Below, in pieces: positions 1-64,000 of a stretch of 64,000 bases of DNA. How positions within the stretch are numbered: the stretch's first letter is position 1; every line of letters starts with the position of its first letter. The notes beneath the pieces were generated by a model that searched no databases, was not told where the DNA came from, and worked only from the letters and a program-made list of their open reading frames with translations. The translations under genes were made by a program, and so were the position numbers. The DNA comes from a bacterium (GTDB lineage Bacteria > JAHJDO01). Location: the NCBI GenBank assembly GCA_030652805.1, contig JAUSPT010000032.1, positions 120,005 to 184,004 on the forward strand, written 5' to 3'.

Positions 1-33
1 AATAATCTTTTTTACTGTTTGCTCTATATTCAT
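1..33 (-). CDS. Start of a gene that runs off the window (T2SS operon, unknown)
   Basis: An ATG at 33 opens 11 codons (MNIEQTVKKII) that continue past the window edge. An AGAGG-like ribosome binding site lies about 7 bases upstream. It follows gspM by some 60 bases on the same strand, so it is probably the next gene of the T2SS operon (a gspN-like or accessory gene would be usual here). A second ATG at 49 is open in another frame but has no better ribosome binding site. Too little is visible to assign a product. Confidence 0.35.
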   Translation of the reverse strand, partial: MNIEQTVKKII

Positions 34-90
34 TATAACCTCTTTTCATAACTATACTTGTATACCTCAGTAAACCCCCGTCTGTCAAAT

Positions 91-648
91 CTATGACAGT
101 ATTAAGATCTTACCAATACTTAATTTGCTTCTTATCATATTGGAATTCATTTCCTTAGCTTTTAGTCCTATTTGTTCCACCTTGAGTATTTGCGAACAAG
201 TTTGAATATTATAGATAAATTGAACAAGCGAGGACATCTGAGCCTCGCATTCAACCTCAACAGCCAATTTTTTATATCCTTCATTTTCTCCTGAGGTATC
301 AATGAATGACACAGGCTTCATATTTAAGATACTTACATGATTATTTCTTGCAGCAGATTCTATTTCGCGAAAAATTCTGGCTATCTCCTCTTCCTCAGAC
401 CCTTTCTGCTTCACTCTATCAGCATAAACCTCATACTCAGAGAAAACCTTTTTTCTGTTTTTTACAGCTCTAATATTCTTCATTAAACTCATTCTCTTTA
501 TCTGAATTTCCTTATTCGCCTTTAACCATTTCTTAGCTATAGGTTCAAATATAAAATTATACAGTAATGCGCACGCAATAATCGCCGCACAAAGGTAAAA
601 AACGCCCTTCTCTCTCTTTGAAAGTGCAGCCATGGATTTTATTAACAT
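91..648 (-). CDS. gspM: Type II secretion inner-membrane protein GspM/PilO-like
   Basis: This 185-residue protein has a short cytoplasmic N-terminus, one membrane segment at about residues 16-34, a charged coiled-coil stretch (about 35-100) and a small alpha/beta C-terminal domain. That is the layout of GspM and PilO, which pair with GspL/PilN-type proteins to link the cytoplasmic ATPase to the pseudopilus. It lies 5 bases downstream of the gspL-like gene and is the last complete gene of the T2SS operon. Sequence conservation in GspM is low, so the call rests on topology and position more than on motifs. Confidence 0.75.
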   Translation of the reverse strand: MLIKSMAALSKREKGVFYLCAAIIACALLYNFIFEPIAKKWLKANKEIQIKRMSLMKNIRAVKNRKKVFSEYEVYADRVKQKGSEEEEIARIFREIESAARNNHVSILNMKPVSFIDTSGENEGYKKLAVEVECEAQMSSLVQFIYNIQTCSQILKVEQIGLKAKEMNSNMIRSKLSIGKILILS

Positions 649-653
649 TATTT

Positions 654-2252
654 TTAGCTCTCTATTTCACATTGAATATAAAAATCTGCAACTTCCATAT
701 CGCGAAGTCTTCGCATGTTAGAAGACTTTAACTGAACATTCTTAAAGTAAGACGACTTTTCCAGTATGTCTATAAGGCCTAATGCATCGGATAATGCCTT
801 AGACTGCCCTTTTATTTTAAGAGTATTGTTGAGCTGGTAATCAAGGATTGATAGGGAAATAGTATCAGGAATTATCTTATGTAATTCATACAGAATATCT
901 AAACATGAGTTTTTAGTATCTATTTGTTTCTTTATAACACGCAGCCTGTTAGCGCGCTTATTAACTTCTTTAGCAATTGGATCAGTTTTCCCGATCTCTA
1001 TATCCAGCCATTTTGATGTATTCTGTTTGTCATAGATGATTCTTGTAGAAATACCTAAAATAAGAAGTAATATACCCGCGCATTGAGAGGCTAAAACAAG
1101 ATAATGTTTTCGCTTTTCTCTGACTTGCCTCTGCTTTTTTATTCCATCCGGTAAAACATTAAGCAGAACATTAGGAAAGTTTCTAATCAAGCCTATAATT
1201 GAACACAAAGAAGTTTCATGTTGATTTGCAATAGAAAATTTTTCTTCCTGCAATGTTAAATTCTCTACAGGATTAAATATTTCCACAGGCATGTTAAAAC
1301 TCTTGGACAAATTCTCCACCAGTTTATTATGAACTTTTCCACTTAGAAAAACACTTGTTATCTCTCTATTATCTTTCTTATAAGAATTGAGAGATTTTGT
1401 TATTTCTTCTAAAAGGAATTCTTGTGTTCTGTTCTCAGATAGAGAAATATTCCTCGTATAAACTAATTTCCCATTAAATATCACTTGAATATCAACTGAG
1501 AACATATCTATATCAATAAGGGCAACTGGTTGATTTATCTCAGGATGTTCTTTGATAAAGGCAGAAGCTGTAGCTTGAGAACTTAATTCAATATATTCTG
1601 GATTTAATTTCAGATTCCTTAATAACTCAAGCTGCTTGTTTATAACATCTTGATGGACAAGAACTAGCATTACCCTGGAATAGCCATCTTTATTGCTTCC
1701 TATAACCTTAAAAGCTGTAACAAGTTCCTCCTTAGAATATGGAAGCTGCTTTTCAGCTTGAAATTGCACCATATGTGCTATTTCTCCTTCACTAATTGAC
1801 GGCAGATTTAAATATCTGACTGTTACAAGACTTCTCGGAATACAAGCTATAACCTTTTTAGGCTTGATCATCAGATTATTGATTATATGCTTAAGTTTCT
1901 CTTGCTTTTCATCATTGTTTTTAATCTCTTCTGTTAAAAGAGTTATAATTTTTATCCTGGATTTTCTCCACTCAGAAATACCCTGGACAACCTTTATGCT
2001 ATTTTGGCCTATTTCAATCCCTGTAATTACACGTGTGTTTATTAAATTAGACCATAGAGGATAGATTTCTGACCATAGCGTCTTAGCTTTTTTCTTCGTG
2101 TAAATCCGAAATTCGAATATCGAAATCCGAAACAAATTCAAAATTCTAATTTTAAAAATTCTAAACATTGTTTTGAGCATTTGGATTTTTGTTATTTGAT
2201 ATTGTTTCGTATTTTGTGCTTCGTGCTTCGAGTTTGATTTTTTAACTTTCAT
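654..2252 (-). CDS. gspL: GspL/PilM-like actin-fold assembly protein with a repeat-derived N-terminus
   Basis: The 532-residue protein has a PilM/GspL-type actin-like ATPase fold beginning at about residue 76 (TGIEIGQNSIKVVQG). A membrane segment follows at about 383-402, then a periplasmic PilN/GspL-like domain, so it looks like PilM and PilN joined, as in GspL. In the T2SS it anchors GspE to the inner membrane and partners GspM. The ATG overlaps the gspK stop by 11 bases, which implies translational coupling. Residues 6 to about 52 are odd: they are rich in I, F, R, K and Q, are encoded by an intergenic-type repeat (separate entry), and have no counterpart in the family. They look like an in-frame repeat insertion. 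Confidence 0.8.
   Translation of the reverse strand: MKVKKSNSKHEAQNTKQYQITKIQMLKTMFRIFKIRILNLFRISIFEFRIYTKKKAKTLWSEIYPLWSNLINTRVITGIEIGQNSIKVVQGISEWRKSRIKIITLLTEEIKNNDEKQEKLKHIINNLMIKPKKVIACIPRSLVTVRYLNLPSISEGEIAHMVQFQAEKQLPYSKEELVTAFKVIGSNKDGYSRVMLVLVHQDVINKQLELLRNLKLNPEYIELSSQATASAFIKEHPEINQPVALIDIDMFSVDIQVIFNGKLVYTRNISLSENRTQEFLLEEITKSLNSYKKDNREITSVFLSGKVHNKLVENLSKSFNMPVEIFNPVENLTLQEEKFSIANQHETSLCSIIGLIRNFPNVLLNVLPDGIKKQRQVREKRKHYLVLASQCAGILLLILGISTRIIYDKQNTSKWLDIEIGKTDPIAKEVNKRANRLRVIKKQIDTKNSCLDILYELHKIIPDTISLSILDYQLNNTLKIKGQSKALSDALGLIDILEKSSYFKNVQLKSSNMRRLRDMEVADFYIQCEIES
2093..2238 (-). repeat. Dispersed AT-rich repeat read in frame inside the gspL N-terminus
   Basis: The stretch contains iterated TTCGAAT/ATTTCG-type words, such as AATTCGAATATCGAAATCCG on the plus strand, followed by GTGCTTCGTGCTTCG. 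From memory, such words are typical of short interspersed repeats in several uncultivated bacterial phyla and usually lie between genes. Here the repeat supplies about 47 codons of gspL. A similar phrase (TTTGAACTTTGATTTTTGAC) encodes the first residues of gspG at 6433-6462. Confidence 0.6.
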
Positions 2253-3252
2253 GCCAGTATTCTATCTTTATATTATTATCTTCTTCTCTTTGTAAAACAA
2301 CATCCACTTTTTTTGCAAGCTTACTATTATTTAACACACTTGTCACATTTGCTGTAAAAACACTTGAACATACTGTTAAATATTCTGTTTGTATGAGAGC
2401 AGTTAATATTTGCCTTTGTTCAGATGTTAATTGTTGATAATTATTTAAATTCGGGATAATACTCTCAAGTGTCTTGAAAGAATATAAATCCTCCTCTCCG
2501 CCATCCTGCCCTCTGTAGTCCAAGATTTGCTGCGTGAGCGTATCATCCATTCCCAAAGCAGCAAAGACTTCCTTTCCAGCAGTGTTTATATTAATCTTCC
2601 CATCTCCATAAATTGTGATATATGGTTTTAGCTTTTTAAATATCTCAGCCGTAATTCCCCTTATCAAATACATCTCCTCTAAACACTCAATTAAATCGTT
2701 TTTACAATTATAAGGTACACTTAACCCCTGATAGAAATCTTCTTCTCCATCTCCTAAAGAATCTGAATCAAGCCAGTCAACAATATAGTCTGCAATTACT
2801 GTATCTATATCAACTATCTCAAGAAGTTTTTTTATCTGGCTTAATCTAACTCCATCAACAACACCGTCTTTGACAAGTTTGTTAATATTAAGCCTTCTCT
2901 CCTCGTCAATCATCCCATATACGCTAGTCATGTCTTTATTATCATCTTCAATCTGATAACTAACTGTAAATGTGCCATCTCCTACACCTGCATTCTTAAA
3001 TGCTTCTGGATTATTACTCCATGAATCATTAAGAGAGTCGTATATATATTCTTCCTCTGCTTTATCTCTATTTAGTTCATAACAGGCTCTCTTGATACCT
3101 GCCTTACATATATATAAGTTCTTGAGACTGCTGATATGATACTCAGTAAGCTTTATACCAACAGCTGTGTGATGGGCAAAACTAATTGCTAAAAGAGAAA
3201 GAATAGCTAAAATCCACAAGGTTATGATTAGGATAGAACCACGCCTATTCAT
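2242..3252 (-). CDS. gspK: Type II secretion minor pseudopilin GspK
   Basis: The protein is 336 residues and starts MNRRGSILIITLWILAIL, a short basic leader with Gly5 before a hydrophobic helix (about 6-26). GspK pseudopilins are the long, tip-located members of this family. Two features match them: the conserved DEERRLNIN segment (about 116-124) and the YGDGKININTA segment (about 216-225) followed by a helical saposin-like region. The usual Glu at +5 of the mature chain is absent, as is normal for GspK. It sits between gspJ (8-base overlap) and gspL (11-base overlap). Confidence 0.9.
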   Translation of the reverse strand: MNRRGSILIITLWILAILSLLAISFAHHTAVGIKLTEYHISSLKNLYICKAGIKRACYELNRDKAEEEYIYDSLNDSWSNNPEAFKNAGVGDGTFTVSYQIEDDNKDMTSVYGMIDEERRLNINKLVKDGVVDGVRLSQIKKLLEIVDIDTVIADYIVDWLDSDSLGDGEEDFYQGLSVPYNCKNDLIECLEEMYLIRGITAEIFKKLKPYITIYGDGKININTAGKEVFAALGMDDTLTQQILDYRGQDGGEEDLYSFKTLESIIPNLNNYQQLTSEQRQILTALIQTEYLTVCSSVFTANVTSVLNNSKLAKKVDVVLQREEDNNIKIEYWHES

Positions 3253-3805
3253 ACGTTATCCCTGTATCAAATATTGGAATTTCTGTTATTGCCTCAAGAA
3301 TATTATCCTCTTTACTCCTAATTGACAATTTCACTGCATATGGCAGGCTGCCTTCTTCCCATGAATCTTTCCATTCTTTCTCTACATCACAATAAGAAAA
3401 AATTAGTTCTTGAATGCCAGAAACCAGCTCCCTTTTCTTGTTTTGTCCTCTTAAACTCTCAGGATATGTCTGGGCATCTCTCATTATGTTACCGCTATCC
3501 AAATAATAGCTAACTTTATAGATCTGAGTTATTAGATCCTTATCTTGATACACATCCCTTATCACGGGCATTGAAATATTGTGCTTTTCTCCCTCAAACT
3601 TAATCTCAGAAAACCTAGTCACGTTTCTCAGGTCTTTTGTCATCCTATTAAGTGCCATTTGCGAAGATTCAGGGAAACGTGTTTTCGCATCACCTTCATT
3701 CCATACCTTGATGCCTGAATACAAAGTGCTGTATACTGCGCTGACAATTACAGCAAAAATCAGAATTGCAATTAACAATTCCAATAATGTGAACCCTTTT
3801 CTCAT
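3245..3805 (-). CDS. gspJ: Type II secretion minor pseudopilin GspJ
   Basis: This 186-residue prepilin-like protein begins MRKGFTLLELLIAIL. The leader ends at Gly4, mature residue 1 is Phe and Glu lies at +5, the signature cut and methylated by prepilin peptidase. The length and the position between gspI and gspK identify it as GspJ, part of the I-J-K tip complex of the pseudopilus. Its start overlaps the end of gspI by 4 bases and its stop overlaps the gspK start. No prepilin peptidase gene is visible in this operon. Confidence 0.85.
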   Translation of the reverse strand: MRKGFTLLELLIAILIFAVIVSAVYSTLYSGIKVWNEGDAKTRFPESSQMALNRMTKDLRNVTRFSEIKFEGEKHNISMPVIRDVYQDKDLITQIYKVSYYLDSGNIMRDAQTYPESLRGQNKKRELVSGIQELIFSYCDVEKEWKDSWEEGSLPYAVKLSIRSKEDNILEAITEIPIFDTGITYE

Positions 3806-4152
3806 TCTTCAGTCTCTCTTTCAAGATACGTCACCAGAGTTAATTTCTTTTCAATATTATTCTGATCCCATGACACGCTCAATACGGCTTCACTCAGGTC
3901 AGTATCTTCAATAACATTTGTATCCAGTTTCCATCTGTATTTCTCATCTTCTCCATGTGTATCTTCTAATCCATTTTCTATATCCCACATCTTTCTTTCT
4001 AAATAAAAGCCGGCATCTACGTAATTTACAATTGCTCTTGTCCCATTCAAACAGCTAACAAATGAATGTATGATGATTACTAAACCAAGAGATAAAACAG
4101 CTACTGTTATCATTACCTCAAAAAGAAGAAAACCCTTTGAATATCTTGACAT
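3802..4152 (-). CDS. gspI: Type II secretion minor pseudopilin GspI-like
   Basis: This 116-residue protein starts MSRYSKGFLLFEVMITVAVL, with Gly7 before the cleavage point and Glu at +5 (residue 12). Its short length and place between gspH and gspJ match GspI, the nucleator of the pseudopilus tip. It overlaps the 3' end of gspH by 35 bases, so the start could be shorter, but the leader and cleavage motif support the ATG at 4152. The mature domain is only weakly diagnostic. Confidence 0.78.
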   Translation of the reverse strand: MSRYSKGFLLFEVMITVAVLSLGLVIIIHSFVSCLNGTRAIVNYVDAGFYLERKMWDIENGLEDTHGEDEKYRWKLDTNVIEDTDLSEAVLSVSWDQNNIEKKLTLVTYLERETEE

Positions 4153-4597
4153 AACCTGTGGTCTCTTTATTGGTTAAAGTATAAACTTCGCCATCTGCGC
4201 CTGATAAATGTATTGTTAATTCATCAGCTCTTCCATCTTGATAAAATACTGCATACGGTTTAGCACACTCCAGAAGTATGTTGGTGGAGAACCTCCTTTT
4301 TCTACCAAGCTTGTTATTTAGTGCAATAAATTTTTCTGGATTTAAGGGGTCTTTTGCTACACTGACCCAGTATTCTTTATTATTAACATCAAAATCTATC
4401 CTGTGAATTACCTGCTCCATAATTGCTCTCTCCTGCACATACTTAGTGAGCTTCGATATATCCCGACACAGGTTCCTAACCTGCAAATTATCAAAAGTAT
4501 GTCTAAACAAAGGAGTAGATATTGCTGTAAGGATACTGAGTATGCTAATAACTAGAATCAACTCAATAAAGGTAAACCCTTTCTCCCGCATCTTCAT
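4118..4597 (-). CDS. gspH: Type II secretion minor pseudopilin GspH-like
   Basis: The start chosen is the ATG at 4597, which shares ATGA with the gspG stop. A longer reading from 4621 would need a TTG start. The product (159 residues) begins MKMREKGFTFIELILVIS with Gly7, Phe as mature residue 1 and Glu at +5. The body has the small beta-rich look of GspH/FimT pseudopilins. It lies between gspG and gspI in the normal T2SS order. Confidence 0.82.
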   Translation of the reverse strand: MKMREKGFTFIELILVISILSILTAISTPLFRHTFDNLQVRNLCRDISKLTKYVQERAIMEQVIHRIDFDVNNKEYWVSVAKDPLNPEKFIALNNKLGRKRRFSTNILLECAKPYAVFYQDGRADELTIHLSGADGEVYTLTNKETTGYVKIFKGFSSF

Positions 4598-5008
4598 TCG
4601 TTTGACGCACTCTCTTCCCAATTAGTAATATCATCCCCTCCGCCAACTACTCCGTCCGGTCCACAGGAGAAGAGGTCATAATCATCGCCATGCTCTCCAG
4701 GACACTTGTACTGATATGAACTACCCCATGGATCCGCTGGCATTTTTTTCTTAATATAAGGTCCCTTCCATGTCTCAAGCTCTGAAGGTTTCTCACGTAA
4801 TGCATTAAGCCCCTCTTCAGACGTAGGATATCTACCATTATCCAGTTCAAATAGCTCCAAGGCTACTGCAATATTTGCTTCAATATCTGCCTTCGCCGCT
4901 ATAATCTTTGCCTGTTTGGACCTGCCTGCAAACCTTGGAGCCACCATTGCAATAAGCACACCAATAATAATAACAACAAGCATAAGCTCTATCAGAGTGA
5001 AACCATGT

Positions 5009-5019
5009 ATTTTCTGTGC
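5009..5019 (+). repeat. Left subterminal inverted repeat of the IS
   Basis: ATTTTCTGTGC lies a few bases inside the left junction and pairs with 6406-6416. Confidence 0.75.
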
Positions 5020-5079
5020 TAGGATTGAAGAACGAAAACGATAAACAGGTAATTTAACCTTAAAACAGGAGGAAAAGGA

Positions 5080-6168
5080 ATGGATACAATTACGTATGCT
5101 GGTGTGGATCTTCATAAAGATTCGATGACTATTGCTGTAACTAATTCTCTTTCTAACGACCCTTACAACGAAGCGAAGATTACTAAAATTCACTGTAAAT
5201 GCGTTAACAAAGTCTCTGCCTTTTTTGCTGATCTTCCTCATCCATGTACAGTTGCTGTTGAGGCTGTTGGCTTCTACCACTGGTTCTGGGATCTGGTCAG
5301 TCCTCTTGCCTCTGATATCTATCTCCTGAATGCTGTTGAAGTCAGACGTTACGCAGGCAGGGACCCTAAGACTGACTCCAGAGATGCCAGACTTATTGCG
5401 CGGCTTCTTGCTTCCAACGAAATTACTCATAATAGCAAGCTCTCTGTCTTTGTCCCCGACAATAACCTCAGACCTATCAGAGAACTTGCTCGCCATCGTC
5501 ATCAAACTGCCCGTTCCCTTGCTTGCTCTAAAAATAGATTCAGACGTATCACTCTCAAAGAAAACCTTCCAGGACCAAAAACTCTTGACGCTCATCATGC
5601 TCTTCGCTGGATCAGAGGCTTTGAAAACAAAACTTCTGATATCCATAAATTTCAGCTTAGACAGCTTACTGATCAAATAATTTCTTTTGAAAGAGATGTA
5701 TCTGATATTGAAAGACAAATCCTTGACCTTACTAATAAAGCTGGTTATCAACCTCTTATGAAACTCCTTCAAACAATCCCAGGTATTGGTGATGTAGTTG
5801 CGTATACTATTATTGCAGAGATCGGCGATTTCTCCAGATTTCAAACTGCTGGACAAATCGCCTCTTTTGCAGGTCTTACTCCCAGAGTCTTTCAAAGTGG
5901 TGATTCCTGCAGGCATGGCAGTATTAATAAACAAGGACCTCCTAATCTTAGATGGGTTCTTCAGCAATCTGCATGGGTGGCTATTAGACACAGCGAATTT
6001 ATTAGAAAAATATTTAATAAAATTAGCAGGAAAGCCGGTAAGAAAAAGGCCGCTTGCGCTATTGCCAGAAAAATTCTTGTCTGGAGCTGGGCTATGGCTA
6101 AGAACAATACGGCTTTTAATAAAGACTTTATTAATAAAGATAAAGAAAAAACGGAAAGGGCAGCTTAA
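5080..6168 (+). CDS. IS110-family DEDD transposase (RNA-guided recombinase type)
   Basis: This 362-residue protein has the two IS110 domains. The N-terminal RuvC-like DEDD domain shows YAGVDLHKDSM (Asp9), VAVEAVGFYHW (Glu) and DPKTDSRDARLIARLL (two Asp). The C-terminal Tnp_20 domain shows TIPGIGDVVAYTIIAEIGDF and the GSINKQG segment with the conserved Ser. In this family the enzyme exchanges DNA strands at sites chosen by an RNA made from the element's own non-coding end. The start follows a strong CAGGAGG site. The gene runs opposite to gspG and all its neighbours. It looks intact. Confidence 0.95.
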   Translation: MDTITYAGVDLHKDSMTIAVTNSLSNDPYNEAKITKIHCKCVNKVSAFFADLPHPCTVAVEAVGFYHWFWDLVSPLASDIYLLNAVEVRRYAGRDPKTDSRDARLIARLLASNEITHNSKLSVFVPDNNLRPIRELARHRHQTARSLACSKNRFRRITLKENLPGPKTLDAHHALRWIRGFENKTSDIHKFQLRQLTDQIISFERDVSDIERQILDLTNKAGYQPLMKLLQTIPGIGDVVAYTIIAEIGDFSRFQTAGQIASFAGLTPRVFQSGDSCRHGSINKQGPPNLRWVLQQSAWVAIRHSEFIRKIFNKISRKAGKKKAACAIARKILVWSWAMAKNNTAFNKDFINKDKEKTERAA

Positions 6169-6177
6169 TAATGAAAA

Positions 6178-6360
6178 TATTTCATACTCTCTAGGATTAC
6201 ACCTGCAGCAGTGACCTTGAATTCGTTTATGAGTAAAAGGCTCAAGCCGTAAAGCTCGATAGCGTGAATAAGGCCTGCTGCAGGCGTATTTGTTCTCGTG
6301 CGGCTCTTGACCGCGAATAGTTGATTGCGACCTTTGAGAGGTTTTGAGAATATGAAATAC
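6178..6360 (+). ncRNA. Candidate bridge/seek RNA in the right end of the IS
   Basis: The right non-coding end can fold into nested stems. An outer stem pairs ATTTCATACTCTC (6179-6191) with GAGAATATGAAAT (6346-6358), 12 of 13 positions. An inner perfect stem pairs CCTGCAGCAG (6202-6211) with CTGCTGCAGG (6275-6284), and a small GCGG/CCGC hairpin lies at about 6299-6313. IS1111 elements are known to encode their target-choosing RNA downstream of the transposase gene, so length, place and structure fit. I could not assign the guide loops: no convincing match to the gspG target was found by eye. Confidence 0.55.
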
Positions 6361-6405
6361 TACATTAAAAAGCTGTGAAATTGTTATGTGAAAGTTTTTA
6401 AATAC

Positions 6406-6416
6406 GCATAGAAAAT
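6406..6416 (-). repeat. Right subterminal inverted repeat of the IS
   Basis: GCATAGAAAAT is the reverse complement of ATTTTCTATGC and matches the left repeat at 10 of 11 bases. It lies 7 bases inside the right junction. Confidence 0.75.
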
Positions 6417-6473
6417 CATAGTTAAACCCTTTTTTTGACATTTGAACTTTGATTTTTGACATTTATTTTCCTC

Positions 6474-7685
6474 CTAGTGTATTAAAATATTTATTTGAAA
6501 TATTGGTAAAAGCATACTTATTACTATAAACCCTACAATAGACCCCATAATAAGGATCATTGCAGGTTCCAGTAATGAAGTTAAGGTCTTTGTTGCTCTA
6601 TCAACCTGGCGAGCATATGTATCAGATATTTTCAATAAAGACTTCTCTAATGCCCCACCTTCCTCTCCAACAGCAATCATGTTTGTTGCAAAAACAGGAA
6701 TCCACAGTCCTCTCCCAAGGCTGGCTGCAAGTTTATTGCCTTCTGAGACATCTTTAGCAGCTCTTTCTATCTCTCCGGATATAGCCCTATTAGTAATAGT
6801 ATTCTTTACTATGTTCAGAGACTGCAGAATCGGTACTCCATTTTCAAGTAGGGTTGCAAGAGTTCTAGAAAAACGGCTTACTTCAACCTTTTGAATAAGC
6901 TTACCGACCAGAGGAATTGCAAGCTTCCACCTGTCAATTACGAGACCTCCTTCTTTTGTATTCTTTAACCGTTTAAAAAGAATTATAATTAGGAATATAA
7001 CCGCGACGGGCACCCACCAGAATTCAACAATGAAATTACTTGAAGACACTAAAATCTGGGTTGGTAAAGGCAGTCTTTGTCCCATATCTTCAAACATAAC
7101 CACCAATTTAGGAATTACAAATGTCAAAAGCACTATAATCGTGCCTATTCCGGCAAAAAACATAAGTATAGGATAGGTGAGAGCCGCTTTTATCTTTGAT
7201 TTTATTTCCTCTTCGCTCTCATAAAAATCCGCAAGTCTCAATAGAACGCTCTCTAATATCCCCCCTGTCTCGCCGGAAGCAACCATATTAACATAAAGTG
7301 GAGAAAAGAGCTTTGGATATTGATCTAAGGATTCAGATAAGCTCTTGCCATCCTTAATATCAGTGTATATTTCATCCAGAACGGCGCTGAGAAGCGTATT
7401 GTCTGCTTGTTTAGATAATATGGCTATCGATTCTAAGAGAGGAACCCCAGCATCCAATAAATCTGATAATTGTCTGGTGAATAAACTAATATGCTTTAAA
7501 CCGATACGCTGAAAAATTCCAAGGCTGGACTTAAAGCCTTTTTTCTCTTTACCTGCACCTATAGACAAGACAAAATAGCCCATTTTATCCAGTCTGCTTA
7601 ATGCAATGTCCTGATTTTCTGCTTCAATGACTCCTGATATTATTTTTTTAGGACCATGTTTCGCTTTGTATGAGAAAACAGGCAT
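6474..7685 (-). CDS. gspF: Type II secretion inner-membrane platform protein GspF
   Basis: This 403-residue protein has two copies of the T2SSF domain and three hydrophobic segments (about 168-193, 218-238 and 373-397). Family signatures are visible: LFTRQLSDLLDAGVPLLESI in the first repeat, SGETGG at 137-142 and VEVSRFSRTLATLLENGVPI in the second repeat, followed by VGEEGGALE. GspF is the membrane platform that contacts the GspE ATPase. It lies between gspE (2-base gap) and gspG; the gspG ribosome binding site lies in the 11 bases after its stop. Confidence 0.95.
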   Translation of the reverse strand: MPVFSYKAKHGPKKIISGVIEAENQDIALSRLDKMGYFVLSIGAGKEKKGFKSSLGIFQRIGLKHISLFTRQLSDLLDAGVPLLESIAILSKQADNTLLSAVLDEIYTDIKDGKSLSESLDQYPKLFSPLYVNMVASGETGGILESVLLRLADFYESEEEIKSKIKAALTYPILMFFAGIGTIIVLLTFVIPKLVVMFEDMGQRLPLPTQILVSSSNFIVEFWWVPVAVIFLIIILFKRLKNTKEGGLVIDRWKLAIPLVGKLIQKVEVSRFSRTLATLLENGVPILQSLNIVKNTITNRAISGEIERAAKDVSEGNKLAASLGRGLWIPVFATNMIAVGEEGGALEKSLLKISDTYARQVDRATKTLTSLLEPAMILIMGSIVGFIVISMLLPIFQINILIH

Positions 7686-7687
7686 CG

Positions 7688-9382
7688 CTATTTCTCCTCT
7701 TGCTGCGTTACTCGAAGAACTTCTTCAATAGTAGTAATTCCCTTACAAACCTTGCCCAATCCATCCTGACGCAAAGTCTTCATTCCCTGAGAAATAGCCT
7801 TGTCTCTGATTATATTAGCTGATACCCGCTTTACTATAAGTTCACGGATTTCATCATTAATTACCAGCATCTCATGTATTGCAGTCCTACCTTTGAACCC
7901 TGTAAATCTACACTTCTCGCATCCTTTTCCCATGAATATTTTTGTTTCCTGTGGTATTCCCAAACTTTTTTTCTGTATAGTAGAATTTTTTACGATCTCT
8001 TTGCAATCCTCGCATATAACTCTCAGGAGTCTTTGCGCTATCACACACTCAAGAGATGATGCCAATAAATATGCCTCTATTCCCATGTCAAGAAGCCTTG
8101 TCATAGCTCCTGCAGCATCATTTGTGTGCAGTGTAGAGAAAACAAGGTGTCCTGTAAGAGCTGTTCGTATTGTTGTTTCAGCTGTCTCAAAATCCCGTAT
8201 CTCTCCTACCATCATAATGTCAGGATCATGACGAAGCATTGAACGCAGGCCTCTAGCAAACGTTAGATCTATTTTTGGTAACACTTGAATCTGAGAAATC
8301 CCCCTTAACTGATACTCAATTGGGTCTTCTATTGTAACTATTTTTTTCTCACTATCGTTTATTTCGCTTAAACATGCATACAATGTTGTAGTCTTTCCAC
8401 TCCCTGTAGGCCCTGTCAGGAGAATTATTCCATGTGGCTTATGTATCACAGATTTCAAAATTTCGAGATGTCCTGAAGAAAGACCCAAGACATCCAATCC
8501 CAGAAAAACATTGCTGGATAGTAACCTCATATTCACACTTTCCCCAAAAGACGTCGGAAGAACTGATATTCTTAAATCCAGCTCAGCATTTCCTATCTTT
8601 ACTTTTATTCTTCCATCCTGAGGCATACGTCTTTCAGCTATGTTGAGAGAGGACATTATTTTTATTCTGGAAACCAGAGCCTCTCGAAAGTGCTTAATAG
8701 ATTTAGGCACCTTTGCGTCATGCAGTATGCCATCAATACGGTATCTTATACGCAACTCGTCTTCATATGGTTCTATATGAATGTCAGTAGCTCTATCTCT
8801 GTATGCTTCTAAAAGTATCTGATTAACAAACTTTATTATAGAAGCATCTGCAGCTAGCTCTTCTATATTATCAACAGAAGGCTCCACCATTTTTATTGCC
8901 TCCGTTTGAGAGGTTTGCTTCATCATTTCCTCTATAGTTTCAGCGCCAATGCCATAATATTTTTTTAAACCCTTCATAATATCTAACTCACCGGCAAGCA
9001 TTGGTTTGATCTTATAGCCAAGAAGTAATGTTAAATCATCTATAAACTCAAGATTTGACGGATCAGTTAATGCAACAGTTAACACCTTCCCTTCCAATTT
9101 GATAGGAATCAGCTCATAGTGGCATGCAAACTTTGCAGGAACCTTTTTTATTACATCCGGGGGAATAGTAAGCTTCTTTATCTGAATATATGAAATATTT
9201 AGTTTCTTGGATAAAAGAGGCAAAACTTCTTCTTCGGAAGCGATTCCCATTTTAACAACTGTGCGGCCAAGGAATTCTCCCATCTTCTGATGCTGCGATA
9301 AAGCCTGCTCTAGTTGCTTATCTGAGATAATATCATTTGCAACAAGCAGCTCACCTAAACGCAAATTTTCTTTAAAAAGCAT
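7688..9382 (-). CDS. gspE: Type II secretion assembly ATPase GspE
   Basis: The 564-residue protein begins with an MshEN/GspE N-terminal domain (about 1-150), followed by the AAA-type motor. Walker A is GPTGSGKTT (324-332), the Asp box starts with IEDPIEYQ, Walker B is IMMVGEIRD (389-397) and the His box contains STLHTNDA. Four cysteines as two CxxC pairs (457/460 and 488/491) form the zinc domain usual in GspE and PilB. It powers pseudopilus growth through GspF and GspL. Length and motif order are complete. Confidence 0.96.
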   Translation of the reverse strand: MLFKENLRLGELLVANDIISDKQLEQALSQHQKMGEFLGRTVVKMGIASEEEVLPLLSKKLNISYIQIKKLTIPPDVIKKVPAKFACHYELIPIKLEGKVLTVALTDPSNLEFIDDLTLLLGYKIKPMLAGELDIMKGLKKYYGIGAETIEEMMKQTSQTEAIKMVEPSVDNIEELAADASIIKFVNQILLEAYRDRATDIHIEPYEDELRIRYRIDGILHDAKVPKSIKHFREALVSRIKIMSSLNIAERRMPQDGRIKVKIGNAELDLRISVLPTSFGESVNMRLLSSNVFLGLDVLGLSSGHLEILKSVIHKPHGIILLTGPTGSGKTTTLYACLSEINDSEKKIVTIEDPIEYQLRGISQIQVLPKIDLTFARGLRSMLRHDPDIMMVGEIRDFETAETTIRTALTGHLVFSTLHTNDAAGAMTRLLDMGIEAYLLASSLECVIAQRLLRVICEDCKEIVKNSTIQKKSLGIPQETKIFMGKGCEKCRFTGFKGRTAIHEMLVINDEIRELIVKRVSANIIRDKAISQGMKTLRQDGLGKVCKGITTIEEVLRVTQQEEK

Positions 9383-9402
9383 GATATATCCTTTCTAACT
9401 CA

Positions 9403-11292
9403 TCAATAGTGTTTTTCTGTCTCTTCATGAATAGTAAGCTCTTTTTTCTTAGCATCATCAAGAAGCTTAAGTATGTTGTCTTCGTGCTTTATTTCATCCT
9501 TTGCTTCTTTCTCGGCGGTAGTTAGCAAACCATATTCTCCAGTGACTATATGTGGCGTAAGAAAAATCACTATTTCCTGCTTAATTATCTCCTTATCTAT
9601 CTTGCCAAACAAATACCCAAATATAGGAATTTTTCTAAAAAAGGGAATCCCGCTGTTTGCGTCTGTTAACTCATCTTTTATAAGACCTGCCATAACTATT
9701 GTAACACCATCCTTTACCATAACTGTTGTTTCTGTCTCGGATTTTGAGACTATGGGTATAGTATTTCCCTCAGATGTTGTTACAGTGCCTGAAACTGAGC
9801 TTACTTCAGGCTTGATCTTCATTGTAATAAAACCATGTTCATTTATTGTTGGTGTAACAGAAAGCGTTACTCCTACATCAACATTTGTTACACTTTCTGC
9901 AGTCTCTGTTGTGGAAGAGCCCTGTGAGACAGTAGTAGTAACATAGGGTCTTGTTTCTCCTACATGTATTCTGGCTTCAGCATTGTTGATAACAGTTATT
10001 CTCGGGCTCTGGAGAAGATTTGTCTTACCGATTGTATTCAGTGCCTGAAGAAAGCCTGTATATTTATCTACAGCCAGCTTACCAAGAGAAAGGGTCATAC
10101 CAGGAGAAAAGCTATCCTTTGCAGCCAGTTCAAATTTACCTATGATCTCTGCGCTTTTGTTCTTTGAGAAAAGATAATCCCAGTTTACGCCCATTTTGTA
10201 TTCATCAGTTAGAGTGATCTGGATAATTCTTGCTTCAATTAATACCTCTCTTGTTCTTGCATCAGCAGCCCTGATTATTTCAGAAAGTTTTCCCATATTT
10301 GAAGGCAGGTCTGTTATGATTATTTTATTTGTCGCCTTATCTCCAATGACACTGCCAATATTCTTGGTAACTTCTTTTGCAAGTTTTGCTTCTATATCTT
10401 CAACCTTAGCATAATTAAGTTCAAATACTTCTGTAACTGTTGCGGCTCTAGAATCACATTCCTCAATAACTCTTGCTGCTAGTTCAACGTTTTCCGGTAC
10501 ATCAATAAGTATAATCTTACCTGCTTTCTGGTCTATCTGAATATGTCCCTTGCTGGAGATAATTTTTTTCAGCTTTCCCTCCATCTCCTTAGGATCTGTA
10601 TACTCAAGTATAAAGGTTTTTGTGATATAAGGACTATCTAATTCCTTAATAATTTCGTCAAGTCTTGATTCTGCGTTAATAACATCATTTATAATTAATG
10701 TGTTTGTTCTCTCATCAACAACAATTCTCCCAATCTTTGTTTTCATCTGATCCAGTGCTTTTTTTACATCAGTAGCCGTTGCATATTTTAGCTGATATAT
10801 TTTAATTTCCCTCGGATCTTTGAATTGCCTGCCATGAATTGTCTCATATTCTCTCTCAGTCATTACTTTAATAATATCCCCTTTTTCTTCATAAGCAAGG
10901 TTATTTGTCTCAAATATCATTCTGAGCACATCCCATGCCTCCACATTTCTTAAAAAGATACTTATTTTCCCTTTTACACTATTACTGGCAACAATATTCA
11001 CTCCGCTTTTTTTAGACAGAAGCTTAAATGCTTCCAGGATATCCATATTCTTGAGTTCCAAAAGAGTGATCTTTGAAGAAGATATATTGTCTGTCTCTTT
11101 GATAGATGTTTTTGGAGACGTTCTGATGGGCATTTTTAAAGGCGTTTTTTTTACCTCTGGAGGTGTTCTCTCAGCTTCTTCAAAAGATACTAGAGGAGGC
11201 GCCTCTAAAGGTTCTTCAGTTTGGGAAAACACTGATATTTTGGGTTGAGTACAAACAAATGCTACCATCAAAAACAAAACTATTATTCTCAT
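9403..11292 (-). CDS. gspD: Type II secretion outer-membrane secretin GspD
   Basis: The start is set at ATG 11292 because a GGAG site lies 8 bases before it; a GTG 9 bases upstream sits too close. The product has a signal peptide (MRIIVLFLMVAFVCTQ) and a proline-rich linker. An N0/STN-like domain (ITLLELKNMDILEAFKLLSK) follows, then several ring-forming N domains. The C-terminal secretin barrel includes VEARIIQI-type and VMAGLIKDE segments and ends near PIFGYLFG and EIVIFLTPHIV. GspD forms the outer-membrane channel. It follows the gspC-like gene by 17 bases. Confidence 0.94.
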   Translation of the reverse strand: MRIIVLFLMVAFVCTQPKISVFSQTEEPLEAPPLVSFEEAERTPPEVKKTPLKMPIRTSPKTSIKETDNISSSKITLLELKNMDILEAFKLLSKKSGVNIVASNSVKGKISIFLRNVEAWDVLRMIFETNNLAYEEKGDIIKVMTEREYETIHGRQFKDPREIKIYQLKYATATDVKKALDQMKTKIGRIVVDERTNTLIINDVINAESRLDEIIKELDSPYITKTFILEYTDPKEMEGKLKKIISSKGHIQIDQKAGKIILIDVPENVELAARVIEECDSRAATVTEVFELNYAKVEDIEAKLAKEVTKNIGSVIGDKATNKIIITDLPSNMGKLSEIIRAADARTREVLIEARIIQITLTDEYKMGVNWDYLFSKNKSAEIIGKFELAAKDSFSPGMTLSLGKLAVDKYTGFLQALNTIGKTNLLQSPRITVINNAEARIHVGETRPYVTTTVSQGSSTTETAESVTNVDVGVTLSVTPTINEHGFITMKIKPEVSSVSGTVTTSEGNTIPIVSKSETETTVMVKDGVTIVMAGLIKDELTDANSGIPFFRKIPIFGYLFGKIDKEIIKQEIVIFLTPHIVTGEYGLLTTAEKEAKDEIKHEDNILKLLDDAKKKELTIHEETEKHY

Positions 11293-11309
11293 AGTAAACA
11301 CTCCTTTTT

Positions 11310-11924
11310 TTATAGAAATAAATCTATTGTTTCTGTTCCATAACTTAAAGTAACACTTGATTCTGAAATTTTGCTGACTTTTAACTCTCCCACAGTACTT
11401 CCTTCATTAACATAATGAACACTTTTTGTCTTTCCGTTTTCTATAATTGCCTGAGGGCTCTCATCTAAGACTATTCCAACCAGATTTAGATCCTTTACAA
11501 GCTGCTTCATATCTATCCCTACCTCTGGCAGAATAACAGGACTGGCTGTTAATTGCTTAAATAGATTACGCTTTTTTGCCATTGATGAATAGAATGAAGA
11601 TGGTTCCAAATTCTGGATTTTTAGATCAATTTGTTGCTTTTTCTCTATGCTTTTTAAGGAAACGACTCTTGAGCTTGGGATTAATATCTCTTCTGATGTT
11701 CCAGGTCTTATCCAGATATAAGCTGCATAAATAAGAAGCACAAAAACAACAACAGAAAGTATTTGATTAATTGACATGACTGGTTTTGTTTTTAATATAG
11801 AAAGCACCTGTTTTAACCGATCAGAGCGAACCGAAAATTTTACAAGCTCCCTAGAACCTGTTTGCTCCTTTTTTTCTCCTCTTATTAATCTCAACAATCG
11901 ATCTTCAGGATGAAAGTTATTCAT
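11310..11924 (-). CDS. gspC: GspC/PilP-like T2SS inner-membrane connector
   Basis: The start at ATG 11924 overlaps the exeA stop; a longer frame would need TTG. The 204-residue product has a cytoplasmic N-terminus, one membrane helix (about 54-72) and a linker. Its C-terminal domain (about 135-204) carries the pattern LNLVGIVLDESPQAIIENG and YVNEGSTVGELKVSKI, typical of the GspC homology region and PilP. In T2SS this domain bridges GspL/GspM to the N0 domain of GspD. Its position just before gspD supports the call. Confidence 0.85.
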   Translation of the reverse strand: MNNFHPEDRLLRLIRGEKKEQTGSRELVKFSVRSDRLKQVLSILKTKPVMSINQILSVVVFVLLIYAAYIWIRPGTSEEILIPSSRVVSLKSIEKKQQIDLKIQNLEPSSFYSSMAKKRNLFKQLTASPVILPEVGIDMKQLVKDLNLVGIVLDESPQAIIENGKTKSVHYVNEGSTVGELKVSKISESSVTLSYGTETIDLFL

Positions 11925-12729
11925 TACGCTCAATAGTTTTAAGAACAAGTTCTTTATCAACAATCTTCTTGCCCTCTATAATCAAATTCTCTAATGTATC
12001 GTGACACAATAGGGCTATTCTTCTGGGATATCCAAGAGAGTATTTATATATCTCATCCATAGCGTCATCTGTAAAAACATCTCTAAAATTATCCACTCCT
12101 GCCTGCCTGAGACGAAACAGAATCAGTTTCTTTGTATCCTCCTGGCCTAGAGGGTTGATAATATATTTTAAACTAACTCTGTCAGTAAAATTCCTGACAT
12201 GTTTTATCTTAGGAAGCAATTCCAGCTGAGCCATGATAATAAGCTGTAAGAGCTTATATTTATTAGTTTCATAATTCAAAAGAGTGCGCAAAATCTCCAA
12301 AAAAGGCAGTGACAGCTTTTGTCCTTCATCAATTAATAGAACTATTGTTCTCTCTTCATCTACGCCTTTCTGGAACAGGTACCTTTCAATAGCATCCTGA
12401 CAATCCATTGCTGAACGGATGCCTTCATTTATGCCAAAACGCCTTGCTAAGGAATTAAGGAATTGAAATTCTGATTTATAGTTTGGATTCAATATCATAT
12501 GAAAAATAAAGCTATTTTCGTTATGAAAAGATTGTATAAGAATTCTGCTCAATGTAGTCTTTCCAACACCAACATCCCCAAGAATTAAGCTTAGTCCTCT
12601 TTTTAGGCGAATTGCAATCTCAAGTCTTCTTAATGCACTGCCATGTTCTCGCGATTGATAAAAGAAATTAGGATCCGGACTCGTAGAAAAGGGTTCTTCT
12701 TTTAATCCTAATTCATTAAAATAACTCAT
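11917..12729 (-). CDS. ExeA/GspA-type AAA ATPase
   Basis: This 270-residue AAA ATPase begins YFNELGLKEEPFSTSPDP, the classic start of ExeA/MshM-like proteins. Walker A is GDVGVGKTT (51-59) and Walker B is IVLLIDEGQ (129-137). In Aeromonas, ExeA with ExeB helps the secretin cross the peptidoglycan. Here the peptidoglycan-binding part and the membrane helix of ExeA are missing; only the ATPase module is present. It overlaps the MerR-like gene before it by 4 bases and the gspC-like gene after it, so it is part of the T2SS operon. Confidence 0.88.
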   Translation of the reverse strand: MSYFNELGLKEEPFSTSPDPNFFYQSREHGSALRRLEIAIRLKRGLSLILGDVGVGKTTLSRILIQSFHNENSFIFHMILNPNYKSEFQFLNSLARRFGINEGIRSAMDCQDAIERYLFQKGVDEERTIVLLIDEGQKLSLPFLEILRTLLNYETNKYKLLQLIIMAQLELLPKIKHVRNFTDRVSLKYIINPLGQEDTKKLILFRLRQAGVDNFRDVFTDDAMDEIYKYSLGYPRRIALLCHDTLENLIIEGKKIVDKELVLKTIERNE

Positions 12730-12962
12730 TTTAATGCCTCTTCTTTTATCCTGCTCTGTATTTTCCCTATAGAAATCCCCTCTTTTCTCAATCTTCTTAT
12801 TTCAGCTAACTGCTTAACTGTAGAATCATCAAAGTATCTGTAGTTTAATTGAGACGTTCGCCCAACTTCTTTTATTAAGCCAAGTTTTAAGTAATACTTT
12901 ATTGTATAAACAGAGATACTTGTCGCACATGATAAGTCTTTAACAAGATAAATATTTTCCAT
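12726..12962 (-). CDS. MerR-type HTH protein, first gene of the T2SS operon
   Basis: The protein has 78 residues: a winged-helix MerR N-terminal domain (LVKDLSCATSISVYTIKYYLKLGLI, then NYRYFDDSTVKQL) with a short helix and no effector domain. It is the promoter-proximal gene, overlaps exeA by 4 bases and lies 30 bases after a consensus-like promoter overlapped by an inverted repeat. It may regulate its own operon. Small MerR-like proteins can also be DNA architectural factors, so the target is an inference. Confidence 0.8.
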   Translation of the reverse strand: MENIYLVKDLSCATSISVYTIKYYLKLGLIKEVGRTSQLNYRYFDDSTVKQLAEIRRLRKEGISIGKIQSRIKEEALK

Positions 12963-12971
12963 AATTCCAAT

Positions 12972-12993
12972 CTACTCTCTAGGTGAAGAGTAG
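12972..12993 (-). promoter_or_regulatory. Inverted repeat overlapping the T2SS -10 box and start site
   Basis: CTACTCT (12972-12978) and AGAGTAG (12987-12993) form a perfect 7-base inverted repeat with an 8-base spacer. It touches the -10 box and would cover the transcription start, a repressor-like position. It could be the site for the MerR-like protein encoded next to it, though MerR proteins usually bind between -35 and -10. Confidence 0.5.
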
Positions 12994-13020
12994 TTTAGCA
13001 AAACACTCATTGCTTGTCAA
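12992..13020 (-). promoter_or_regulatory. Sigma-70-type promoter of the T2SS operon
   Basis: Read on the minus strand, TTGACA (13015-13020) is followed after exactly 17 bases by TAAACT (12992-12997). It lies about 30 bases before the first gene of the operon. Confidence 0.7.
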
Positions 13021-13033
13021 GTCAGTCTGTTGT

Positions 13034-13160
13034 CCCCTCAACCGCCTGCTTGAACTCACCCTGACCCTCTCTCCCCCTCAACCGCCTGCTTTAGCTGGCG
13101 GTTATTGTAGGGGTATTGTAGGAGCACAATATCTTGTGCCCAATCTCGTTTGTCATTCTA
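13034..13160. repeat. REP-like repeat cluster between the T2SS operon and the defence island
   Basis: The 18-base word CCCCTCAACCGCCTGCTT occurs at 13034-13051 and again at 13074-13091. The second copy leads into a near-perfect palindrome (13080-13103, arms AACCGCC and GGCGGTT). A further palindrome, GCACAATATCTTGTGC, lies just after it at about 13124-13139. No gene is seen between 12963 and 13216. The palindromes may act as bidirectional transcription ends for the HEPN gene. Confidence 0.7.
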
Positions 13161-13216
13161 CGATTTGATTGGGAAATTCAGGTGGTTGAGGATTTGAGTG
13201 TGTTTTTTCTGTATTT

Positions 13217-14617
13217 TTATTTTGGTCGCAGTTTTTTTGTTTGAAAGTATTTGTTGATAGCATTACTTTTCGTCTCACATTTAATAATAAAATCATATTC
13301 TCGAATTATGCCCATCAAACTCCAAACAAGAGCTATCTTCAAAGCAAGCAAATCTTCCCAGCAGTTTTTATTTTCCTCAAAATCTTTGCCGTGGTGAATA
13401 ATTTTATTACGCCAATCTAAAAGTTTTCTATATTTGGCATAGTTTTCAATTCTTTTCTCAAGATCCATTGAGGTTAATAATGAAACGTTTTCTGCTATAA
13501 TATGACTGTTGGTACCTGATTCTCCTGTAGAAAACAACGTCTCTAATGAGATGAAATAGTCGAGTGCAGAATCCGTGTTGTCTTCTTCTATAATTGCCCT
13601 AAGAAACCAGTCGAGAGAACGAAGTATTTTCTTTGGAAGCGTTTTGTTCTGAGATTCTATGCAAATTTGGTTAAATTTTCCAAGATGACATTTATTCATG
13701 AGTTCTGTTACTGTTTCGTTAGTTATAATTATTTTTTCCCTTGAAAGCATTAATTTTTCAAATCGTGTATTAATTTGTATAATTGCCTTTTCTTTTCCTA
13801 TTTCGTGTATAAAATATTTCTGGTATCCAGTTTGATTGTTTGTTACAAAAAGTCCTGTAGTAACAGTCTCTTTTTTTATTTCAAACCCCTTTTGCGCATT
13901 TCCAAGAAATGTGTCACAGACATGCAAAAAGGAGAAAAGTGTTTTAAATTCAGTCAAAGCATGTTCAAATACTGATGAAAGCTCATCGCTCAGGTGAAAC
14001 CCATTAATATTTATCTCAAGAGCTGTATGCCCTTTCAATGCCTCTCGTTTTAGTGGGGATGAGATAGATGGAAATAACTTGGAAAAATCCAATCCCCCTT
14101 CAATATTTTTAGGTAGTTTTTGTATGTAACCGTCATCAACATCGTTGAGAGATATGTTCCCAATTTTTAATTTTTTGGGACCATGTAAAATTACCAGATC
14201 AGTAAAAAGCAATACTTTATACTTGGCGCTATTTTTCTTGAGAGTATCTTTAATAAATTTTTCAGCAAAATAAACATCTTCTTGTTCTAGATACTTGTTT
14301 AACACGTCAGTAGGCGAGTGCTCTCGAGAAATTATTCGCTTTGTTAAGTTATGTATTAGTGAACGATAAAGGGCTGAAGCAGACGCATTATTAATTTTTT
14401 CTTTATATTTAGGTAGTTCGTCAATGACAAAATTTTTAAACGCATAGGGAAGATAGAGAAATTGTTTGTTGTCGTATTTTAAATTTCCATCGAATACATC
14501 TAAACTTTCTCTCTTTTCTTCATCAAATGAATTTTCAAGTCCAATGCAATTTAAACCGATTCGTGTGATAGCAATTAATTTGTGTTCAAATTTATTCTTT
14601 CCTTTGAAAATTTTCAC
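13217..14617 (-). CDS. HEPN-domain protein of a restriction-modification island
   Basis: Translation probably starts at GTG 14617, eight bases after a GGAG site. The protein has 466 residues. Its last ~120 residues look like an Apea-type HEPN domain: SALDYFISLETLFS is followed by a helical stretch and RNKIIHHG (Arg403, His408), the R-x4-H motif of HEPN ribonucleases. The N-terminal ~300 residues are unrecognised. It is the last gene after a methyltransferase and an endonuclease on the same strand, 69 bases downstream, which suggests an accessory or back-up defence role. The HEPN assignment is moderately sure; the function is inferred. Confidence 0.65.
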   Translation of the reverse strand: MKIFKGKNKFEHKLIAITRIGLNCIGLENSFDEEKRESLDVFDGNLKYDNKQFLYLPYAFKNFVIDELPKYKEKINNASASALYRSLIHNLTKRIISREHSPTDVLNKYLEQEDVYFAEKFIKDTLKKNSAKYKVLLFTDLVILHGPKKLKIGNISLNDVDDGYIQKLPKNIEGGLDFSKLFPSISSPLKREALKGHTALEININGFHLSDELSSVFEHALTEFKTLFSFLHVCDTFLGNAQKGFEIKKETVTTGLFVTNNQTGYQKYFIHEIGKEKAIIQINTRFEKLMLSREKIIITNETVTELMNKCHLGKFNQICIESQNKTLPKKILRSLDWFLRAIIEEDNTDSALDYFISLETLFSTGESGTNSHIIAENVSLLTSMDLEKRIENYAKYRKLLDWRNKIIHHGKDFEENKNCWEDLLALKIALVWSLMGIIREYDFIIKCETKSNAINKYFQTKKLRPK

Positions 14618-14686
14618 GCTTTTTCTCCATCTGATGTCTACTTTAAAGCAAATCGGGAAAATGTCAGGTGGAACGATTTAATAGAA

Positions 14687-15295
14687 TCATATTTTTATAA
14701 ACTCTTTGAGAAATTTTGGTCTTGCATAAAAAGCTCTTGATGTAGATCCATGACCTGCGCCTTTTGTTCTTGGCTGAATATAAACACCCATTGCACCTGT
14801 TAATGAATCAAATCCCCGAGAAGAATCAAGCAAAGCGTCTCTAACAAGATCATAGTCTGCTTTTACTGCTTCGTACAAGCTATCGTGCAAATCAAATTCA
14901 ACGATAGAATGAATATAGCTTGGATCATTTACGGTATTCCCAACTATTCTTGCGACAACAACTGCTTTTTTAAGCTTTGCCAACAAGTGACTATCCTTAA
15001 ACTTTTTCTGACAAACATTGACAGGATCAATCATCGTAATAGCCATAGTCTCTTTGAATGCAAGTTTTCCACTCTTTAGATATTTCAATGGAATTGATTT
15101 TAACTCCCAAGAACCAAAATTAGGTGATTGGGCAGAATTTATAGGCAATTCTAAAAACCGCTCAAAGACATGACCAGCCCAACCTTTATTTACTTTCATG
15201 TTTCGATATATAGTAATTCCATATTCATTAGCTAATTCGTGAAGTTCTTTACCTACAAGTTGCTGTAATTTCTCTACGGCTTCCGTTCTTTTCAT
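14687..15295 (-). CDS. MutH/Sau3AI-family restriction endonuclease
   Basis: This 202-residue protein resembles MutH and the Sau3AI N-domain. KGWAGHVFERFLELP aligns with the MutH helix bearing its catalytic Glu (here Glu45), and FGSWELKSIPL aligns with the Glu-x-Lys site (Glu64, Lys66). HLLAKLKKAVVVARI and YIQPRTKGAGHGS match later family segments. Asn59 seems to occupy the position of the MutH catalytic Asp, which is unusual and could reduce activity or reflect a variant site. The gene follows the methyltransferase by 17 bases, forming a type II restriction pair. MutH and Sau3AI act at GATC, so GATC is the likely target. Confidence 0.75.
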   Translation of the reverse strand: MKRTEAVEKLQQLVGKELHELANEYGITIYRNMKVNKGWAGHVFERFLELPINSAQSPNFGSWELKSIPLKYLKSGKLAFKETMAITMIDPVNVCQKKFKDSHLLAKLKKAVVVARIVGNTVNDPSYIHSIVEFDLHDSLYEAVKADYDLVRDALLDSSRGFDSLTGAMGVYIQPRTKGAGHGSTSRAFYARPKFLKEFIKI

Positions 15296-15312
15296 TTTTA
15301 ATTTCTCCTACA

Positions 15313-16167
15313 TTATGGCAATAAGCCGTATTCACTTTCTTTTTCTCGAACTTCATTATTTGAAGATAATGATAATTTATTGTTAACAAGCTCGTCTTTC
15401 AACCTTGGAATAGCATACTTATCAAAATATTCCTGTTCCAAATCTATGCCAGCAAATTTGCGCTTATGTTTTAATGCTGCGACTCCAGTGGTTGCACTGC
15501 CACAAAAAGGGTCTAATATGATGTCTCCTTCATTACTTGTGGCTAATATCACTCTTTCTAATAAGGATTCTGGTTTTTGAGTTGGGTGCTTACCATATTT
15601 TTTTTCGCCATTTTTTGGTGTTCCAATCGCCCAAATACTTCTCATCTGCTTTTTGGATTTCTTAATAAAATCATTTGGGAAGCAGCCATCTCTCATTACA
15701 TCATAATTAAAAGTATGTTTTGCTTTTTTATCTTTTCTAGCCCATAACAAAGTTTCGTGACTTGCTGTAAACATTCTGCACGAAAGATTAGGCGCAGCAT
15801 TTGGTTTATACCAACAAATATCATTTACGATATGCCAACCTTGTTTTTGAAGGGCGAAACCACACGCATATATTGAATGATAAGTCCCTGAAATCCATAA
15901 AGAACCATTTGGTTTCAATACACGTTTACACGCTTTGATCCAGTTATAATGGAATTTGAAATCTTCTTCTATCCCTTGGCTTTTATCCCATTTCCCTTTG
16001 TTGACACTCACTCTTTTTCCAGCATGGCAGGTAAATCCGTCATTTGACAGGTTGTATGGCGGATCTGCAAAAATCAAATCAATGACTTTTTCTGGCAGTT
16101 GGTTGAGTGTTTTAACTACATCGCCAAGAAATAATCTGACGTTTATTTCTTTAAAATAGGCTTCCAT
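15313..16167 (-). CDS. DpnA-like adenine DNA methyltransferase
   Basis: The 284-residue enzyme has the beta-class order. Motif IV DPPY comes first (35-38), within a segment IDLIFADPPYNLSNDGF, and the SAM-binding motif DPFCGSATTGV comes near the C-terminus (from 219). The middle part (KPNGSLWISGTYHSIY, APNLSCRMF, HPTQKPESLLERVI) is very close to what I remember of DpnA of the DpnII system, with HinfI methylase a more distant relative. It should methylate adenine, probably in GATC, and protect the host from the adjacent endonuclease. It heads the three-gene island. Confidence 0.88.
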   Translation of the reverse strand: MEAYFKEINVRLFLGDVVKTLNQLPEKVIDLIFADPPYNLSNDGFTCHAGKRVSVNKGKWDKSQGIEEDFKFHYNWIKACKRVLKPNGSLWISGTYHSIYACGFALQKQGWHIVNDICWYKPNAAPNLSCRMFTASHETLLWARKDKKAKHTFNYDVMRDGCFPNDFIKKSKKQMRSIWAIGTPKNGEKKYGKHPTQKPESLLERVILATSNEGDIILDPFCGSATTGVAALKHKRKFAGIDLEQEYFDKYAIPRLKDELVNNKLSLSSNNEVREKESEYGLLP

Positions 16168-16298
16168 TCTTTATTCCTAAATTTTTCTCTTCTCTCAATA
16201 CCTTATTATACCCCACCATCCCAAAATCATAAAGGATAAATTAAGGATAAATGGAGAAGGAGGAAGGAAAAGGGCACAGATAGATTATGAAATACTCT

Positions 16299-18626
16299 CT
16301 ATTGCGGAGGTCTAAACTTCTGGATTCTGCTATTGATAAGTTGACGTCTATTTCCAGTATCAGTTACATAAACATATCCTTTTGAGTCAAAAGCTATGCC
16401 GGTTGGTGAATTAAATTGACCGTCACCTCCCCCACGGCTTCCCCACTTAGTTATATAATTGCCGCTTGCATCAAAGACCTGAATCATATTTGCAGCACTA
16501 ACTACAAACATATAGCCATTATTTATAGCTATTTTTTGCGGCCGCTGCCCAAGTCTACCGAACTTTAATAGAAAATTCCCTGCACTGTCAAACTTCTGAA
16601 CATTGCCTAATTTATAATCCAGAGCATACACATTTCCTGATTCATCTGCTGCTACATCCCATATATAGCTAAACTGCGAATTGCCCGCGCCGCGTTTGCC
16701 CCAGGCAGTCAAATAGTTCCCATCTTTATCAAATTTTTGTATTCTGTAATGCCGGGTGTCTGCCACATAAACATTCCCCTCTTTATCTACTGCCACACCA
16801 CGGGGTTGGTCAAGTTGACCTTTGCCATGCCCCCGCTTCCCAATGCTTGCAACCAACGTCCCTTCCGGACTAAACTTATTAATGGAATATGTGGACATAT
16901 TACAAATATAAACATTGCCCTCTTTATCAATATCAATATCCATTGGTCTGCCAATATCCTTATTCTGCCAGGCTGCCAAAAGATCCCCTTTGGGACTGAG
17001 TTTAAGGACACTGCTGTTTTGCTTGCCTACTGTATCTATTACATAAATATTATCTGAATTATCAATTGTTATACCCTGAATAAAATTTATCTGCGTATTC
17101 TGGCCAATAACACTATCAAATCTAAACAGTCCTCCTATTGGAATCTTCTTGCCGACAGGCCAAATCACTTTGTCTTTATCTACCTTAGCTAATTTCTCTT
17201 GCTTTTTCTGCTCCTTCTCCTCTACTCGTTCTTTAGGCTTTGCTTTTGCCTGCATTTCTGCTCTAATAATTCCCTCCATGGCAAGACGTTTATACTCTCT
17301 GGCTTCTATATTGTCAGGAGAAAGCTCCAGAACAGCTTCAAAATTTTCTATGGCTAATTTGTATTCACCGGAATTTTGCGCGCCTAAGTTGAAATGTATC
17401 TTTCCCCTGGTAAGACTTGACTTTATCTTCTCTTCATTTTTCTTTCTCATCTCCACCAATCGCGAATCTTCTGCTTCAAGGACCTTTTTCTTTTCCGGCT
17501 CTTCTTCTTTAGTAACGACAGGTTTCTGCGATTCTATGTCTTTAGCGATTGTTTCTTCTACTTTCTTTTCCGCTGTTTTTACTTTATCAATAGTGGACTT
17601 TTCAACAACATGCGGAGAAGGAATGTCTTTTTTGCCGGTACTTATTGCTATGTAAATACCAATAATTATAACCACTAACAAAACTGCTGGAACAATAGCC
17701 TTGATTGGTATCTTTGTTTTCTTAACAATATCCTTTGCCATAACAGTGACTCCTGCATCTCCAGGAATAGCTACCGTTTTGCCATCAGCTGTAGCAGGCT
17801 GACGAAGAAGCCTCTTAAGGAGTTGTATAACATCATTCATATCCTGATAACGCTGATTCTTATCTTTTTTCATGCACTTTAATACCATTTCTTCTGTTTC
17901 AAGAGATATCTTGGGATTTTTAGCGCGCGGGCTGGGAATATCCTCATGCAGGTGTTTATAAGCAGTTGCAAATGGATCCTTGCCTTTAAAAGGGAGTTCC
18001 CCGGCTAACATGCGGTATGAGAGAACTCCAAAAGCATACATATCAGATTTGGAATCAACACCCGTGCCCTTGACCTGCTCAGGGGACATGTATTCCGGAG
18101 TTCCTATACTCATCCCTGTTTTGGTTTTAACGCTTGAATCCTGCACTTTGGCAATACCAAAATCCATTACCTTTATACTGCCGTCCGCTGCAATCATGAT
18201 ATTGCCGGGCTTAACATCGCGGTGAACAACTCCATGCTTATGAGCGTAGGAAAGAGCCATTCCAACCTGCTGCAGGATTTCTAAAGTAAAATCCAATGGA
18301 AGCGCTTTCTTTCTCTTTAACAACTCATCCAGTGTCTCGCCTTCAATGTACTCCATAATAATAAAATAATTGCCTTCCAACTGTTCAGTATCATATACTT
18401 GTATAATATTACGGTGATTCAGCTTGGCCACAGATAAAGCCTCCTGCTTGAACCTTGTTACAAAATCCTTATCTGAGGCTAGATTTTGAGGCAACATCTT
18501 CATAGCTACAGGACGATTAAGAGAAATCTGAATTCCCTTATACACAATCCCCATACCGCCTTCCCCAATCTTTTCTACAATCTTATACTTGCCTACAATC
18601 TTCCCAACTAAATCTTCTTTTGACAT
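16299..18626 (-). CDS. Transmembrane Ser/Thr protein kinase with TPR and NHL repeats
   Basis: The 775-residue protein starts with a complete Hanks-type kinase (about 14-272): glycine loop GEGGMG (21-26), Lys43, HRD (135-137), DFG (155-157) and GTPEYMSPEQ. A membrane helix follows at about 308-329. Next come a Lys/Glu-rich stretch, a TPR-like unit (about 414-455) and, from about 500, six or so NHL beta-propeller blades (repeated GNVYVADT-like and IQKFDKDGNY-like motifs). Kinase inside and propeller outside suggests a sensor for an envelope ligand. It is the last gene of the Tad operon, 6 bases after an FHA protein that is a plausible substrate partner. Confidence 0.92.
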   Translation of the reverse strand: MSKEDLVGKIVGKYKIVEKIGEGGMGIVYKGIQISLNRPVAMKMLPQNLASDKDFVTRFKQEALSVAKLNHRNIIQVYDTEQLEGNYFIIMEYIEGETLDELLKRKKALPLDFTLEILQQVGMALSYAHKHGVVHRDVKPGNIMIAADGSIKVMDFGIAKVQDSSVKTKTGMSIGTPEYMSPEQVKGTGVDSKSDMYAFGVLSYRMLAGELPFKGKDPFATAYKHLHEDIPSPRAKNPKISLETEEMVLKCMKKDKNQRYQDMNDVIQLLKRLLRQPATADGKTVAIPGDAGVTVMAKDIVKKTKIPIKAIVPAVLLVVIIIGIYIAISTGKKDIPSPHVVEKSTIDKVKTAEKKVEETIAKDIESQKPVVTKEEEPEKKKVLEAEDSRLVEMRKKNEEKIKSSLTRGKIHFNLGAQNSGEYKLAIENFEAVLELSPDNIEAREYKRLAMEGIIRAEMQAKAKPKERVEEKEQKKQEKLAKVDKDKVIWPVGKKIPIGGLFRFDSVIGQNTQINFIQGITIDNSDNIYVIDTVGKQNSSVLKLSPKGDLLAAWQNKDIGRPMDIDIDKEGNVYICNMSTYSINKFSPEGTLVASIGKRGHGKGQLDQPRGVAVDKEGNVYVADTRHYRIQKFDKDGNYLTAWGKRGAGNSQFSYIWDVAADESGNVYALDYKLGNVQKFDSAGNFLLKFGRLGQRPQKIAINNGYMFVVSAANMIQVFDASGNYITKWGSRGGGDGQFNSPTGIAFDSKGYVYVTDTGNRRQLINSRIQKFRPPQ

Positions 18627-18632
18627 AACTAA

Positions 18633-20606
18633 TCACCTATGTTTTTTAATTTGTTTTTTGGCTTTTATGTAATACTCATCGTCAGGAGACGCAATCTCCA
18701 GTACCTGCTTCCATTTTTCTACAGCTCTATTGATATTAATATCCTTAAGAGTGTATCCTTGAATGTATAATTCCCTGGCTTTCTCCTTTATATGAACCTG
18801 AAGCTCGTTAATGTTCTCCAGCGCTTCTTTATGATCAGGCTCTACTGTTAAGACAAACTGAAATTCCAAAAGAGCTTCCTTAAATTTTTCTTCCTGAACA
18901 AAATTCTTGCCTTTCTCCATGTGCTGATGAAGTGTTTCTATTAGATAAGGCCTCACTGTTTTAATATACTGGATAGCCTCTGCATGATAGAAATTATCTC
19001 TGTCCTGTTCCAGAGAAAGCACCTGCCTCCACTCATCAACAGCTTTCATAAGCTGCTGACTGGCGGAAAAAGACATGCCTCTGTCAAATGCCTGAGTAAC
19101 ATCCTTTACTTTATCCAGAAACTCCTGCGCCTCTGTATAATCTTTGTTTATATCTAAGACCATTTGCATTAACTCAATGGCTTGAGAAGCACTTCCTTTT
19201 TGATAGAGTTTCTTTGCCTCGTCAAAAAACTTTTCCGCTTTTTGCAGATCTCCAATCTGAGCTACCAATCTTTTGGCTTCATTGGCATATTTAGATTGTG
19301 CAGATATTTTTTCTAGTTCTACTAAGGCATTCGCATAATTCCCTTTTTCAAAAAACTCCTTCCCTTTTTCAAAGTGTCTAAGAGACAGCAGCTTATGTTC
19401 AATAAGATTAAGCTTTTCCCTTATATGAGCGTATTCAGGTTTTAAATCGAGTGCATTATTTAACTCTGTCTGCGCTTTAAGGAGTTCCTCAGCAATGATA
19501 TACTCATCTGCCAGTTTAAGAGCTTTTTGAATCTGGATTTCTTTCTTGGTCTTGTTAAAGTATTCTATTCCTCTGCTATTCTCAGGATCCAGGCTCAATA
19601 CTCTTTCAAACTGGCGCAGAGCATTTTCCCATTGAGCCTTTTGATAAAGTTCAAGACCTCGTGTAAGGTAGCGAGCAATCTCTTCATCACCTCTTGATTT
19701 TTCCACATAGATCTGCGCATCAAGATTATCCGGATCCATCTGCAAAACTTTGTTAAAAACTTCAAGCGCTTTGATTTTTTGGTCTGCTTCGTGTAATTTT
19801 TTACCCTGTTTGATGAGATTTGCAACAGTATTATCTGAGACCTCAATTATGCCCCTCTTTTCCGGAGAACGAGTTGGAATAAGACTCATGATCAATATAA
19901 TAGCCAAGATGACGCCAAACCCAATTATTCCTAACCTTATGGGTGTTTTTTTCCATGCCTCCACAAGCAGCCCCGCCTCTGAACATGACCCCTCTGTTAC
20001 AAACTTCAGAACAAATTTCCCAACTTTAATTTCATCTCCTTTAGAGAGCGCTTTTTCCTTGATCTTATTATTATTAACAAAAGTCCCATTGCTGCTTCCA
20101 AGGTCTGCTATTTTATATTGATTATTCTCCTTCTTAACTATGGCATGTTTTCGAGATACTGTCTCATTTTTAAGAACTATTTTATTTTCTTCAGCCCTGC
20201 CAATAGTCAATTCATCTTCGTCCAACTGATACTCCTCTTTAACTCTCGCCCCTTCCATTAACATCAGTCTATATTTTGGAGACGTATAAGACCCGGGTGC
20301 CATTCTGGTTTTTTCTCCATCGTCACTTTTTAGTTCTAAACTATATTTCCCGATCTGAACAGTATCTCCTTCATTAATGGTCTCTTTTTCTATTTGTTCC
20401 CCATTTACAAAGACTCCATTGGCAGAGTTCAAATCCTGGATAGTCACATTCTCTGCCTTAATTTCTAATTGGGCATGTTGTCTTGAAACACTCTTATCAG
20501 GAAGAACTATGCGGTTTCCTTCCTTTCTTCCAATGAGATATACTCCGTCTTCCAAAGATAACTCTTGAACTGATTTTTCGTTTTCTTTAATGATAAAAAA
20601 TTTCAT
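18633..20606 (-). CDS. Double-FHA membrane protein with TPR repeats
   Basis: The 657-residue protein has two FHA domains in tandem. The first shows GRKEGNRIVL, SVSRQHA and NSANGVFVNG (about 25-70). The second shows GRAEENKIVL, TVSRKHA and GSSNGTFVNN (about 135-180). A membrane helix follows at about 225-246, then about 400 residues of TPR-like helices with recurrent LDPEN/LEPDH phrases. FHA domains bind phosphothreonine, so the cytoplasmic half can read the output of the adjacent kinase while the TPR half would sit across the membrane. Its start overlaps the end of the next FHA gene by 4 bases. Confidence 0.88.
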   Translation of the reverse strand: MKFFIIKENEKSVQELSLEDGVYLIGRKEGNRIVLPDKSVSRQHAQLEIKAENVTIQDLNSANGVFVNGEQIEKETINEGDTVQIGKYSLELKSDDGEKTRMAPGSYTSPKYRLMLMEGARVKEEYQLDEDELTIGRAEENKIVLKNETVSRKHAIVKKENNQYKIADLGSSNGTFVNNNKIKEKALSKGDEIKVGKFVLKFVTEGSCSEAGLLVEAWKKTPIRLGIIGFGVILAIILIMSLIPTRSPEKRGIIEVSDNTVANLIKQGKKLHEADQKIKALEVFNKVLQMDPDNLDAQIYVEKSRGDEEIARYLTRGLELYQKAQWENALRQFERVLSLDPENSRGIEYFNKTKKEIQIQKALKLADEYIIAEELLKAQTELNNALDLKPEYAHIREKLNLIEHKLLSLRHFEKGKEFFEKGNYANALVELEKISAQSKYANEAKRLVAQIGDLQKAEKFFDEAKKLYQKGSASQAIELMQMVLDINKDYTEAQEFLDKVKDVTQAFDRGMSFSASQQLMKAVDEWRQVLSLEQDRDNFYHAEAIQYIKTVRPYLIETLHQHMEKGKNFVQEEKFKEALLEFQFVLTVEPDHKEALENINELQVHIKEKARELYIQGYTLKDININRAVEKWKQVLEIASPDDEYYIKAKKQIKKHR

Positions 20607-21661
20607 CTTTTTCCCTCTGCTGATCCTTTTGCTAAATGTTCCTCTACCTGCTTTAGACGTTTTAGCACTGTTTTATGCCTCTCATCCTTTCTATCAGATA
20701 TCAAAGCCATACATATTTTGAGCTCTTTTTTAACCTGTTTCCAATCTTTCACACGAATATCCTTTTCAGCTTCAAATTTATGAATGCGATATTCGCTGTC
20801 CAGGTATTCCTTAGCTTCCTTTAGATTCAGGAGCGTCTGATGGAAATAATCCGGCTTTGGCTCCAGATGTCTCTGATAAGCCAGAGACTTTTGATATGCT
20901 TCAATTGCCTTATAGGTATTCTCATAACTTATCATGCGTTCATTATAAAGAGCTTCCCCGTATTTAAAAGCCTCTTTTGCTTTATCTCTAATATTCCCAA
21001 CGGGTTCACCGGTTCCTCTATCAATTTTTTCTATTATCTGTGGTTTTTTAGCACTTGTCTCCCCCTGGCTTTTTTCGGAAGACTTGTGCCCTGGCAGAAG
21101 CACATAAATTAGACCGGATATTACAGCTGCTATGAGTATAATCTTTGTGATGTTTTTTTTAGCATAAGTTGGATTCTTTATATTGGCGAGGATTTTTTCT
21201 TTAGACTTTTGAGCTTTTTGGGAGATACTGGGTTCTGCTAGTACCTTTCTGGAGACAGGGGTAGGCACAGGTTTAATAGCGAAATACTCGGTTTTTCCAT
21301 CTTGCTCAGATATTTCCTCCCCGACTATCGTTGCACTGGTCTCTCCTGATGAATTAACCTGCTCAGGGATTACTTCAAAAGCGAGACCAACTCCTCCAAC
21401 TTCAATTTTATCACGATCCTTCAACTCCTGACGCGATACTTTCCTGTCATTTACCTTTGTGCCATTCTTGCTCTCCAGGTCAACCAATATCAGTTTTTCA
21501 TCTTCTAAAACTATCTTGGCATGATGACGAGAGACCGTATCATTTCCTTCCAATACAATATTATTATCCTGCACTCTTCCAATAGTACAGGGTTCATTAT
21601 CAAACTCAAAACATTCCCCTGCTTTTAACCCGTTCCTTATAGAGACCTTATATCCTGGCAT
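20603..21661 (-). CDS. FHA-domain membrane protein of the Tad operon
   Basis: The 352-residue protein has an N-terminal FHA domain (about 20-80; GRVQDNNIVLEG, TVSRHHAKI and ESKNGTKVND). A linker and one membrane helix follow (about 170-190), then a helical, possibly TPR-like tail. It is the third phosphothreonine reader of this operon. It overlaps the DUF192 gene at its start by 14 bases and the double-FHA gene at its end by 4 bases. The start MPGYKVSIRNG directly precedes the FHA fold, which supports it. Confidence 0.85.
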   Translation of the reverse strand: MPGYKVSIRNGLKAGECFEFDNEPCTIGRVQDNNIVLEGNDTVSRHHAKIVLEDEKLILVDLESKNGTKVNDRKVSRQELKDRDKIEVGGVGLAFEVIPEQVNSSGETSATIVGEEISEQDGKTEYFAIKPVPTPVSRKVLAEPSISQKAQKSKEKILANIKNPTYAKKNITKIILIAAVISGLIYVLLPGHKSSEKSQGETSAKKPQIIEKIDRGTGEPVGNIRDKAKEAFKYGEALYNERMISYENTYKAIEAYQKSLAYQRHLEPKPDYFHQTLLNLKEAKEYLDSEYRIHKFEAEKDIRVKDWKQVKKELKICMALISDRKDERHKTVLKRLKQVEEHLAKGSAEGKR

Positions 21662-22010
21662 TAACCATATCTCCTATACGAACCTGAGCGCTACTAATGG
21701 TGTCAGAGGGAAGTTCCAGCACATGCCGTACGCTTCTTCCTCCAAAAGCCAGCCGAAATGGTTTTAACTGAGATATAGTCTTTACAACACAATAATTCTT
21801 ATCCATAAAAACCACATCAATCGGGAACCTCATAAACCACGTATGTATGGCTTTGCAGTTTTTAATCAGTAATCCCTCTCCAGAATCAAGTTTAGCGCGT
21901 CCAATCAGCCCCTTAGTTCTCATTTGCCATGTATCTGCAACAACCACTCGTTGTCCTAAAATCTGATTATTACCAAAACTGATCACTATAGTTGTCTCTC
22001 TAGAATCCAC
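21648..22010 (-). CDS. DUF192 family protein
   Basis: This 120-residue protein matches the DUF192 fold. It shows the pattern RTKGLIGR, then GLLIKNCKAIHTWFMRFPID and VVFMDKNYCVV, and ends with VLELPSDTIS and RIGDMV. Function is unknown; members are often found next to Tad/T2SS-F genes or exported. It has no signal peptide here. It overlaps tadC by 11 bases and the FHA gene by 14, so it belongs to the Tad operon. Confidence 0.88.
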   Translation of the reverse strand: MDSRETTIVISFGNNQILGQRVVVADTWQMRTKGLIGRAKLDSGEGLLIKNCKAIHTWFMRFPIDVVFMDKNYCVVKTISQLKPFRLAFGGRSVRHVLELPSDTISSAQVRIGDMVNARI

Positions 22011-22917
22011 CCTGCAAAAGCTTTATAATGATAGGGCCAAAAAGCATTACAAAAACTGCTGGAAAGATAAATCCTACAAGGGGCAGCAGCATTTTTACCG
22101 GCGCCTGCATTGCTGTTTTCTCTGCTATCTGCATCCTCTTGGTCCGCATCTGATCAGATAAGACCCTGAGTATAGGCCCAAGACTTGTTCCCAGTTGATC
22201 TGCCTGTATAAGCGATGTGCAAATAGCAGAAAGATCCGGCATATTAACTCTGTCTGCCATTGCTTTTAAAGCGTCGCGCCTTGTTGACCCAAGCTTAATC
22301 TGCTGCTGCATGTGAAAAAGCTCCTCTACAAGTGGGCCTGCTTTCATCTTGTCAACCACTTTATTAATAGCTGCTGAGAAATCCAATCCTGCCTCTACTG
22401 AAAGAGTTATCAAGTCCAGGCTGTAAGGAAGGCCTCTCCAGATCCCTTTATGCCTTTTCTTAATCTGATCCTTCAACCATTGATCAGGATAGAAATAAGC
22501 AAGCATGAACAGGATAATGTAATACCAAGCAATTTCAATAGACAGCATCTTAAGTATTAAAAGCCCGACGATTGGCGCAAGTATTAATAGTAATTCTTTT
22601 ATAGCCAAAAATTCTAGAGCGCTTATAGCTCCTGGATTTCCAGCTGAGGTTAGTTTTTGCGTGATATTATTCTGATATTCTTTAAGCCCAAACCGCTCGT
22701 GCAATTTCGCTAGTTTCCCGACCCATGGCATTAAGAAGCGATATAATGGATAGGTACGCATAAACTTTTCTCTTTTTTTCTCCAGCTGACCTAACATATC
22801 CAGATCTATCGCCTCCTCTTCCTTCTTCTCAAATAACGAGAGTATTCCTGCGCCTATAAAATAGAAAGCTGTAAAAATAAAAATATAAATTAGTGCTAAA
22901 ATTATTATACTACCCAT
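22000..22917 (-). CDS. tadC: Tad pilus inner-membrane protein TadC
   Basis: The 305-residue protein has an N-terminal membrane helix, a pair of central helices (about 105-140) and the T2SSF domain (YSLDLITLSVEAGLDFSAAI, then GSTRRDALKAMADRVNMPDL), ending with a hydrophobic helix. TadC pairs with TadB as the membrane platform for the CpaF motor. A short repeat in the 45 bases upstream supplies an AAAGGGG ribosome binding site. Length and order (cpaF-tadB-tadC) are typical. Confidence 0.92.
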   Translation of the reverse strand: MGSIIILALIYIFIFTAFYFIGAGILSLFEKKEEEAIDLDMLGQLEKKREKFMRTYPLYRFLMPWVGKLAKLHERFGLKEYQNNITQKLTSAGNPGAISALEFLAIKELLLILAPIVGLLILKMLSIEIAWYYIILFMLAYFYPDQWLKDQIKKRHKGIWRGLPYSLDLITLSVEAGLDFSAAINKVVDKMKAGPLVEELFHMQQQIKLGSTRRDALKAMADRVNMPDLSAICTSLIQADQLGTSLGPILRVLSDQMRTKRMQIAEKTAMQAPVKMLLPLVGFIFPAVFVMLFGPIIIKLLQGGF

Positions 22918-22921
22918 TTTC

Positions 22922-22946
22922 CCCTTTGTGCCTTTGTGCCTTTGCC
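22922..22946 (-). repeat. Octamer tandem repeat forming the tadC ribosome binding site
   Basis: On the plus strand the unit CCTTTGTG is repeated (two full copies and a third CCTTTGCC). On the coding strand this reads CACAAAGG and ends as AAAGGGG just before the tadC ATG. It fills the only sizeable gap inside the Tad operon. Confidence 0.6.
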
Positions 22947-22962
22947 ACTTTGTTTCTTTATC

Positions 22963-23817
22963 CTAAACATCAATATTAACAATTTTATAAATCAGGAATC
23001 CACCTATTAGCTCCAGGAAAACAACTGTTGCAAGAAACGCCCAGCCAATAGCAGAAGTAAACATTATCTTCATTGTTGCCGGGTCCAGAAAATACATTAT
23101 TATGCCAAGTCCTATAGGAAGCAAACCTACTACCAATCCCTGCATCTTGCCCTGAGATGTGAGCGCAGCAATCTTGCCATGCATTTTATCTCTCTCCCTT
23201 ATTGTATTTGCAATTCTATCAAATATCTCAGAAAGATTACCCCCTAATTGCCTGGAGATATTAATTGAGGTGACAACCAATTCCATCTGTTCACTGGGCA
23301 TTCTCTTTCCCAATCTTTTCAACGCTTCTTCCATTGAAACCCCTAACTTAGTAGACCGGATAACCAGACTAAATTCCTGAGACAAAGGAGCCTCAGATTC
23401 CTTAATTAAAAAATCCAGTGCTTGTTGCAGACTTAAACCTGCCTTAAGAGAATTTGACACCGTTGTTAAAGCCCCTGTTAATTGAGTGTCAAACTTTTTC
23501 TTGCGATTCTTCTTTAACTGTCTGAGATAAATTCTTGGCAGAGAGAATCCAACGGCTCCAAATGCTAAGCATATTAGCAAACTATGACTGAGCAAGTAAC
23601 CAACCATTGCCATAACTAGAACACCAAGAATACTAAAATAAGCAATCTTTTCTGCTGGAATAAAAACAAACATCTCATCCAGCTCTTTTTCAGTTCCTGC
23701 AGCTACTTTCTTTTCATACTGTTTAATTCCCTTCTTAAAAGTCTGATAACCTGCCTGCGCCAGTATAAACACTGCTAAAAATGTAAGCCCAAGTATTAAT
23801 AGCTCAATTATCTGCAT
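22963..23817 (-). CDS. tadB: Tad pilus inner-membrane protein TadB
   Basis: The 284-residue protein starts with a membrane helix, has a central helix pair (about 58-95) and the T2SSF domain, with QLTGALTTVSNSLKAGLSLQ and ISRQLGGNLSEIFDRIANTIRERDKM, the hallmark segments of TadB. Two C-terminal helices complete it. Its start shares one base with the stop of the FHA-cpaF gene, so the two are coupled. Confidence 0.93.
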   Translation of the reverse strand: MQIIELLILGLTFLAVFILAQAGYQTFKKGIKQYEKKVAAGTEKELDEMFVFIPAEKIAYFSILGVLVMAMVGYLLSHSLLICLAFGAVGFSLPRIYLRQLKKNRKKKFDTQLTGALTTVSNSLKAGLSLQQALDFLIKESEAPLSQEFSLVIRSTKLGVSMEEALKRLGKRMPSEQMELVVTSINISRQLGGNLSEIFDRIANTIRERDKMHGKIAALTSQGKMQGLVVGLLPIGLGIIMYFLDPATMKIMFTSAIGWAFLATVVFLELIGGFLIYKIVNIDV

Positions 23818-25517
23818 TATTTTCCAGTCCTCTCTTCTTCAAATATCTTCATATCCAGGTGCATTCCCTTTGCTTCCAACTGAGGAACAAAACTTGGAAT
23901 ATTGCCAGTAGCTACAAAAGTTCCCTGCACTTTACCATCCTGGCCAATTCCTGTTTGTTTGAAAACAAAAATATCCTGTAAAGTAATGACTTCTCCCTCC
24001 ATGCCTGTAACTTCAGTCACAGCAATAATCCTGCGGCTTCCGTCACTCAAACGAGACTCCTGAATTATTATGTTAATAGCTGAAGATACCTGTTCTCTGA
24101 TAGCTCGGACAGGCAGATCCATACCTGACATTAAAACCATAGTTTCCAGACGCGAAAGAACATCACGAGGAGAATTGGCATGAGCAGTAGTAAGAGAGCC
24201 ATCATGGCCAGTGTTCATAGCCTGAAGCATGTCCAGAGCCTCTCCACCCCTGCATTCTCCTACCACTATTCTATCAGGACGCATACGAAGAGCATTCTTT
24301 ACCAGATCTCTAATAGCAATAGCTCCTTTGCCTTCAATATTTGGAGGCCGGGCTTCCAGAGAAACAACATGCTCCTGCGGTAGCTTAAGCTCTGCAGCAT
24401 CCTCAATAGTTACTATTCTTTCGTCTTTAGGAATATAGGAAGACACTACATTAAGCAGTGTTGTCTTTCCTGATCCTGTTCCTCCTGATATAATAATGTT
24501 CTTGCGTGAAAGCACACATATCTCAAGGAACTTCGCAGTATCTTTATTCAATGTTCCAAAACCTATCAAATCATCTATAGTAAAAGGAGTTTTGGAGAAC
24601 TTGCGAATAGTTATACTTGGTCCTTTTAGAGCTAGAGGCGGAATGATCGCATTTACTCTGGATCCATCCTTTAATCTTGCATCTACCAGTGGCATGCTTT
24701 CATCTATTCTGCGGCCAATAGGCCCTACTATCCTCTCTATCACAGCCATAACCTGTTCATCGCTGGCAAAGGTTTTCTCGCAGAGCTGAAGCTTGCCTTT
24801 CTTTTCAATATAAATCTGATCCTTTCTGTTAACCATTATTTCTGTTACATCATCATCCTTTAACAGATCCTCCAGAGCTCCCAAACCCAGCGCTTCATCC
24901 AGCACGTCCTTTACCAAATCCTCTATATTCACCCGCTTAGGAATAGAGTCAGCCATTTCCTTAATTATGCCTCTGGTAGCTTTTTCAGTGCGGCTCCTGA
25001 CTTCCTGCTCCTTTCCCTTTTCAAATGTTAAACTCTTTAAGTCAATACGCTGAATGAGCTGCTTATGAATTTTGATTCTTATATCAGAAAGCTGGCTAAC
25101 CTTCCCTTTAGAAGCTGCTTTATCAGAAGGCATGGATGCAGGCGCTGGTACACGAACTTGTTTTACCTCTGTCTTTTCATCCTCATCTCTATCTTTTTTA
25201 GCTTCCTGCAACAAGCTGCCCTCAGAAATACCTGCATCTTCTAAAACCATGCTCAAGTGCCCTATTTTGACTTCTTCTCCCAGCGGCCAAAGCTCTTCCT
25301 TAGCTATTTTTTTCCCATTAAGATATGTGCCATTGCCACTGTCCAAATCTTTAATATATACCTGATTATCCTTCAGTCTGAGACTGGTATGATGTCTTGA
25401 AGCCCTTGGATCAGAAATCATCAAATCACAGTCTTTCTCCCTGCCAATGGTTACAGCTTCCCCCTCCAATTTAAAAATTCTTTCCTTACCTGAAGCTTCT
25501 TTAATAACTATTCTCAT
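23817..25517 (-). CDS. cpaF: CpaF/TadA pilus ATPase with an N-terminal FHA domain
   Basis: The 566-residue protein is a fusion. Residues 1-90 form an FHA domain ([19 protein letters not shown] and [10 protein letters not shown]). A charged linker (about 95-150) follows, then a full CpaF motor with Walker [10 protein letters not shown] (345-353), an [10 protein letters not shown] Asp box, [16 protein letters not shown] as Walker B region and TTAHANSP. CpaF drives Flp pilus assembly through TadB/TadC. An FHA domain on the motor itself gives a direct way for phosphorylation to control assembly. It is followed by tadB (shared base) and preceded by cpaC (3-base gap). Confidence 0.94.
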
Positions 25518-25520
25518 TCA

Positions 25521-26879
25521 CTATTCTCCCTGCAGTAATTGCATAGCCTTTCCTGTTTTTTGGGCAGGAATAAAGGTCGGAGTAGTAGGAGTCACCAGAA
25601 CTATAATCTGTTTCTTCTCCTTTTCTGCCTGCTTCTTGGAAAATAACAGCCCCAGTACTGGAATTTGCCCTATACCAGGAGTGTACTTTTTGAAATCTGA
25701 AGCAAGCACGTCTGTAACACCTGAAAGAATCACTGACTGGCCCGGTTTAATAACTACATCAGACTCAGAACGATAAACCTTAAGTCCTGTTCTATCCTCG
25801 ACTGTAGGATCAACCTGACTGACCTCCAGATTGATATGCATAGTTACCTCTCCAAAACTGTCCACCTCCGGCTTAACCTTAAGCAACATTCCATACTTCT
25901 TCCATTTAACATCTGCAGAACCACTTCCTGCTACTTTATATCCAATTTCGCCTCCATGTTCAAAAACAGCTTCTCCGCCGCTTAATGCAGACTGATGCAA
26001 AGACTTCCTTATAGTAGCATTCCCCTTAGAATGAGTAAAATTTAATGCCTTGGTCAGGTTATATCCTATATTCCAGCTGGGTCCGGCTCCCCCTGTACTT
26101 GCAAGACCTGCTCCGCCAGCTAATGTGCCTCCAAGCAGATTCATTCCCATATCCTTTCCTGCTACAGCGTTTATTTCTGCAAATTGGACATCTACTTCTA
26201 TCATAACCTTTTTTACTTTTAGAAGATTGATAACGTTTTCAGCAAATGCGCCTGCTATTTTTTCAACCTCCTTGGACTCTTCTTCTCCCACTACAAAACC
26301 TCTCAGAATAACCCTGTTTCCAATAATCTTAACATTCACATTTGGGATCCCGATATTCTTTTTAATTTCCTCTGCCAGAATTTCATTATGAATCCCAGTG
26401 CGTATCTTCACCAGATTTATTACCTCTGGGTATGCTGCAGCAACTTTTTCTACTCTTTCTTTATCAGAAGCAGTCAAAACGGATCCATCAATAACCACTT
26501 TACCCCCGACTACCTTGACTTTTATTCCTTCTACATCGCTTAATAACTGACGAACTTCTTCAGCAAACTGCCTTGGGTCTCTTGAAATAACATAGATAGC
26601 ATGGGTAACTTTTTCCTCTTTGCTGTCCCATATAATAAGATCTGTAGTTCCAACTTTTATGCCTGTAATAATTATCTGCTCACCACCAGCAACCACCTGA
26701 ACATTAGCTACTTTATCATCTCCAACTGAAACACGCGCCAACTTCTTCACATCCACTACCTGCTGCTGCCCAACAGAAACAGTAATCGCTTTCTGTCCAT
26801 AGACAACGCTTCCCATAAATAGTATGCAGATCGCTGCTGTCCATACTCCGACCAATCCTGTCTTTTGCTTAGTGTTCAT
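25521..26879 (-). CDS. cpaC: Tad pilus outer-membrane secretin CpaC/RcpA
   Basis: The 452-residue protein has a signal peptide (cleavage near VVYGQ, about residue 29). An N-terminal CpaC domain (about 30-105; KKLARVSVGDDKVANVQVV) and a BON-like domain (about 110-210; VKVVGGKVVIDGSV) follow. The secretin barrel starts about 220 (VMIEVDVQFAEI) and ends with VLGLLFSKK and IIVLVTPTTP. It forms the outer-membrane channel for the Flp pilus. It lies between cpaB and cpaF as in most Tad loci. Confidence 0.93.
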   Translation of the reverse strand: MNTKQKTGLVGVWTAAICILFMGSVVYGQKAITVSVGQQQVVDVKKLARVSVGDDKVANVQVVAGGEQIIITGIKVGTTDLIIWDSKEEKVTHAIYVISRDPRQFAEEVRQLLSDVEGIKVKVVGGKVVIDGSVLTASDKERVEKVAAAYPEVINLVKIRTGIHNEILAEEIKKNIGIPNVNVKIIGNRVILRGFVVGEEESKEVEKIAGAFAENVINLLKVKKVMIEVDVQFAEINAVAGKDMGMNLLGGTLAGGAGLASTGGAGPSWNIGYNLTKALNFTHSKGNATIRKSLHQSALSGGEAVFEHGGEIGYKVAGSGSADVKWKKYGMLLKVKPEVDSFGEVTMHINLEVSQVDPTVEDRTGLKVYRSESDVVIKPGQSVILSGVTDVLASDFKKYTPGIGQIPVLGLLFSKKQAEKEKKQIIVLVTPTTPTFIPAQKTGKAMQLLQGE

Positions 26880-26906
26880 GTTTTTTCCTCCTTGTTTTTG
26901 TTTTAA

Positions 26907-27737
26907 TCAGAATTGTTCAATAGTTTTAACTCCGCCCTTAATTACTTCCACCTTGATTCTGTCCTGACGCTGGATAGTAAGTTTTTTAACCTGCTCCAGC
27001 TGCAAAATAGAACTCATTGTAATTTTCGGCATGTCTGGTATCACCTCTAAGTCTTCCGGATTGCGCAGAACAAGTGTTATTTTCCCTCTTGCTTGAGCAA
27101 AGATAATCATTTCCGCCTCCTGGAGCGTTAAAGAGAGAGTTACAGTATTATATCCTCTCCTTAGCATTGCTGCTGTAGAGTGCGTTTCCTCTACATCCAC
27201 TCTTTTGCGTCCTACTTCCTGCCCTACAGCCAGAACAGTTACATTCTGAAGAAGAGTGAGAGTTGTTATCCCTGCTGCTTTTTCTCCTTCCACTGTAAAA
27301 TTTGCAGCAAGATCTACATGATCATTCGGCTGGATATGTCCACCTACCCCTGTTACTTCATCTACAGAAATGGTTACTGCTCTCTCTTTCTGCCTTATGA
27401 GCGGAGATAATCCTTCCATCTTCTCCATCCCAAGACAGAGCCATGTTAACTGCTGACCTTTTTTTAGTAAAAACAACGTCTTCTGACCTTGTATTATCTC
27501 AATATCATCAGGGTTTAATGCATTGGGATCTTTAAACTTACGAGGCACCTGCGAAATTTCTACCATTCCCTTAGAAATTTTCTCTTTTGCCTTTATATCC
27601 TTTGCTGCTACAAGAACGCTTACCAGCTCCTTTCCCTTAAAAATTGGTCTTGTAACACCTTGAATATAAAAATGCACCATGACTATCGCTAAAAGACCTA
27701 ATACAACTCCCATTATTAATGAAGCTTTATTCTGCAT
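26907..27737 (-). CDS. cpaB: Tad pilus assembly protein CpaB/RcpC
   Basis: The 276-residue protein has one N-terminal membrane helix (about 8-26), then a SAF/beta-clip domain beginning VSVLVAAKDIKAKEKISKGM. A CpaB C-terminal domain follows with ERAVTISVDEVTGVGGHIQ and PNDHVDLAANF. RcpC/CpaB is a periplasmic partner of the secretin, proposed to bind peptidoglycan. It precedes cpaC by 27 bases. Length is normal. Confidence 0.92.
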   Translation of the reverse strand: MQNKASLIMGVVLGLLAIVMVHFYIQGVTRPIFKGKELVSVLVAAKDIKAKEKISKGMVEISQVPRKFKDPNALNPDDIEIIQGQKTLFLLKKGQQLTWLCLGMEKMEGLSPLIRQKERAVTISVDEVTGVGGHIQPNDHVDLAANFTVEGEKAAGITTLTLLQNVTVLAVGQEVGRKRVDVEETHSTAAMLRRGYNTVTLSLTLQEAEMIIFAQARGKITLVLRNPEDLEVIPDMPKITMSSILQLEQVKKLTIQRQDRIKVEVIKGGVKTIEQF

Positions 27738-27755
27738 ATCTACCTCCCTTTTTTA

Positions 27756-28514
27756 TTAACTTATTTTAATTATTGTAGCATAGTTATTCGTTTTGTCATT
27801 ATTTTCATCTGGAAAAACAATCAAACATTTTCCATCCTTTTTCTGAGCGCTGAGTAAATCGCCACTATCATCCAGCTTCCACCCATTCATTTTTAATCGG
27901 CTCTGATAAAAGAACTTCTGTGTGGTTGAGGAAGCAAGGCTTTTATACATTAGCACTTTATAATTTACGCCTCCAACTCCAAGCTCAAAGCTGAGCGCCT
28001 CAGAATTTAGCGGGTAGATAGGTATATCCTTGATAAAATCCTCCTCAACATTTGATTCTCTCCATTCCTCAAAACTTAAACAAAAAATATGGCTTCCCGA
28101 GAGGTTGGTATCCCTCATAGGCAAGACAGCTATGCCAAGACTTGGCGATTTCAATTTTTTAGCCATAATAAACTCACTGCCGCCTATATTCTTCCTGCAA
28201 TGAAGACCAAAATTTCTCGTTTTCAGGTCATTTGAAAATTGTTTTATTAGTGTTTGAGCGGATAATGGGGAATGGTATATGCCAATTAAAGCGGGCTTAG
28301 AGTTAATCTTCACACGATAAGACTTGCCTGCCATATCTCTCATCATATCCGGAAGATTGAAACGTTTTTGGTTAATCTTATCCTGCAGTTCATAAATAAG
28401 CCCATAAACCTTATCTTGTCGACCGCCCTTTATTAAACCGTAACAACTCAAAGCAATAGTCAAAATAGCTATTAGAAGAACCTTCCCTGTGATTTTTGTT
28501 ACTTGCCTTATCAT
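27756..28514 (-). CDS. Exported protein of the Tad operon, function unknown
   Basis: I do not recognise this 252-residue protein. It has an N-terminal hydrophobic segment (about 10-26, VLLIAILTIALSCYG) that could be a signal anchor, or a weak lipoprotein signal with Cys24. Two similar-looking halves each pair a short beta region with a phrase about a truncated or oriented helix (LIKQFSNDLKTRNFGLHC and KFFYQSRLKMNGWKL). This hints at an internal duplication of a small alpha/beta domain. It fits between tadG and cpaB without a gap, so it is likely a periplasmic pilus accessory protein. Confidence 0.6.
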   Translation of the reverse strand: MIRQVTKITGKVLLIAILTIALSCYGLIKGGRQDKVYGLIYELQDKINQKRFNLPDMMRDMAGKSYRVKINSKPALIGIYHSPLSAQTLIKQFSNDLKTRNFGLHCRKNIGGSEFIMAKKLKSPSLGIAVLPMRDTNLSGSHIFCLSFEEWRESNVEEDFIKDIPIYPLNSEALSFELGVGGVNYKVLMYKSLASSTTQKFFYQSRLKMNGWKLDDSGDLLSAQKKDGKCLIVFPDENNDKTNNYATIIKIS

Positions 28515-29450
28515 TTAGTGCACCATTAGTATCCTATCAAAACCTGTTTTGTCAAATTTTGCCTTGTAGTTTGGATCGGGAAGTATATTGAATTTAACTT
28601 TGCTTCCGATATGCCCTTTTGTTTTATCTTTATCCTCCTTCCATAAGCTTTCTATCCATGAGAAAATAAGATCAGCACCTTTAGTAACTTTAGGAATTTC
28701 TCCTCCAAGACTTCCTCCATATGGAACAGCCTTGGCTGTTGTATAAATAGATGGTATATTAATACCCAGAAGAGAGCCGCCTATCAGGACTGGTTGAGAA
28801 CCCTTGTAAGCAAGAGAAAAGGTATAGACATCTTCTCCGCCTGTCATAAATCCCAACCAGCCACTGGCGCAAAGAAAATACTTAGCCCTGTCTACATTTA
28901 ACCAGCATGGAATTAACGAGGTGAGAGAGCTCCAGCCAAAATTCCCTCCTTTTATATCATCGTAAAAGCTTTTACCGTCATCATAAATTCCTTTTACGTC
29001 CTCTATACTGCTCATATTTACAAGACGCTCTGCCAAAGCAGTCGGCAGGGGAACAGCTGCATCAGCCTTATTAGCTCTGCCATATGTAAACACCTGAGTA
29101 ATAGCAATAACAGGAACAGCATACTTCATAACATCCTGAATGGTTTGGACAATATTAGTAATAGTAAAATTCACATCTCCAGTGAACCAGAGTTTAATGA
29201 GGTCAATAATAAATGCAGGAACCCATAGAATATTGAGCATTGCTATTACATTAAGTCCCCTTGCCTGCCATACTGCGCCTGCCATAGCAGCAGAATCAGT
29301 TGCATTCTGCATTCTGATGCGCCAGCTTACAAGCTGTCCCACGTCCACAACCAGCATTATGAACATAACCAGCACCAGAAGCATCAGCGCTGCAAAAACG
29401 GCAGCCTGCCCGCCGTTATCTTTTCTGAGCTTATGAATTTGAATAAACAT
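28515..29450 (-). CDS. TadG-like pilus protein (Flp pilus-assembly N-terminal domain)
   Basis: The start is ATG 29450, which overlaps the tadE stop as TAATG; a longer frame would begin with GTG. The 311-residue product begins with the TadE/TadG pattern: a basic stretch, GGQAAVFAALMLLVLVMFIMLVVDVGQLV and RIRMQNATDSAAMAGA. That is the Flp pilus-assembly TadG N-terminal domain. A second hydrophobic region (about 65-115) and a globular C-terminal part follow. It lacks the von Willebrand domain of long TadG proteins. It is probably a pseudopilin-like or envelope-anchored component. Confidence 0.8.
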   Translation of the reverse strand: MFIQIHKLRKDNGGQAAVFAALMLLVLVMFIMLVVDVGQLVSWRIRMQNATDSAAMAGAVWQARGLNVIAMLNILWVPAFIIDLIKLWFTGDVNFTITNIVQTIQDVMKYAVPVIAITQVFTYGRANKADAAVPLPTALAERLVNMSSIEDVKGIYDDGKSFYDDIKGGNFGWSSLTSLIPCWLNVDRAKYFLCASGWLGFMTGGEDVYTFSLAYKGSQPVLIGGSLLGINIPSIYTTAKAVPYGGSLGGEIPKVTKGADLIFSWIESLWKEDKDKTKGHIGSKVKFNILPDPNYKAKFDKTGFDRILMVH

Positions 29451-29938
29451 TATAAGAGACTCGCTATTTCCCCTAACTGTTGTTTTATCCACTTGATTAT
29501 TTCATCCTTGGAGAAGCAGAACCCTAGAAAACGGCAGCTCCCCTTCACTGTAGTTCCTCCACCAAATATGGCTGATAAATAAGGTCCTGCTGGCACAGTA
29601 TATGTTACATCCATCTTCGCGCTTCCTTTCGCCATCACATACGAGAGAAAACTTGCAAGGTAATTAGTTCCCGGGATAAAACTCATATCCGGGAGCCCTG
29701 CTTCTCTTAACAAATCAAAGCTGGTATTGACATTTCCATGACCAAAGAATACAGCACCGGCTCCTCCGCCATCTCTCGTTTCCTTTAGAGCTCCTTCTCT
29801 GGCTGCTATGTAAACCTTTGATTGAGCCACCATAACCTTTCCAAAGTGAACAACAATCATCATAATGAGTATAAAAATCGGCAGGACAATTGCTGCTTCT
29901 ACTGCTGCCTGACCACTGTTAGATCTAATTAGCTTCAT
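29450..29938 (-). CDS. TadE-like pseudopilin (second copy)
   Basis: The start is ATG 29938, six bases after a GGAGG site that overlaps the stop of the gene before it. The 162-residue product begins MKLIRSNSGQAAVEAAIVLPIFILIMM, the TadE signature with Gly before the cut and Glu in the helix. TadE-like pseudopilins are processed by the Tad prepilin peptidase and help to start Flp fibres. The C-terminal part has several Cys and a Gly-rich loop. Confidence 0.85.
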   Translation of the reverse strand: MKLIRSNSGQAAVEAAIVLPIFILIMMIVVHFGKVMVAQSKVYIAAREGALKETRDGGGAGAVFFGHGNVNTSFDLLREAGLPDMSFIPGTNYLASFLSYVMAKGSAKMDVTYTVPAGPYLSAIFGGGTTVKGSCRFLGFCFSKDEIIKWIKQQLGEIASLL

Positions 29939-29939
29939 T

Positions 29940-30443
29940 CTAGTCCTCCACATTTATATTACAGCTTTGAGTAACTGGAAGATAATATCTATCGCCATCC
30001 TGAATCCCAATTATTCTGCCAACCATGGGCATATTCAGTTTAAACTTGTATTTGACAGTAGTGGTATTACCCGATTGGCTAACTGTAGTATTAGATTGAG
30101 CATAAGAATACTGCTTAATTATTGTTGCTAGGTTCTGTGCCCAATCAGGAATGGGAATTTTTTCAAGAATTTCAGAAATTGCCGAATCTAGAACCCCTCC
30201 CGAAGATTGACTGGAAATAGGTATCAGCGCAATGCTGGCAGCAAGTTTTGCTTTGTCCGCATCCTGATGCACAGAATATGAACGAGCTGCTGAAAAGGCA
30301 GCATAATTAGTTACTATATTGGCAGTTGCTATCAAAGCAAGCTGCATAATAGCCATGGCAAAGAGAATTAAAACAGGCATAACAATGACAAATTCAACCA
30401 TTGACTGGCCTCTGTTATTTATTCGCCTAAAGCATTTCTTCAT
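29940..30443 (-). CDS. TadE-like pseudopilin (first copy)
   Basis: The 167-residue protein begins MKKCFRRINNRGQSMVEFVIVMPVLILFAM, with the TadE RGQSMVEF pattern and a single N-terminal helix. The remainder is polar, with a Ser/Gln-rich loop (about 70-80). Its start overlaps tadV by 4 bases. The two adjacent TadE-like genes resemble tadE/tadF pairs of other Tad loci. Confidence 0.87.
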   Translation of the reverse strand: MKKCFRRINNRGQSMVEFVIVMPVLILFAMAIMQLALIATANIVTNYAAFSAARSYSVHQDADKAKLAASIALIPISSQSSGGVLDSAISEILEKIPIPDWAQNLATIIKQYSYAQSNTTVSQSGNTTTVKYKFKLNMPMVGRIIGIQDGDRYYLPVTQSCNINVED

Positions 30444-30943
30444 CTAAAAATCCATGCAATAAAGGTTCCAACACTCAGAGCCGCTCCATAAGGAATCCTT
30501 TCACTGTTAGACAGCTTTAAAGCTTCCGTTTTTAACCCGGGCATAATAAAACTCAAAATAAGACGAAAAATATTTTTTAGCCCTCTCCAGAATGTCCCTT
30601 TCCATATCATTACCGCTATTGCCAGTATTCCGCCTGTCAGGATTCCATAAAAACAAGCATTCAAGATAAATGGATACCCTCCAACAGCTCCAACAGCAGC
30701 CATTAATTTAACGTCTCCTCCTCCTACTCCGCCAAAGACAAATACTATGGCAAAAACACAAAACCCAATAGCGAGCCCCAGCATACTGTTAACCAACCCG
30801 CCAACGCCATGATTCCAAACGTTAAGCAACAGCCCTACCGCCACAGCAGGAAAGGTTACACAATTGTATATCTTGTGTGTAATCAAGTCTGTAACCGCTG
30901 ATACCAGCAAAAGCAATATTAGTAATATGTCTGAAAATGCCAT
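30440..30943 (-). CDS. cpaA: Tad prepilin peptidase TadV/CpaA
   Basis: The 167-residue membrane protein belongs to the A24 aspartic prepilin peptidases. The first catalytic Asp lies in VTDLITHKIYN (about residue 18) and the second in the GGGDVKLMAAVGA motif (about 75). Four to five membrane helices are visible and the N-terminal methylase domain is absent, as in TadV. It processes Flp and TadE-like prepilins encoded beside it. Since the T2SS operon shows no gspO, it might also serve those pseudopilins, which is speculative. Confidence 0.93.
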   Translation of the reverse strand: MAFSDILLILLLLVSAVTDLITHKIYNCVTFPAVAVGLLLNVWNHGVGGLVNSMLGLAIGFCVFAIVFVFGGVGGGDVKLMAAVGAVGGYPFILNACFYGILTGGILAIAVMIWKGTFWRGLKNIFRLILSFIMPGLKTEALKLSNSERIPYGAALSVGTFIAWIFR

Positions 30944-30951
30944 AAAGTTAA

Positions 30952-31134
30952 TTATTGCGCTGATTCTAAATCATCAGCTGCTTTTTCAACTTTTGCTGAT
31001 AACTTGTCTCTAAAATACTGGAACGCAACTATAGCAGCAATGGCTATTAACACCACTATCAGAATATATTCTGTCATGCCCTGCCCTTCTTCTCCGAATA
31101 TAATCCCTTTCATTAAGTTTTTAAGCTTCTTCAT
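30952..31134 (-). CDS. flp: Flp-type major pilin
   Basis: The start at ATG 31134 lies after a GGGGGTG site; an ATG 18 bases upstream overlaps that site. The 60-residue product has the Flp layout: a basic leader ending FGEEGQGMTEYILIVVLIAI, with Glu at +5 after the Gly cut and the adjoining Tyr. A hydrophobic helix and a short charged tail follow. It is the likely fibre subunit of the Tad pilus. Confidence 0.93.
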   Translation of the reverse strand: MKKLKNLMKGIIFGEEGQGMTEYILIVVLIAIAAIVAFQYFRDKLSAKVEKAADDLESAQ

Positions 31135-31156
31135 TTTGTCACCCCCTTTCATTCAT

Positions 31157-31336
31157 TTATGGAATAGGTAAACTAATAAGACTTGCGATTCTATTGTAAT
31201 AAGTTTTTAGCGCCTTACGAAACATCTCAAAACAACCTGCCAGACAAAGAACAGCTATTACTGTTACAAGAACATACTCTGTCATCGCTTGCCCTTTTTC
31301 GTCCAGCAACAAGTTTTTTAAACTCTGTACAAACAT
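31157..31336 (-). CDS. Second Flp-type pilin, short gene
   Basis: A 59-codon gene runs from ATG 31336 to TAA 31157. Its product begins MFVQSLKNLLLDEKGQAMTE and continues with YVLVTVIAVLCLAG. This is the full Flp signature: basic leader, Gly before the cut, Glu at +5 with Tyr beside it, then a hydrophobic helix. The tail (MFRKALKTYYNRI) is basic and unlike the acidic tail of the neighbouring flp. The helix has two Cys. It lies between the PP2C gene (6-base gap) and flp (22-base gap). It may be a minor or alternative pilin. Confidence 0.85.
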   Translation of the reverse strand: MFVQSLKNLLLDEKGQAMTEYVLVTVIAVLCLAGCFEMFRKALKTYYNRIASLISLPIP

Positions 31337-31342
31337 TAATTG

Positions 31343-32107
31343 CTACCTATAAGCTTCTACCAAAACAACTGTAATGTTATCAACTCCTCCAGCTTTATTA
31401 GCATAGTCTATCATTTCTTCTGCTGCTTTTGAAAGGTTATCTATATGTTTTTTTATAATATCCTCCATTGTCTTTCTTTCCAGCATACCGCTCAGCCCAT
31501 CGGAACATATGAGAAAAATATCTACAGGAACAATATCCTCTTCCTGTAGATCAACCTTGACCTCTTTCTCACTACCCAGAGCCCGTGTAATAACATTCTT
31601 CCAGCGATGCTGTTTGGCTTCCTCTTTCGTTATTACATTCTCTTTAAGTTGCTCATTAACCCATGAATGATCCTCTGTAATCTGCTTCAGCCTTCCATTT
31701 CTCATTAAATACACCCTGCTGTCGCCTACATGCACAACATACCCTTTCGCCTCAGCAATGGATAACCCTGCTATAGTTGTTCCCATTCCTTTAAGTTCAG
31801 GGTTAGAAAATGACATCTCATATATTTTCTTATTAGCAATTCGTACTGCGGTAAGGAGCTTATTAGCCTCAGGCGCTAGTTCTGGGTTCATCTCAAATGG
31901 CCAGGTAATATCATTGTCTTTGGCTGTGCGTTCAATAAAGGCCTTTATTAATTCGATAGATTTGCGACTTGCTACATCACCTGCTGCATGCCCACCCATG
32001 CCATCAGCTACAAGATAAAGCTTCAGATCATCACTGACCAGAAAGCTATCTTCATTTAGCTTGCGCACTCTGCCTAAATCTGATAAGCCGTATGCTCTGA
32101 ACTTCAT
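31343..32107 (-). CDS. PP2C-type Ser/Thr protein phosphatase
   Basis: The product has the bacterial PP2C (Stp1/PppA) motifs: YGLSDLGRVRKLNEDSF, LVADGMGGHAAGDVAS, GMGTTIAGL, VHVGDSRVYLMRNG, LICSDGLSGM and GGVDNITVVLV, with all metal-binding Asp residues present. I set the start at ATG 32107 because the promoter places the transcript start near 32136. The ATG at 32134 would then be nearly leaderless. It is the first gene of the Tad operon and opposes the kinase at its far end. Confidence 0.92.
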   Translation of the reverse strand: MKFRAYGLSDLGRVRKLNEDSFLVSDDLKLYLVADGMGGHAAGDVASRKSIELIKAFIERTAKDNDITWPFEMNPELAPEANKLLTAVRIANKKIYEMSFSNPELKGMGTTIAGLSIAEAKGYVVHVGDSRVYLMRNGRLKQITEDHSWVNEQLKENVITKEEAKQHRWKNVITRALGSEKEVKVDLQEEDIVPVDIFLICSDGLSGMLERKTMEDIIKKHIDNLSKAAEEMIDYANKAGGVDNITVVLVEAYR

Positions 32108-32142
32108 CTCTAATTTTACTCCTGTAACTGCCATACTGGTTA

Positions 32143-32172
32143 ATTCTAATACTTTTTCTATGCCTTTGTCAA
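32143..32172 (-). promoter_or_regulatory. Promoter of the Tad operon
   Basis: On the minus strand TTGACA (32167-32172) is followed after 18 bases by TAGAAT (32143-32148). It lies directly before the PP2C gene and after the stop of the AMP ligase, so the Tad operon probably has its own start of transcription. Confidence 0.65.
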
Positions 32173-32185
32173 TTTTTTATACCAC

Positions 32186-33616
32186 CTAGCGCTTGAGCTT
32201 TCCGTTTGCTGTTTTGTCTAATCGGGCTACACATAGAAATTCTTTTGGAACCTTATATGAAGCTAATCTCTGATAGCAAAATTTGCGCACACTATTGATA
32301 TCAAAATCTGTTTTTGCTTTATTTTGCAGAACGATCATTGCACAGGGAAGCTGCCCATACTGAGGATGGGTAATGCCATACACAAGAGACTCCTTGATGT
32401 CAGGATGCTGATTGAGAACTGATTCCACTTCATAGGGAAAGACTTTCATGCCGGCAAAATTAATGATATGTTTTTCTCTGCCAACAAGAAACAGAAAGCC
32501 TTCTTTATCAAGTCTAGCTAGATCCCCTGTCTTAAACCAGCCGTTATGCAATACCTGCTTTTTACTTTGCCATGGAGAAAAGTATGCATCAAACATTCCT
32601 TTTCCTTTAAGATAAACTTCACCAATCCCCTTAGCATCAGCATTTACTATTTTCACTTCGTAATCTGGTAGAATTCTGCCTACTGACTCTTGCTTCGTTT
32701 TATCCTCAGAACAATTGAGAAACGGCAGGCCCACTTCAATAATTCCATACGCTTCAGTCAGTTGAAAACCAAACTTTTTATGAAAATCATTTGCTATATC
32801 AACAGGCAGCTTTACTGCTGTACACACAGCCATACGGATACGACTTAACATATGGGAAGAAAGCATATCCGATTTTGTCAGCATATGATAATGGAAAGGT
32901 GAAGCGTATATAAATGTTCCTCTGTGGGTTTTCAATTTCTCAAGCAGTAATTCAGGGAATGCGCGGCTGCAGAGAATAATTGTTGCCCCACGCCGCAGGA
33001 AAAGCAGAATCGTTACTACAAAATGAAAACTCATGGAAAGAACCCATATCACTATATCATTTGAAGTGATATTTAACCCTTTATCTGCAGCATTGGTTCT
33101 TTGAATAATGGCTTCATGGGAAATTACTACTCCTTTGCTTACCCCGGTTGTGCCTGATGAAAACCGGATAAAAGCAGGATTTAATGTATAATAATCCGCT
33201 GGAACCTGTTTCTTCGCTGCGCGTTGATATAGAAAAAACTTTCTTTCACACACACAATCAGAAAAAATTCGAAGGCTGCCATGTTTGATACACCTTTCTT
33301 TATTAGAGAGCAAAGCATTCACATCAATTTTTTCCAGTATATCATCAACTTCATACATGGATAACGACGTAGATACTGGAACAATAACTGCAGGTAAAGA
33401 CAGTACAGCCAGACTAATAATAATATAATCAATACTATCTTCACATAGTAATGCTACACGTTGAGCTGGCTGAACTCCATATGACTTTAATTCATCTGTA
33501 AGTTTCTCTACAGAAGCAAACAACTCGCCATAAGAAACCTGTTTATTCCCGTCAATGACAGCAATTTTCTTCTGAAGCTTTTTTGTTTCGCTCTTTATTA
33601 CATCTACAATATTCAT
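32186..33616 (-). CDS. AMP-forming acyl ligase of the lipid/polyketide-like locus
   Basis: The 476-residue enzyme is an ANL-family adenylating ligase. P-loop FSSGTTGVSKGVV (about 151-163), the AYGIIEVG segment, TGDLARLDKEGFLFLVGRE and the catalytic Lys near the C-terminus (GKLKR, Lys473) are all present. It would activate a carboxylic acid and load it on CoA or on one of the two ACPs of the locus. It closes the cluster and overlaps the flavoprotein gene by 4 bases. At 476 residues it is slightly short but complete. Confidence 0.88.
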   Translation of the reverse strand: MNIVDVIKSETKKLQKKIAVIDGNKQVSYGELFASVEKLTDELKSYGVQPAQRVALLCEDSIDYIIISLAVLSLPAVIVPVSTSLSMYEVDDILEKIDVNALLSNKERCIKHGSLRIFSDCVCERKFFLYQRAAKKQVPADYYTLNPAFIRFSSGTTGVSKGVVISHEAIIQRTNAADKGLNITSNDIVIWVLSMSFHFVVTILLFLRRGATIILCSRAFPELLLEKLKTHRGTFIYASPFHYHMLTKSDMLSSHMLSRIRMAVCTAVKLPVDIANDFHKKFGFQLTEAYGIIEVGLPFLNCSEDKTKQESVGRILPDYEVKIVNADAKGIGEVYLKGKGMFDAYFSPWQSKKQVLHNGWFKTGDLARLDKEGFLFLVGREKHIINFAGMKVFPYEVESVLNQHPDIKESLVYGITHPQYGQLPCAMIVLQNKAKTDFDINSVRKFCYQRLASYKVPKEFLCVARLDKTANGKLKR

Positions 33617-34914
33617 AAGTCATCATCCCATATCTGCAATGGGGTGTCTTCTGTTCCCTCTGGGACAACAGGTGTTTCAGGATCGCTGCCGTCAAGATAG
33701 ACGCCTTGTTGAATAAGCGATTTTCTCACTGCGGCAACAGCAATATGCCTAGGTTGGATGCTTTGTCGTGCCGCCAGTGATGCTGCGACACCGGCAGCCT
33801 GCCCCGTGGCAAAGCATGGTACTATAAGACGCAAGGAGTTGTCGGCAAGATAGTCAGACGAAATACAACGTCCAGCAACAAGCAATCCGTCAACGTTCTT
33901 CGGAACAAGACATCGAAAAGGAATGTCATAGTTCAACCTTGGCGGATCGTAGAGTTTGTAGCCGAGAAGATACGAGCCCAATCGCGCAATTGAGTCTTCA
34001 AAATGTCGGCTTGATCTGAGGTCATCATCGGTCAGAGTGTATTCCCCTCGGATACGACGGCTCTGCCGTACCCCAAACTGCGGCAGTGTCTCTTTGATGC
34101 GCGCATTCTCCCAACCGGGCATATGAGTGCGCAGATAGTATAAGGAGCGAAAATAATCGCGGCGCATTTGTGTCTCTGCCTTACTAACTTCCTCAGCATC
34201 TGTCACATCAACCCCTTGTAGATACCGATGACGGTCCAGCATGACACCTCCGTTCAGCCTGCTAGCTTCTGCCACAACTTTCAGGAAGTGTTCAGGGGAC
34301 TTCTTCTTAAACACCGCAACTTTTGCGCAGTCTATGCCATCAACTGTTACGCCCAGCGTCACATCGTGAGTATCACTGTCACACTTGCATCCTGCGCGAA
34401 ACGCAACATCTGCGTCAGCAGTGCAGTCTATTACAACCTTGGCAAGAATGGCCCTGCGGCCGCTCTTACTCTCGGTGAAGAAACCGCGAACGTATGCACC
34501 ATCAGTGATTGGATCACACACCAACGTGTGCAGGAGCAACTCTGCTCCTGCTTCTTCCAGCATTTCTGCAGCCTGCCACTTAAAAACCTCTGGGTCAACC
34601 GCGTAATCGCCACAGCGATTTGGACCTTGAATTGCGTCAAACGTCTCCATTCGCTTCCTGATATCCAAAGCAATACCGCCAGCTTTGGGACGAACTCCAT
34701 CCCCCATACCAAACACCCAGAGAACGTGAGCGCCTGTAATCATCCCTCCAAGATATCCATATCGTTCAACGACGAGCGTTTTCGCTCCTTCACGCGCGGC
34801 AGCAATACCGGCAGCAATACCGGCAGGACCGCCTCCAGCAACAAGCACGTCAACTGTCCTCTCAACTGGAATGCGCTGTTGTGGTTCAACTTCAATATCG
34901 TTATTGTGCATCAT
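33613..34914 (-). CDS. FAD-dependent oxidoreductase (FAD_oxidored family)
   Basis: The 433-residue flavoprotein has an N-terminal FAD fold with DVLVAGGGPAGIAAGIAAA and VVERYGYLGG, a middle VIDCTADADVAFRAG segment and a C-terminal VAGRCISSD and ATGQAAGVAASLA region. This is the FAD_oxidored (PF12831) type, whose substrates are mostly unknown. Its DNA is visibly richer in G+C than the neighbouring ligase and condensation genes, so it may have joined the locus separately. It overlaps both neighbours by 4 bases, so it is co-translated. It could reduce or desaturate the chain made here. Confidence 0.87.
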   Translation of the reverse strand: MMHNNDIEVEPQQRIPVERTVDVLVAGGGPAGIAAGIAAAREGAKTLVVERYGYLGGMITGAHVLWVFGMGDGVRPKAGGIALDIRKRMETFDAIQGPNRCGDYAVDPEVFKWQAAEMLEEAGAELLLHTLVCDPITDGAYVRGFFTESKSGRRAILAKVVIDCTADADVAFRAGCKCDSDTHDVTLGVTVDGIDCAKVAVFKKKSPEHFLKVVAEASRLNGGVMLDRHRYLQGVDVTDAEEVSKAETQMRRDYFRSLYYLRTHMPGWENARIKETLPQFGVRQSRRIRGEYTLTDDDLRSSRHFEDSIARLGSYLLGYKLYDPPRLNYDIPFRCLVPKNVDGLLVAGRCISSDYLADNSLRLIVPCFATGQAAGVAASLAARQSIQPRHIAVAAVRKSLIQQGVYLDGSDPETPVVPEGTEDTPLQIWDDDL

Positions 34915-36236
34915 AGATTCTGTTCCTCCTCTTTTGCCTCTCCTTCTAAGAGAGTGTGAGTTAATACTCCTAGTCCAGAACGCAAAGTGTGTATAATTGA
35001 ATCTATCTCATCCTTTTCCAACATCTCATCTAAATAGGAAAAGACCACATTTAGCTTGCCCTGAAACTGGTTGAAGAATATTCCAAGCCCCGGAGGAATT
35101 GGAACTCTGGGCATATGGAAAATATTATGGATTTTTTTTCCCATAAACATCGGAGAATCGTATGCAGATTCGCCAATATAGGAAAAACAAAAAGAAGCAA
35201 TCTGCCCTTTTAACGGCATCCGCATTAGATAACTTAAAACAGGTAAAGGTGCAATTCGCATCAAAAGACTTGCTTTCTCAATATCCGCAGGTAAGTCTGC
35301 CTTTATCTGATCGTAGATCTGCTGTTTAATTGATTGCAAAAGAACAGAAAAACTATCAGCCTCATTTGCTTTCACTCGAAGCAGGAAAAAGGACATATGA
35401 TTAAAGAAAATCTCTTGATGTACCTTTTCTACTGGACGCGTATCAATAGACACAGGAATTATATAATCACCTGTGAGTATACCCCTTTTGAGAAAAATGC
35501 TGTGCAAAGCCTCCATGGAAATTGCCAATGCATACGGCATAAGCATTAAATAACCTGCTTTATTATATGCAGTTTCGATAATTGCAGATGTCTGGCGTTT
35601 ATCAAGCGAGATTATCTTAAATTTAAATCCCTGATTGTTAACCACTGAATGTAAAGGCAAAAAGCGGGATTTATTCTCTGACAATTGTACCAGCTTCCTA
35701 TTTACACGCTTACCTGCTTCAAATTTTTCCTGCCACTTACATAGATGAGCTGGTTCTGTAAGAGAAATCCTCTGGGAATAATCCATATTCAAGAATGCTT
35801 CAGCTCCTCTGACGTCAAACAAACAATGGTCAAACACTACCCCTAGAAAACTTGTTTCTCCCGTATGGACAAGATGAAATGCAAGATGCTCCTTAATACT
35901 GTTAAAGGGCATGTTTACTCCTTGCTCCAGTGTAAAGAGCACTTTGCTAAATGTTGCATTATCATCAAGGCGGTAAGTCCTGATGTTCGGAGAGAGCATT
36001 TTATTATTGGAATAAATCTTCCAGTATGGAGCAAGGTTGTAATTCCGCATCGGTCTGCCATTTACAACCGGAAATTTTTTAATGAATTTGTTCAGGCATT
36101 CCCGAAGTGTTGTCTCATCAAGCGTGCCTTTCAGTTGAAGAACAACCTGAAACATGTTCCCAACGCCAGTTTCCTTTTTGTTAATATGGTTAATTGTATG
36201 AATGATCCAGTCAACACCAGTTAAATAGCGTTTCAT
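34911..36236 (-). CDS. Stand-alone condensation-like acyltransferase
   Basis: The 441-residue protein has the CAT-like fold of NRPS condensation domains and wax-ester synthases. The N-terminal half has GTLDETTLRECLNKFIKKFP and a DHCLFD site (His137, Asp141), the counterpart of HHxxxDG with Asp in place of the first His. The C-terminal half has NHMSFFLLRV and SYIGESAYD. It would pass an acyl group from an ACP to an amine or alcohol. It lies 1 base after the second ACP and overlaps the flavoprotein gene by 4 bases. Confidence 0.7.
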   Translation of the reverse strand: MKRYLTGVDWIIHTINHINKKETGVGNMFQVVLQLKGTLDETTLRECLNKFIKKFPVVNGRPMRNYNLAPYWKIYSNNKMLSPNIRTYRLDDNATFSKVLFTLEQGVNMPFNSIKEHLAFHLVHTGETSFLGVVFDHCLFDVRGAEAFLNMDYSQRISLTEPAHLCKWQEKFEAGKRVNRKLVQLSENKSRFLPLHSVVNNQGFKFKIISLDKRQTSAIIETAYNKAGYLMLMPYALAISMEALHSIFLKRGILTGDYIIPVSIDTRPVEKVHQEIFFNHMSFFLLRVKANEADSFSVLLQSIKQQIYDQIKADLPADIEKASLLMRIAPLPVLSYLMRMPLKGQIASFCFSYIGESAYDSPMFMGKKIHNIFHMPRVPIPPGLGIFFNQFQGKLNVVFSYLDEMLEKDEIDSIIHTLRSGLGVLTHTLLEGEAKEEEQNL

Positions 36237-36237
36237 T

Positions 36238-36483
36238 CTAACTCATTCTGCTGATATATGACGCCAGCAAGTGGATGGTTTGAGAGTTTTCTCGTGTTAG
36301 TCCTGATTCCATTAACTTTAGATTAAATGTTTTTTCAATAAACACCAGAAGCTCCACAAAGCTAAATGAATCAACTCCTAGTGTGTGAAGAGGAGCATTT
36401 GAAGAAATTGTTGAAGAGTCTACATCTAATATTGTAGCAATCTCTTGGATCAGTGTTTCCTCGATATGTTTTACAGTCAACAT
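36238..36483 (-). CDS. Acyl carrier protein (second)
   Basis: The 81-residue protein has the four-helix ACP pattern with the phosphopantetheine Ser39 in LGVDSFSFVELLVFIE. It sits between the catalytically empty ketosynthase (15-base gap) and the condensation-like gene, so it may present the finished chain to the latter. It is distinct from the first ACP (38688-38969). Confidence 0.9.
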   Translation of the reverse strand: MLTVKHIEETLIQEIATILDVDSSTISSNAPLHTLGVDSFSFVELLVFIEKTFNLKLMESGLTRENSQTIHLLASYISRMS

Positions 36484-36498
36484 GCAGCTTGTATCCTT

Positions 36499-37539
36499 TT
36501 ACACAGTCAATTTAATAACAGCTTTTTCTCCTCCACAATTATACCTAATACAACTGATTCTCCGTATTTGAGCAGGTTCAGTCTTTGTGCATAGATTTAT
36601 ATTGTAGGGATTATGGCTAACTAGGCATGCGTAGTGTAGCTGCTTTTTTAACATGAGAGCAGCAGCAGCACAATTAAAACTTGTTCCAGTCATCATACTG
36701 CCGAATATTGGCGAATACCCTGAGATGCAAACACCTGATTCTGCAGCCTTTTGATATTCTTTCTCGTCTCCTGCAATACCGTCGGCATCAAGAATGAACA
36801 TATCCGGTCTATTTTTTTCAACCTCTTTATCATTTAAAGAGATGGCTGTTATTTCACAATATTTCTTATGAGATTTCTCCAGTGTCATCAGAAAGAATAC
36901 ACTTCCCTCTCCTGGTACTGCTACAGGCGTTTTTGAAAAATTAAATGGTTTGATTCTGCCATCTCCAGCAATTCGCAACTTTTGCCTGCAGATGTATTCC
37001 ATAACTGTGCCGCATTCATCAACGCTTCCAACAAGAACATATTCACACCGTTTCTCATAAAGCCAGGCTCGCGCAAGGATAAGAGCCTGGTGAAACGAAA
37101 ATGCAAACTGAGTAAGTGTAATGGTTGGGCCACGGCTATCTAACACAGATGTAATATAAGACGCTGCTGCATTATGGACAGAATGAGAAAATATGGTTGG
37201 AGAAGCATTCCTATCACCATATTCAAGCATATCATCCAGAAAGCGGAATGTTGTTACATGCGGACCAAATGCTGTTGAGACAATAATACCAAGAGAAGAT
37301 TTCTTTTTATTAAAATTAATGCCACTATCCACTACAGCGTCACTGGCTGCTAATACTGCCATTTTACTGAATCTATCCGCACGACGTATCCCGCCCAAAA
37401 TTCTTTTGTCTGTGATTGATTCTTCCTTCACATGATAACCAGAATCTTCAGGCTTTATCCATCCATGCCTCAATGCGTCATCATAGCGGTTAATTCCCCG
37501 TCCCCCGCTAAAAACAACACCTATTCCAAAAATATTCAT
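36499..37539 (-). CDS. Ketosynthase-like protein lacking catalytic residues (chain-length-factor-like)
   Basis: The 346-residue protein has a thiolase/KAS fold and aligns with the active ketosynthase encoded before it. The whole triad is changed: Ala146 stands at the Cys position (GPTITLTQFAFS), Asp253 replaces the first His (LDADGIAG) and Thr284 replaces the second (FGSMMTGTS). It overlaps the ketosynthase gene by 4 bases. In type II polyketide and aryl polyene systems, an active KS pairs with an inactive partner that sets chain length, so the same role is inferred here. Confidence 0.82.
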   Translation of the reverse strand: MNIFGIGVVFSGGRGINRYDDALRHGWIKPEDSGYHVKEESITDKRILGGIRRADRFSKMAVLAASDAVVDSGINFNKKKSSLGIIVSTAFGPHVTTFRFLDDMLEYGDRNASPTIFSHSVHNAAASYITSVLDSRGPTITLTQFAFSFHQALILARAWLYEKRCEYVLVGSVDECGTVMEYICRQKLRIAGDGRIKPFNFSKTPVAVPGEGSVFFLMTLEKSHKKYCEITAISLNDKEVEKNRPDMFILDADGIAGDEKEYQKAAESGVCISGYSPIFGSMMTGTSFNCAAAALMLKKQLHYACLVSHNPYNINLCTKTEPAQIRRISCIRYNCGGEKAVIKLTV

Positions 37540-38660
37540 GCTCCTCTCCCAATAACAATCGCAGCATTGTTGCCGCCAAAGGCAAGGGACGTAGAAAGGG
37601 CAAAAGATCCGTGTATGCTCGTCTTCTCTCTAACCGGCGTTATAGGTATTTCATCATCCTGATTTACAAAACCAGCGCTTGCAGGTATCCATCCTTCCAG
37701 AAGCGCAGCACCTGTAAAAACAGCTTCCAATCCTCCTGCGCCGCCAAGTGTATGCCCCGTAAATCCCTTTGTAGAAAGAACCTTAATATCCTTACCAAAA
37801 ACCCTTGCTAGAACCATACCCTCAACTTTATCATTATCCCGGGTTGCAGTGCCGTGAGCATTAACAAAACAGACCTCTTGAGAACTAATGCATGCTTCAG
37901 AAAGCGCTCTCTGAATCGCTGCTTCCAATCCTGTACCATCAGGTCTTGGAGCAGTAAGATGATAGGCGTCTGCTGAAGCGCCGTATCCAGCAAGATACAA
38001 TCTAGGGGCATTGCCCGAGGCATTGCCTCTCTTACAAGCACATGCTTCTCTCTCAAGCACAAGAATTCCAGCACCTTCCCCTAAGTTTAATCCTTTACGA
38101 TCTCTGTCAAATGGAGCGCATAATGATTCACTGACAATCCCAAGTGCCCCAAAACCGCATATAGGAATACGGTTCAATTCGTCTGCGCCACCGGCAATAG
38201 CGATATCACACTCTCCATTCCTTAACCAGGATAACGCTACTCCAATCGCATCAGCGCCTGAAGAACATGCATTAACCACAGTAACACGTGGACCTTTTGC
38301 TCCTATAGTATTTGCAACAGCTTGGGCAAGGTTTCCTTTTAAAAATCGGTCGACAGAATCCATCGGGGCTTTTCCCGAACTCCTGTACGAATGATAGAAG
38401 TCAACATCATTTAACTGGCTTGCCACAGTAGTCCCAAGACATACTCCTACACGAAAATCCTCAATGCGTTTTTTTAGTTCTGCCTTATTTAGGGCTTCCT
38501 CTACTGCGCACAAAGCAAGACTTAAAGTGCTCATTCTGTGTTCAAAGACTGGTTTTTTATTTACTTGTCCGCGCTGAAATGTATCCAGTGTTTCTGTGAG
38601 ATTTGTACCTGCAGCAGAAATCGCACCCATGCCTGTTATTATTATGTTTGTTTTCTCCAT
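37536..38660 (-). CDS. Beta-ketoacyl-ACP synthase (FabF-like)
   Basis: The 374-residue enzyme has a complete Cys-His-His triad: Cys132 in VVNACSSGADAI, His269 in VNAHGTATRDND and His303 in STKGFTGHTLGGAGG. Other KAS II signatures (PFDRDRKGLNLGEGAG and SLAFGGNNAA) are present. It is shorter than FabF (about 410). It elongates an ACP-bound chain with malonyl units, presumably with the inactive partner encoded by the overlapping next gene. No ketoreductase or dehydratase gene lies in the locus, so those steps would come from elsewhere or not occur. Confidence 0.93.
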   Translation of the reverse strand: MEKTNIIITGMGAISAAGTNLTETLDTFQRGQVNKKPVFEHRMSTLSLALCAVEEALNKAELKKRIEDFRVGVCLGTTVASQLNDVDFYHSYRSSGKAPMDSVDRFLKGNLAQAVANTIGAKGPRVTVVNACSSGADAIGVALSWLRNGECDIAIAGGADELNRIPICGFGALGIVSESLCAPFDRDRKGLNLGEGAGILVLEREACACKRGNASGNAPRLYLAGYGASADAYHLTAPRPDGTGLEAAIQRALSEACISSQEVCFVNAHGTATRDNDKVEGMVLARVFGKDIKVLSTKGFTGHTLGGAGGLEAVFTGAALLEGWIPASAGFVNQDDEIPITPVREKTSIHGSFALSTSLAFGGNNAAIVIGRGA

Positions 38661-38687
38661 GAAACTCCGTTGAGAGAAAATGCGAAT

Positions 38688-38969
38688 TTATGCTGCTGTA
38701 TTCTCGTATATATATTGTGCCAGAGTGTCGATTGAATAAAATATTTTTCTGCCCTGATCCATATCTTTGATTTCTAACCCAAAATTCCGCTGCAATAGCA
38801 CAACAATTTCTACTGCATCTAAAGAATCCAGTCCAAGTCCTTCGCCAAACAGAACCTCGTCATCTTTAATATCTTCAGGTTTTACATTCTCTAATGATAG
38901 GCTGCTTACAAGCAGTTTTTTTAACTTGTTTCGTATTTCCTTCAATTCTTTTTGTTTCTGCTCTGCCAT
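38688..38969 (-). CDS. Acyl carrier protein (first)
   Basis: The 93-residue ACP carries Ser49 in GLGLDSLDAVEIVVLLQ, a canonical phosphopantetheine site, and a Lys/Glu-rich N-terminal helix. It precedes the ketosynthase gene by 27 bases and is the likely elongation carrier. A 111-base gap separates it from the PagL-like gene. Confidence 0.92.
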   Translation of the reverse strand: MAEQKQKELKEIRNKLKKLLVSSLSLENVKPEDIKDDEVLFGEGLGLDSLDAVEIVVLLQRNFGLEIKDMDQGRKIFYSIDTLAQYIYENTAA

Positions 38970-39080
38970 TTAATCTTCTCCTATATTTAGCGGTATTCAA
39001 CAAGCGATATCATATCCTCTTATTGCTCTTTTTTCAAGGAACAATTCCAACACGGTATAAGAGTGGATTTTTGGCAACCA

Positions 39081-39689
39081 TTAGAATGGGAAACTGATTC
39101 CGATAATGATTTTGCTTGAATTAAGTGGTACGTTGGGTTGCTTCATGCCAGCGTTAGATATGTGATGAAATCTATATTCTAACACAAATGAACGGCCTTT
39201 TCTGGTCTTGTAACTAAGTCCTAGTCCCGCTTGATAATTCCCGCAGATATTGGCGCCCATGCCAGGTATGTTCGCTTCCGTATAGACAGGACCGCCGCCC
39301 ACGAAGAAATATGGCATGTATCTTTGCGATGTCTTCAGCGTCCAGGATGAAAGAAAGTTCAAGCCAAAAATCCGGCCATCATCAGGCTTAATAAGATAAG
39401 ACACAGGTAGTTCTATCAGGAAGTTATGACTTCCGCGGTACCAGTCACGTCCAGTATCTTTGAGTTTTCGCCTATATCGCAGAATTACATCCACTGTCTC
39501 AACATGTTCACGAGTTTTGCCGAGTCCCGGATGCGTGGTACTGTAGCCGCTCAGCAACATCCATGATTCATCAGTTTGATCCGTATCGGCAAAGGCAACG
39601 TTAATTGCAACAACTGTGAACAGCAGTATCAGGCAGATTAATTTCATGGCGCACACCAAATCACTGAAGAGCATCTTTGTTCTGTTCAT
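39081..39689 (-). CDS. PagL-like lipid A 3-O-deacylase
   Basis: The start is ATG 39689, sharing ATGA with the end of the acyltransferase gene; another ATG at 39647 would give a tighter signal peptide. The product has a signal peptide (LICLILLFTVVAINVAFA) and an eight-strand beta-barrel pattern. EYRFHHISNAGMKQPN matches the PagL active-site segment (His and Ser as in HxSNAG). The Glu of the PagL triad seems replaced by Asn (VPLNSS). It would cut an acyl chain from lipid A in the outer membrane. Confidence 0.82.
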   Translation of the reverse strand: MNRTKMLFSDLVCAMKLICLILLFTVVAINVAFADTDQTDESWMLLSGYSTTHPGLGKTREHVETVDVILRYRRKLKDTGRDWYRGSHNFLIELPVSYLIKPDDGRIFGLNFLSSWTLKTSQRYMPYFFVGGGPVYTEANIPGMGANICGNYQAGLGLSYKTRKGRSFVLEYRFHHISNAGMKQPNVPLNSSKIIIGISFPF

Positions 39690-40603
39690 TCTTCCCATAC
39701 ATCACGAAATAAAAAATATTGATAAGGGTGTTTGTGTGTATATGCTTCAAGCAACGCGGCAAATTTTTGAACCCATTGCTGTAGTTGATGGTGTTTATCC
39801 TTTTCACTAATATAGCATGGATACAGCACATTAGATACATCAACAATGTACTGATAAGTAGATACTTTCTCTGACAATAGAACAACCACCGGACATCCTG
39901 CCGCTGCTGCAATTGTAAAGCCGCCGTATGGGAACCAGGCTTTCTCTCCAAGAAATGAAACTTCTACGGCTTTAAACCCATATCTGCGGTCACCCATAAT
40001 GGACACAATATGTTTTTCCTTTAATTTATTCATGATTTCAACAATTCCACCAAGATCTTGTTCAGGAGAAATAATCTTGATATGGTTCTGTTCCCTGCTG
40101 ATACGCAGTGAACTTTGCACTGCAGGGTTATCTTCCGGACGCATAACAAGATACACCGTTTTTTCCAGTTTTTTTAATGCTGTCATAGCGACCTGCCAGT
40201 TACCAACATGAGCAGTTAGTAAAATTATTCCATGAGGAGAATTCTGAATCAGGGACATCAATTGTTCATATCCATGTAATTGGATATCAAATATTTCCTG
40301 CCCTGAAACAATAGCGTATCGATCAATAAGCTGTTTTCCCTGACTTACAAACAATCTATATACGTGTCTCAGCCTTTTTACAAAACCATGTGATGGAAAC
40401 CTTCTGTTAATATACGCCAAAGCTCCACAAACAGCTGCTTGGTCAAACAGCACATAATAGATACAGACAATATATAATAATCCATACGCTCCTCTTAACC
40501 CAAAAAAGCGCAGAGAAATCCTAAAAAACCAGAATCCAAGGGCATTCCCTCTTTTTTTTGCTTCAATTTTTCGAGATGCTTTAGCTTTTTTCATTTTTAC
40601 CAT
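39686..40603 (-). CDS. LpxL/HtrB-like acyltransferase
   Basis: The 305-residue protein belongs to the lipid A late acyltransferases. It has a basic N-terminus, a membrane segment (about 38-62), LLTAHVGNWQVA (His and, four residues on, Gln), then VYLVMRPEDNPAV, SIMGDRRYG and a C-terminal FLFRDVWEE. LpxL enzymes use HxxxxE/D; here Gln replaces the acidic residue, so activity may be altered. ATG 40603 is preferred over TTG 40606. It is the first gene of the locus and overlaps the PagL-like gene, suggesting the made chain is put on lipid A or a related lipid. Confidence 0.82.
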   Translation of the reverse strand: MVKMKKAKASRKIEAKKRGNALGFWFFRISLRFFGLRGAYGLLYIVCIYYVLFDQAAVCGALAYINRRFPSHGFVKRLRHVYRLFVSQGKQLIDRYAIVSGQEIFDIQLHGYEQLMSLIQNSPHGIILLTAHVGNWQVAMTALKKLEKTVYLVMRPEDNPAVQSSLRISREQNHIKIISPEQDLGGIVEIMNKLKEKHIVSIMGDRRYGFKAVEVSFLGEKAWFPYGGFTIAAAAGCPVVVLLSEKVSTYQYIVDVSNVLYPCYISEKDKHHQLQQWVQKFAALLEAYTHKHPYQYFLFRDVWEE

Positions 40604-40675
40604 CAACTTTTTTTGCGTTCAAGTCTGTTTTTTCTATGTAAAGATTATCAAGCGGGCTTTTGACCCCAAACTGAT

Positions 40676-40704
40676 ATAATAAGCATAACTACACAAAGTG
40701 GCAA
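40676..40704 (-). promoter_or_regulatory. Promoter of the lipid/polyketide-like locus
   Basis: On the minus strand TTGCCA (40699-40704) and TATTAT (40676-40681) are separated by 17 bases, with a leader of about 65 bases before the acyltransferase. Each box differs from the consensus at one position. Confidence 0.6.
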
Positions 40705-40742
40705 AATCAAGCCTAAAACTCGTATTTTCGCACAAAAATCCT

Positions 40743-40771
40743 TTGACACATATAAAATTATTCGCTATCTT
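40743..40771 (+). promoter_or_regulatory. Promoter of hcp
   Basis: TTGACA (40743-40748) and TATCTT (40766-40771) lie 17 bases apart, about 75 bases before hcp. It is divergent from the lipid locus promoter, and the two -35 boxes are about 40 bases apart. Confidence 0.65.
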
Positions 40772-40796
40772 GAACACAATAAAGGTAACTGTTCAA
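40770..40796 (+). promoter_or_regulatory. Inverted repeat in the hcp leader
   Basis: TTGAACA (40770-40776) and TGTTCAA (40790-40796) are a perfect 7-base inverted repeat with a 13-base spacer, starting at the -10 box. Its position suits a repressor site. It resembles no hcp regulator box (HcpR, NsrR) that I can name with confidence. Confidence 0.45.
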
Positions 40797-40845
40797 TGAT
40801 GTACGTTATATATGGCTTAACACAAAATCGAAAGGAGGAACGATC

Positions 40846-42489
40846 ATGTTTTGTTTTCAATGTCAGGAAACGGCTAAAAACCAAGGCTGCACCGTAAAAG
40901 GCGTGTGCGGAAAACCCGAGGAGACCGCGGACCTGCAGGATCTGCTCATTTACGTGTGTAAAGGAATCTCGATCTATGGTGAAAAGTTAAAGGAAATGGG
41001 CACTATGGGCAAGAACGCAGCCCACTTCGTGTGCAAGGCACTTTTTACCACCATCACCAATGTGGCATGGGACGATGATGTCGTCATCGGCCGGATCAAG
41101 GAGGGTTTCAGGGTTCGGGACGCAGTCAGGGAAAAGGCCGGAGCCGCCATGTCCGGCGCGCTTCCGGATTGCGCCACCTGGTTCTCAGAGGACAAGGAGG
41201 CCATCATGGCCAAGGCCATGTCCGATGAAGTGCGCATCACCACCGCTGAAAACGAGGACGTGCGCTCCCTCAGAGAGCTGCTCATCATCGGCTGCAAGGG
41301 AATCGCAGCTTATGCCGATCATGCCGCGATTCTTGGTCATGAGAAGGATGATATCTACGGCTTCCTCATGGAGGCCCTGGCATCCACCACCAAGGATCTT
41401 TCAACGGATGAGATGATCGCCATGGTCATGAAGGCAGGGGAGATGGCTGTAAATACTATGGCCCTTCTGGATGAGGCCAATACAACTGCCTATGGCAATC
41501 CCGAGATCACGGAGGTCAACATCGGCGTCAGAAACAATCCCGGAATCCTGATCTCCGGCCACGACTTGAAAGACATGGAAGAACTGCTCAGGCAAACCAA
41601 AGACGGGTGTGATGTTTACACCCACGGGGAAATGCTGCCGGCCAACTACTATCCGGCCTTTAAGAAGTATGACCATTTCGTGGGCAACTACGGCGGGTCG
41701 TGGTGGCATCAGAACAAGGAATTCGAATCCTTTAACGGCCCCATCATTCTGACAACCAACTGCCTGATTCCCATCAAAAAGGAAAACACCTATCTGAAAC
41801 GGCTCTTTACTACCGGCGTCGTCAACTATCCCGGGGCCAAACACATCGCGGACAGGCCGGAAGGCGGGACAAAGGATTTCTCCCCGGTCGTGGCGCTGGC
41901 GAAAACATGCAAGTCACCGGAAGAGATAGAATCTGGCAAGATCGTTGGTGGGTTCGCCCATAACCAGGTCCTGGCCCTGGCTGACAAAGTGATCGACGCC
42001 GTTAAGTCAGGAGCCATCAAACGCTTTGTTGTCATGGCCGGGTGCGACGGCCGCCAAAAAGCCCGAAGTTATTTTACTGAAGTGGCCGAGAAGCTGCCCG
42101 AAGACACGGTAATTCTCACCGCCGGATGCGCCAAATACCGCTACAACAAGCTGGCACTGGGTGACATCGGCGGTATTCCCCGCGTGCTGGACGCCGGTCA
42201 GTGCAACGACTCCTACTCCCTGGCGGTGATCGCCTTGAAACTCAAGGAAGCATTCGGACTGAACGACATCAATGAGCTACCCGTCTCTTACGACATCGCC
42301 TGGTACGAGCAAAAAGCAGTGACCGTGTTGCTGGCCCTGCTGTTTCTCGGCGTCAAAGGAATTCGCCTGGGTCCCACATTGCCGGCCTTCCTGTCTCCCA
42401 ATGTGGCCAAGGTCCTGGTGGAAAAATTCGACATCAAACCTATTGGAACCGTGCAGGATGATATTGTGGCAATGATGAAAGGAGAATAA
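40846..42489 (+). CDS. hcp: Hydroxylamine reductase / hybrid cluster protein
   Basis: The 547-residue protein begins [20 protein letters not shown]. Its Cys3, Cys6, Cys15 and Cys21 form the CxxC-x8-C-x5-C cluster motif of anaerobic hybrid cluster proteins. The hybrid-cluster ligands are visible: [41 protein letters not shown] and [10 protein letters not shown]. The enzyme handles nitric oxide or hydroxylamine in anaerobes. A perfect AAAGGAGG site precedes it. It is far richer in G+C than its surroundings and is followed by an attC-like site, both signs of transfer. No hcr reductase gene is present. Confidence 0.96.
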
Positions 42490-42510
42490 TACGGTTTGAA
42501 TGAAAAATAC

Positions 42511-42584
42511 GATATAACAAGGCGCTCCACCGGACGGCAATTCCGCTGCGCTCCATTGCCGCCGGTGAGCTTGGTCGTTCTACT
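42511..42584 (+). other. Integron attC-like recombination site after hcp
   Basis: The 70-base element has a left TATAACAAGGCGCTC end and a right GAGCTTGGTCGTT end, the R''/L'' and L'/R' boxes of attC. In between, arms CACCGGACGGCAAT and ATTGCCGCCGGTG pair fully except for one extra A, the kind of extrahelical base seen in attC. The loop TCCGCTGCGCTCC is also common in such sites. The right box (GTTCTAC) departs from GTTRRRY. A run of T follows, so a terminator role cannot be excluded. Confidence 0.68.
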
Positions 42585-42635
42585 TTTTTCACATAGAAAT
42601 CTTAACAGATTATTTTTCTCTTTTCAATTGCCTAA

Positions 42636-42669
42636 GAACCAGGTTGGTTCAAAAGAACCAAATTGGTTC
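42636..42669 (+). promoter_or_regulatory. Duplicated operator-like dyad GAACCA-N3-TGGTTC
   Basis: Two copies of a 15-base dyad lie at 42636-42650 (spacer GGT) and 42655-42669 (spacer AAT), offset by 19 bases, so the centres are about two helical turns apart. They lie about 100 bases before the CrtI-like gene. The pattern looks like a double binding site for a dimeric regulator that I cannot name. Confidence 0.55.
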
Positions 42670-42764
42670 AAATAGGAAATAAACAAAGTAGCTCGCTTAT
42701 TTCAACTTGATATTGTTGAAGCTTTTCTTTAAAGTAATATCTAATTTTACTATAAAGATAGAAG

Positions 42765-44354
42765 ATGATACAGGCGAATAATCAAGTTCCGGACAGGTGT
42801 GATGTTGTAGTCATCGGAGCAGGGGCAGGTGGACTCACCGCAGCAGGGCTTCTCTCAAGGGTTGGTCTTCAAACAGTAGTTCTTGAGACTCAGCCACAGC
42901 CGGGGGGATACCTGGCAGGTTTTCAGCGACAGGGCTTTCAGTTCAACACTTCCATCCAATGGCTCAATCAATGCGGTCCCGGCGGATTCGTCTACAACAT
43001 CTGGCGTCATTTAGGCGGCGAGTTTCCAACCTGCGCACCGTTGACTCGCATACACAGATATAAAAGCGATTCGTTCGACTATTTGCTGAGTTCCAATCCT
43101 ATCGACTTACAGGATTGCCTTATCAAGGACTTTCCTGATGATGAGAGCGGTATCAGAGCTTTTTTCAAGGATGGGGAAAGACTTGGACAGCGGCTGAATG
43201 TCCTGAACAGCAGGACAATGGCGAAAGAGACCATGCCATTCTTTGAAAGAGTTATTCGCAACTTACAAATGCTGTTTTGGGCAATTCCTGTCGCTAAATA
43301 CGTGATGAGCCCTGTCGAGAAAGGGCTGCGCCGCTATTTCAGTACGGAGGGTGCTCAAAAGATATTCTGCAGTCAAGAATCCTTTATGTCCGTTATGGTG
43401 CCTATCGCTTGGGCATTCGCCGGAAATTTTCAAACTTGTCCCAAAGGAGGAAGTCGCACACTGGCTTTATGGCTGTGTGAGAGAATCAGATCTGCCGGGT
43501 CGAAAGTATTGCTGAACCAGCACGTGGAAAGAGTGCTGTTAAACGCTAGAAAAGAAGCGACCGGTGTATTACTGGCAGACGGAAGTTCTCTGAGAGCTCG
43601 ATACGTGATTGCAGCCTGCGACGTACAGATGCTCTATGAAAAGATGCTGCCGGACGGCTGTATTCCGGTACGGATGCGAAAAGCACTGCATAATGCCGAT
43701 ATTTATCATTCCAGCTTCAGCATATTTCTGGGACTGGATTGCGATGCTTCTTCTTTGGGATTCGGAGAAGAAGTATTGAATCTCACTAGGAGCGATGTAT
43801 CACGTGAAGATCACATGAGTGGTGACCCACATCGCACGATCATGGTCGTCATCGCGCCTTCAGTTCGTGATTCTTCTCTGGCACCGGAAGGCAAGGGAAC
43901 CCTTATGATACATTGTCCGGCGTATCTCGATTACGAAGACAATTGGAGAACCGGCAAGGGGCTGGCGAGGGGCGAGCCCTACAGAGCATTGAAAAGAAAG
44001 TTTGCCGACATCCTGCTGGCCCGGATTGAGAAAACCTTCGCTCCCGGGCTGAGGAAGCACATAGAGGTGATGGAGATTGCAACACCTGTAACATACTGGC
44101 GATATACGGGCAACACCAAGGGAAGCATTTCAGGGATTAAACCAACGGGAAGAAATATCAGAATCAGTGTAGCACGTTACAAAACGCCTGTGAAGAATTT
44201 ATTGTTGGGAGGTCATTGTGCAGAATACGGCGGGGGTGTTCCAATGGCTGTAAAGGCCGGTGCGAATGCTAGTCTCATCGTCATGAAAGACATGAAAAGA
44301 GCGGCTTACGATGAACTGAAAGACGTAATAAACGGCGTAGAAAGGCACCACTGA
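42765..44354 (+). CDS. Phytoene-desaturase-like FAD oxidoreductase
   Basis: The 529-residue protein is of the CrtI / retinol-saturase type. It has an N-terminal DVVVIGAGAGGLTAAGLLS and a VLETQPQPGGYLAGF signature. A long substrate domain follows, then PKGGSRTLALWLCERIRSAG and, at the C-terminus, NLLLGGHCAEYGGGVPMAVKAG. Such enzymes desaturate, saturate or isomerise polyenes using FAD. No carotenoid genes lie nearby. The nearest polyene-like chemistry is the lipid locus on the other side of hcp, so a link is possible but unproven. It lies 275 bases after hcp, behind the duplicated operator. Confidence 0.85.
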   Translation: MIQANNQVPDRCDVVVIGAGAGGLTAAGLLSRVGLQTVVLETQPQPGGYLAGFQRQGFQFNTSIQWLNQCGPGGFVYNIWRHLGGEFPTCAPLTRIHRYKSDSFDYLLSSNPIDLQDCLIKDFPDDESGIRAFFKDGERLGQRLNVLNSRTMAKETMPFFERVIRNLQMLFWAIPVAKYVMSPVEKGLRRYFSTEGAQKIFCSQESFMSVMVPIAWAFAGNFQTCPKGGSRTLALWLCERIRSAGSKVLLNQHVERVLLNARKEATGVLLADGSSLRARYVIAACDVQMLYEKMLPDGCIPVRMRKALHNADIYHSSFSIFLGLDCDASSLGFGEEVLNLTRSDVSREDHMSGDPHRTIMVVIAPSVRDSSLAPEGKGTLMIHCPAYLDYEDNWRTGKGLARGEPYRALKRKFADILLARIEKTFAPGLRKHIEVMEIATPVTYWRYTGNTKGSISGIKPTGRNIRISVARYKTPVKNLLLGGHCAEYGGGVPMAVKAGANASLIVMKDMKRAAYDELKDVINGVERHH

Positions 44355-44394
44355 AAGCAGAGAAAACGTTTCAGCCAAAGCAGATGGTAATTTC

Positions 44395-44423
44395 TTGTGA
44401 ATCATCAGGGTTTATGGTAACAT
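44395..44423 (+). promoter_or_regulatory. Promoter of the small protein/nucleotidyltransferase pair
   Basis: TTGTGA (44395-44400) and TAACAT (44418-44423) are 17 bases apart. A GAAGGAGAT ribosome binding site follows before ATG 44451. Confidence 0.5.
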
Positions 44424-44450
44424 GTTTTTACAGCATGAGAAGGAGATGTT

Positions 44451-44633
44451 ATGTCTATACTACAGGTAGATAATAGTAGTGAAAAAAGAGAAATGGAGTT
44501 TGAACTGGACTACTTGAAAAAGCTCTCTATTGGTGAACGAATGCAAATGATGCTTCAAAAATCTAAAGAGATGGCAAAAATTCTTAGAAGAAATGAAGAT
44601 AGAAAAACTACTTTCATTACTCAGAGACAATAA
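44451..44633 (+). CDS. Small charged protein upstream of a nucleotidyltransferase
   Basis: The 60-residue protein is helical and charged (KREMEFELDYLKKLSIGERM), with a good AAGGAGA ribosome binding site. It overlaps the next gene by 41 bases in a different frame. I do not recognise the family. Short helical proteins in this position often partner the nucleotidyltransferase that follows, sometimes as an antitoxin, but that role is inferred from context only. Confidence 0.6.
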   Translation: MSILQVDNSSEKREMEFELDYLKKLSIGERMQMMLQKSKEMAKILRRNEDRKTTFITQRQ

Positions 44634-45042
44634 GGTAGAATTTGTCCTGATTGGCGCAGTCACCTTCCCTGTCTATGGTTACTCAAGATCCACATTAGAT
44701 ACTGATATCTTTATAAGACCAACAATCGAGAATGCAAAAAACACACTGATAAGCCTGGAAGAATTTGGTTATGATGTGTCATGCTTAACTCCTGAATCGC
44801 TTCTGAAGAAAAAAACTCTTATCCGTCAATATATTGTGGAAACAGACATTCATCCATTTGTCAAAGGTATTTCATTTGAAGAGGTTTGGGAGAATAAAGT
44901 TGAGAACTTCTTTGGTAAACAGAAAGTTTATTTTGCTTCTCTAGAAGATATTATAAAAATGAAGAAAGCTGCTGGAAGAGTTAAAGATAGAGAAGATTTG
45001 AAAGTCCTCAAAAGATTATTAAAGCAAGAAAGACCTAATTAG
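44593..45042 (+). CDS. Nucleotidyltransferase-fold protein
   Basis: The 149-residue protein has the minimal nucleotidyltransferase core: FVLIGAVTFPVYGYSRSTLD and then TDIFI, with Asp36 and Asp38 as the metal-binding pair after the Ser. The second Gly of the usual GG turn is Ala. The C-terminal part (SLEDIIKMKKAAGRVKDREDL) matches the end of the family that includes AbiEii-like and DUF6036 proteins. It may be the toxin or modifying half of a two-gene system with the small protein before it. No ribosome binding site is obvious, so translation is probably coupled. Confidence 0.72.
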   Translation: MKIEKLLSLLRDNKVEFVLIGAVTFPVYGYSRSTLDTDIFIRPTIENAKNTLISLEEFGYDVSCLTPESLLKKKTLIRQYIVETDIHPFVKGISFEEVWENKVENFFGKQKVYFASLEDIIKMKKAAGRVKDREDLKVLKRLLKQERPN

Positions 45043-45184
45043 CAGTTTCTATTCTGTAATTCCTACAATAACTACTAATATCGGCGCAGCAATAAGAGAA
45101 TAAAAGAGGGCTCAAATCTTTTTTTGCATGTATTTGCAAAATATTGCTTGTATTTGCTTAATTTTTCTGCTAGAATCTTGAATT

Positions 45185-45466
45185 ATGAATAAAGAGATTA
45201 TGAGTATAGTTGGGATTTCAAGATATCTCGGATTTAGCCAGAGAAAAATTTATCAGTTAATAAAAGAAGGGAAGATTCCTGTCTCAAAAATCGGCGGGCA
45301 GTATCGCTTTATAAAAGATGAAATATATTTGTGGCTGAGAAGATCCAAACCTACAAATAAGTTAAATAACATTGATTTAGTAAATAAAATAAAAAAAGCC
45401 TGTGAGGAAAAGACAGCTGACGAACTGAATAATATTCTGAAGGAAATTTCCAATGAGAAGACATAA
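45185..45466 (+). CDS. Helix-turn-helix (excisionase/MerR-like) protein
   Basis: The 93-residue protein contains an excisionase-type winged helix: SIVGISRYLGFSQRKIYQLI, KEGKIPVSKIGGQYRF and IKDEIYLWL. The tail is charged. An extended -10 (TGCTAGAAT) ends about 10 bases before the ATG, so the message may have almost no leader; ATG 45200 is the alternative start. It overlaps the patatin gene by 14 bases, which suggests it regulates that operon rather than acting in excision. Confidence 0.75.
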   Translation: MNKEIMSIVGISRYLGFSQRKIYQLIKEGKIPVSKIGGQYRFIKDEIYLWLRRSKPTNKLNNIDLVNKIKKACEEKTADELNNILKEISNEKT

Positions 45467-46448
45467 AAAAATAGGACTTGCCCTGGGAGGCGGGGCTGCA
45501 AGAGGTCTGGCCCACATTGGAGTTCTGAAAGCTTTAGTGGAAAACAATGTTCCTGTCGACATGATAGCTGGAACAAGCATTGGAGCATTAGTGGGCGCCT
45601 GTTTCGCTAAAGATGGCGAAATAAATACTCTTGAAGAAATCGTATTAAACATAGATTGGAGACAATTAGCTCTTTTACTTGATCCGAATTTAGCTCTATT
45701 GAAAAAAGGATTTATTCACGGAGAAAAGATTAAAGAGCTTCTGTGTTCCATTATCGGAGACATAGAATTCAAGGATTTAAAAATTCCATTTAGAGTCATA
45801 GCCACTGATGTCATTACAGGGGAAGAAGTAGTGATTGACAGCGGTTCTGTAGCTGAAGCTGTAAGAGCAAGTATTTCAATTCCTGTGTTGTTTACGCCTG
45901 TAAAATTTGAAAACAAGTTTTTAGTAGATGGAGGCATAGTAAATCCTGTTCCTGTAAATATAGTAAGAAATATGGGAGCAGAATTTATTATTGCCTGTAA
46001 TGTAATACCTGAGCCGCAAAAAAGAGGACATATTACTTCTGAGGTAATTAATAAACAACCTCTTACTCTGCCCCAACATTCCCGAAATCACACGATAAGC
46101 AAATCCCTTGCAAAATTAAATAATAAAATAGATAAGCTTATTAAGGCAAATAAAGATAGGATAGAAACCATCCGTGAATTTACTTCTATATTAAAAAATA
46201 AAATATATAAAGGGCAACAAGTAGATTCAAACACTCCCAATATAATTGATGTTTTAATACACTCATTCTATATTATGGAGCATAAAATAGCTGCTTCAAA
46301 CTTAAAGAAAGCTGACATAATAATTAATCCTGAGGTGAATCATATCTCCACCTTGGAATTTCACAAAGGAGCAGAAGCTATATCAGAAGGTTATAAATCA
46401 GTATTAGATATGTTACCAAAGATCAAAAAAAAAGCTAATATATGTTAA
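45453..46448 (+). CDS. Patatin-like phospholipase (RssA type)
   Basis: The 331-residue protein has the bacterial patatin signature: oxyanion loop LALGGGAARGLAHIG (about 9-23), GTSIG with the nucleophile Ser42 and the catalytic Asp in FLVDGGIVNPVP. The C-terminal third (about 200-300) is a Lys-rich helical stretch. No signal peptide is present, so it acts in the cytoplasm or at the inner membrane on lipid esters. It overlaps the lipoprotein gene that follows by 7 bases. Confidence 0.92.
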   Translation: MRRHKKIGLALGGGAARGLAHIGVLKALVENNVPVDMIAGTSIGALVGACFAKDGEINTLEEIVLNIDWRQLALLLDPNLALLKKGFIHGEKIKELLCSIIGDIEFKDLKIPFRVIATDVITGEEVVIDSGSVAEAVRASISIPVLFTPVKFENKFLVDGGIVNPVPVNIVRNMGAEFIIACNVIPEPQKRGHITSEVINKQPLTLPQHSRNHTISKSLAKLNNKIDKLIKANKDRIETIREFTSILKNKIYKGQQVDSNTPNIIDVLIHSFYIMEHKIAASNLKKADIIINPEVNHISTLEFHKGAEAISEGYKSVLDMLPKIKKKANIC

Positions 46449-47602
46449 AAAAAATCTTCGTATTCGTTTTATTGTGTGTATTTCTTACAGGTTGCATCAC
46501 TTCCTTAAGACTTACCAGAAAAGAAAGTAAAAATAATAATATTCTTGAGGAGTTTGGAATAAAGTATAAACCAGATTATATAATATCCTCTTTTCTTTAT
46601 AAAGACCCTCCTAAGATTGTGGCAATACTTCCATTCGAAAATATTACAAGAGAAATAAAGAAAGATGGAAACATTCAAACAAAAAATAACAATCTACCAA
46701 AAGATATAGCTGACCTCCTAAGAGATACATTCTTCAGACACATAAGTACAAAATCCTATACATATATGAAACTTAAAAAGAGTGATGCTTTACTTAAAGA
46801 ACAAGGCTTGTTAAATCCTGAAAAAACCTTGCCTGCTGATGCCCTGATCTACGGAAAGGTTACCCATTACAGAAAATTTTATGGGGTAATTTATTCCCAG
46901 GTAGGTATTGGGGTTTCTGTAAAAATGGTTGATTCACACACAGGCAACTTATTATGGCAGGCAAGCGGTATATCTACAAGTCATGAAGGCAGACTATATC
47001 TATCTCCACAGGACTTAGTGATGGGAAGTCTTAAAGCGGCTTTGCATATGAGAAAGACATGGATATATCGGGTTTCTGATCAGCTTTTTAGAGATATATC
47101 CATAACCTTGCCGGATGTAGGAACTCCTGTGATTCCCACAGTTATCATAAATAATAAAACTGCTTCAATTTACTCCGAACCATCAAGGAATGCTGAAATT
47201 ATCGCAAGCGCGTCCAGAAAAACAAAATTTGATATGATCAGCAGACTGGATGACTGGTATTTTATAAAAATCGCTGAAGATAAGGAGTTGCAACCTCCTA
47301 GGTTTGGATGGATATATAAAGAGGATGTTGTTTCTCATTTTATCAAGATTGAAACAGCAAAAAAATTGCAGCGTCTTAGCAAAAAACAAGCTGCTCTTTA
47401 CCCAAAAGAACATATTAATACAGAAAAATACCCTGCCAGATACTATATGGTTAAAAAAGGAGATACATTACACAGCATAGCCGGAAATCCTGATATATAT
47501 GGAGACAGAGCAAAATGGAAACTAATCTATGATGCAAACAGGGAAAGAGTGCCGCAAATTAAGCTCTTAAATCCAGGCCAGATTTTAATAATTCCTCACT
47601 GA
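46442..47602 (+). CDS. Lipoprotein with GNA1162-like, SH3-like and LysM domains
   Basis: The 386-residue protein has a lipoprotein signal (LLCVFLTGC, Cys18). A DUF799/GNA1162-like domain follows (about 55-220; VAILPFENIT, then ADALIYGKVTHY and MVDSHTGNLLWQASG). Next come an SH3-like part (about 235-300; SIYSEPSRNAEIIA and GWIYKEDVV) and a C-terminal LysM (about 337-386; YMVKKGDTLHSIAG and LLNPGQILIIP). It would be held in a membrane and bind peptidoglycan. It is coupled to the patatin gene by overlap. Confidence 0.85.
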   Translation: MLKKIFVFVLLCVFLTGCITSLRLTRKESKNNNILEEFGIKYKPDYIISSFLYKDPPKIVAILPFENITREIKKDGNIQTKNNNLPKDIADLLRDTFFRHISTKSYTYMKLKKSDALLKEQGLLNPEKTLPADALIYGKVTHYRKFYGVIYSQVGIGVSVKMVDSHTGNLLWQASGISTSHEGRLYLSPQDLVMGSLKAALHMRKTWIYRVSDQLFRDISITLPDVGTPVIPTVIINNKTASIYSEPSRNAEIIASASRKTKFDMISRLDDWYFIKIAEDKELQPPRFGWIYKEDVVSHFIKIETAKKLQRLSKKQAALYPKEHINTEKYPARYYMVKKGDTLHSIAGNPDIYGDRAKWKLIYDANRERVPQIKLLNPGQILIIPH

Positions 47603-47605
47603 TAT

Positions 47606-47626
47606 TATAGTTATTTTTCAACTATA
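47606..47626. terminator. Possible hairpin between converging genes
   Basis: TATAGTT (47606-47612) and AACTATA (47620-47626) form a 7-base stem with a 7-base loop at the meeting point of the lipoprotein gene and the dehydroquinate synthase gene. It is AT-rich and partly inside the second gene, so it is weak evidence for a shared terminator. Confidence 0.3.
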
Positions 47627-48600
47627 GTTTCTTCAATCTTCATTCCAAAATGCCTGCCAGACTTTTCTATGTGCCCGAGCACTTCATCTCCGGGCTTCAA
47701 GCTGACGACAGAAACTGGTTTTCCTTCCGGAGTTACTAATCTTATTGTTTCTGCATTTTGCAATACAAGTGACACTTCCTGTTTGTTGCAGGTTCCTTCT
47801 ACAAGAAGCATAGGCCTTTTCTCAATCTTTATTCTGCCAACAATCACCTCTTGTGTCTTTCCTTCCCAGTTTACAATCAGTGCCTTATCCCCTGCTTTAA
47901 GATCCGAAAGATATCGTGTTTTTCCATCTGTAACCATCACATATGCATGCACTCCTCCTGCATTTACACGAAAAGGTCTTTGATCAACATACGGATTTTC
48001 TACTGATTCTGAATGCAAAAGAAACATGCTCGAGCTTGTATTACCAACCAGCATTCCTTCTCCAATAGTCATATTAGTACAGGTATCTACACAAACCCTA
48101 TCTCCAACGCCTAATGACTTTACAGACTTGATCTTTATTTTTTTAATAGATAGCAAGACACTTTCTATTTTTAGCTGTTTAATCACTTTTCTTAATTCAG
48201 CAGGATTTTTTATATCCAATAAAACACCATCTACCCCTTTCTCAAGGGTATTCAAGGCTGCTTCTGCTTCTTGTAAATTCTTAACTTCTGCTATTAACCC
48301 TTTTGTTTGGGCAATAAGATTTTCCAGAGGGATAATCTTCCAGTCATGCGTCTTAATAACTATCCATTTGTTATGTATCGTTGCTGCTTTGATTTCATCC
48401 TCTTTTTTCTTAATTTCTATTTGCGCAACATCCTTGTCTATTTGCAGATCTCCATCCTCAGAAACAGTTTGTATTTTTCCCAGTTCCTTTACCTTCCCGT
48501 TAAATCCTTTATCAACAACAACAAAATCTGCTCCACATTCCAGAGCTGCAACAACGATCTCTTTATTCCACGGTCTCGCATTAACCCAAACTTGTTTCAC
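47611..48600 (-). CDS. 3-dehydroquinate synthase, type II (archaeal type)
   Basis: The 329-residue protein matches archaeal AroB' across its length. It starts KQVWVNARPWNKEIVVAAL, has GVDGVLLDIKNPAELRK and the block GVGDRVCVDTCTNMTIGEGM. It ends with the HSESVENPYVDQRPFRVNAG and KPGDEVLGHIEKSGRHFG segments. It oxidises 2-amino-3,7-dideoxyheptulosonate with NAD to give dehydroquinate. This route replaces DAHP synthase and AroB. It lies 15 bases after the ADH synthase gene that makes its substrate, so the pair is complete. Confidence 0.93.
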   Translation of the reverse strand: MKQVWVNARPWNKEIVVAALECGADFVVVDKGFNGKVKELGKIQTVSEDGDLQIDKDVAQIEIKKKEDEIKAATIHNKWIVIKTHDWKIIPLENLIAQTKGLIAEVKNLQEAEAALNTLEKGVDGVLLDIKNPAELRKVIKQLKIESVLLSIKKIKIKSVKSLGVGDRVCVDTCTNMTIGEGMLVGNTSSSMFLLHSESVENPYVDQRPFRVNAGGVHAYVMVTDGKTRYLSDLKAGDKALIVNWEGKTQEVIVGRIKIEKRPMLLVEGTCNKQEVSLVLQNAETIRLVTPEGKPVSVVSLKPGDEVLGHIEKSGRHFGMKIEETIVEK

Positions 48601-48615
48601 TATTTATCATCCTTA

Positions 48616-49413
48616 TTAATTTAAAATTTTTAACGCTTCCTCTACAGAGACATCTTCATGCACAATCTTGCATATTGCCTCAACCATCTTTTTAGGATGC
48701 TTATGCTGAAATGCATTTCTTCCAATAGAAACCCCTGCCCCGCCTGCTTCCAGCGAGTTTTTAACATTTTCAAGCACTTCGCTGTCATTAGACGCCTTTT
48801 CTCCTCCGGCAATAACTACTGGTATTGGACATCCTTCAACAACCTCGGAAAAAGTCTCCTTTGATCCTGTGTATGTAACCTTAACAATATCTGCGCCTAA
48901 TTCTGCTGCAATCCTTGCTGCATGTTTAACTCCTTCAACCTCTGATTCACTCTTGAACTTCTTCCCACGTATATACATCATTGCAAGAAGAGGCATTCCC
49001 CAGTTCATACATGCAACACTGACCATGCCAAGATCCCTTAGCATCTCTGCCTCGTTCTCAGCACCAATATTTATATGAACAGATACTCCATCAGCGCCCA
49101 TTTTCAGAGCATTTTCAACTGTGTTTACCAATACCTTTGCATTTGGGTCAGGACTCCAGAGAGTACTACCAGAAAGATGCAAAATTAATCCTATGTCTTT
49201 ACCATGTCTTCTGTGACCATGCTTGGGAAGACCAACATGTCCTAAAACTGCATTTGCACCGCCTTCAGCAATGTCATTTACCATATCCCGCATATTCACA
49301 ATTCCCTTGATCGGCCCTACAGTTACACCATGGTCCATTGGCACAATAACAGTTCTTCCAGTATTTCTATTAATTATCCTCTCCAAACGTATACTCTTTC
49401 CTAATCTGGACAT
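48616..49413 (-). CDS. 2-amino-3,7-dideoxy-D-threo-hept-6-ulosonate synthase (ADH synthase)
   Basis: The 265-residue class I aldolase-like enzyme begins [20 protein letters not shown], then [12 protein letters not shown]. It has the Schiff-base Lys in [10 protein letters not shown], and [15 protein letters not shown] and [17 protein letters not shown]. These features separate ADH synthase (AroA') from ordinary fructose-bisphosphate aldolase, and its pairing with type II dehydroquinate synthase confirms it. It condenses a dideoxyhexulose phosphate with aspartate semialdehyde. It is separated from miaA by 76 bases and so may start its own transcript. Confidence 0.92.
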
Positions 49414-49489
49414 ATTGCAGTCTCCTTTATACAGATTCCCTAATTAAACTATTAAATCGGTGGTATGATATTAAATTTTATGTGCTGTG

Positions 49490-50428
49490 TCAAATTTCTC
49501 GCAATCCTGCTAATCTGAGAATGTTATGACAAATCAAGTCAATTTCTCTATCTGTACTGCTTATTTCTATCCACTTAGTCCTTGAATCCTTCTTGAACCA
49601 AGTCATCTGTCTTTTTGCAAAATGACGGGTATTTTTCTTGAGGAGTGCTTTTGCTTCATCAAGACCATAATGTCCATTTATGTATCCCAAAACTTCCCTA
49701 TATCCTAAACTCTGCATAGGCAAAAGGTCTTCGTCATATCCTTTTTTTATGAGCCGTCTAACCTCTCTCGTAAGCCCTTTTTTGAACATAAAATCCACTC
49801 TGCTCTCAATTCTCCTATAAAGATTTTTGCGTTCTGCCTTAAGCCCTATTATGCGATATTGACAATCTATGGACTCGGCTTTAGTTTTACTCTGAAGACT
49901 TGAAATAGTCTCTCCTGTTGATAAAAAAACTTCCAGAGCTCTGATTATTCTTCTCCAATCATTTGGATGAATCCTTGCTGCAGCTATAGGATCAACTTTT
50001 TTAAGCTTTCCATACATATAACGAGAACCCTTATTAGCCAGCTGAGCTCTTACTCTTTTTTTAATAGTCTCTTTGACCATAGGTTCAGAGAAAAGACCGT
50101 CAATTACCGCTCTTATATATAAACCTGAACCCCCGACAAGTATCGGAGTTTTGCCTGAGTTAATAATTCTATTTATTTTGTCTCTTGCCATTTTCGCATA
50201 TTCCCCTGCACTGAAATATTGATCAGGATAAATAATATCTATCATGTGATGAGGAACTGCTCTTCTCTCTTCTCTTGACGGTTTTGCTGTTCCAATATTC
50301 ATGTATTTATATACTTGCATGGAATCTGCTGATACAATTTCTGAAGGGAAGAATGCAGAAAGGCTTACAGCAATTTTACTTTTGCCTATACCTGTAGGGC
50401 CTACAAGGACTATAACGGAGGAATTCAT
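49490..50428 (-). CDS. miaA: tRNA dimethylallyltransferase MiaA
   Basis: The 312-residue enzyme has the P-loop VGPTGIGKSKIA (about 8-19) and SADSMQVYKYMNIGTAKPS. PHHMIDIIYPDQYFSAGEYA, LVGGSGLYIRAVIDGL and AKRQMTWFKKD complete the full MiaA set. It adds a dimethylallyl group to A37 of tRNAs reading UNN codons. It overlaps the small HTH gene before it by 4 bases. Confidence 0.96.
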   Translation of the reverse strand: MNSSVIVLVGPTGIGKSKIAVSLSAFFPSEIVSADSMQVYKYMNIGTAKPSREERRAVPHHMIDIIYPDQYFSAGEYAKMARDKINRIINSGKTPILVGGSGLYIRAVIDGLFSEPMVKETIKKRVRAQLANKGSRYMYGKLKKVDPIAAARIHPNDWRRIIRALEVFLSTGETISSLQSKTKAESIDCQYRIIGLKAERKNLYRRIESRVDFMFKKGLTREVRRLIKKGYDEDLLPMQSLGYREVLGYINGHYGLDEAKALLKKNTRHFAKRQMTWFKKDSRTKWIEISSTDREIDLICHNILRLAGLREI

Positions 50429-50631
50429 CTATTCTTTGACTTTGTCTCAGAGTTTCCTTCTTGCTCAATTGCAAGCATAAATTTATCTACATCCTCATAT
50501 TTAAACACAATGCAATTGTCTAGGCGATAGGCTTTCAGCTTTTGCTCAGTAATAAGTTTCAGCATCTCTTCTCTACTAAACTTTAACATTCGCTGAACTT
50601 GTTTTCTTGTTAGATACCTATCTTCGATCAT
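50425..50631 (-). CDS. Small helix-turn-helix protein
   Basis: The 68-residue protein has an excisionase-like DNA-binding pattern: RYLTRKQVQRMLKFSREEML, then LKAYRLDNCIVFKYEDVDKFM. It sits between the kinase gene (no gap) and miaA (4-base overlap). A regulatory role on this operon or as a partner of the kinase is possible. The window has another protein of this kind at 45185-45466. Confidence 0.75.
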   Translation of the reverse strand: MIEDRYLTRKQVQRMLKFSREEMLKLITEQKLKAYRLDNCIVFKYEDVDKFMLAIEQEGNSETKSKNR

Positions 50632-51429
50632 CTACATGCCCTTTTTTATATCTAAAACCAATTCTTCTACGCTCTGGTACCTTTTTGCAGGATCAACATT
50701 AAGAGTTCTTAGAATAATATTCTCAAGATCCTTAGACATCTCTTGATTATGAAATCGAGGGGATTTAACAAGCATATTCACTTGCTGAGTAACAATTTCA
50801 TCGAATGAATTTCCTTCAAATGGTCTCCTGCCTGTTATAAGTTCATACATAACAACACCAAGAGAGTAAATATCAGATCTTTCATCTCCTCTATAGCCTT
50901 TTATTTGTTCAGGCGACATATAATGTGGAGTACCAGCCCGTTCTCTAATCCTTACATTAGATTTATTCTTTTCATAAGCTAAACCAAAATCTATTATTTT
51001 TACATCCATGTCTCTTGTCAAAATCATATTTCTGCTTTTTATGTCCTGATGGATAATGCCCCTTTTGTGAATATATTCAAGTGTCTCGCATACATTCAAA
51101 ATTATATCAATATAGTTTTTTAACAGAGTATGATGCCTACTTATCAGCTCCCTGAGATTGTGTCCATCAAAATATTCTAATACAATATAACAAATATCAT
51201 CTTCTCTGTTAGAATTATACACCTCAGGAATATTTTTATGATTTAATTTCTGCATTATCTCGGCTTCATAAAAAAATCTATTGATATGCTTCTTTTCAGT
51301 ATCCGGTTTTATTCGCAGCACCTTGATGGCTACCTTTCTCTTGTCTCTAATCCCCAAATAAACATCAGTAAGACTAGTAGAAGAAAGACGTTTGCTTATT
51401 TTGTATTCTGATATGTACGTGCCAATCAT
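50632..51429 (-). CDS. Soluble Ser/Thr protein kinase with a degenerate glycine loop
   Basis: The 265-residue protein is a bare kinase domain. Lys of VAIKVL, HQDIKSRN (HQD in place of HRD), DFG in KIIDFGLAY, GTPHYMSPEQIKG and SDIYSLGVVMYEL are present. The glycine loop reads LSSTSLTDVYLG, without the GxGxxG pattern, which may weaken ATP binding or reflect a special fold. There is no membrane helix. It lies between the heptose gene rfaE2 and a small HTH protein, so its role is unclear from context. Confidence 0.88.
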   Translation of the reverse strand: MIGTYISEYKISKRLSSTSLTDVYLGIRDKRKVAIKVLRIKPDTEKKHINRFFYEAEIMQKLNHKNIPEVYNSNREDDICYIVLEYFDGHNLRELISRHHTLLKNYIDIILNVCETLEYIHKRGIIHQDIKSRNMILTRDMDVKIIDFGLAYEKNKSNVRIRERAGTPHYMSPEQIKGYRGDERSDIYSLGVVMYELITGRRPFEGNSFDEIVTQQVNMLVKSPRFHNQEMSKDLENIILRTLNVDPAKRYQSVEELVLDIKKGM

Positions 51430-51432
51430 AAT

Positions 51433-51903
51433 TTATAACTGTTGTTGTATTTTTTTTATTATATCGGTTGTTGAATGGTTTTTCTTATCTCCAGTTATTG
51501 CAATCTGTCCACCATAGGAAAGAACAATATCTCGTTCTGGAACAGTCTCAGCTGTATAATCTGTTCCTTTTGCATGTATTGCTGGTTTTATAATCTTTAA
51601 CAAATTTTCTACAGTAAGGTCTGAAAAAAGCACTACATAATTCACGCATTCTAAAGCTGCTACAATCTCTATTCTATCTTCCTCCTGCATAATTGGTCTG
51701 CCATGCCCTTTCAATTGTGATTCAGATTCATCATCATTGATCCCTACAATTAATATATCGCCCAAAGACTTTGCTTGCTCAAGATATCTGGTATGCCCTA
51801 CATGCAGAATATCAAAACAGCCGTTTGCAAAAACTATTTTTTTGTTATCTTTTTTAAGTTCTTTTACCAGATTAGGAAGGTTATTTAGACTATAAACCTT
51901 CAT
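51433..51903 (-). CDS. rfaE2: D-glycero-beta-D-manno-heptose 1-phosphate adenylyltransferase
   Basis: The 156-residue protein is the C-terminal (HldE2) half as a separate gene. It has the nucleotidyltransferase signature FANGCFDILHVGHTRYLEQA, then VGINDDESESQLKG, RPIMQEEDRIEIVAAL and a C-terminal HSTTDIIKKI. It makes ADP-heptose from heptose-1-phosphate for the LPS inner core. It overlaps the kinase half (rfaE1) by 4 bases. Confidence 0.95.
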   Translation of the reverse strand: MKVYSLNNLPNLVKELKKDNKKIVFANGCFDILHVGHTRYLEQAKSLGDILIVGINDDESESQLKGHGRPIMQEEDRIEIVAALECVNYVVLFSDLTVENLLKIIKPAIHAKGTDYTAETVPERDIVLSYGGQIAITGDKKNHSTTDIIKKIQQQL

Positions 51904-52898
51904 GATTTTTTTGCGTATTTTACAACATCAATCAACTCTTTTTGTGTGGCTGTAGCTGCACCTGTTTTCATAACAACAATACTGCCCGCATAGTTTGCCA
52001 GTCTTGCAGCCTCAATTGCGCTTGCTCCTGCTGAAAGAGCCAGAGTTACTACGGCAGAAACCGTATCCCCTGCACCAGTAACATCAACCACGTCTGTACT
52101 TCCGTGTATTGGTATAAATGTACTTTTACTGTGTTTGTCTAATACCATCATGCCTTTACTGCCGCGCGTTATGATTGTATTCTCGCACTCTATCTCGGAT
52201 TTAAGCCTCTCTGCTATGCTGCACAGGGATTTTTCTCCATTAATGCTGCAATGAAAAACATCTTCAACCTCTGTCTCATTCGGTGTTACTGCTGTTGCAT
52301 ACTTATAGTTGAGTAATCCATACCTGGAATCAACAACCAGAACAAGTTTCTTCTCCTTTGCATACTTAGATATTGCAGAATACACCGCTTTTGAGATAGT
52401 CTTGTATCCATAATCTGAAATAAGTACAGCATCCATAGTATCTAGCACTTCGTCAAGATAAGTAAGCATTTTTGTTTCGCTAATTGAACTTATGCGAAAA
52501 TTCTTTTCTTTATCTATTCGTATGACCTGCTGCTTTGCTGTATGGTAACTACCTGCCATAATCCGTGTTTTTGTAATTGTTGAACAGGATTTATCAATAA
52601 TAATTCCGTCTGTGTCCACCCTCATTTTCCCGAGAAAGGAAACAACCTCTTTCCCAGCATTATCATTCCCTATCACACCAACGGGATATACTCTTGCACC
52701 TAACGCTTTTAGGTTTGATATCGCATTTGCTGCTCCTCCCACCTTGAACATGTTTGAATCAAACTTTAAAATCAATACAGGTGCTTCCCTTGATATGCGA
52801 GAGACCTCCCCATATACATATTCGTCACATATCATATCCCCAATGCTAAGCACTCTTTTACCGCTGAACTCTTTAGTAATACCTGCTAAATCACTCAT
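51900..52898 (-). CDS. rfaE1: D-glycero-beta-D-manno-heptose-7-phosphate kinase
   Basis: The 332-residue PfkB/ribokinase-fold enzyme (HldA) shows VLSIGDMICDEYVYGEVSRI, SREAPVLI, VGGAANAISNLKALG and the catalytic DVTGAGDTVSAVVTLALSAG near the C-terminus. It phosphorylates heptose-7-phosphate at C1. Fused HldE is split here into two genes, rfaE1 and rfaE2, in the order of the pathway with gmhB before them (8-base overlap). Confidence 0.95.
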   Translation of the reverse strand: MSDLAGITKEFSGKRVLSIGDMICDEYVYGEVSRISREAPVLILKFDSNMFKVGGAANAISNLKALGARVYPVGVIGNDNAGKEVVSFLGKMRVDTDGIIIDKSCSTITKTRIMAGSYHTAKQQVIRIDKEKNFRISSISETKMLTYLDEVLDTMDAVLISDYGYKTISKAVYSAISKYAKEKKLVLVVDSRYGLLNYKYATAVTPNETEVEDVFHCSINGEKSLCSIAERLKSEIECENTIITRGSKGMMVLDKHSKSTFIPIHGSTDVVDVTGAGDTVSAVVTLALSAGASAIEAARLANYAGSIVVMKTGAATATQKELIDVVKYAKKS

Positions 52899-53472
52899 TT
52901 TTTTCTCTGTTTATATTTCTTATTATCCATTTTACAGCATCATATAAATTTTCTGCAATATGGGCAGGCACAATACCCGCCTTCCTTAGCTTATTTTGCT
53001 CTAGTTTTCCATAACCTGTTCTAACCAGTATTCCCATTGCAGATATATTATGGGCAACTTTAATATCTGTTAATTTATCTCCTATAATATAACATTTATT
53101 GAGTTTTAAATCAAAATCCTTTGCAGCCAGTTTGAACATCCCCTTTTTAGGTTTTCTACAAGAGCATTCCTCATCAGGATGGTGTGGGCAATAGTATATT
53201 GCGTCTATATAAGCACCATTCCTACGCAATCTTCTCTTTAATTCATTATGCACATTATCTAAATCGTCTATAGAGAATAGACCTCGGCCAATGCCTGACT
53301 GGTTGGTAACAATAATAACTTTAATCTTATTCTGATTTAAAAATCTGATAGCCTTTGCAGCATCTCTGATGAGTCTTAAATCCTTCACACTCTTTAAATA
53401 ATCAACCTCTGTATTAATTGTCCCATCTCTATCTAAAAAAACTGCTCTATGTGGATATATATTGTCAGTCAC
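52891..53472 (-). CDS. gmhB: D-glycero-D-manno-heptose 1,7-bisphosphate 7-phosphatase
   Basis: The 193-residue HAD phosphatase has AVFLDRDGTINTEVDYL (Asp14 and Asp16), VTNQSGIGRGLFS and the zinc-binding loop CPHHPDEECSCRKP typical of GmhB. A third motif, KPKKGMF, and IGDKLTDIKVA follow. It removes the 7-phosphate between the kinase and adenylyltransferase steps of ADP-heptose synthesis. It begins the gmhB-rfaE1-rfaE2 series, 11 bases after the acylphosphatase gene. Confidence 0.95.
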   Translation of the reverse strand: MTDNIYPHRAVFLDRDGTINTEVDYLKSVKDLRLIRDAAKAIRFLNQNKIKVIIVTNQSGIGRGLFSIDDLDNVHNELKRRLRRNGAYIDAIYYCPHHPDEECSCRKPKKGMFKLAAKDFDLKLNKCYIIGDKLTDIKVAHNISAMGILVRTGYGKLEQNKLRKAGIVPAHIAENLYDAVKWIIRNINREKNE

Positions 53473-53483
53473 CTAAATCATCC

Positions 53484-53753
53484 CTAAAATCTAATTTCAA
53501 ATTCTTTATATTCTTCTGTTGCAGGCTCCCAATGCTTTTCAACATTCCTTATATAATCACGAAGACTGCTGCATATAGAGTCTATGAAGCTTTCAACGAC
53601 TTCTCTATCGCCTTCTGCCACTACTTCTACCCGCCCGTTTGGAAGATTTTTGACAAAACCTGTAACTTCATACTGCTCGGCAATTCTTCTTGCAGTAAAT
53701 CTAAATCCTACTCCCTGAACTGTCCCTGAAAAATTTGCATGCAAGCGTATCAC
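53484..53753 (-). CDS. acyP: Acylphosphatase
   Basis: The 89-residue protein shows the acylphosphatase loop GTVQGVGFRFTARRIA with the phosphate-binding Arg, and GFVKNLPNGRVEVVAEG with the catalytic Asn. It hydrolyses acyl phosphates such as carbamoyl phosphate. Its start overlaps the stop of rtcB by 4 bases. Confidence 0.95.
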   Translation of the reverse strand: MIRLHANFSGTVQGVGFRFTARRIAEQYEVTGFVKNLPNGRVEVVAEGDREVVESFIDSICSSLRDYIRNVEKHWEPATEEYKEFEIRF

Positions 53754-54913
53754 CCCTTTATTACTCCCAATGGTCTGAGCTTAATAATAACCTCAACCAA
53801 ATCACTCTGACTTTCAATAACTGCATCAATATCCTTATATGCCTGCGGTGCTTCGCTCAAATCAATATTGCCCCTTCTGTCTTTGCTCCACTGAGCGTAA
53901 ACAATACCATGCATAGCCTTATTGCATTCTTCAACAGAGCAGATTTTATTAAACTTTGTCCTGCTCATACACCGACCTGCTCCATGCGAACATGACATAA
54001 AACTTTCAGGGTTACCCAATCCTCTTACAATGTACGACGTTGTTCCCATAGAGCCCGGAATGATTCCCATCCGTCCTTTTTTCGCCTGAGTTGCGCCTTT
54101 TCTGTGAATCCACACACTTCTTCCAAAATGAGTTTCCAGAGCCGCAAAATTATGATGGATATTTATTTCTCTGTCAAACTCGCAATGAAGAACCTCCCTG
54201 GCTGCTGATTTAAAATGTGCCATCATTAATCTTCGGTTTTCCTGTGCAAATGCAAGGGCGTATTTCATAGCCTCAGTGTATTCTTCCGAATCCTTTGTGC
54301 CCATAGACAGAAATGAAAGATCCTTCTGCCCATTGAAGTGTTCTCTATTGCAAATCCTCTGAGCAACTGCATTGTACTCTTTTGCTATCTTGTAACCAAA
54401 ATTTCTACTGCCAGAATGAAGCATCAGCCAAATAAATCCATCAGAACCAGATTGAATTTCTATAAAGTGATTACCTCCACCAAGAGTACCAAGCTGTTTT
54501 TTTGCGGATTCTAATTCCCTTTGAATAACAGGAATATCAGGAGCCTTATCAAAACCCGGCCAGCTTTGCCCTTTTTTGTGATGTAAAAAACCAACAGGTA
54601 TTATACTTCTCAGCTTATAAATAATGTCTTTTACTGCTCGCTCTGAAACTTCAGAAGTATTATATGTAGTCTTAACGGCACACATACCACAGCCGATATC
54701 AACTCCAACAGCATTTGGGATAACAGCATCCCTGCAGGCGATTACCCCTCCAATAGGCATGCCGTATCCAACATGGCAGTCCGGCATTAAGGCAACATGA
54801 TGAAAAGTTCTGGGATGTTCTGAAAGATTCACTGCTTGAACCATTGCTTCCTCCTCCACATCCCTACACCATGATTTGATTGGAAGCCTGTAATTAGAAT
54901 TTACCCATTCCAT
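53750..54913 (-). CDS. rtcB: RtcB-type RNA ligase
   Basis: The 387-residue protein has the RtcB metal and guanylation signatures: PDCHVGYGMPIGGV, VGVDIGCGMCAVKT, LGTLGGGNHFIEIQ, MLHSGSRNFGYKIA, HHNFAALETHFG, and IIPGSMGTTSYIVRG with SCSHGAGR (the guanylated His). RtcB joins 2',3'-cyclic phosphate or 3'-phosphate RNA ends to 5'-OH ends. It is shorter than E. coli RtcB (408) and archaeal RtcB (about 480) but has every motif. It starts 25 bases after a tRNA gene. Confidence 0.94.
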   Translation of the reverse strand: MEWVNSNYRLPIKSWCRDVEEEAMVQAVNLSEHPRTFHHVALMPDCHVGYGMPIGGVIACRDAVIPNAVGVDIGCGMCAVKTTYNTSEVSERAVKDIIYKLRSIIPVGFLHHKKGQSWPGFDKAPDIPVIQRELESAKKQLGTLGGGNHFIEIQSGSDGFIWLMLHSGSRNFGYKIAKEYNAVAQRICNREHFNGQKDLSFLSMGTKDSEEYTEAMKYALAFAQENRRLMMAHFKSAAREVLHCEFDREINIHHNFAALETHFGRSVWIHRKGATQAKKGRMGIIPGSMGTTSYIVRGLGNPESFMSCSHGAGRCMSRTKFNKICSVEECNKAMHGIVYAQWSKDRRGNIDLSEAPQAYKDIDAVIESQSDLVEVIIKLRPLGVIKG

Positions 54914-54938
54914 GACTTTAACCTTCTATTTTTATAAG

Positions 54939-55011
54939 TGGAGCAGAAGGGATTCGAACCCCCGACCCCCACGTTGCGAACGTGATGCTCTCCCAACTGA
55001 GCTACTGCCCC
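54939..55011 (-). tRNA. tRNA-Ala (anticodon CGC)
   Basis: The 73-base gene folds as a cloverleaf. The acceptor stem pairs GGGGCAG with CTGCTCC, including the G3-U70 wobble pair that marks tRNA-Ala. The D arm is GCTC-AGTTGGGA-GAGC, the anticodon stem TCACG/CGTGG holds the loop TTCGCAA (anticodon CGC) and the T loop has TTCGAAT. CCA is not encoded. It lies between glyS and rtcB on their strand. Confidence 0.93.
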
Positions 55012-55029
55012 CCAACAGGTTATCTTCTT

Positions 55030-57129
55030 TTACCTGTTTTTTTCTGTTACGACATACGAGAAATTGGCAAGCTGTAAAAACATATTCTCTATTTCCTGCA
55101 GGAATGCAAGGCGGTTGTTTCTCAAGGCATGATTTTCATTCATTACCATAACCTTGTCAAAAAAATCATCTAAAGGTTTTTTCAGACTTATAATCTGACT
55201 AAATGCCTTAATATACTCTTTTCCCTTCATTAATTTGTTTACGCTTTTACTGATATCTAAAAACTTTTTAGCAAGTGTCTTTTCTTCAGGCTCAACAAGT
55301 TTTTTCTTGTTAAAATAAATAAACTTTATCCCTCTTTCTCTTGCCTGTTTCAGAATATTGGAAATACGCTTAAAAGAGGTTGTTATTGATTCAAAATCAT
55401 TTTTACTTGGTTTAGAAAGTGCGTACAGAATTTTATCCTGTTCTGCCGGTTTAAAACCATGAGTATTAAGCACAGCATCAACAAAATCATATCTGTGAAA
55501 ATGCCAACTTATAAGAATGTTTTTTAATCTTTGTTTGAAGAAATCAACGACCATGCGAAAAACCCTCTCATGTTCATCTTCACTGATTTTATAAAGTTTT
55601 ATACACTCGCCAATTATATTCTCCAGATCAATGTCATATTCTCTTTCAAGAATTATTCTAAGAATTCCTATTGCCTGTCTTCTTAAAGCGAATTTATCGC
55701 CTGAACCGGTTATTGCGTTCTCATTTTCAATAACATGAGACACAATCGCATTCATCTTATCTGATATAGAAACCACGCTTCCCGCCTTTGTATTCGGAAG
55801 TTTATCCTCTGCAAATCTTGGATAATAATGACAAGCTATGCCTGAACTAACTTCTTCAGGGACATTGCCCTCTCTTGCATATTCTCCGCCTATTTCCCCC
55901 TGAAGTTCAGGAAACTCCTCAACCATATGAGTTCCCAGATCAGCTTTGCATAATTCACATACTTTCTTAAGTATTTTTGAATCTACGCCTACATTCTTAT
56001 TTACCACCTTTGCTAATCTTTCTATCGCTCTGATTCTTTTAGGCAGCGTTCCAAACTGATGAGCATTTCTTGCCTCCATTATTTGTTTCGCGCGTTCTTC
56101 CAAACTTGTTTTTTTATCCTCATCCCAGAAGAATTTAGCATCGGCAAGTCTTGCGTTAAGCACTCTCTCATTCCCCTCTATGATTTGTTCTTCATTGCCT
56201 TTCATATTAGAGACAAAAACAAACTTGTTAGTAAGTTCAAGTTGTTTTCCCTTAATAACAGGGAAATATTTTTGATGAGATTTCATTGCCGCCTCAAGCA
56301 CAATATCAGGAACCTTTAAGAACTCTTCAGGAAAAGTGCCTTTCAGAACATTTGGATATTCAACCAGATCAGTTACCGTGTCTAAAAGTGCTTCGTCAAA
56401 TACGACTAAAGTTGGATTATCTTTCTTTAAGATTTTTTCCAAATCCTCTTTTATTTTACCCTTTCTTTCATATTGATCAACAATAACAAAAGCATCCTTC
56501 AAACTTTTTTTATATTCATCAATATCTGCGCTGTTGATTTTTATTACGTCTGGGGCAAGAAAACGATGTCCATAAGTTATATTGCCTGCCTCAAGTTTTC
56601 CGAATTTAACAGGAATCACTTCATCCCCATATAAACACATTAACCATCTTATCGGTCTCGCAAATTTGACACCAGAATTATCCCATCTCATAGTTTTTGG
56701 GAAAGGGATTGACTCTATCAGCTGCGGTATTAAATCTTTGAGAAGTTCTGCAGTTGGTCTTCCCTTCTCAATCTTTTCTGCAAAAACATATTTTCCTGAT
56801 TTAGTTTCTTCAACTTTTAGCTCACTGACACTCAGCCCGAACTTCTTGGCAAAACCAATTGCGGCTGACGTCGGTTTATTATCGTTATCAAATGTCTTAT
56901 CATACGGCGGACCCAGAACCGTTATCTCCTTATCCTCCTGTTTCTCACTTAGAGCTTTAATAAAAAGAACAAGTCTTCTGGGAGTGCCAAGAGAATGAAT
57001 TTTAGGAGAAAATTTTAATCCTGTTTCCTCAAACATTTCAGAGGCAATTCTGGCGATATCACCTCTTGCTGAATTAACGTACGAAGCAGGTAATTCCTCC
57101 ACTCCTATTTCAAACAATAAATTCTTCAT
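55030..57129 (-). CDS. glyS: Glycyl-tRNA synthetase beta subunit
   Basis: The start is ATG 57129, sharing ATGA with the glyQ stop. The 699-residue product begins [16 protein letters not shown] and has the GlyS series [26 protein letters not shown] and [13 protein letters not shown], then FPKTMRW and [34 protein letters not shown] and [16 protein letters not shown]-terminal DALR-like anticodon-binding domain completes it. It works with GlyQ as an alpha2beta2 enzyme. Confidence 0.96.
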
Positions 57130-57965
57130 TCTTTCCCAAGATATGTATTTGCGCACATACAAGCCAGTTTTCTTACTCTTTGTATGAATTTGGCTCTTTC
57201 TGCTACTCCTATAACTCCTCTTGCATCCAGAACATTAAAGACGTGAGAGCATTTCAATGTATAATCGTATGCTGGAAGAACCAGTTTTTCTTCTATCAGT
57301 CTTCCTGCCTCTTTTTCGTACATAACAAATAGTTTAAACTGTATCTTTGTATCAGCCTTCTCAAAGTTATATATAGAAAACTCTCTTTCATTATCCTTGT
57401 AAACATCTCCGTATTTAAATTCATTTGTCCAATCAATATCAAAGACATTTTCTTTTCCCTGAAGATACATTGCAATGCGCTCCAAGCCATAAGTCAATTC
57501 AACTGATATAGGATTGAGCTCAATTCCTCCAACCTGCTGAAAATACGTGAACTGAGTTATCTCCATACCGTCAAGCCAAACTTCCCAGCCAAGTCCTGTC
57601 GCTCCAAGTGTGGGAGATTCCCAGTCATCTTCAACAAACCTTATATCGTGTTTGGAGAGATTTATCCCCAGCTCTTTTATGCTATTCAGATATATGTCCT
57701 GCACATTATCAGGAGAAGGTTTCAGTATTACCTGATATTGATAATAGCGGCCAAGTCTATTTGGATTTTCTCCATATCTTCCGTCCGTCGGTCTTCTGGA
57801 CGGCTGAACATAGGCTGCTTTCCATGGTTTTCCATCAAGCACTCTTAGAAAGGTATAAGGGCTGAAAGTCCCTGCTCCAACCTCAAGATCATAGGGTTGT
57901 GCAATTACACAACCCTGTTTCGCCCAATATTCAGTAAGCGCTGATATGATTTCTTGAAATGTCAT
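57126..57965 (-). CDS. glyQ: Glycyl-tRNA synthetase alpha subunit
   Basis: The 279-residue catalytic subunit starts [20 protein letters not shown], continues with [20 protein letters not shown], and has [20 protein letters not shown] and [32 protein letters not shown] and a C-terminal [17 protein letters not shown] complete it. Class II motifs are intact. It overlaps both recO and glyS by 4 bases. The alpha2beta2 form is the usual one in many Gram-negative bacteria. Confidence 0.96.
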
Positions 57966-58711
57966 ATGCTTGTAATTTGTTCTAAAAATTTTAGTGATTT
58001 TAGTTCCCTAACCAATGTATATTTTATATAGGATTCTAGCATTAGTTTAAGCTCTTTACTAGATAATTTACTGAGTTTTAAACGGGAAATGTCTGAGAAG
58101 TCTGATGATTGCAAATGCTGTACAGTCAGTATAGTGCCTAGAGATACCCGAAGAGCACTTTCATCTGCTTCCCAGCATTCCCTATTAAGAACGCCCCCGA
58201 GACTGAGACTGAATCTTGCATTGAGTATCTTTGCTCCACAATTCACACACCTATCAAAAACAGGTATGCATCCAAGCATTTTCAAAAGCTTGATTTCAAA
58301 AAAGTGCGTGAGAACTTTTGGTTCCACATTAGTAGTTTCTAATGTAATTAAGGCATTAAGAAGTAAGCTGAAAATCTGCTCGCACTCTTGAGCCCCTTCA
58401 GTAGTTTTATTTATAAGTTCTATAAAATATGATGCATAAGCTATTTTAACTATATTATTACGTATATTTAAAAATGTATTTTTTAGATCACATTGGCTAA
58501 CAAGCTGAATATCTGTTTTCTTCTGATAAAAGACCAAAGTAACGTGACTAAATATCTCCAAGCTGCTGCCGAACTTGTTTTTTGCGCTTCTAGCACCTTT
58601 TGCAATTCCTTTTATGTTGCCAAATTGAGGAGAATAGAATGTAACGATTTTGCTGGATTCTGCGAAATTTGTACTTCTAAGAACGACTGCCTCTGTAGTT
58701 TGGATACTCAA
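57962..58711 (-). CDS. recO: DNA repair protein RecO
   Basis: The 249-residue protein starts [20 protein letters not shown] and [17 protein letters not shown], the RecO OB-fold pattern, followed by the helical domain with [16 protein letters not shown]. The zinc region has CVNCG and a single later Cys in NREC; the second CxxC pair of many RecO proteins is incomplete. RecO loads RecA on single-stranded gaps with RecF and RecR. It overlaps glyQ by 4 bases and begins this operon. Confidence 0.88.
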
Positions 58712-58754
58712 TCAAGTTGTCTCCATAAAATTGAGTAAATATTTACTCAATTCA

Positions 58755-58790
58755 GTCATTGCGAGGAGCATAACGACGAAGCAATCTTGG
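58755..58790. repeat. Interspersed ATTGCGAGG...GCAATC repeat
   Basis: The 36-base unit begins GTCATTGCGAGGAGCATAAC, continues to ACGAAGCAATC, and pairs ATTGC with GCAAT. I know close variants of this repeat from the spacers of many unrelated bacterial genomes. It lies between recO and the GLUG gene and may end transcripts. Confidence 0.7.
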
Positions 58791-58800
58791 CTTGCGTTTC

Positions 58801-60363
58801 TTACCTTAACCACGGGTATGTTCCAGTTTCCGGGTTAATACCATCCCCTTCTATAATATCCCAGATTGAGCTAAAGTCCCAATCAGTATATGTAGCCTTT
58901 AGTTTCATTTCTACTGTTGTTTTCCCTATACCACCCGGACTATATGATGTTCCTGATATTTGTGTATCCCAGAAAGAATCATTTACTGGGCAGTTCCAGT
59001 AATTCAGTCCAATTAATCCACCTACATACTGATTACCACTTACATGACCTGTAGAGTAACATTTTTCTAGTGTATTATCGTAGCATAAAGATCCAATTAA
59101 TCCCCCCAATTTACTGTTTCCACTTACAGCACCTGTAGCATAGCAGTTAGTTATTGGACAATACCTCCAATTCGTCCCAACTAATCCCCCTATTTCACCG
59201 CCCGCACTACTTACATTACCAGTGGCATAACAGCTAGTTATTTTACCGGTTATATGCATCCCAACCAATCCACCTACGCTTCCGCCACCATAAACATTGC
59301 ATTCAGAGTAACAATTTTCTATATCCTCACTCGACCAATTCCGACCAACTAATCCTCCAACTTCCCCACCGCCAGTTACAGATCCGGTAGTGTAGCAATT
59401 CTTTAATTTTCCACCGAGTGTTCCAACCAACCCCCCTGTGTATGTCAGCCCAGTTATATTAACATCTATTAAACCAACATTTTTTATTTCTGATGTATTG
59501 GTTGGCCTTCCAAATAATCCAACATAAGCGACACTTCTATTTATTTTGAGTCCTGTTATCGTGTGCCCTTTGCCGTCAAAAGTTCCTGTGAAAAAATAAA
59601 TAGGATCAAATCCTTGCCCCCCATTATATAAAGCTCCGCCTGGATCTTGTGTGCAATAAGTGCAGTCAATATCATTTGCCAACCAATAATTACCAGAAAG
59701 ATTATCTTTCATAGCTTGTAATTCAAGACAATTATGTATTGCTCCTGCAGCTTCTATTTTAACATTTATATATGTCTCTTTTGTATTCCCTGCCTGATCA
59801 AAGGCTTTGGCGTAAACTTTGTAGTCGCCTGATTTAACATCGCTGATATCCCAATCAAAATTATACCAGTTGTAAAGTTCATGTTTCTCATTATTCTTAT
59901 ATAAACGTGTTCCTGTATTATCTTCTTCTCCTTGTTTTTCAGGAGTATCGTCTGGCTCTCCAAGCCATAATTCAAACCTGGCTATTCCAGAGCCATATTC
60001 CCCGTCACAAACATAGGTTTTAACACTACAGTTTTTATTAATGTGATAATAACCATCTTGATCAGGCTCTACTGGTTCTCCATCAATGCAAATTACATCT
60101 TCCAATTCTCCAAACTTTATTAGATCAAATTGTGGTGTATATTGCTCAAATTCTGTAGCAAGATAGTTCATCTGCTTTTTTGGAGTCAATGATCTCCAGC
60201 TTTTATCATCAACTATTCCTTCTACCCATTTCCCGTCATAAAAATATCCAACTCCAGCCCTTTCATAACAATATTCAACTAATCCATCGCAACGAAAGGT
60301 ATCTAGGCGATCCTTCTTAACACTGCCCTTATAGCCCTTGAAAAAGGCATACGGATTACCCTT
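58801..60363 (-). pseudogene. 3' part of a frameshifted gene: papain-like C-terminus plus GLUG-repeat domain
   Basis: The frame is open from about 60363. Its first residues (NPYAFFKGYKGSVKK, then TFRCDGLVEYCYERAG) complete the papain-like domain begun by the gene before it, so the two were one gene. The first ATG is only at 60189. A Gly/Asp-rich Ig-like part follows (AFDQAGNTKETY). The C-terminus holds six or so GLUG-type repeats (GGLVGRNW, GGLVGMHI, GGLVGTNW and GGLIGLNY, each after CYATG or similar), ending TYPWLR. Such repeats form a surface beta-helix. The 462-residue reading from 60189 alone would lack a signal peptide. Confidence 0.75.
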
Positions 60364-60749
60364 TTTTGATTTGCTATTTGTATGATTTTTTTACGTTGAA
60401 GATAAGACAATTTTGTGGTTTTTACGCCCCAGAACTTACCATCATCATAAAACTTTTGAAATGTTATTTTGTTTTTTCCAAATCCCTGAACGCCATTATC
60501 GGCTGATTGAATAATAAAATGTTTTTCATAATTCTCAGGTTCCGCAACATGGCTAACTTCGTTCTCTGTACTATCCCAGTAATAATATAATCCAGCATGA
60601 CCTAGAAACCAGAAAGGATTAAGCCCTCCTCCCATGTCAGTGTATATAGCGTCTCCTTTTTCAAATTTCTCTTCCGCATAAATAAAGCAACTAGAGAATA
60701 TTAACAATAAAATCACTCCTAAAATTTGCAATTTGTTACAGTTTTTCAT
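60303..60749 (-). pseudogene. 5' part of the frameshifted gene: signal peptide and papain-like N-terminus
   Basis: The 148-codon frame begins with a signal peptide (LQILGVILLLIFSSCFIYA). It continues with GDAIYTDMGGGLNPFWFLGHAGLYY, where His is the likely catalytic residue of a permuted papain/YiiX-like fold. After KIIQIANQKR it leaves the family frame and ends with RMPFSRAIRAVLRRIA. The -1 frame from the AAAAAAGGG run (60359-60367) restores the family reading with its Cys (FRCDGLVEY). Either an indel or a -1 ribosomal shift at A-AAA-AGG explains this. Confidence 0.75.
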
Positions 60750-60764
60750 CTTGACTCCTCAATG

Positions 60765-61691
60765 TTAAAAGCAGAATCTTTTTATTTTTACCTTATCTGT
60801 CCCATCCGGATTCATCATATATAAATAAGATGCTGAATAAAAAAGCGGTAAATAGCCTCCTCTCAGCGCTTTCCGATATATAATTTTTTTGCCATCCGGT
60901 GTCCACCTAGGATACGAACATCCATACAAATGCGGCAAAAAGATATCTAGTTTCTTATATGGAGAATTGGTTAATTTCTTCTTATTACTTCCGTCTTTAT
61001 CTATAATAAATATATCTTCGTATGAAGTTTCTTTTGTACTTGCTTCATATGCAACTTTACTGCCATCTGGAGAAAAGCGAGGATTTATAGCTTTATTCAA
61101 CAGGTTCGGATTAACAAAAGGCGATGTTTTTTTATTTTGCGCATCTATAAAACAAGTTCCTTTTCCAGATATGAATGCGATTATTTTTTCTCCATCCAAT
61201 GACCATAAAGCATCTGAAACAGACTCAATAATGAATTCTTCCTTACCAGTTTCAATATTTATTATATAAGTTCCTTCAGTCCCACCAATCGCCAATCTGT
61301 TTGAATAATAAAGTAATTTCTTCCCATCAGGAGACCATTTAGGCCAACGAACTGTCTCTTTATTTTCAAACGATTTTTTAGTCTTTGTTTTCATATTATA
61401 TATCTGTAGCGAACCTCCTGCATAACTTGTAACATACGCTATTTTTTTCTGGTCAGGAGATAGTTCAGGATCATAAGCAATTTCACCTACATTTATTTTT
61501 TTATGTTTCCCTGTTTCTAAATCTAATATCCCTATTTTCTCACTTCCATCTATTCCGGGTATTTCATAAGCAATTTTACCCTTCAGTCCCATCCTAGCTA
61601 TTTTATTCTTCCAACCTGTTAAAAATGGAATAGACAAGACGACTGCAAAAATTATTAAAGATTTTATAAAAATCTTGTTATTCATATTCAT
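60765..61691 (-). CDS. TolB-like beta-propeller protein
   Basis: The 308-residue protein has an N-terminal membrane or signal segment (about 8-27). Repeated PD40/TolB motifs follow: DPELSPDQKKIAYVT, WPKWSPDGKKLLYYS, DALWSLDGEKIIAF, NPRFSPDGSKVAYEA and YPRWTPDGKKIIYRK. These give five to six propeller blades in the periplasm. It overlaps the HEAT-repeat gene before it by 14 bases. It is not the Tol-Pal TolB, since no tol genes are near, so its partner is unknown. Confidence 0.85.
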   Translation of the reverse strand: MNMNNKIFIKSLIIFAVVLSIPFLTGWKNKIARMGLKGKIAYEIPGIDGSEKIGILDLETGKHKKINVGEIAYDPELSPDQKKIAYVTSYAGGSLQIYNMKTKTKKSFENKETVRWPKWSPDGKKLLYYSNRLAIGGTEGTYIINIETGKEEFIIESVSDALWSLDGEKIIAFISGKGTCFIDAQNKKTSPFVNPNLLNKAINPRFSPDGSKVAYEASTKETSYEDIFIIDKDGSNKKKLTNSPYKKLDIFLPHLYGCSYPRWTPDGKKIIYRKALRGGYLPLFYSASYLYMMNPDGTDKVKIKRFCF

Positions 61692-63777
61692 TGCCTGTTA
61701 ATTTCTTATAAGCCTCTTTTAGTTTCGTTAATCCCCATGTGTCTTTCTCTATCTCTATTACATTCGCAATTGCTTGCGCTGCGCTTTGATCCCCTATTTC
61801 TGCAAGCGCATCTGCTGCTTCTATTCTTAATAATCCCTCTTTTTCTAATGCCTCTATCAATGGCTGTACTGCTGACGTATCTTTTAGCATTCCCAATGCT
61901 ATTGCTGCGTTACAAGCAACATAACTATCTTTATCTTTCAACGCATTTATCAATGATGGAACTGCTAGAATATTTCCAAGTTCTCCCAGCCACAAAGCTG
62001 ACAGCAGTCTTATTGATTCATCTTCATCGCTTATTAAAATGCTTATAAAACTATCATACGCTTGTTGAGCTTTCATACTAGCTAATGAGCTTCCTGCTCT
62101 TATCCTTTCTGTAAGGTCTTTACTGTTATTTAACTGATCAAGTAGAGGAGCTATAGCTTCAGGCGCGTTTAGTAAGCCAAGCGCTAATGATATGGTAGAA
62201 CGTAAGTTTGTATCCTCATTATCCAATTCTTCCAATAATGGTTCAATTGCTCTCGAATCACCTATCTTACCTAATGAGTAGGCTGCATTTGCTCTAATTT
62301 CCGAATCTTCAGAGTCATCTTTAACAACATTTATTAAACTGTCTACTGCTTTTGAATCCTCAATTTCTCCTAATATCTCTAAATACATTGATCTTAGCAC
62401 GATATCTTTTGTTTCATCCTTTGCAGCTTCAATCAATTCATCTACCAGCTTCCCTCCTTCCTTCATAATCTTATCCGCTGATTCACAAATCTTATCCCAA
62501 TCTCCTTCACTAACTCCATCTTCCAGTTCATGGACATAATCTCTTATTGTGAATTCAAAATCTACTTGGGCAAGATTTTCTGCATTGTCTTTTATCTCTA
62601 TATGAACTCCTGTAACACCATACAACAAATCCTCTGCTGGCTTATAACTAATGCCTGTTTCTGTAATCGTAGCATGTGAAGTTTGGTCTATATTGCCTAC
62701 TAATATCTTTGCTGTAGTTACATTTATTCCAGATCCAGAATCTGAATAACTGGCAGAAATCATCGGCTTTGTTTCAGTCGTCTCTGAACCATCTTCCGGC
62801 TGGATGTTTGATACTACTGGCGAGGTTACATCTACTCTAAAAGTTGATGTTATAATTGCTTCATTCCCTGTCTTGTCTTTTACTTCAATAGAAATTGTAT
62901 GATTCCCATCTGAAAGCACTGTGGTTGGCGTATAACTTACCTTTCCGGTTATCTCATCATAAGTTGCAGTTACTTCAACATCATTAAGTTTTAATATGAT
63001 AGTTTCTTTATCTATTCCACTTGTTGCATCCGACAACACTGCTGAGATTTCCGGCTGATTGCTGTTTATTAAAGCACTGTTTTCTGGTGAAATACCCGAA
63101 ATTACAGGAGAGGTATTGTCTAAGATAAATGTTATCTCTTTAGATTCTGCTTTATAGCCTCTTCTCTTGTGCGATCTGTATGCAATTGCTTTTAGCTTGT
63201 GTTCTCCGTCTTGTTGAACTGAAATGTCTACTTTGAACGTGTGATTCCCTGCCCTATGCCACCAGCGCCATGTTCTGTAGCTTCCAGCTAAACTATTGTC
63301 TAAATATAAATCTATTATTCCCGCTCTGCCCTGCCATGATACTGATACGTCTAAACCAGTTCCTTTTATATATGAATTATCTTTAGGAGCGGTTATCTTG
63401 ACTAATATTAGTGGCTTTTTAGGTCTCAATCTGAAGTTTAATGTGTATATCCTTCCTTTCCTTACATATATCCATCTGGAACTTGAATAATATCCATTTG
63501 CTTCGGCTTTTACTCTATATATTCTTCCCCAGAACCATGCTTTTGCGTTCTTTATCACATAATTCCCATTTGCATTTGTACTGGCTCTGTAACTGCCTGC
63601 TTGGACGGTTGCGCCAGATATGGCTTGATTTGTTAGGGAATTTGTTACTTGTCCTTGAATCGTTGCCGTTTTGGGCGGAAGTGGACGACGATTTTTTGAC
63701 CATGGCCAGCTATGGGCAGGAGTTATACTGATTAAGATTATTGAAAATGCGAGTAAGAATATCGGAAATTTTTTCAT
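61678..63777 (-). CDS. Exported protein with carboxypeptidase-like, Ig-like and HEAT-repeat domains
   Basis: The 699-residue protein has a signal peptide (FPIFLLAFSIILISITPAHS) and a carboxypeptidase-regulatory-like domain (about 38-115; ATIQGQVTNSLTNQAISGAT). Two or three Ig-like domains follow (about 125-405; VDVTSPVVSNIQPEDGSETT and similar). The C-terminus holds eight or so HEAT/PBS-lyase repeats (about 430-690; NAAYSLGKIGDSRAIEPLLEE-like units). Such mixes act as surface scaffolds. It starts after an AGGAGA site and a promoter, and heads a row of exported repeat proteins. Confidence 0.85.
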   Translation of the reverse strand: MKKFPIFLLAFSIILISITPAHSWPWSKNRRPLPPKTATIQGQVTNSLTNQAISGATVQAGSYRASTNANGNYVIKNAKAWFWGRIYRVKAEANGYYSSSRWIYVRKGRIYTLNFRLRPKKPLILVKITAPKDNSYIKGTGLDVSVSWQGRAGIIDLYLDNSLAGSYRTWRWWHRAGNHTFKVDISVQQDGEHKLKAIAYRSHKRRGYKAESKEITFILDNTSPVISGISPENSALINSNQPEISAVLSDATSGIDKETIILKLNDVEVTATYDEITGKVSYTPTTVLSDGNHTISIEVKDKTGNEAIITSTFRVDVTSPVVSNIQPEDGSETTETKPMISASYSDSGSGINVTTAKILVGNIDQTSHATITETGISYKPAEDLLYGVTGVHIEIKDNAENLAQVDFEFTIRDYVHELEDGVSEGDWDKICESADKIMKEGGKLVDELIEAAKDETKDIVLRSMYLEILGEIEDSKAVDSLINVVKDDSEDSEIRANAAYSLGKIGDSRAIEPLLEELDNEDTNLRSTISLALGLLNAPEAIAPLLDQLNNSKDLTERIRAGSSLASMKAQQAYDSFISILISDEDESIRLLSALWLGELGNILAVPSLINALKDKDSYVACNAAIALGMLKDTSAVQPLIEALEKEGLLRIEAADALAEIGDQSAAQAIANVIEIEKDTWGLTKLKEAYKKLTGNEYE

Positions 63778-63816
63778 ATTAGTTTATCTCCTAAATTGAA
63801 TTATCATGCAACAGAA

Positions 63817-63844
63817 AGTATCACAATTTATTTGATTATGTCAA
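63817..63844 (-). promoter_or_regulatory. Promoter of the exported repeat-protein genes
   Basis: On the minus strand TTGACA (63839-63844) is followed after 16 bases by GATACT (63817-63822), preceded by TGT as in an extended -10. A TTAGGAGAT ribosome binding site then leads to ATG 63777. Confidence 0.5.
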
Positions 63845-63874
63845 GTTTTTCAGACCGCATTGTCAAGACAAATT

Positions 63875-63915
63875 AAAAATGTCCCCTTTTTAACAAAATC
63901 AAAATGTCCCTTTTT
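63875..63915. repeat. Tandem AAAATGTCCC repeat, possible IS end
   Basis: AAAAATGTCCCCTTTTT (63875-63891) and AAAATGTCCCTTTTT (63901-63915) are near-identical and about 25 bases apart. From memory, such multiple TGTCCCC repeats are typical of the ends of IS21- and IS481-type elements. No transposase lies in the window, so this may be the end of an element outside it or a remnant. Confidence 0.4.
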
Positions 63916-64000
63916 GTTTTTTTTGATATATTAAATTAGTAGTAGTAAATTTTTCTTTTTGGTCAAGCTTTTTCTTTTTGTTAATTATGTGCATAATGTG

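What the first reader, a model, noticed from the sequence alone, without database searches (positions are those of the whole stretch)
32186..40606. Ten-gene ACP-dependent lipid/polyketide-like locus without reductive enzymes, ending in LPS-type acyl transfer
Seen: LpxL-like acyltransferase, PagL-like deacylase, ACP, ketosynthase, inactive ketosynthase partner, second ACP, condensation-like acyltransferase, FAD oxidoreductase and AMP ligase, most genes overlapping by 4 bases. Known: KS plus inactive KS plus ACPs plus an AMP ligase is the core of type II polyketide and aryl polyene clusters. Missing: ketoreductase, dehydratase, thioesterase, LolA and MMPL exporter, so it is not a standard aryl polyene set. 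Inference: an acid activated by the ligase is elongated on ACP, joined by the condensation-like enzyme, and placed on a membrane lipid whose acyl chain PagL may first remove.
Basis: partly seen in the sequence, partly recalled or inferred. Interest (0 to 1): 0.78.

Follow-up and report, generated by a model that had tools for sequence, protein, structure and literature searches.

The report
Half of a polyene-lipid gene cluster
The nine genes are one half of a larger bacterial gene set that probably builds a polyene-type lipid and exports it to the outer membrane; the 'missing' enzymes lie on another contig of the same genome, so this is an elaborate variant of a known pathway rather than a new kind of pathway.

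Summary
The genes are real, but there are nine, not ten, and four of the eight junctions show 4-base overlaps. All nine are under purifying selection and conserved in the genus. The central claim, that reductive enzymes, dehydratase and exporter are missing, is true only of the window. Contig C31 of the same genome carries a ketoreductase, two hot-dog dehydratase domains, LolA, MMPL, a DUF3261-like protein, KS/CLF, two B12 radical-SAM enzymes and a GT2-DUF2062 gene. It stops exactly where complete clusters in other phyla continue with LpxL-ACP-KS-CLF-ACP-condensation-FAD-ligase. A sister genome has GT2-LpxL-PagL contiguous.

Thirteen cluster proteins match E. coli aryl-polyene (Ape) proteins. 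The GT2 and LpxL genes match the two halves of the fused protein ApeJ. One radical-SAM enzyme scores 644 bits (cut-off 360) against TIGR04072, the ladderane-type lipid family, and a PaaK-type ligase is close to flexirubin FlxY.

Best reading: a composite aryl-polyene/ladderane-like outer-membrane lipid cluster. Its ACP2-condensation-FAD-ligase tail is an optional module, and the PagL-like gene is an optional accessory. The product is unknown. PagL lacks the catalytic Glu (Asn instead), and LpxL has HX4Q instead of HX4E.

The parts
39686..40606 (-). LpxL-like acyltransferase; matches the C-terminal half of E. coli ApeJ; HX4Q instead of HX4E
   Evidence: PF03279 61.5 bits; ApeJ residues 258-550, 26%, E 2.6e-14; Q138 invariant in 12 relatives
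39081..39698 (-). PagL-like outer-membrane protein; His179/Ser181 kept, catalytic Glu140 of PDB 2ERV is Asn193
   Evidence: PF09411; alignment to 2ERV; same place in G002 and G004
38688..38969 (-). ACP1, ApeE-type acyl carrier protein
   Evidence: NF006617 77 bits over its cut-off 70, as is E. coli ApeE; ApeE 38%
37536..38660 (-). KSa, active ketosynthase (Cys-His-His kept), ApeO-like; lacks about 25 N-terminal residues found in relatives
36499..37539 (-). KSb, catalytically dead KS partner (chain-length-factor type, PF13723 match)
   Evidence: KS fold Z 27
36238..36483 (-). ACP2, second carrier protein
   Evidence: PF00550; beside COND in nearly every relative whose contig reaches that far
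34911..36236 (-). COND, condensation/BAHD-superfamily acyltransferase with HxxxD motif
33613..34914 (-). FAD oxidoreductase (PF12831); a divergent relative that replaced the native gene in this slot
   Evidence: 23-31% to all other occupants except G002, native gene absent from this genome
32186..33616 (-). AMP-dependent acid ligase, last gene of the operon
   Evidence: PF00501, PF13193; 53-95% in relatives at the same place
42765..44354 (+). CrtI-type flavin desaturase; orthologues sit beside the cluster in G002 (93%) and in a Desulfobacterales genome (55%)
44593..45060 (+). NTase-like gene whose second copy (93% over 278 bp) ends contig C31; likely recombination or assembly joint between the two cluster halves

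Best explanation
The locus is the distal half of a composite aryl-polyene-type cluster, with ladderane-type radical-SAM and CrtI additions, that makes a polyene (probably ring-capped) acyl chain and mounts it on an outer-membrane glycolipid. Inferred order of events: (1) The AMP ligase loads a carboxylic acid, probably an aromatic or modified starter, onto ACP2, where the FAD enzyme may oxidise it. (2) KSa/KSb and the KS enzymes of the other half elongate on ACP1/ACP3. The ketoreductase and two hot-dog dehydratases encoded on contig C31 give conjugated double bonds, and the B12 radical-SAM and CrtI-type enzymes modify the chain. (3) COND, the GT2-DUF2062 enzyme with the LpxL-like enzyme (together equivalent to ApeJ), and the PlsC-like enzyme transfer the chain to a sugar/lipid anchor. 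(4) LolA-MMPL-DUF3261 carry it to the outer membrane, where PagL may trim an ester-linked chain. Shown by sequence: gene content, order, homology, catalytic residues, split location. Inferred: substrates, order of steps, product.
For: Contig C31 of the same genome holds SDR/KR, CrtI, KS3, ACP3, PlsC, PaaK, rSAM/SPASM with ApeP-like C-terminus, LolA, MMPL, DUF3261-like, DH, KS2, CLF2, rSAM1, rSAM2 and GT2, ending after GT2. In Desulfobacterales, Desulfuromonadales, Nitrospirota and a Myxococcota-labelled MAG, GT2 is followed by LpxL-ACP1-KSa-KSb-ACP2-COND-FADox-ligase as far as the contigs reach. Sister genome G004 has GT2-LpxL-PagL contiguous. In G002, two halves of one disrupted GH43-type gene flank the gap between GT2/CrtI and LpxL. 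Ape matches: KS3-ApeR 44%, KR-ApeQ 43%, KSa-ApeO 33%, ACP1-ApeE, ACP3-ApeF, GT2 and LpxL to the two halves of ApeJ, MMPL-ApeM, LolA-ApeL, DH-ApeI, hot-dog-ApeP, PlsC-ApeD. Tree: KS3+ApeR 100/99. NCBIfam: TIGR04072 644 bits over 360; FlxY 471 under 520; LolA2_flexi 115 under 125.
Against: COND, FADox, ligase and PagL have no Ape counterpart. The DUF3261-like and KSb/CLF2 matches to ApeN/ApeC are weak or absent. No thioesterase is found in the genus cluster. LpxL and PagL lack the canonical Glu. No ammonia-lyase or chorismate-lyase-type starter gene was identified in the loci examined. KSa+ApeO is a long-branch join. The two halves are not on one contig in this genome.
Confidence: 0.6

Rival explanations
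1. The cluster makes a ladderane-like or polyunsaturated fatty acid (anaerobic PUFA route) for ordinary membrane lipids, not an aryl polyene glycolipid; the radical-SAM and CrtI enzymes do the main chemistry.
For: rSAM2 is an over-cut-off member of TIGR04072. The part list overlaps the candidate ladderane loci of Kuenenia and Desulfotalea: GT, phytoene-desaturase-like, FabZ, FabG, two rSAM, PaaK, several FabF, ACP, polysaccharide deacetylase (PMC2649909, PMC4790861).
Against: LolA-MMPL-DUF3261 and the split ApeJ point to outer-membrane delivery of a glycolipid, and no LpxL, condensation or PF12831 gene is named in the published Kuenenia gene table. No ladderane was found in Desulfotalea (PMC2649909).
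Confidence: 0.24
2. One reading: a self-contained nine-gene locus that elongates an acid without reduction and puts it on lipid A after PagL removes a chain.
For: The nine genes are contiguous in the window; PagL and LpxL are adjacent in three genomes of the genus; LpxC is present.
Against: KR, DH and exporter genes are in the same genome in the syntenic partner locus. In complete relatives the nine genes are the tail of the larger cluster. The Glu of both PagL and LpxL is lost.
Confidence: 0.07
3. The locus in this genome is a decaying remnant left by an inversion between two NTase copies.
For: Contig C31 ends inside a second NTase copy; the FAD gene was replaced; KSa is shortened.
Against: All nine genes are intact with dN/dS 0.04-0.29; the first half is intact too.
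Confidence: 0.06
4. The two halves are in one bin by contamination or strain mixing.
For: An assembly of 102 contigs with estimated contamination 2.23; the NTase copies differ by 7%.
Against: G002 and G004, separate assemblies, carry both halves, and G004 joins GT2 to LpxL-PagL on one contig.
Confidence: 0.03

Closest known systems
E. coli CFT073 aryl polyene cluster (apeA-R; PMC8253772)
   Same: KS/CLF, second KS, KR, two DH, two ACPs, LolA-MMPL-DUF3261 in the same order, GT2+LpxL acyltransferase (fused as ApeJ), PlsC-type acyltransferase; 13 proteins match
   Different: No counterpart in E. coli of the radical-SAM enzymes, CrtI-type enzymes, second KS/CLF pair, PaaK, COND, FADox or PagL; no clear ApeA, ApeG, ApeB or ApeK in the genus cluster; ApeH is not matched by the ligase in BLAST
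Ladderane-type / Desulfotalea-Geobacter FASII clusters with TIGR04072 radical-SAM (PMC2649909, PMC4790861)
   Same: TIGR04072 rSAM over cut-off, CrtI-like desaturase, several FabF including dead ones, PaaK, GT, FabG, FabZ; polysaccharide deacetylase and methyltransferase in some relatives
Flexirubin clusters (FlxY, FlxB, LolA2)
   Same: PaaK-type ligase 471 bits to FlxY, KR 290 to FlxB, LolA 115 to LolA2_flexi
   Different: All below curated cut-offs; no dialkylresorcinol (DarA/DarB) genes recognised in the loci examined
Condensation/BAHD acyltransferases (PapA5, wax ester synthase, NRPS C domains, AzeD)
   Same: Fold (Z 21-24, 332-384 residues aligned, rmsd about 5) and HxxxD motif
   Different: 9-14% identity; no Pfam or NCBIfam family covers it; substrate unknown

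Membership tests
Aryl polyene (APE) cluster | KS/CLF pair with dead partner | tested here: met
   KSa keeps Cys-His-His, KSb lacks all three; KSa closest to ApeO 33%
Aryl polyene (APE) cluster | Ketoreductase and dehydratases (ApeQ, ApeP, ApeI) | tested here: met
   On contig C31: KR 43% to ApeQ, ApeP-like C-terminus of rSAM/SPASM, ApeI-like DH
Aryl polyene (APE) cluster | LolA-MMPL-DUF3261 export genes (ApeL-M-N) | tested here: met
   Same order on C31; ApeM hmm E 1e-29, ApeL E 9e-6, ApeN only E 0.05
Aryl polyene (APE) cluster | GT2/LpxL-type acyltransferase (ApeJ) and PlsC-type ApeD | tested here: met
   ApeJ functions split into two genes
Aryl polyene (APE) cluster | Thioesterase ApeK and ApeG | tested here: not met
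   Not found in the genus cluster; a 4HBT thioesterase is present in relatives. Hence not filed as a strict APE cluster.
Aryl polyene (APE) cluster | Aryl polyene product | not testable with these tools
   Needs chemistry
TIGR04072 ladderane-type lipid cluster | B12 radical-SAM protein over the curated cut-off | tested here: met
   644 bits vs 360
TIGR04072 ladderane-type lipid cluster | Phytoene-desaturase-like enzyme, PaaK, FabG, FabZ, several FabF nearby | tested here: met
TIGR04072 ladderane-type lipid cluster | Synteny and orthology with anammox loci | not tested
Flexirubin cluster | Curated flexirubin families over cut-off | tested here: not met
   FlxY 471/520, FlxB 290/340, LolA2 115/125
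PagL lipid A 3-O-deacylase | His-Ser-Glu triad in an outer-membrane barrel | tested here: not met
   His and Ser kept, Glu is Asn in all five sequences; family match PF09411 60.7 bits
LpxL/HtrB acyltransferase | HX4(D/E) motif | tested here: not met
   HX4Q in all 12; family match PF03279 met
Condensation/BAHD acyltransferase superfamily | HxxxD motif and two-lobe CAT-like fold | tested here: met

The most novel reading that the evidence does not exclude
The ACP2-COND-FADox-ligase tail is a transferable finishing module: it travels with the TIGR04072 radical-SAM enzyme but without KS genes nearby in another phylum (G024/G064). With PagL it would make a new kind of lipid, for example lipid A carrying a radical-SAM-modified polyene in place of a removed acyl chain.
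Probability: 0.12. Interest if true: 0.75.

Novelty: new variant of a known kind. Interest (0 to 1): 0.45.

Why it matters
The result joins two literatures, aryl polyenes/flexirubins and ladderane-type radical-SAM lipid clusters, in one conserved gene order shared by Desulfobacterota, Nitrospirota and a small phylum known here from one genus. Clusters called 'ladderane' by genome-mining tools occur in many non-anammox phyla although no product is known (PMC9902471). The APE-type export and attachment genes predict where the product should be sought: in the outer membrane, as a glycolipid. It also shows how a contig-limited reading can make a pathway look incomplete.

Tried and rejected
PDB sequence search found nothing for the condensation-like protein and no PagL match by single sequence; the profile found 2ERV. 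KSa and KSb both hit a recent KS heterodimer, 9s5h, whose identity could not be read, so it was not used. The census for the condensation protein found it in 6 of 385 genomes, all in the genus or the G024 phylum, so wider spread rests on the collection scan. Direct comparison with anammox loci was not done for lack of a handle to such a genome; gene tables in papers were used instead. The X. doucetiae APE-lipid paper is not held.
Full report
WHAT IS THERE. On the minus strand at 32186-40606 lie nine intact genes: LpxL-like, PagL-like, ACP1, KSa, KSb, ACP2, a condensation-like protein (COND), an FAD oxidoreductase (FADox) and an AMP ligase. The finding says ten; its own list names nine. Overlaps of four bases occur at four of eight junctions. 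Against sister genomes all nine have dN/dS between 0.04 and 0.29. KSa keeps Cys-His-His; KSb keeps none of them in 15 sequences. COND has no Pfam or NCBIfam match. Its invariant motif FDHxxxDxxGAE and predicted fold (AzeD Z 23.6, CDA condensation domain 22.4, wax ester synthase 22.1, PapA5 20.8; model mean pLDDT 68) place it in the condensation/BAHD acyltransferase superfamily.

THE MISSING ENZYMES ARE ELSEWHERE IN THE GENOME. A scan with a COND alignment gave 20 loci in Desulfobacterota, Nitrospirota, Deferribacteres-labelled and related MAGs. Where contigs are long enough, the nine genes (PagL apart) are the tail of a larger, strongly ordered cluster: KR (SDR) - CrtI - KS3 - ACP3 - PlsC - PaaK - rSAM/SPASM - LolA - MMPL - DUF3261 - DH - [thioesterase] - KS2 - CLF2 - B12-rSAM1 - B12-rSAM2 - GT2/DUF2062 - LpxL - ACP1 - [deacetylase] - KSa - KSb - ACP2 - COND - FADox - ligase. 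The window's own genome carries the first part, from KR to GT2, on contig C31. That contig stops 252 bases after GT2, inside a second copy (93% over 278 bp) of the window gene at 44593-45060.

THE TWO HALVES BELONG TOGETHER. In sister genome G004, GT2, LpxL and PagL are contiguous. In G002, GT2 is followed tail-to-tail by the orthologue (93%) of the window's CrtI-type gene at 42765-44354, and the contigs that end beyond CrtI and beyond LpxL carry the two parts of one broken GH43-type gene (the GH43 name is my reading of the sequence). In a Desulfobacterales genome a 55% homologue of the same CrtI gene sits at the cluster's other end. In the window genome the joint is either an inversion between two NTase copies or an assembly switch at that repeat. 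The NTase locus lies elsewhere in G002.

RELATION TO KNOWN CLUSTERS. Compared with the 18 Ape proteins of E. coli CFT073: KS3-ApeR 44%, KR-ApeQ 43%, KSa-ApeO 33%, ACP1-ApeE 38%, ACP3-ApeF 37%, GT2 to the N-terminal half and LpxL to the C-terminal half of ApeJ, the C-terminus of the rSAM/SPASM protein to ApeP, MMPL-ApeM, LolA-ApeL, DH-ApeI (profile) and PlsC-ApeD (profile). ACP1 and ApeE both pass the same NCBIfam cut-off. A KS tree pairs KS3 with ApeR (100/99) and KSa with ApeO (96/92, long-branch warning). NCBIfam gives rSAM2 as TIGR04072 'rSAM_ladder_B12', 644 bits against a cut-off of 360, and puts PaaK, KR and LolA below but near flexirubin cut-offs. The part list overlaps the candidate ladderane loci of Kuenenia and the syntenic loci of Desulfotalea and Geobacter described in PMC2649909 and PMC4790861. 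No ladderane was detected in Desulfotalea in that study, and clusters labelled ladderane by antiSMASH occur in many phyla without known product (PMC9902471).

WHAT IS SPECIAL. (1) ACP2-COND-FADox-ligase is an optional tail. In a sample of 385 genomes TIGR04072 is over cut-off in 11 and COND present in 6, five of them shared. G038 has LpxL-ACP1-KSa-KSb without the tail, while G024 and G064 have rSAM2-ACP2-COND-FADox-ligase with no KSb orthologue. (2) The FADox slot is kept, but the window and G002 carry a divergent FAD_oxidored (23-31% to all others, 97% to each other, 51% GC against 39% for the window). It replaced the native gene that G004 and G001 still have (about 60-64% to Desulfobacterales); the native gene is absent from the window genome. 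(3) PagL directly follows LpxL in three genomes of the genus and lies near the cluster in two distant lineages (36% and 27%), but was not seen in three others. Against 2ERV its His and Ser are kept and the Glu is Asn. (4) The LpxL-like enzyme has Gln in place of the HX4E glutamate in all 12 relatives, whereas ApeJ has Glu (sequence). The triad of PagL and the HX4(D/E) rule of LpxL are established knowledge, cited from memory.

MECHANISM (inferred). The genus makes lipid A precursors (LpxC in 4 of 5 genomes). The most likely scheme is a type II, APE-like assembly of a polyene acyl chain. Loading is by the AMP ligase onto ACP2 with possible FAD oxidation, elongation by KS/CLF pairs, reduction and dehydration by the C31 enzymes, and modification by B12-radical-SAM and CrtI-type enzymes. 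Transfer to a glycosylated lipid is by GT2, the LpxL-like enzyme, PlsC and COND, and export by LolA-MMPL-DUF3261. PagL, if active, would trim an ester in the outer membrane. Only gene content, order, homology and catalytic residues are shown here.

VERDICT. The interpretation of an incomplete, non-APE locus is wrong at genome level, and the idea of acyl transfer to a membrane lipid remains plausible. It is a new variant of a known kind.

Noticed in passing
window 33613-34914; L009:8292-9482; L007:3132-4304: In-place replacement of the FAD oxidoreductase by a very divergent, GC-richer relative with 4-base overlaps kept at both ends.
   Followed up: yes
window 40846-44354: HCP/hybrid-cluster-like gene (54% GC) and CrtI-type gene (49% GC) form a GC-rich, divergently transcribed insert between the two cluster halves in a 38.6% GC window.
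   Followed up: partly
window 44593-45060 and L079:19702-19956: NTase-like gene copy at the C31 contig end (93%): likely inversion or assembly joint.
   Followed up: partly
L079:6149-7618: Radical-SAM/SPASM protein fused to an ApeP-like hot-dog dehydratase domain.
   Followed up: partly
L016:4724-6157, L024:3681-5165, L027, L028: A third B12-radical-SAM gene after FADox in several relatives, absent from the window.
   Followed up: no
L010:6286-12013, L012: Mini-module rSAM2-ACP2-COND-FADox-ligase with no KS next to it in another small phylum.
   Followed up: partly
L007:1385-3036; L009:7423-8262: Different inserted ORFs (REP-transposase-like; phage antirepressor-like, by eye) between FADox and ligase in two sister genomes.
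   Followed up: no
window 5080-6168: IS110-type transposase-like ORF (by eye) lying within the pseudopilin gene region (4594-6462).
   Followed up: no
window 37536-38660: KSa of this genus lacks about 25 residues near the N-terminus that relatives have.
   Followed up: no
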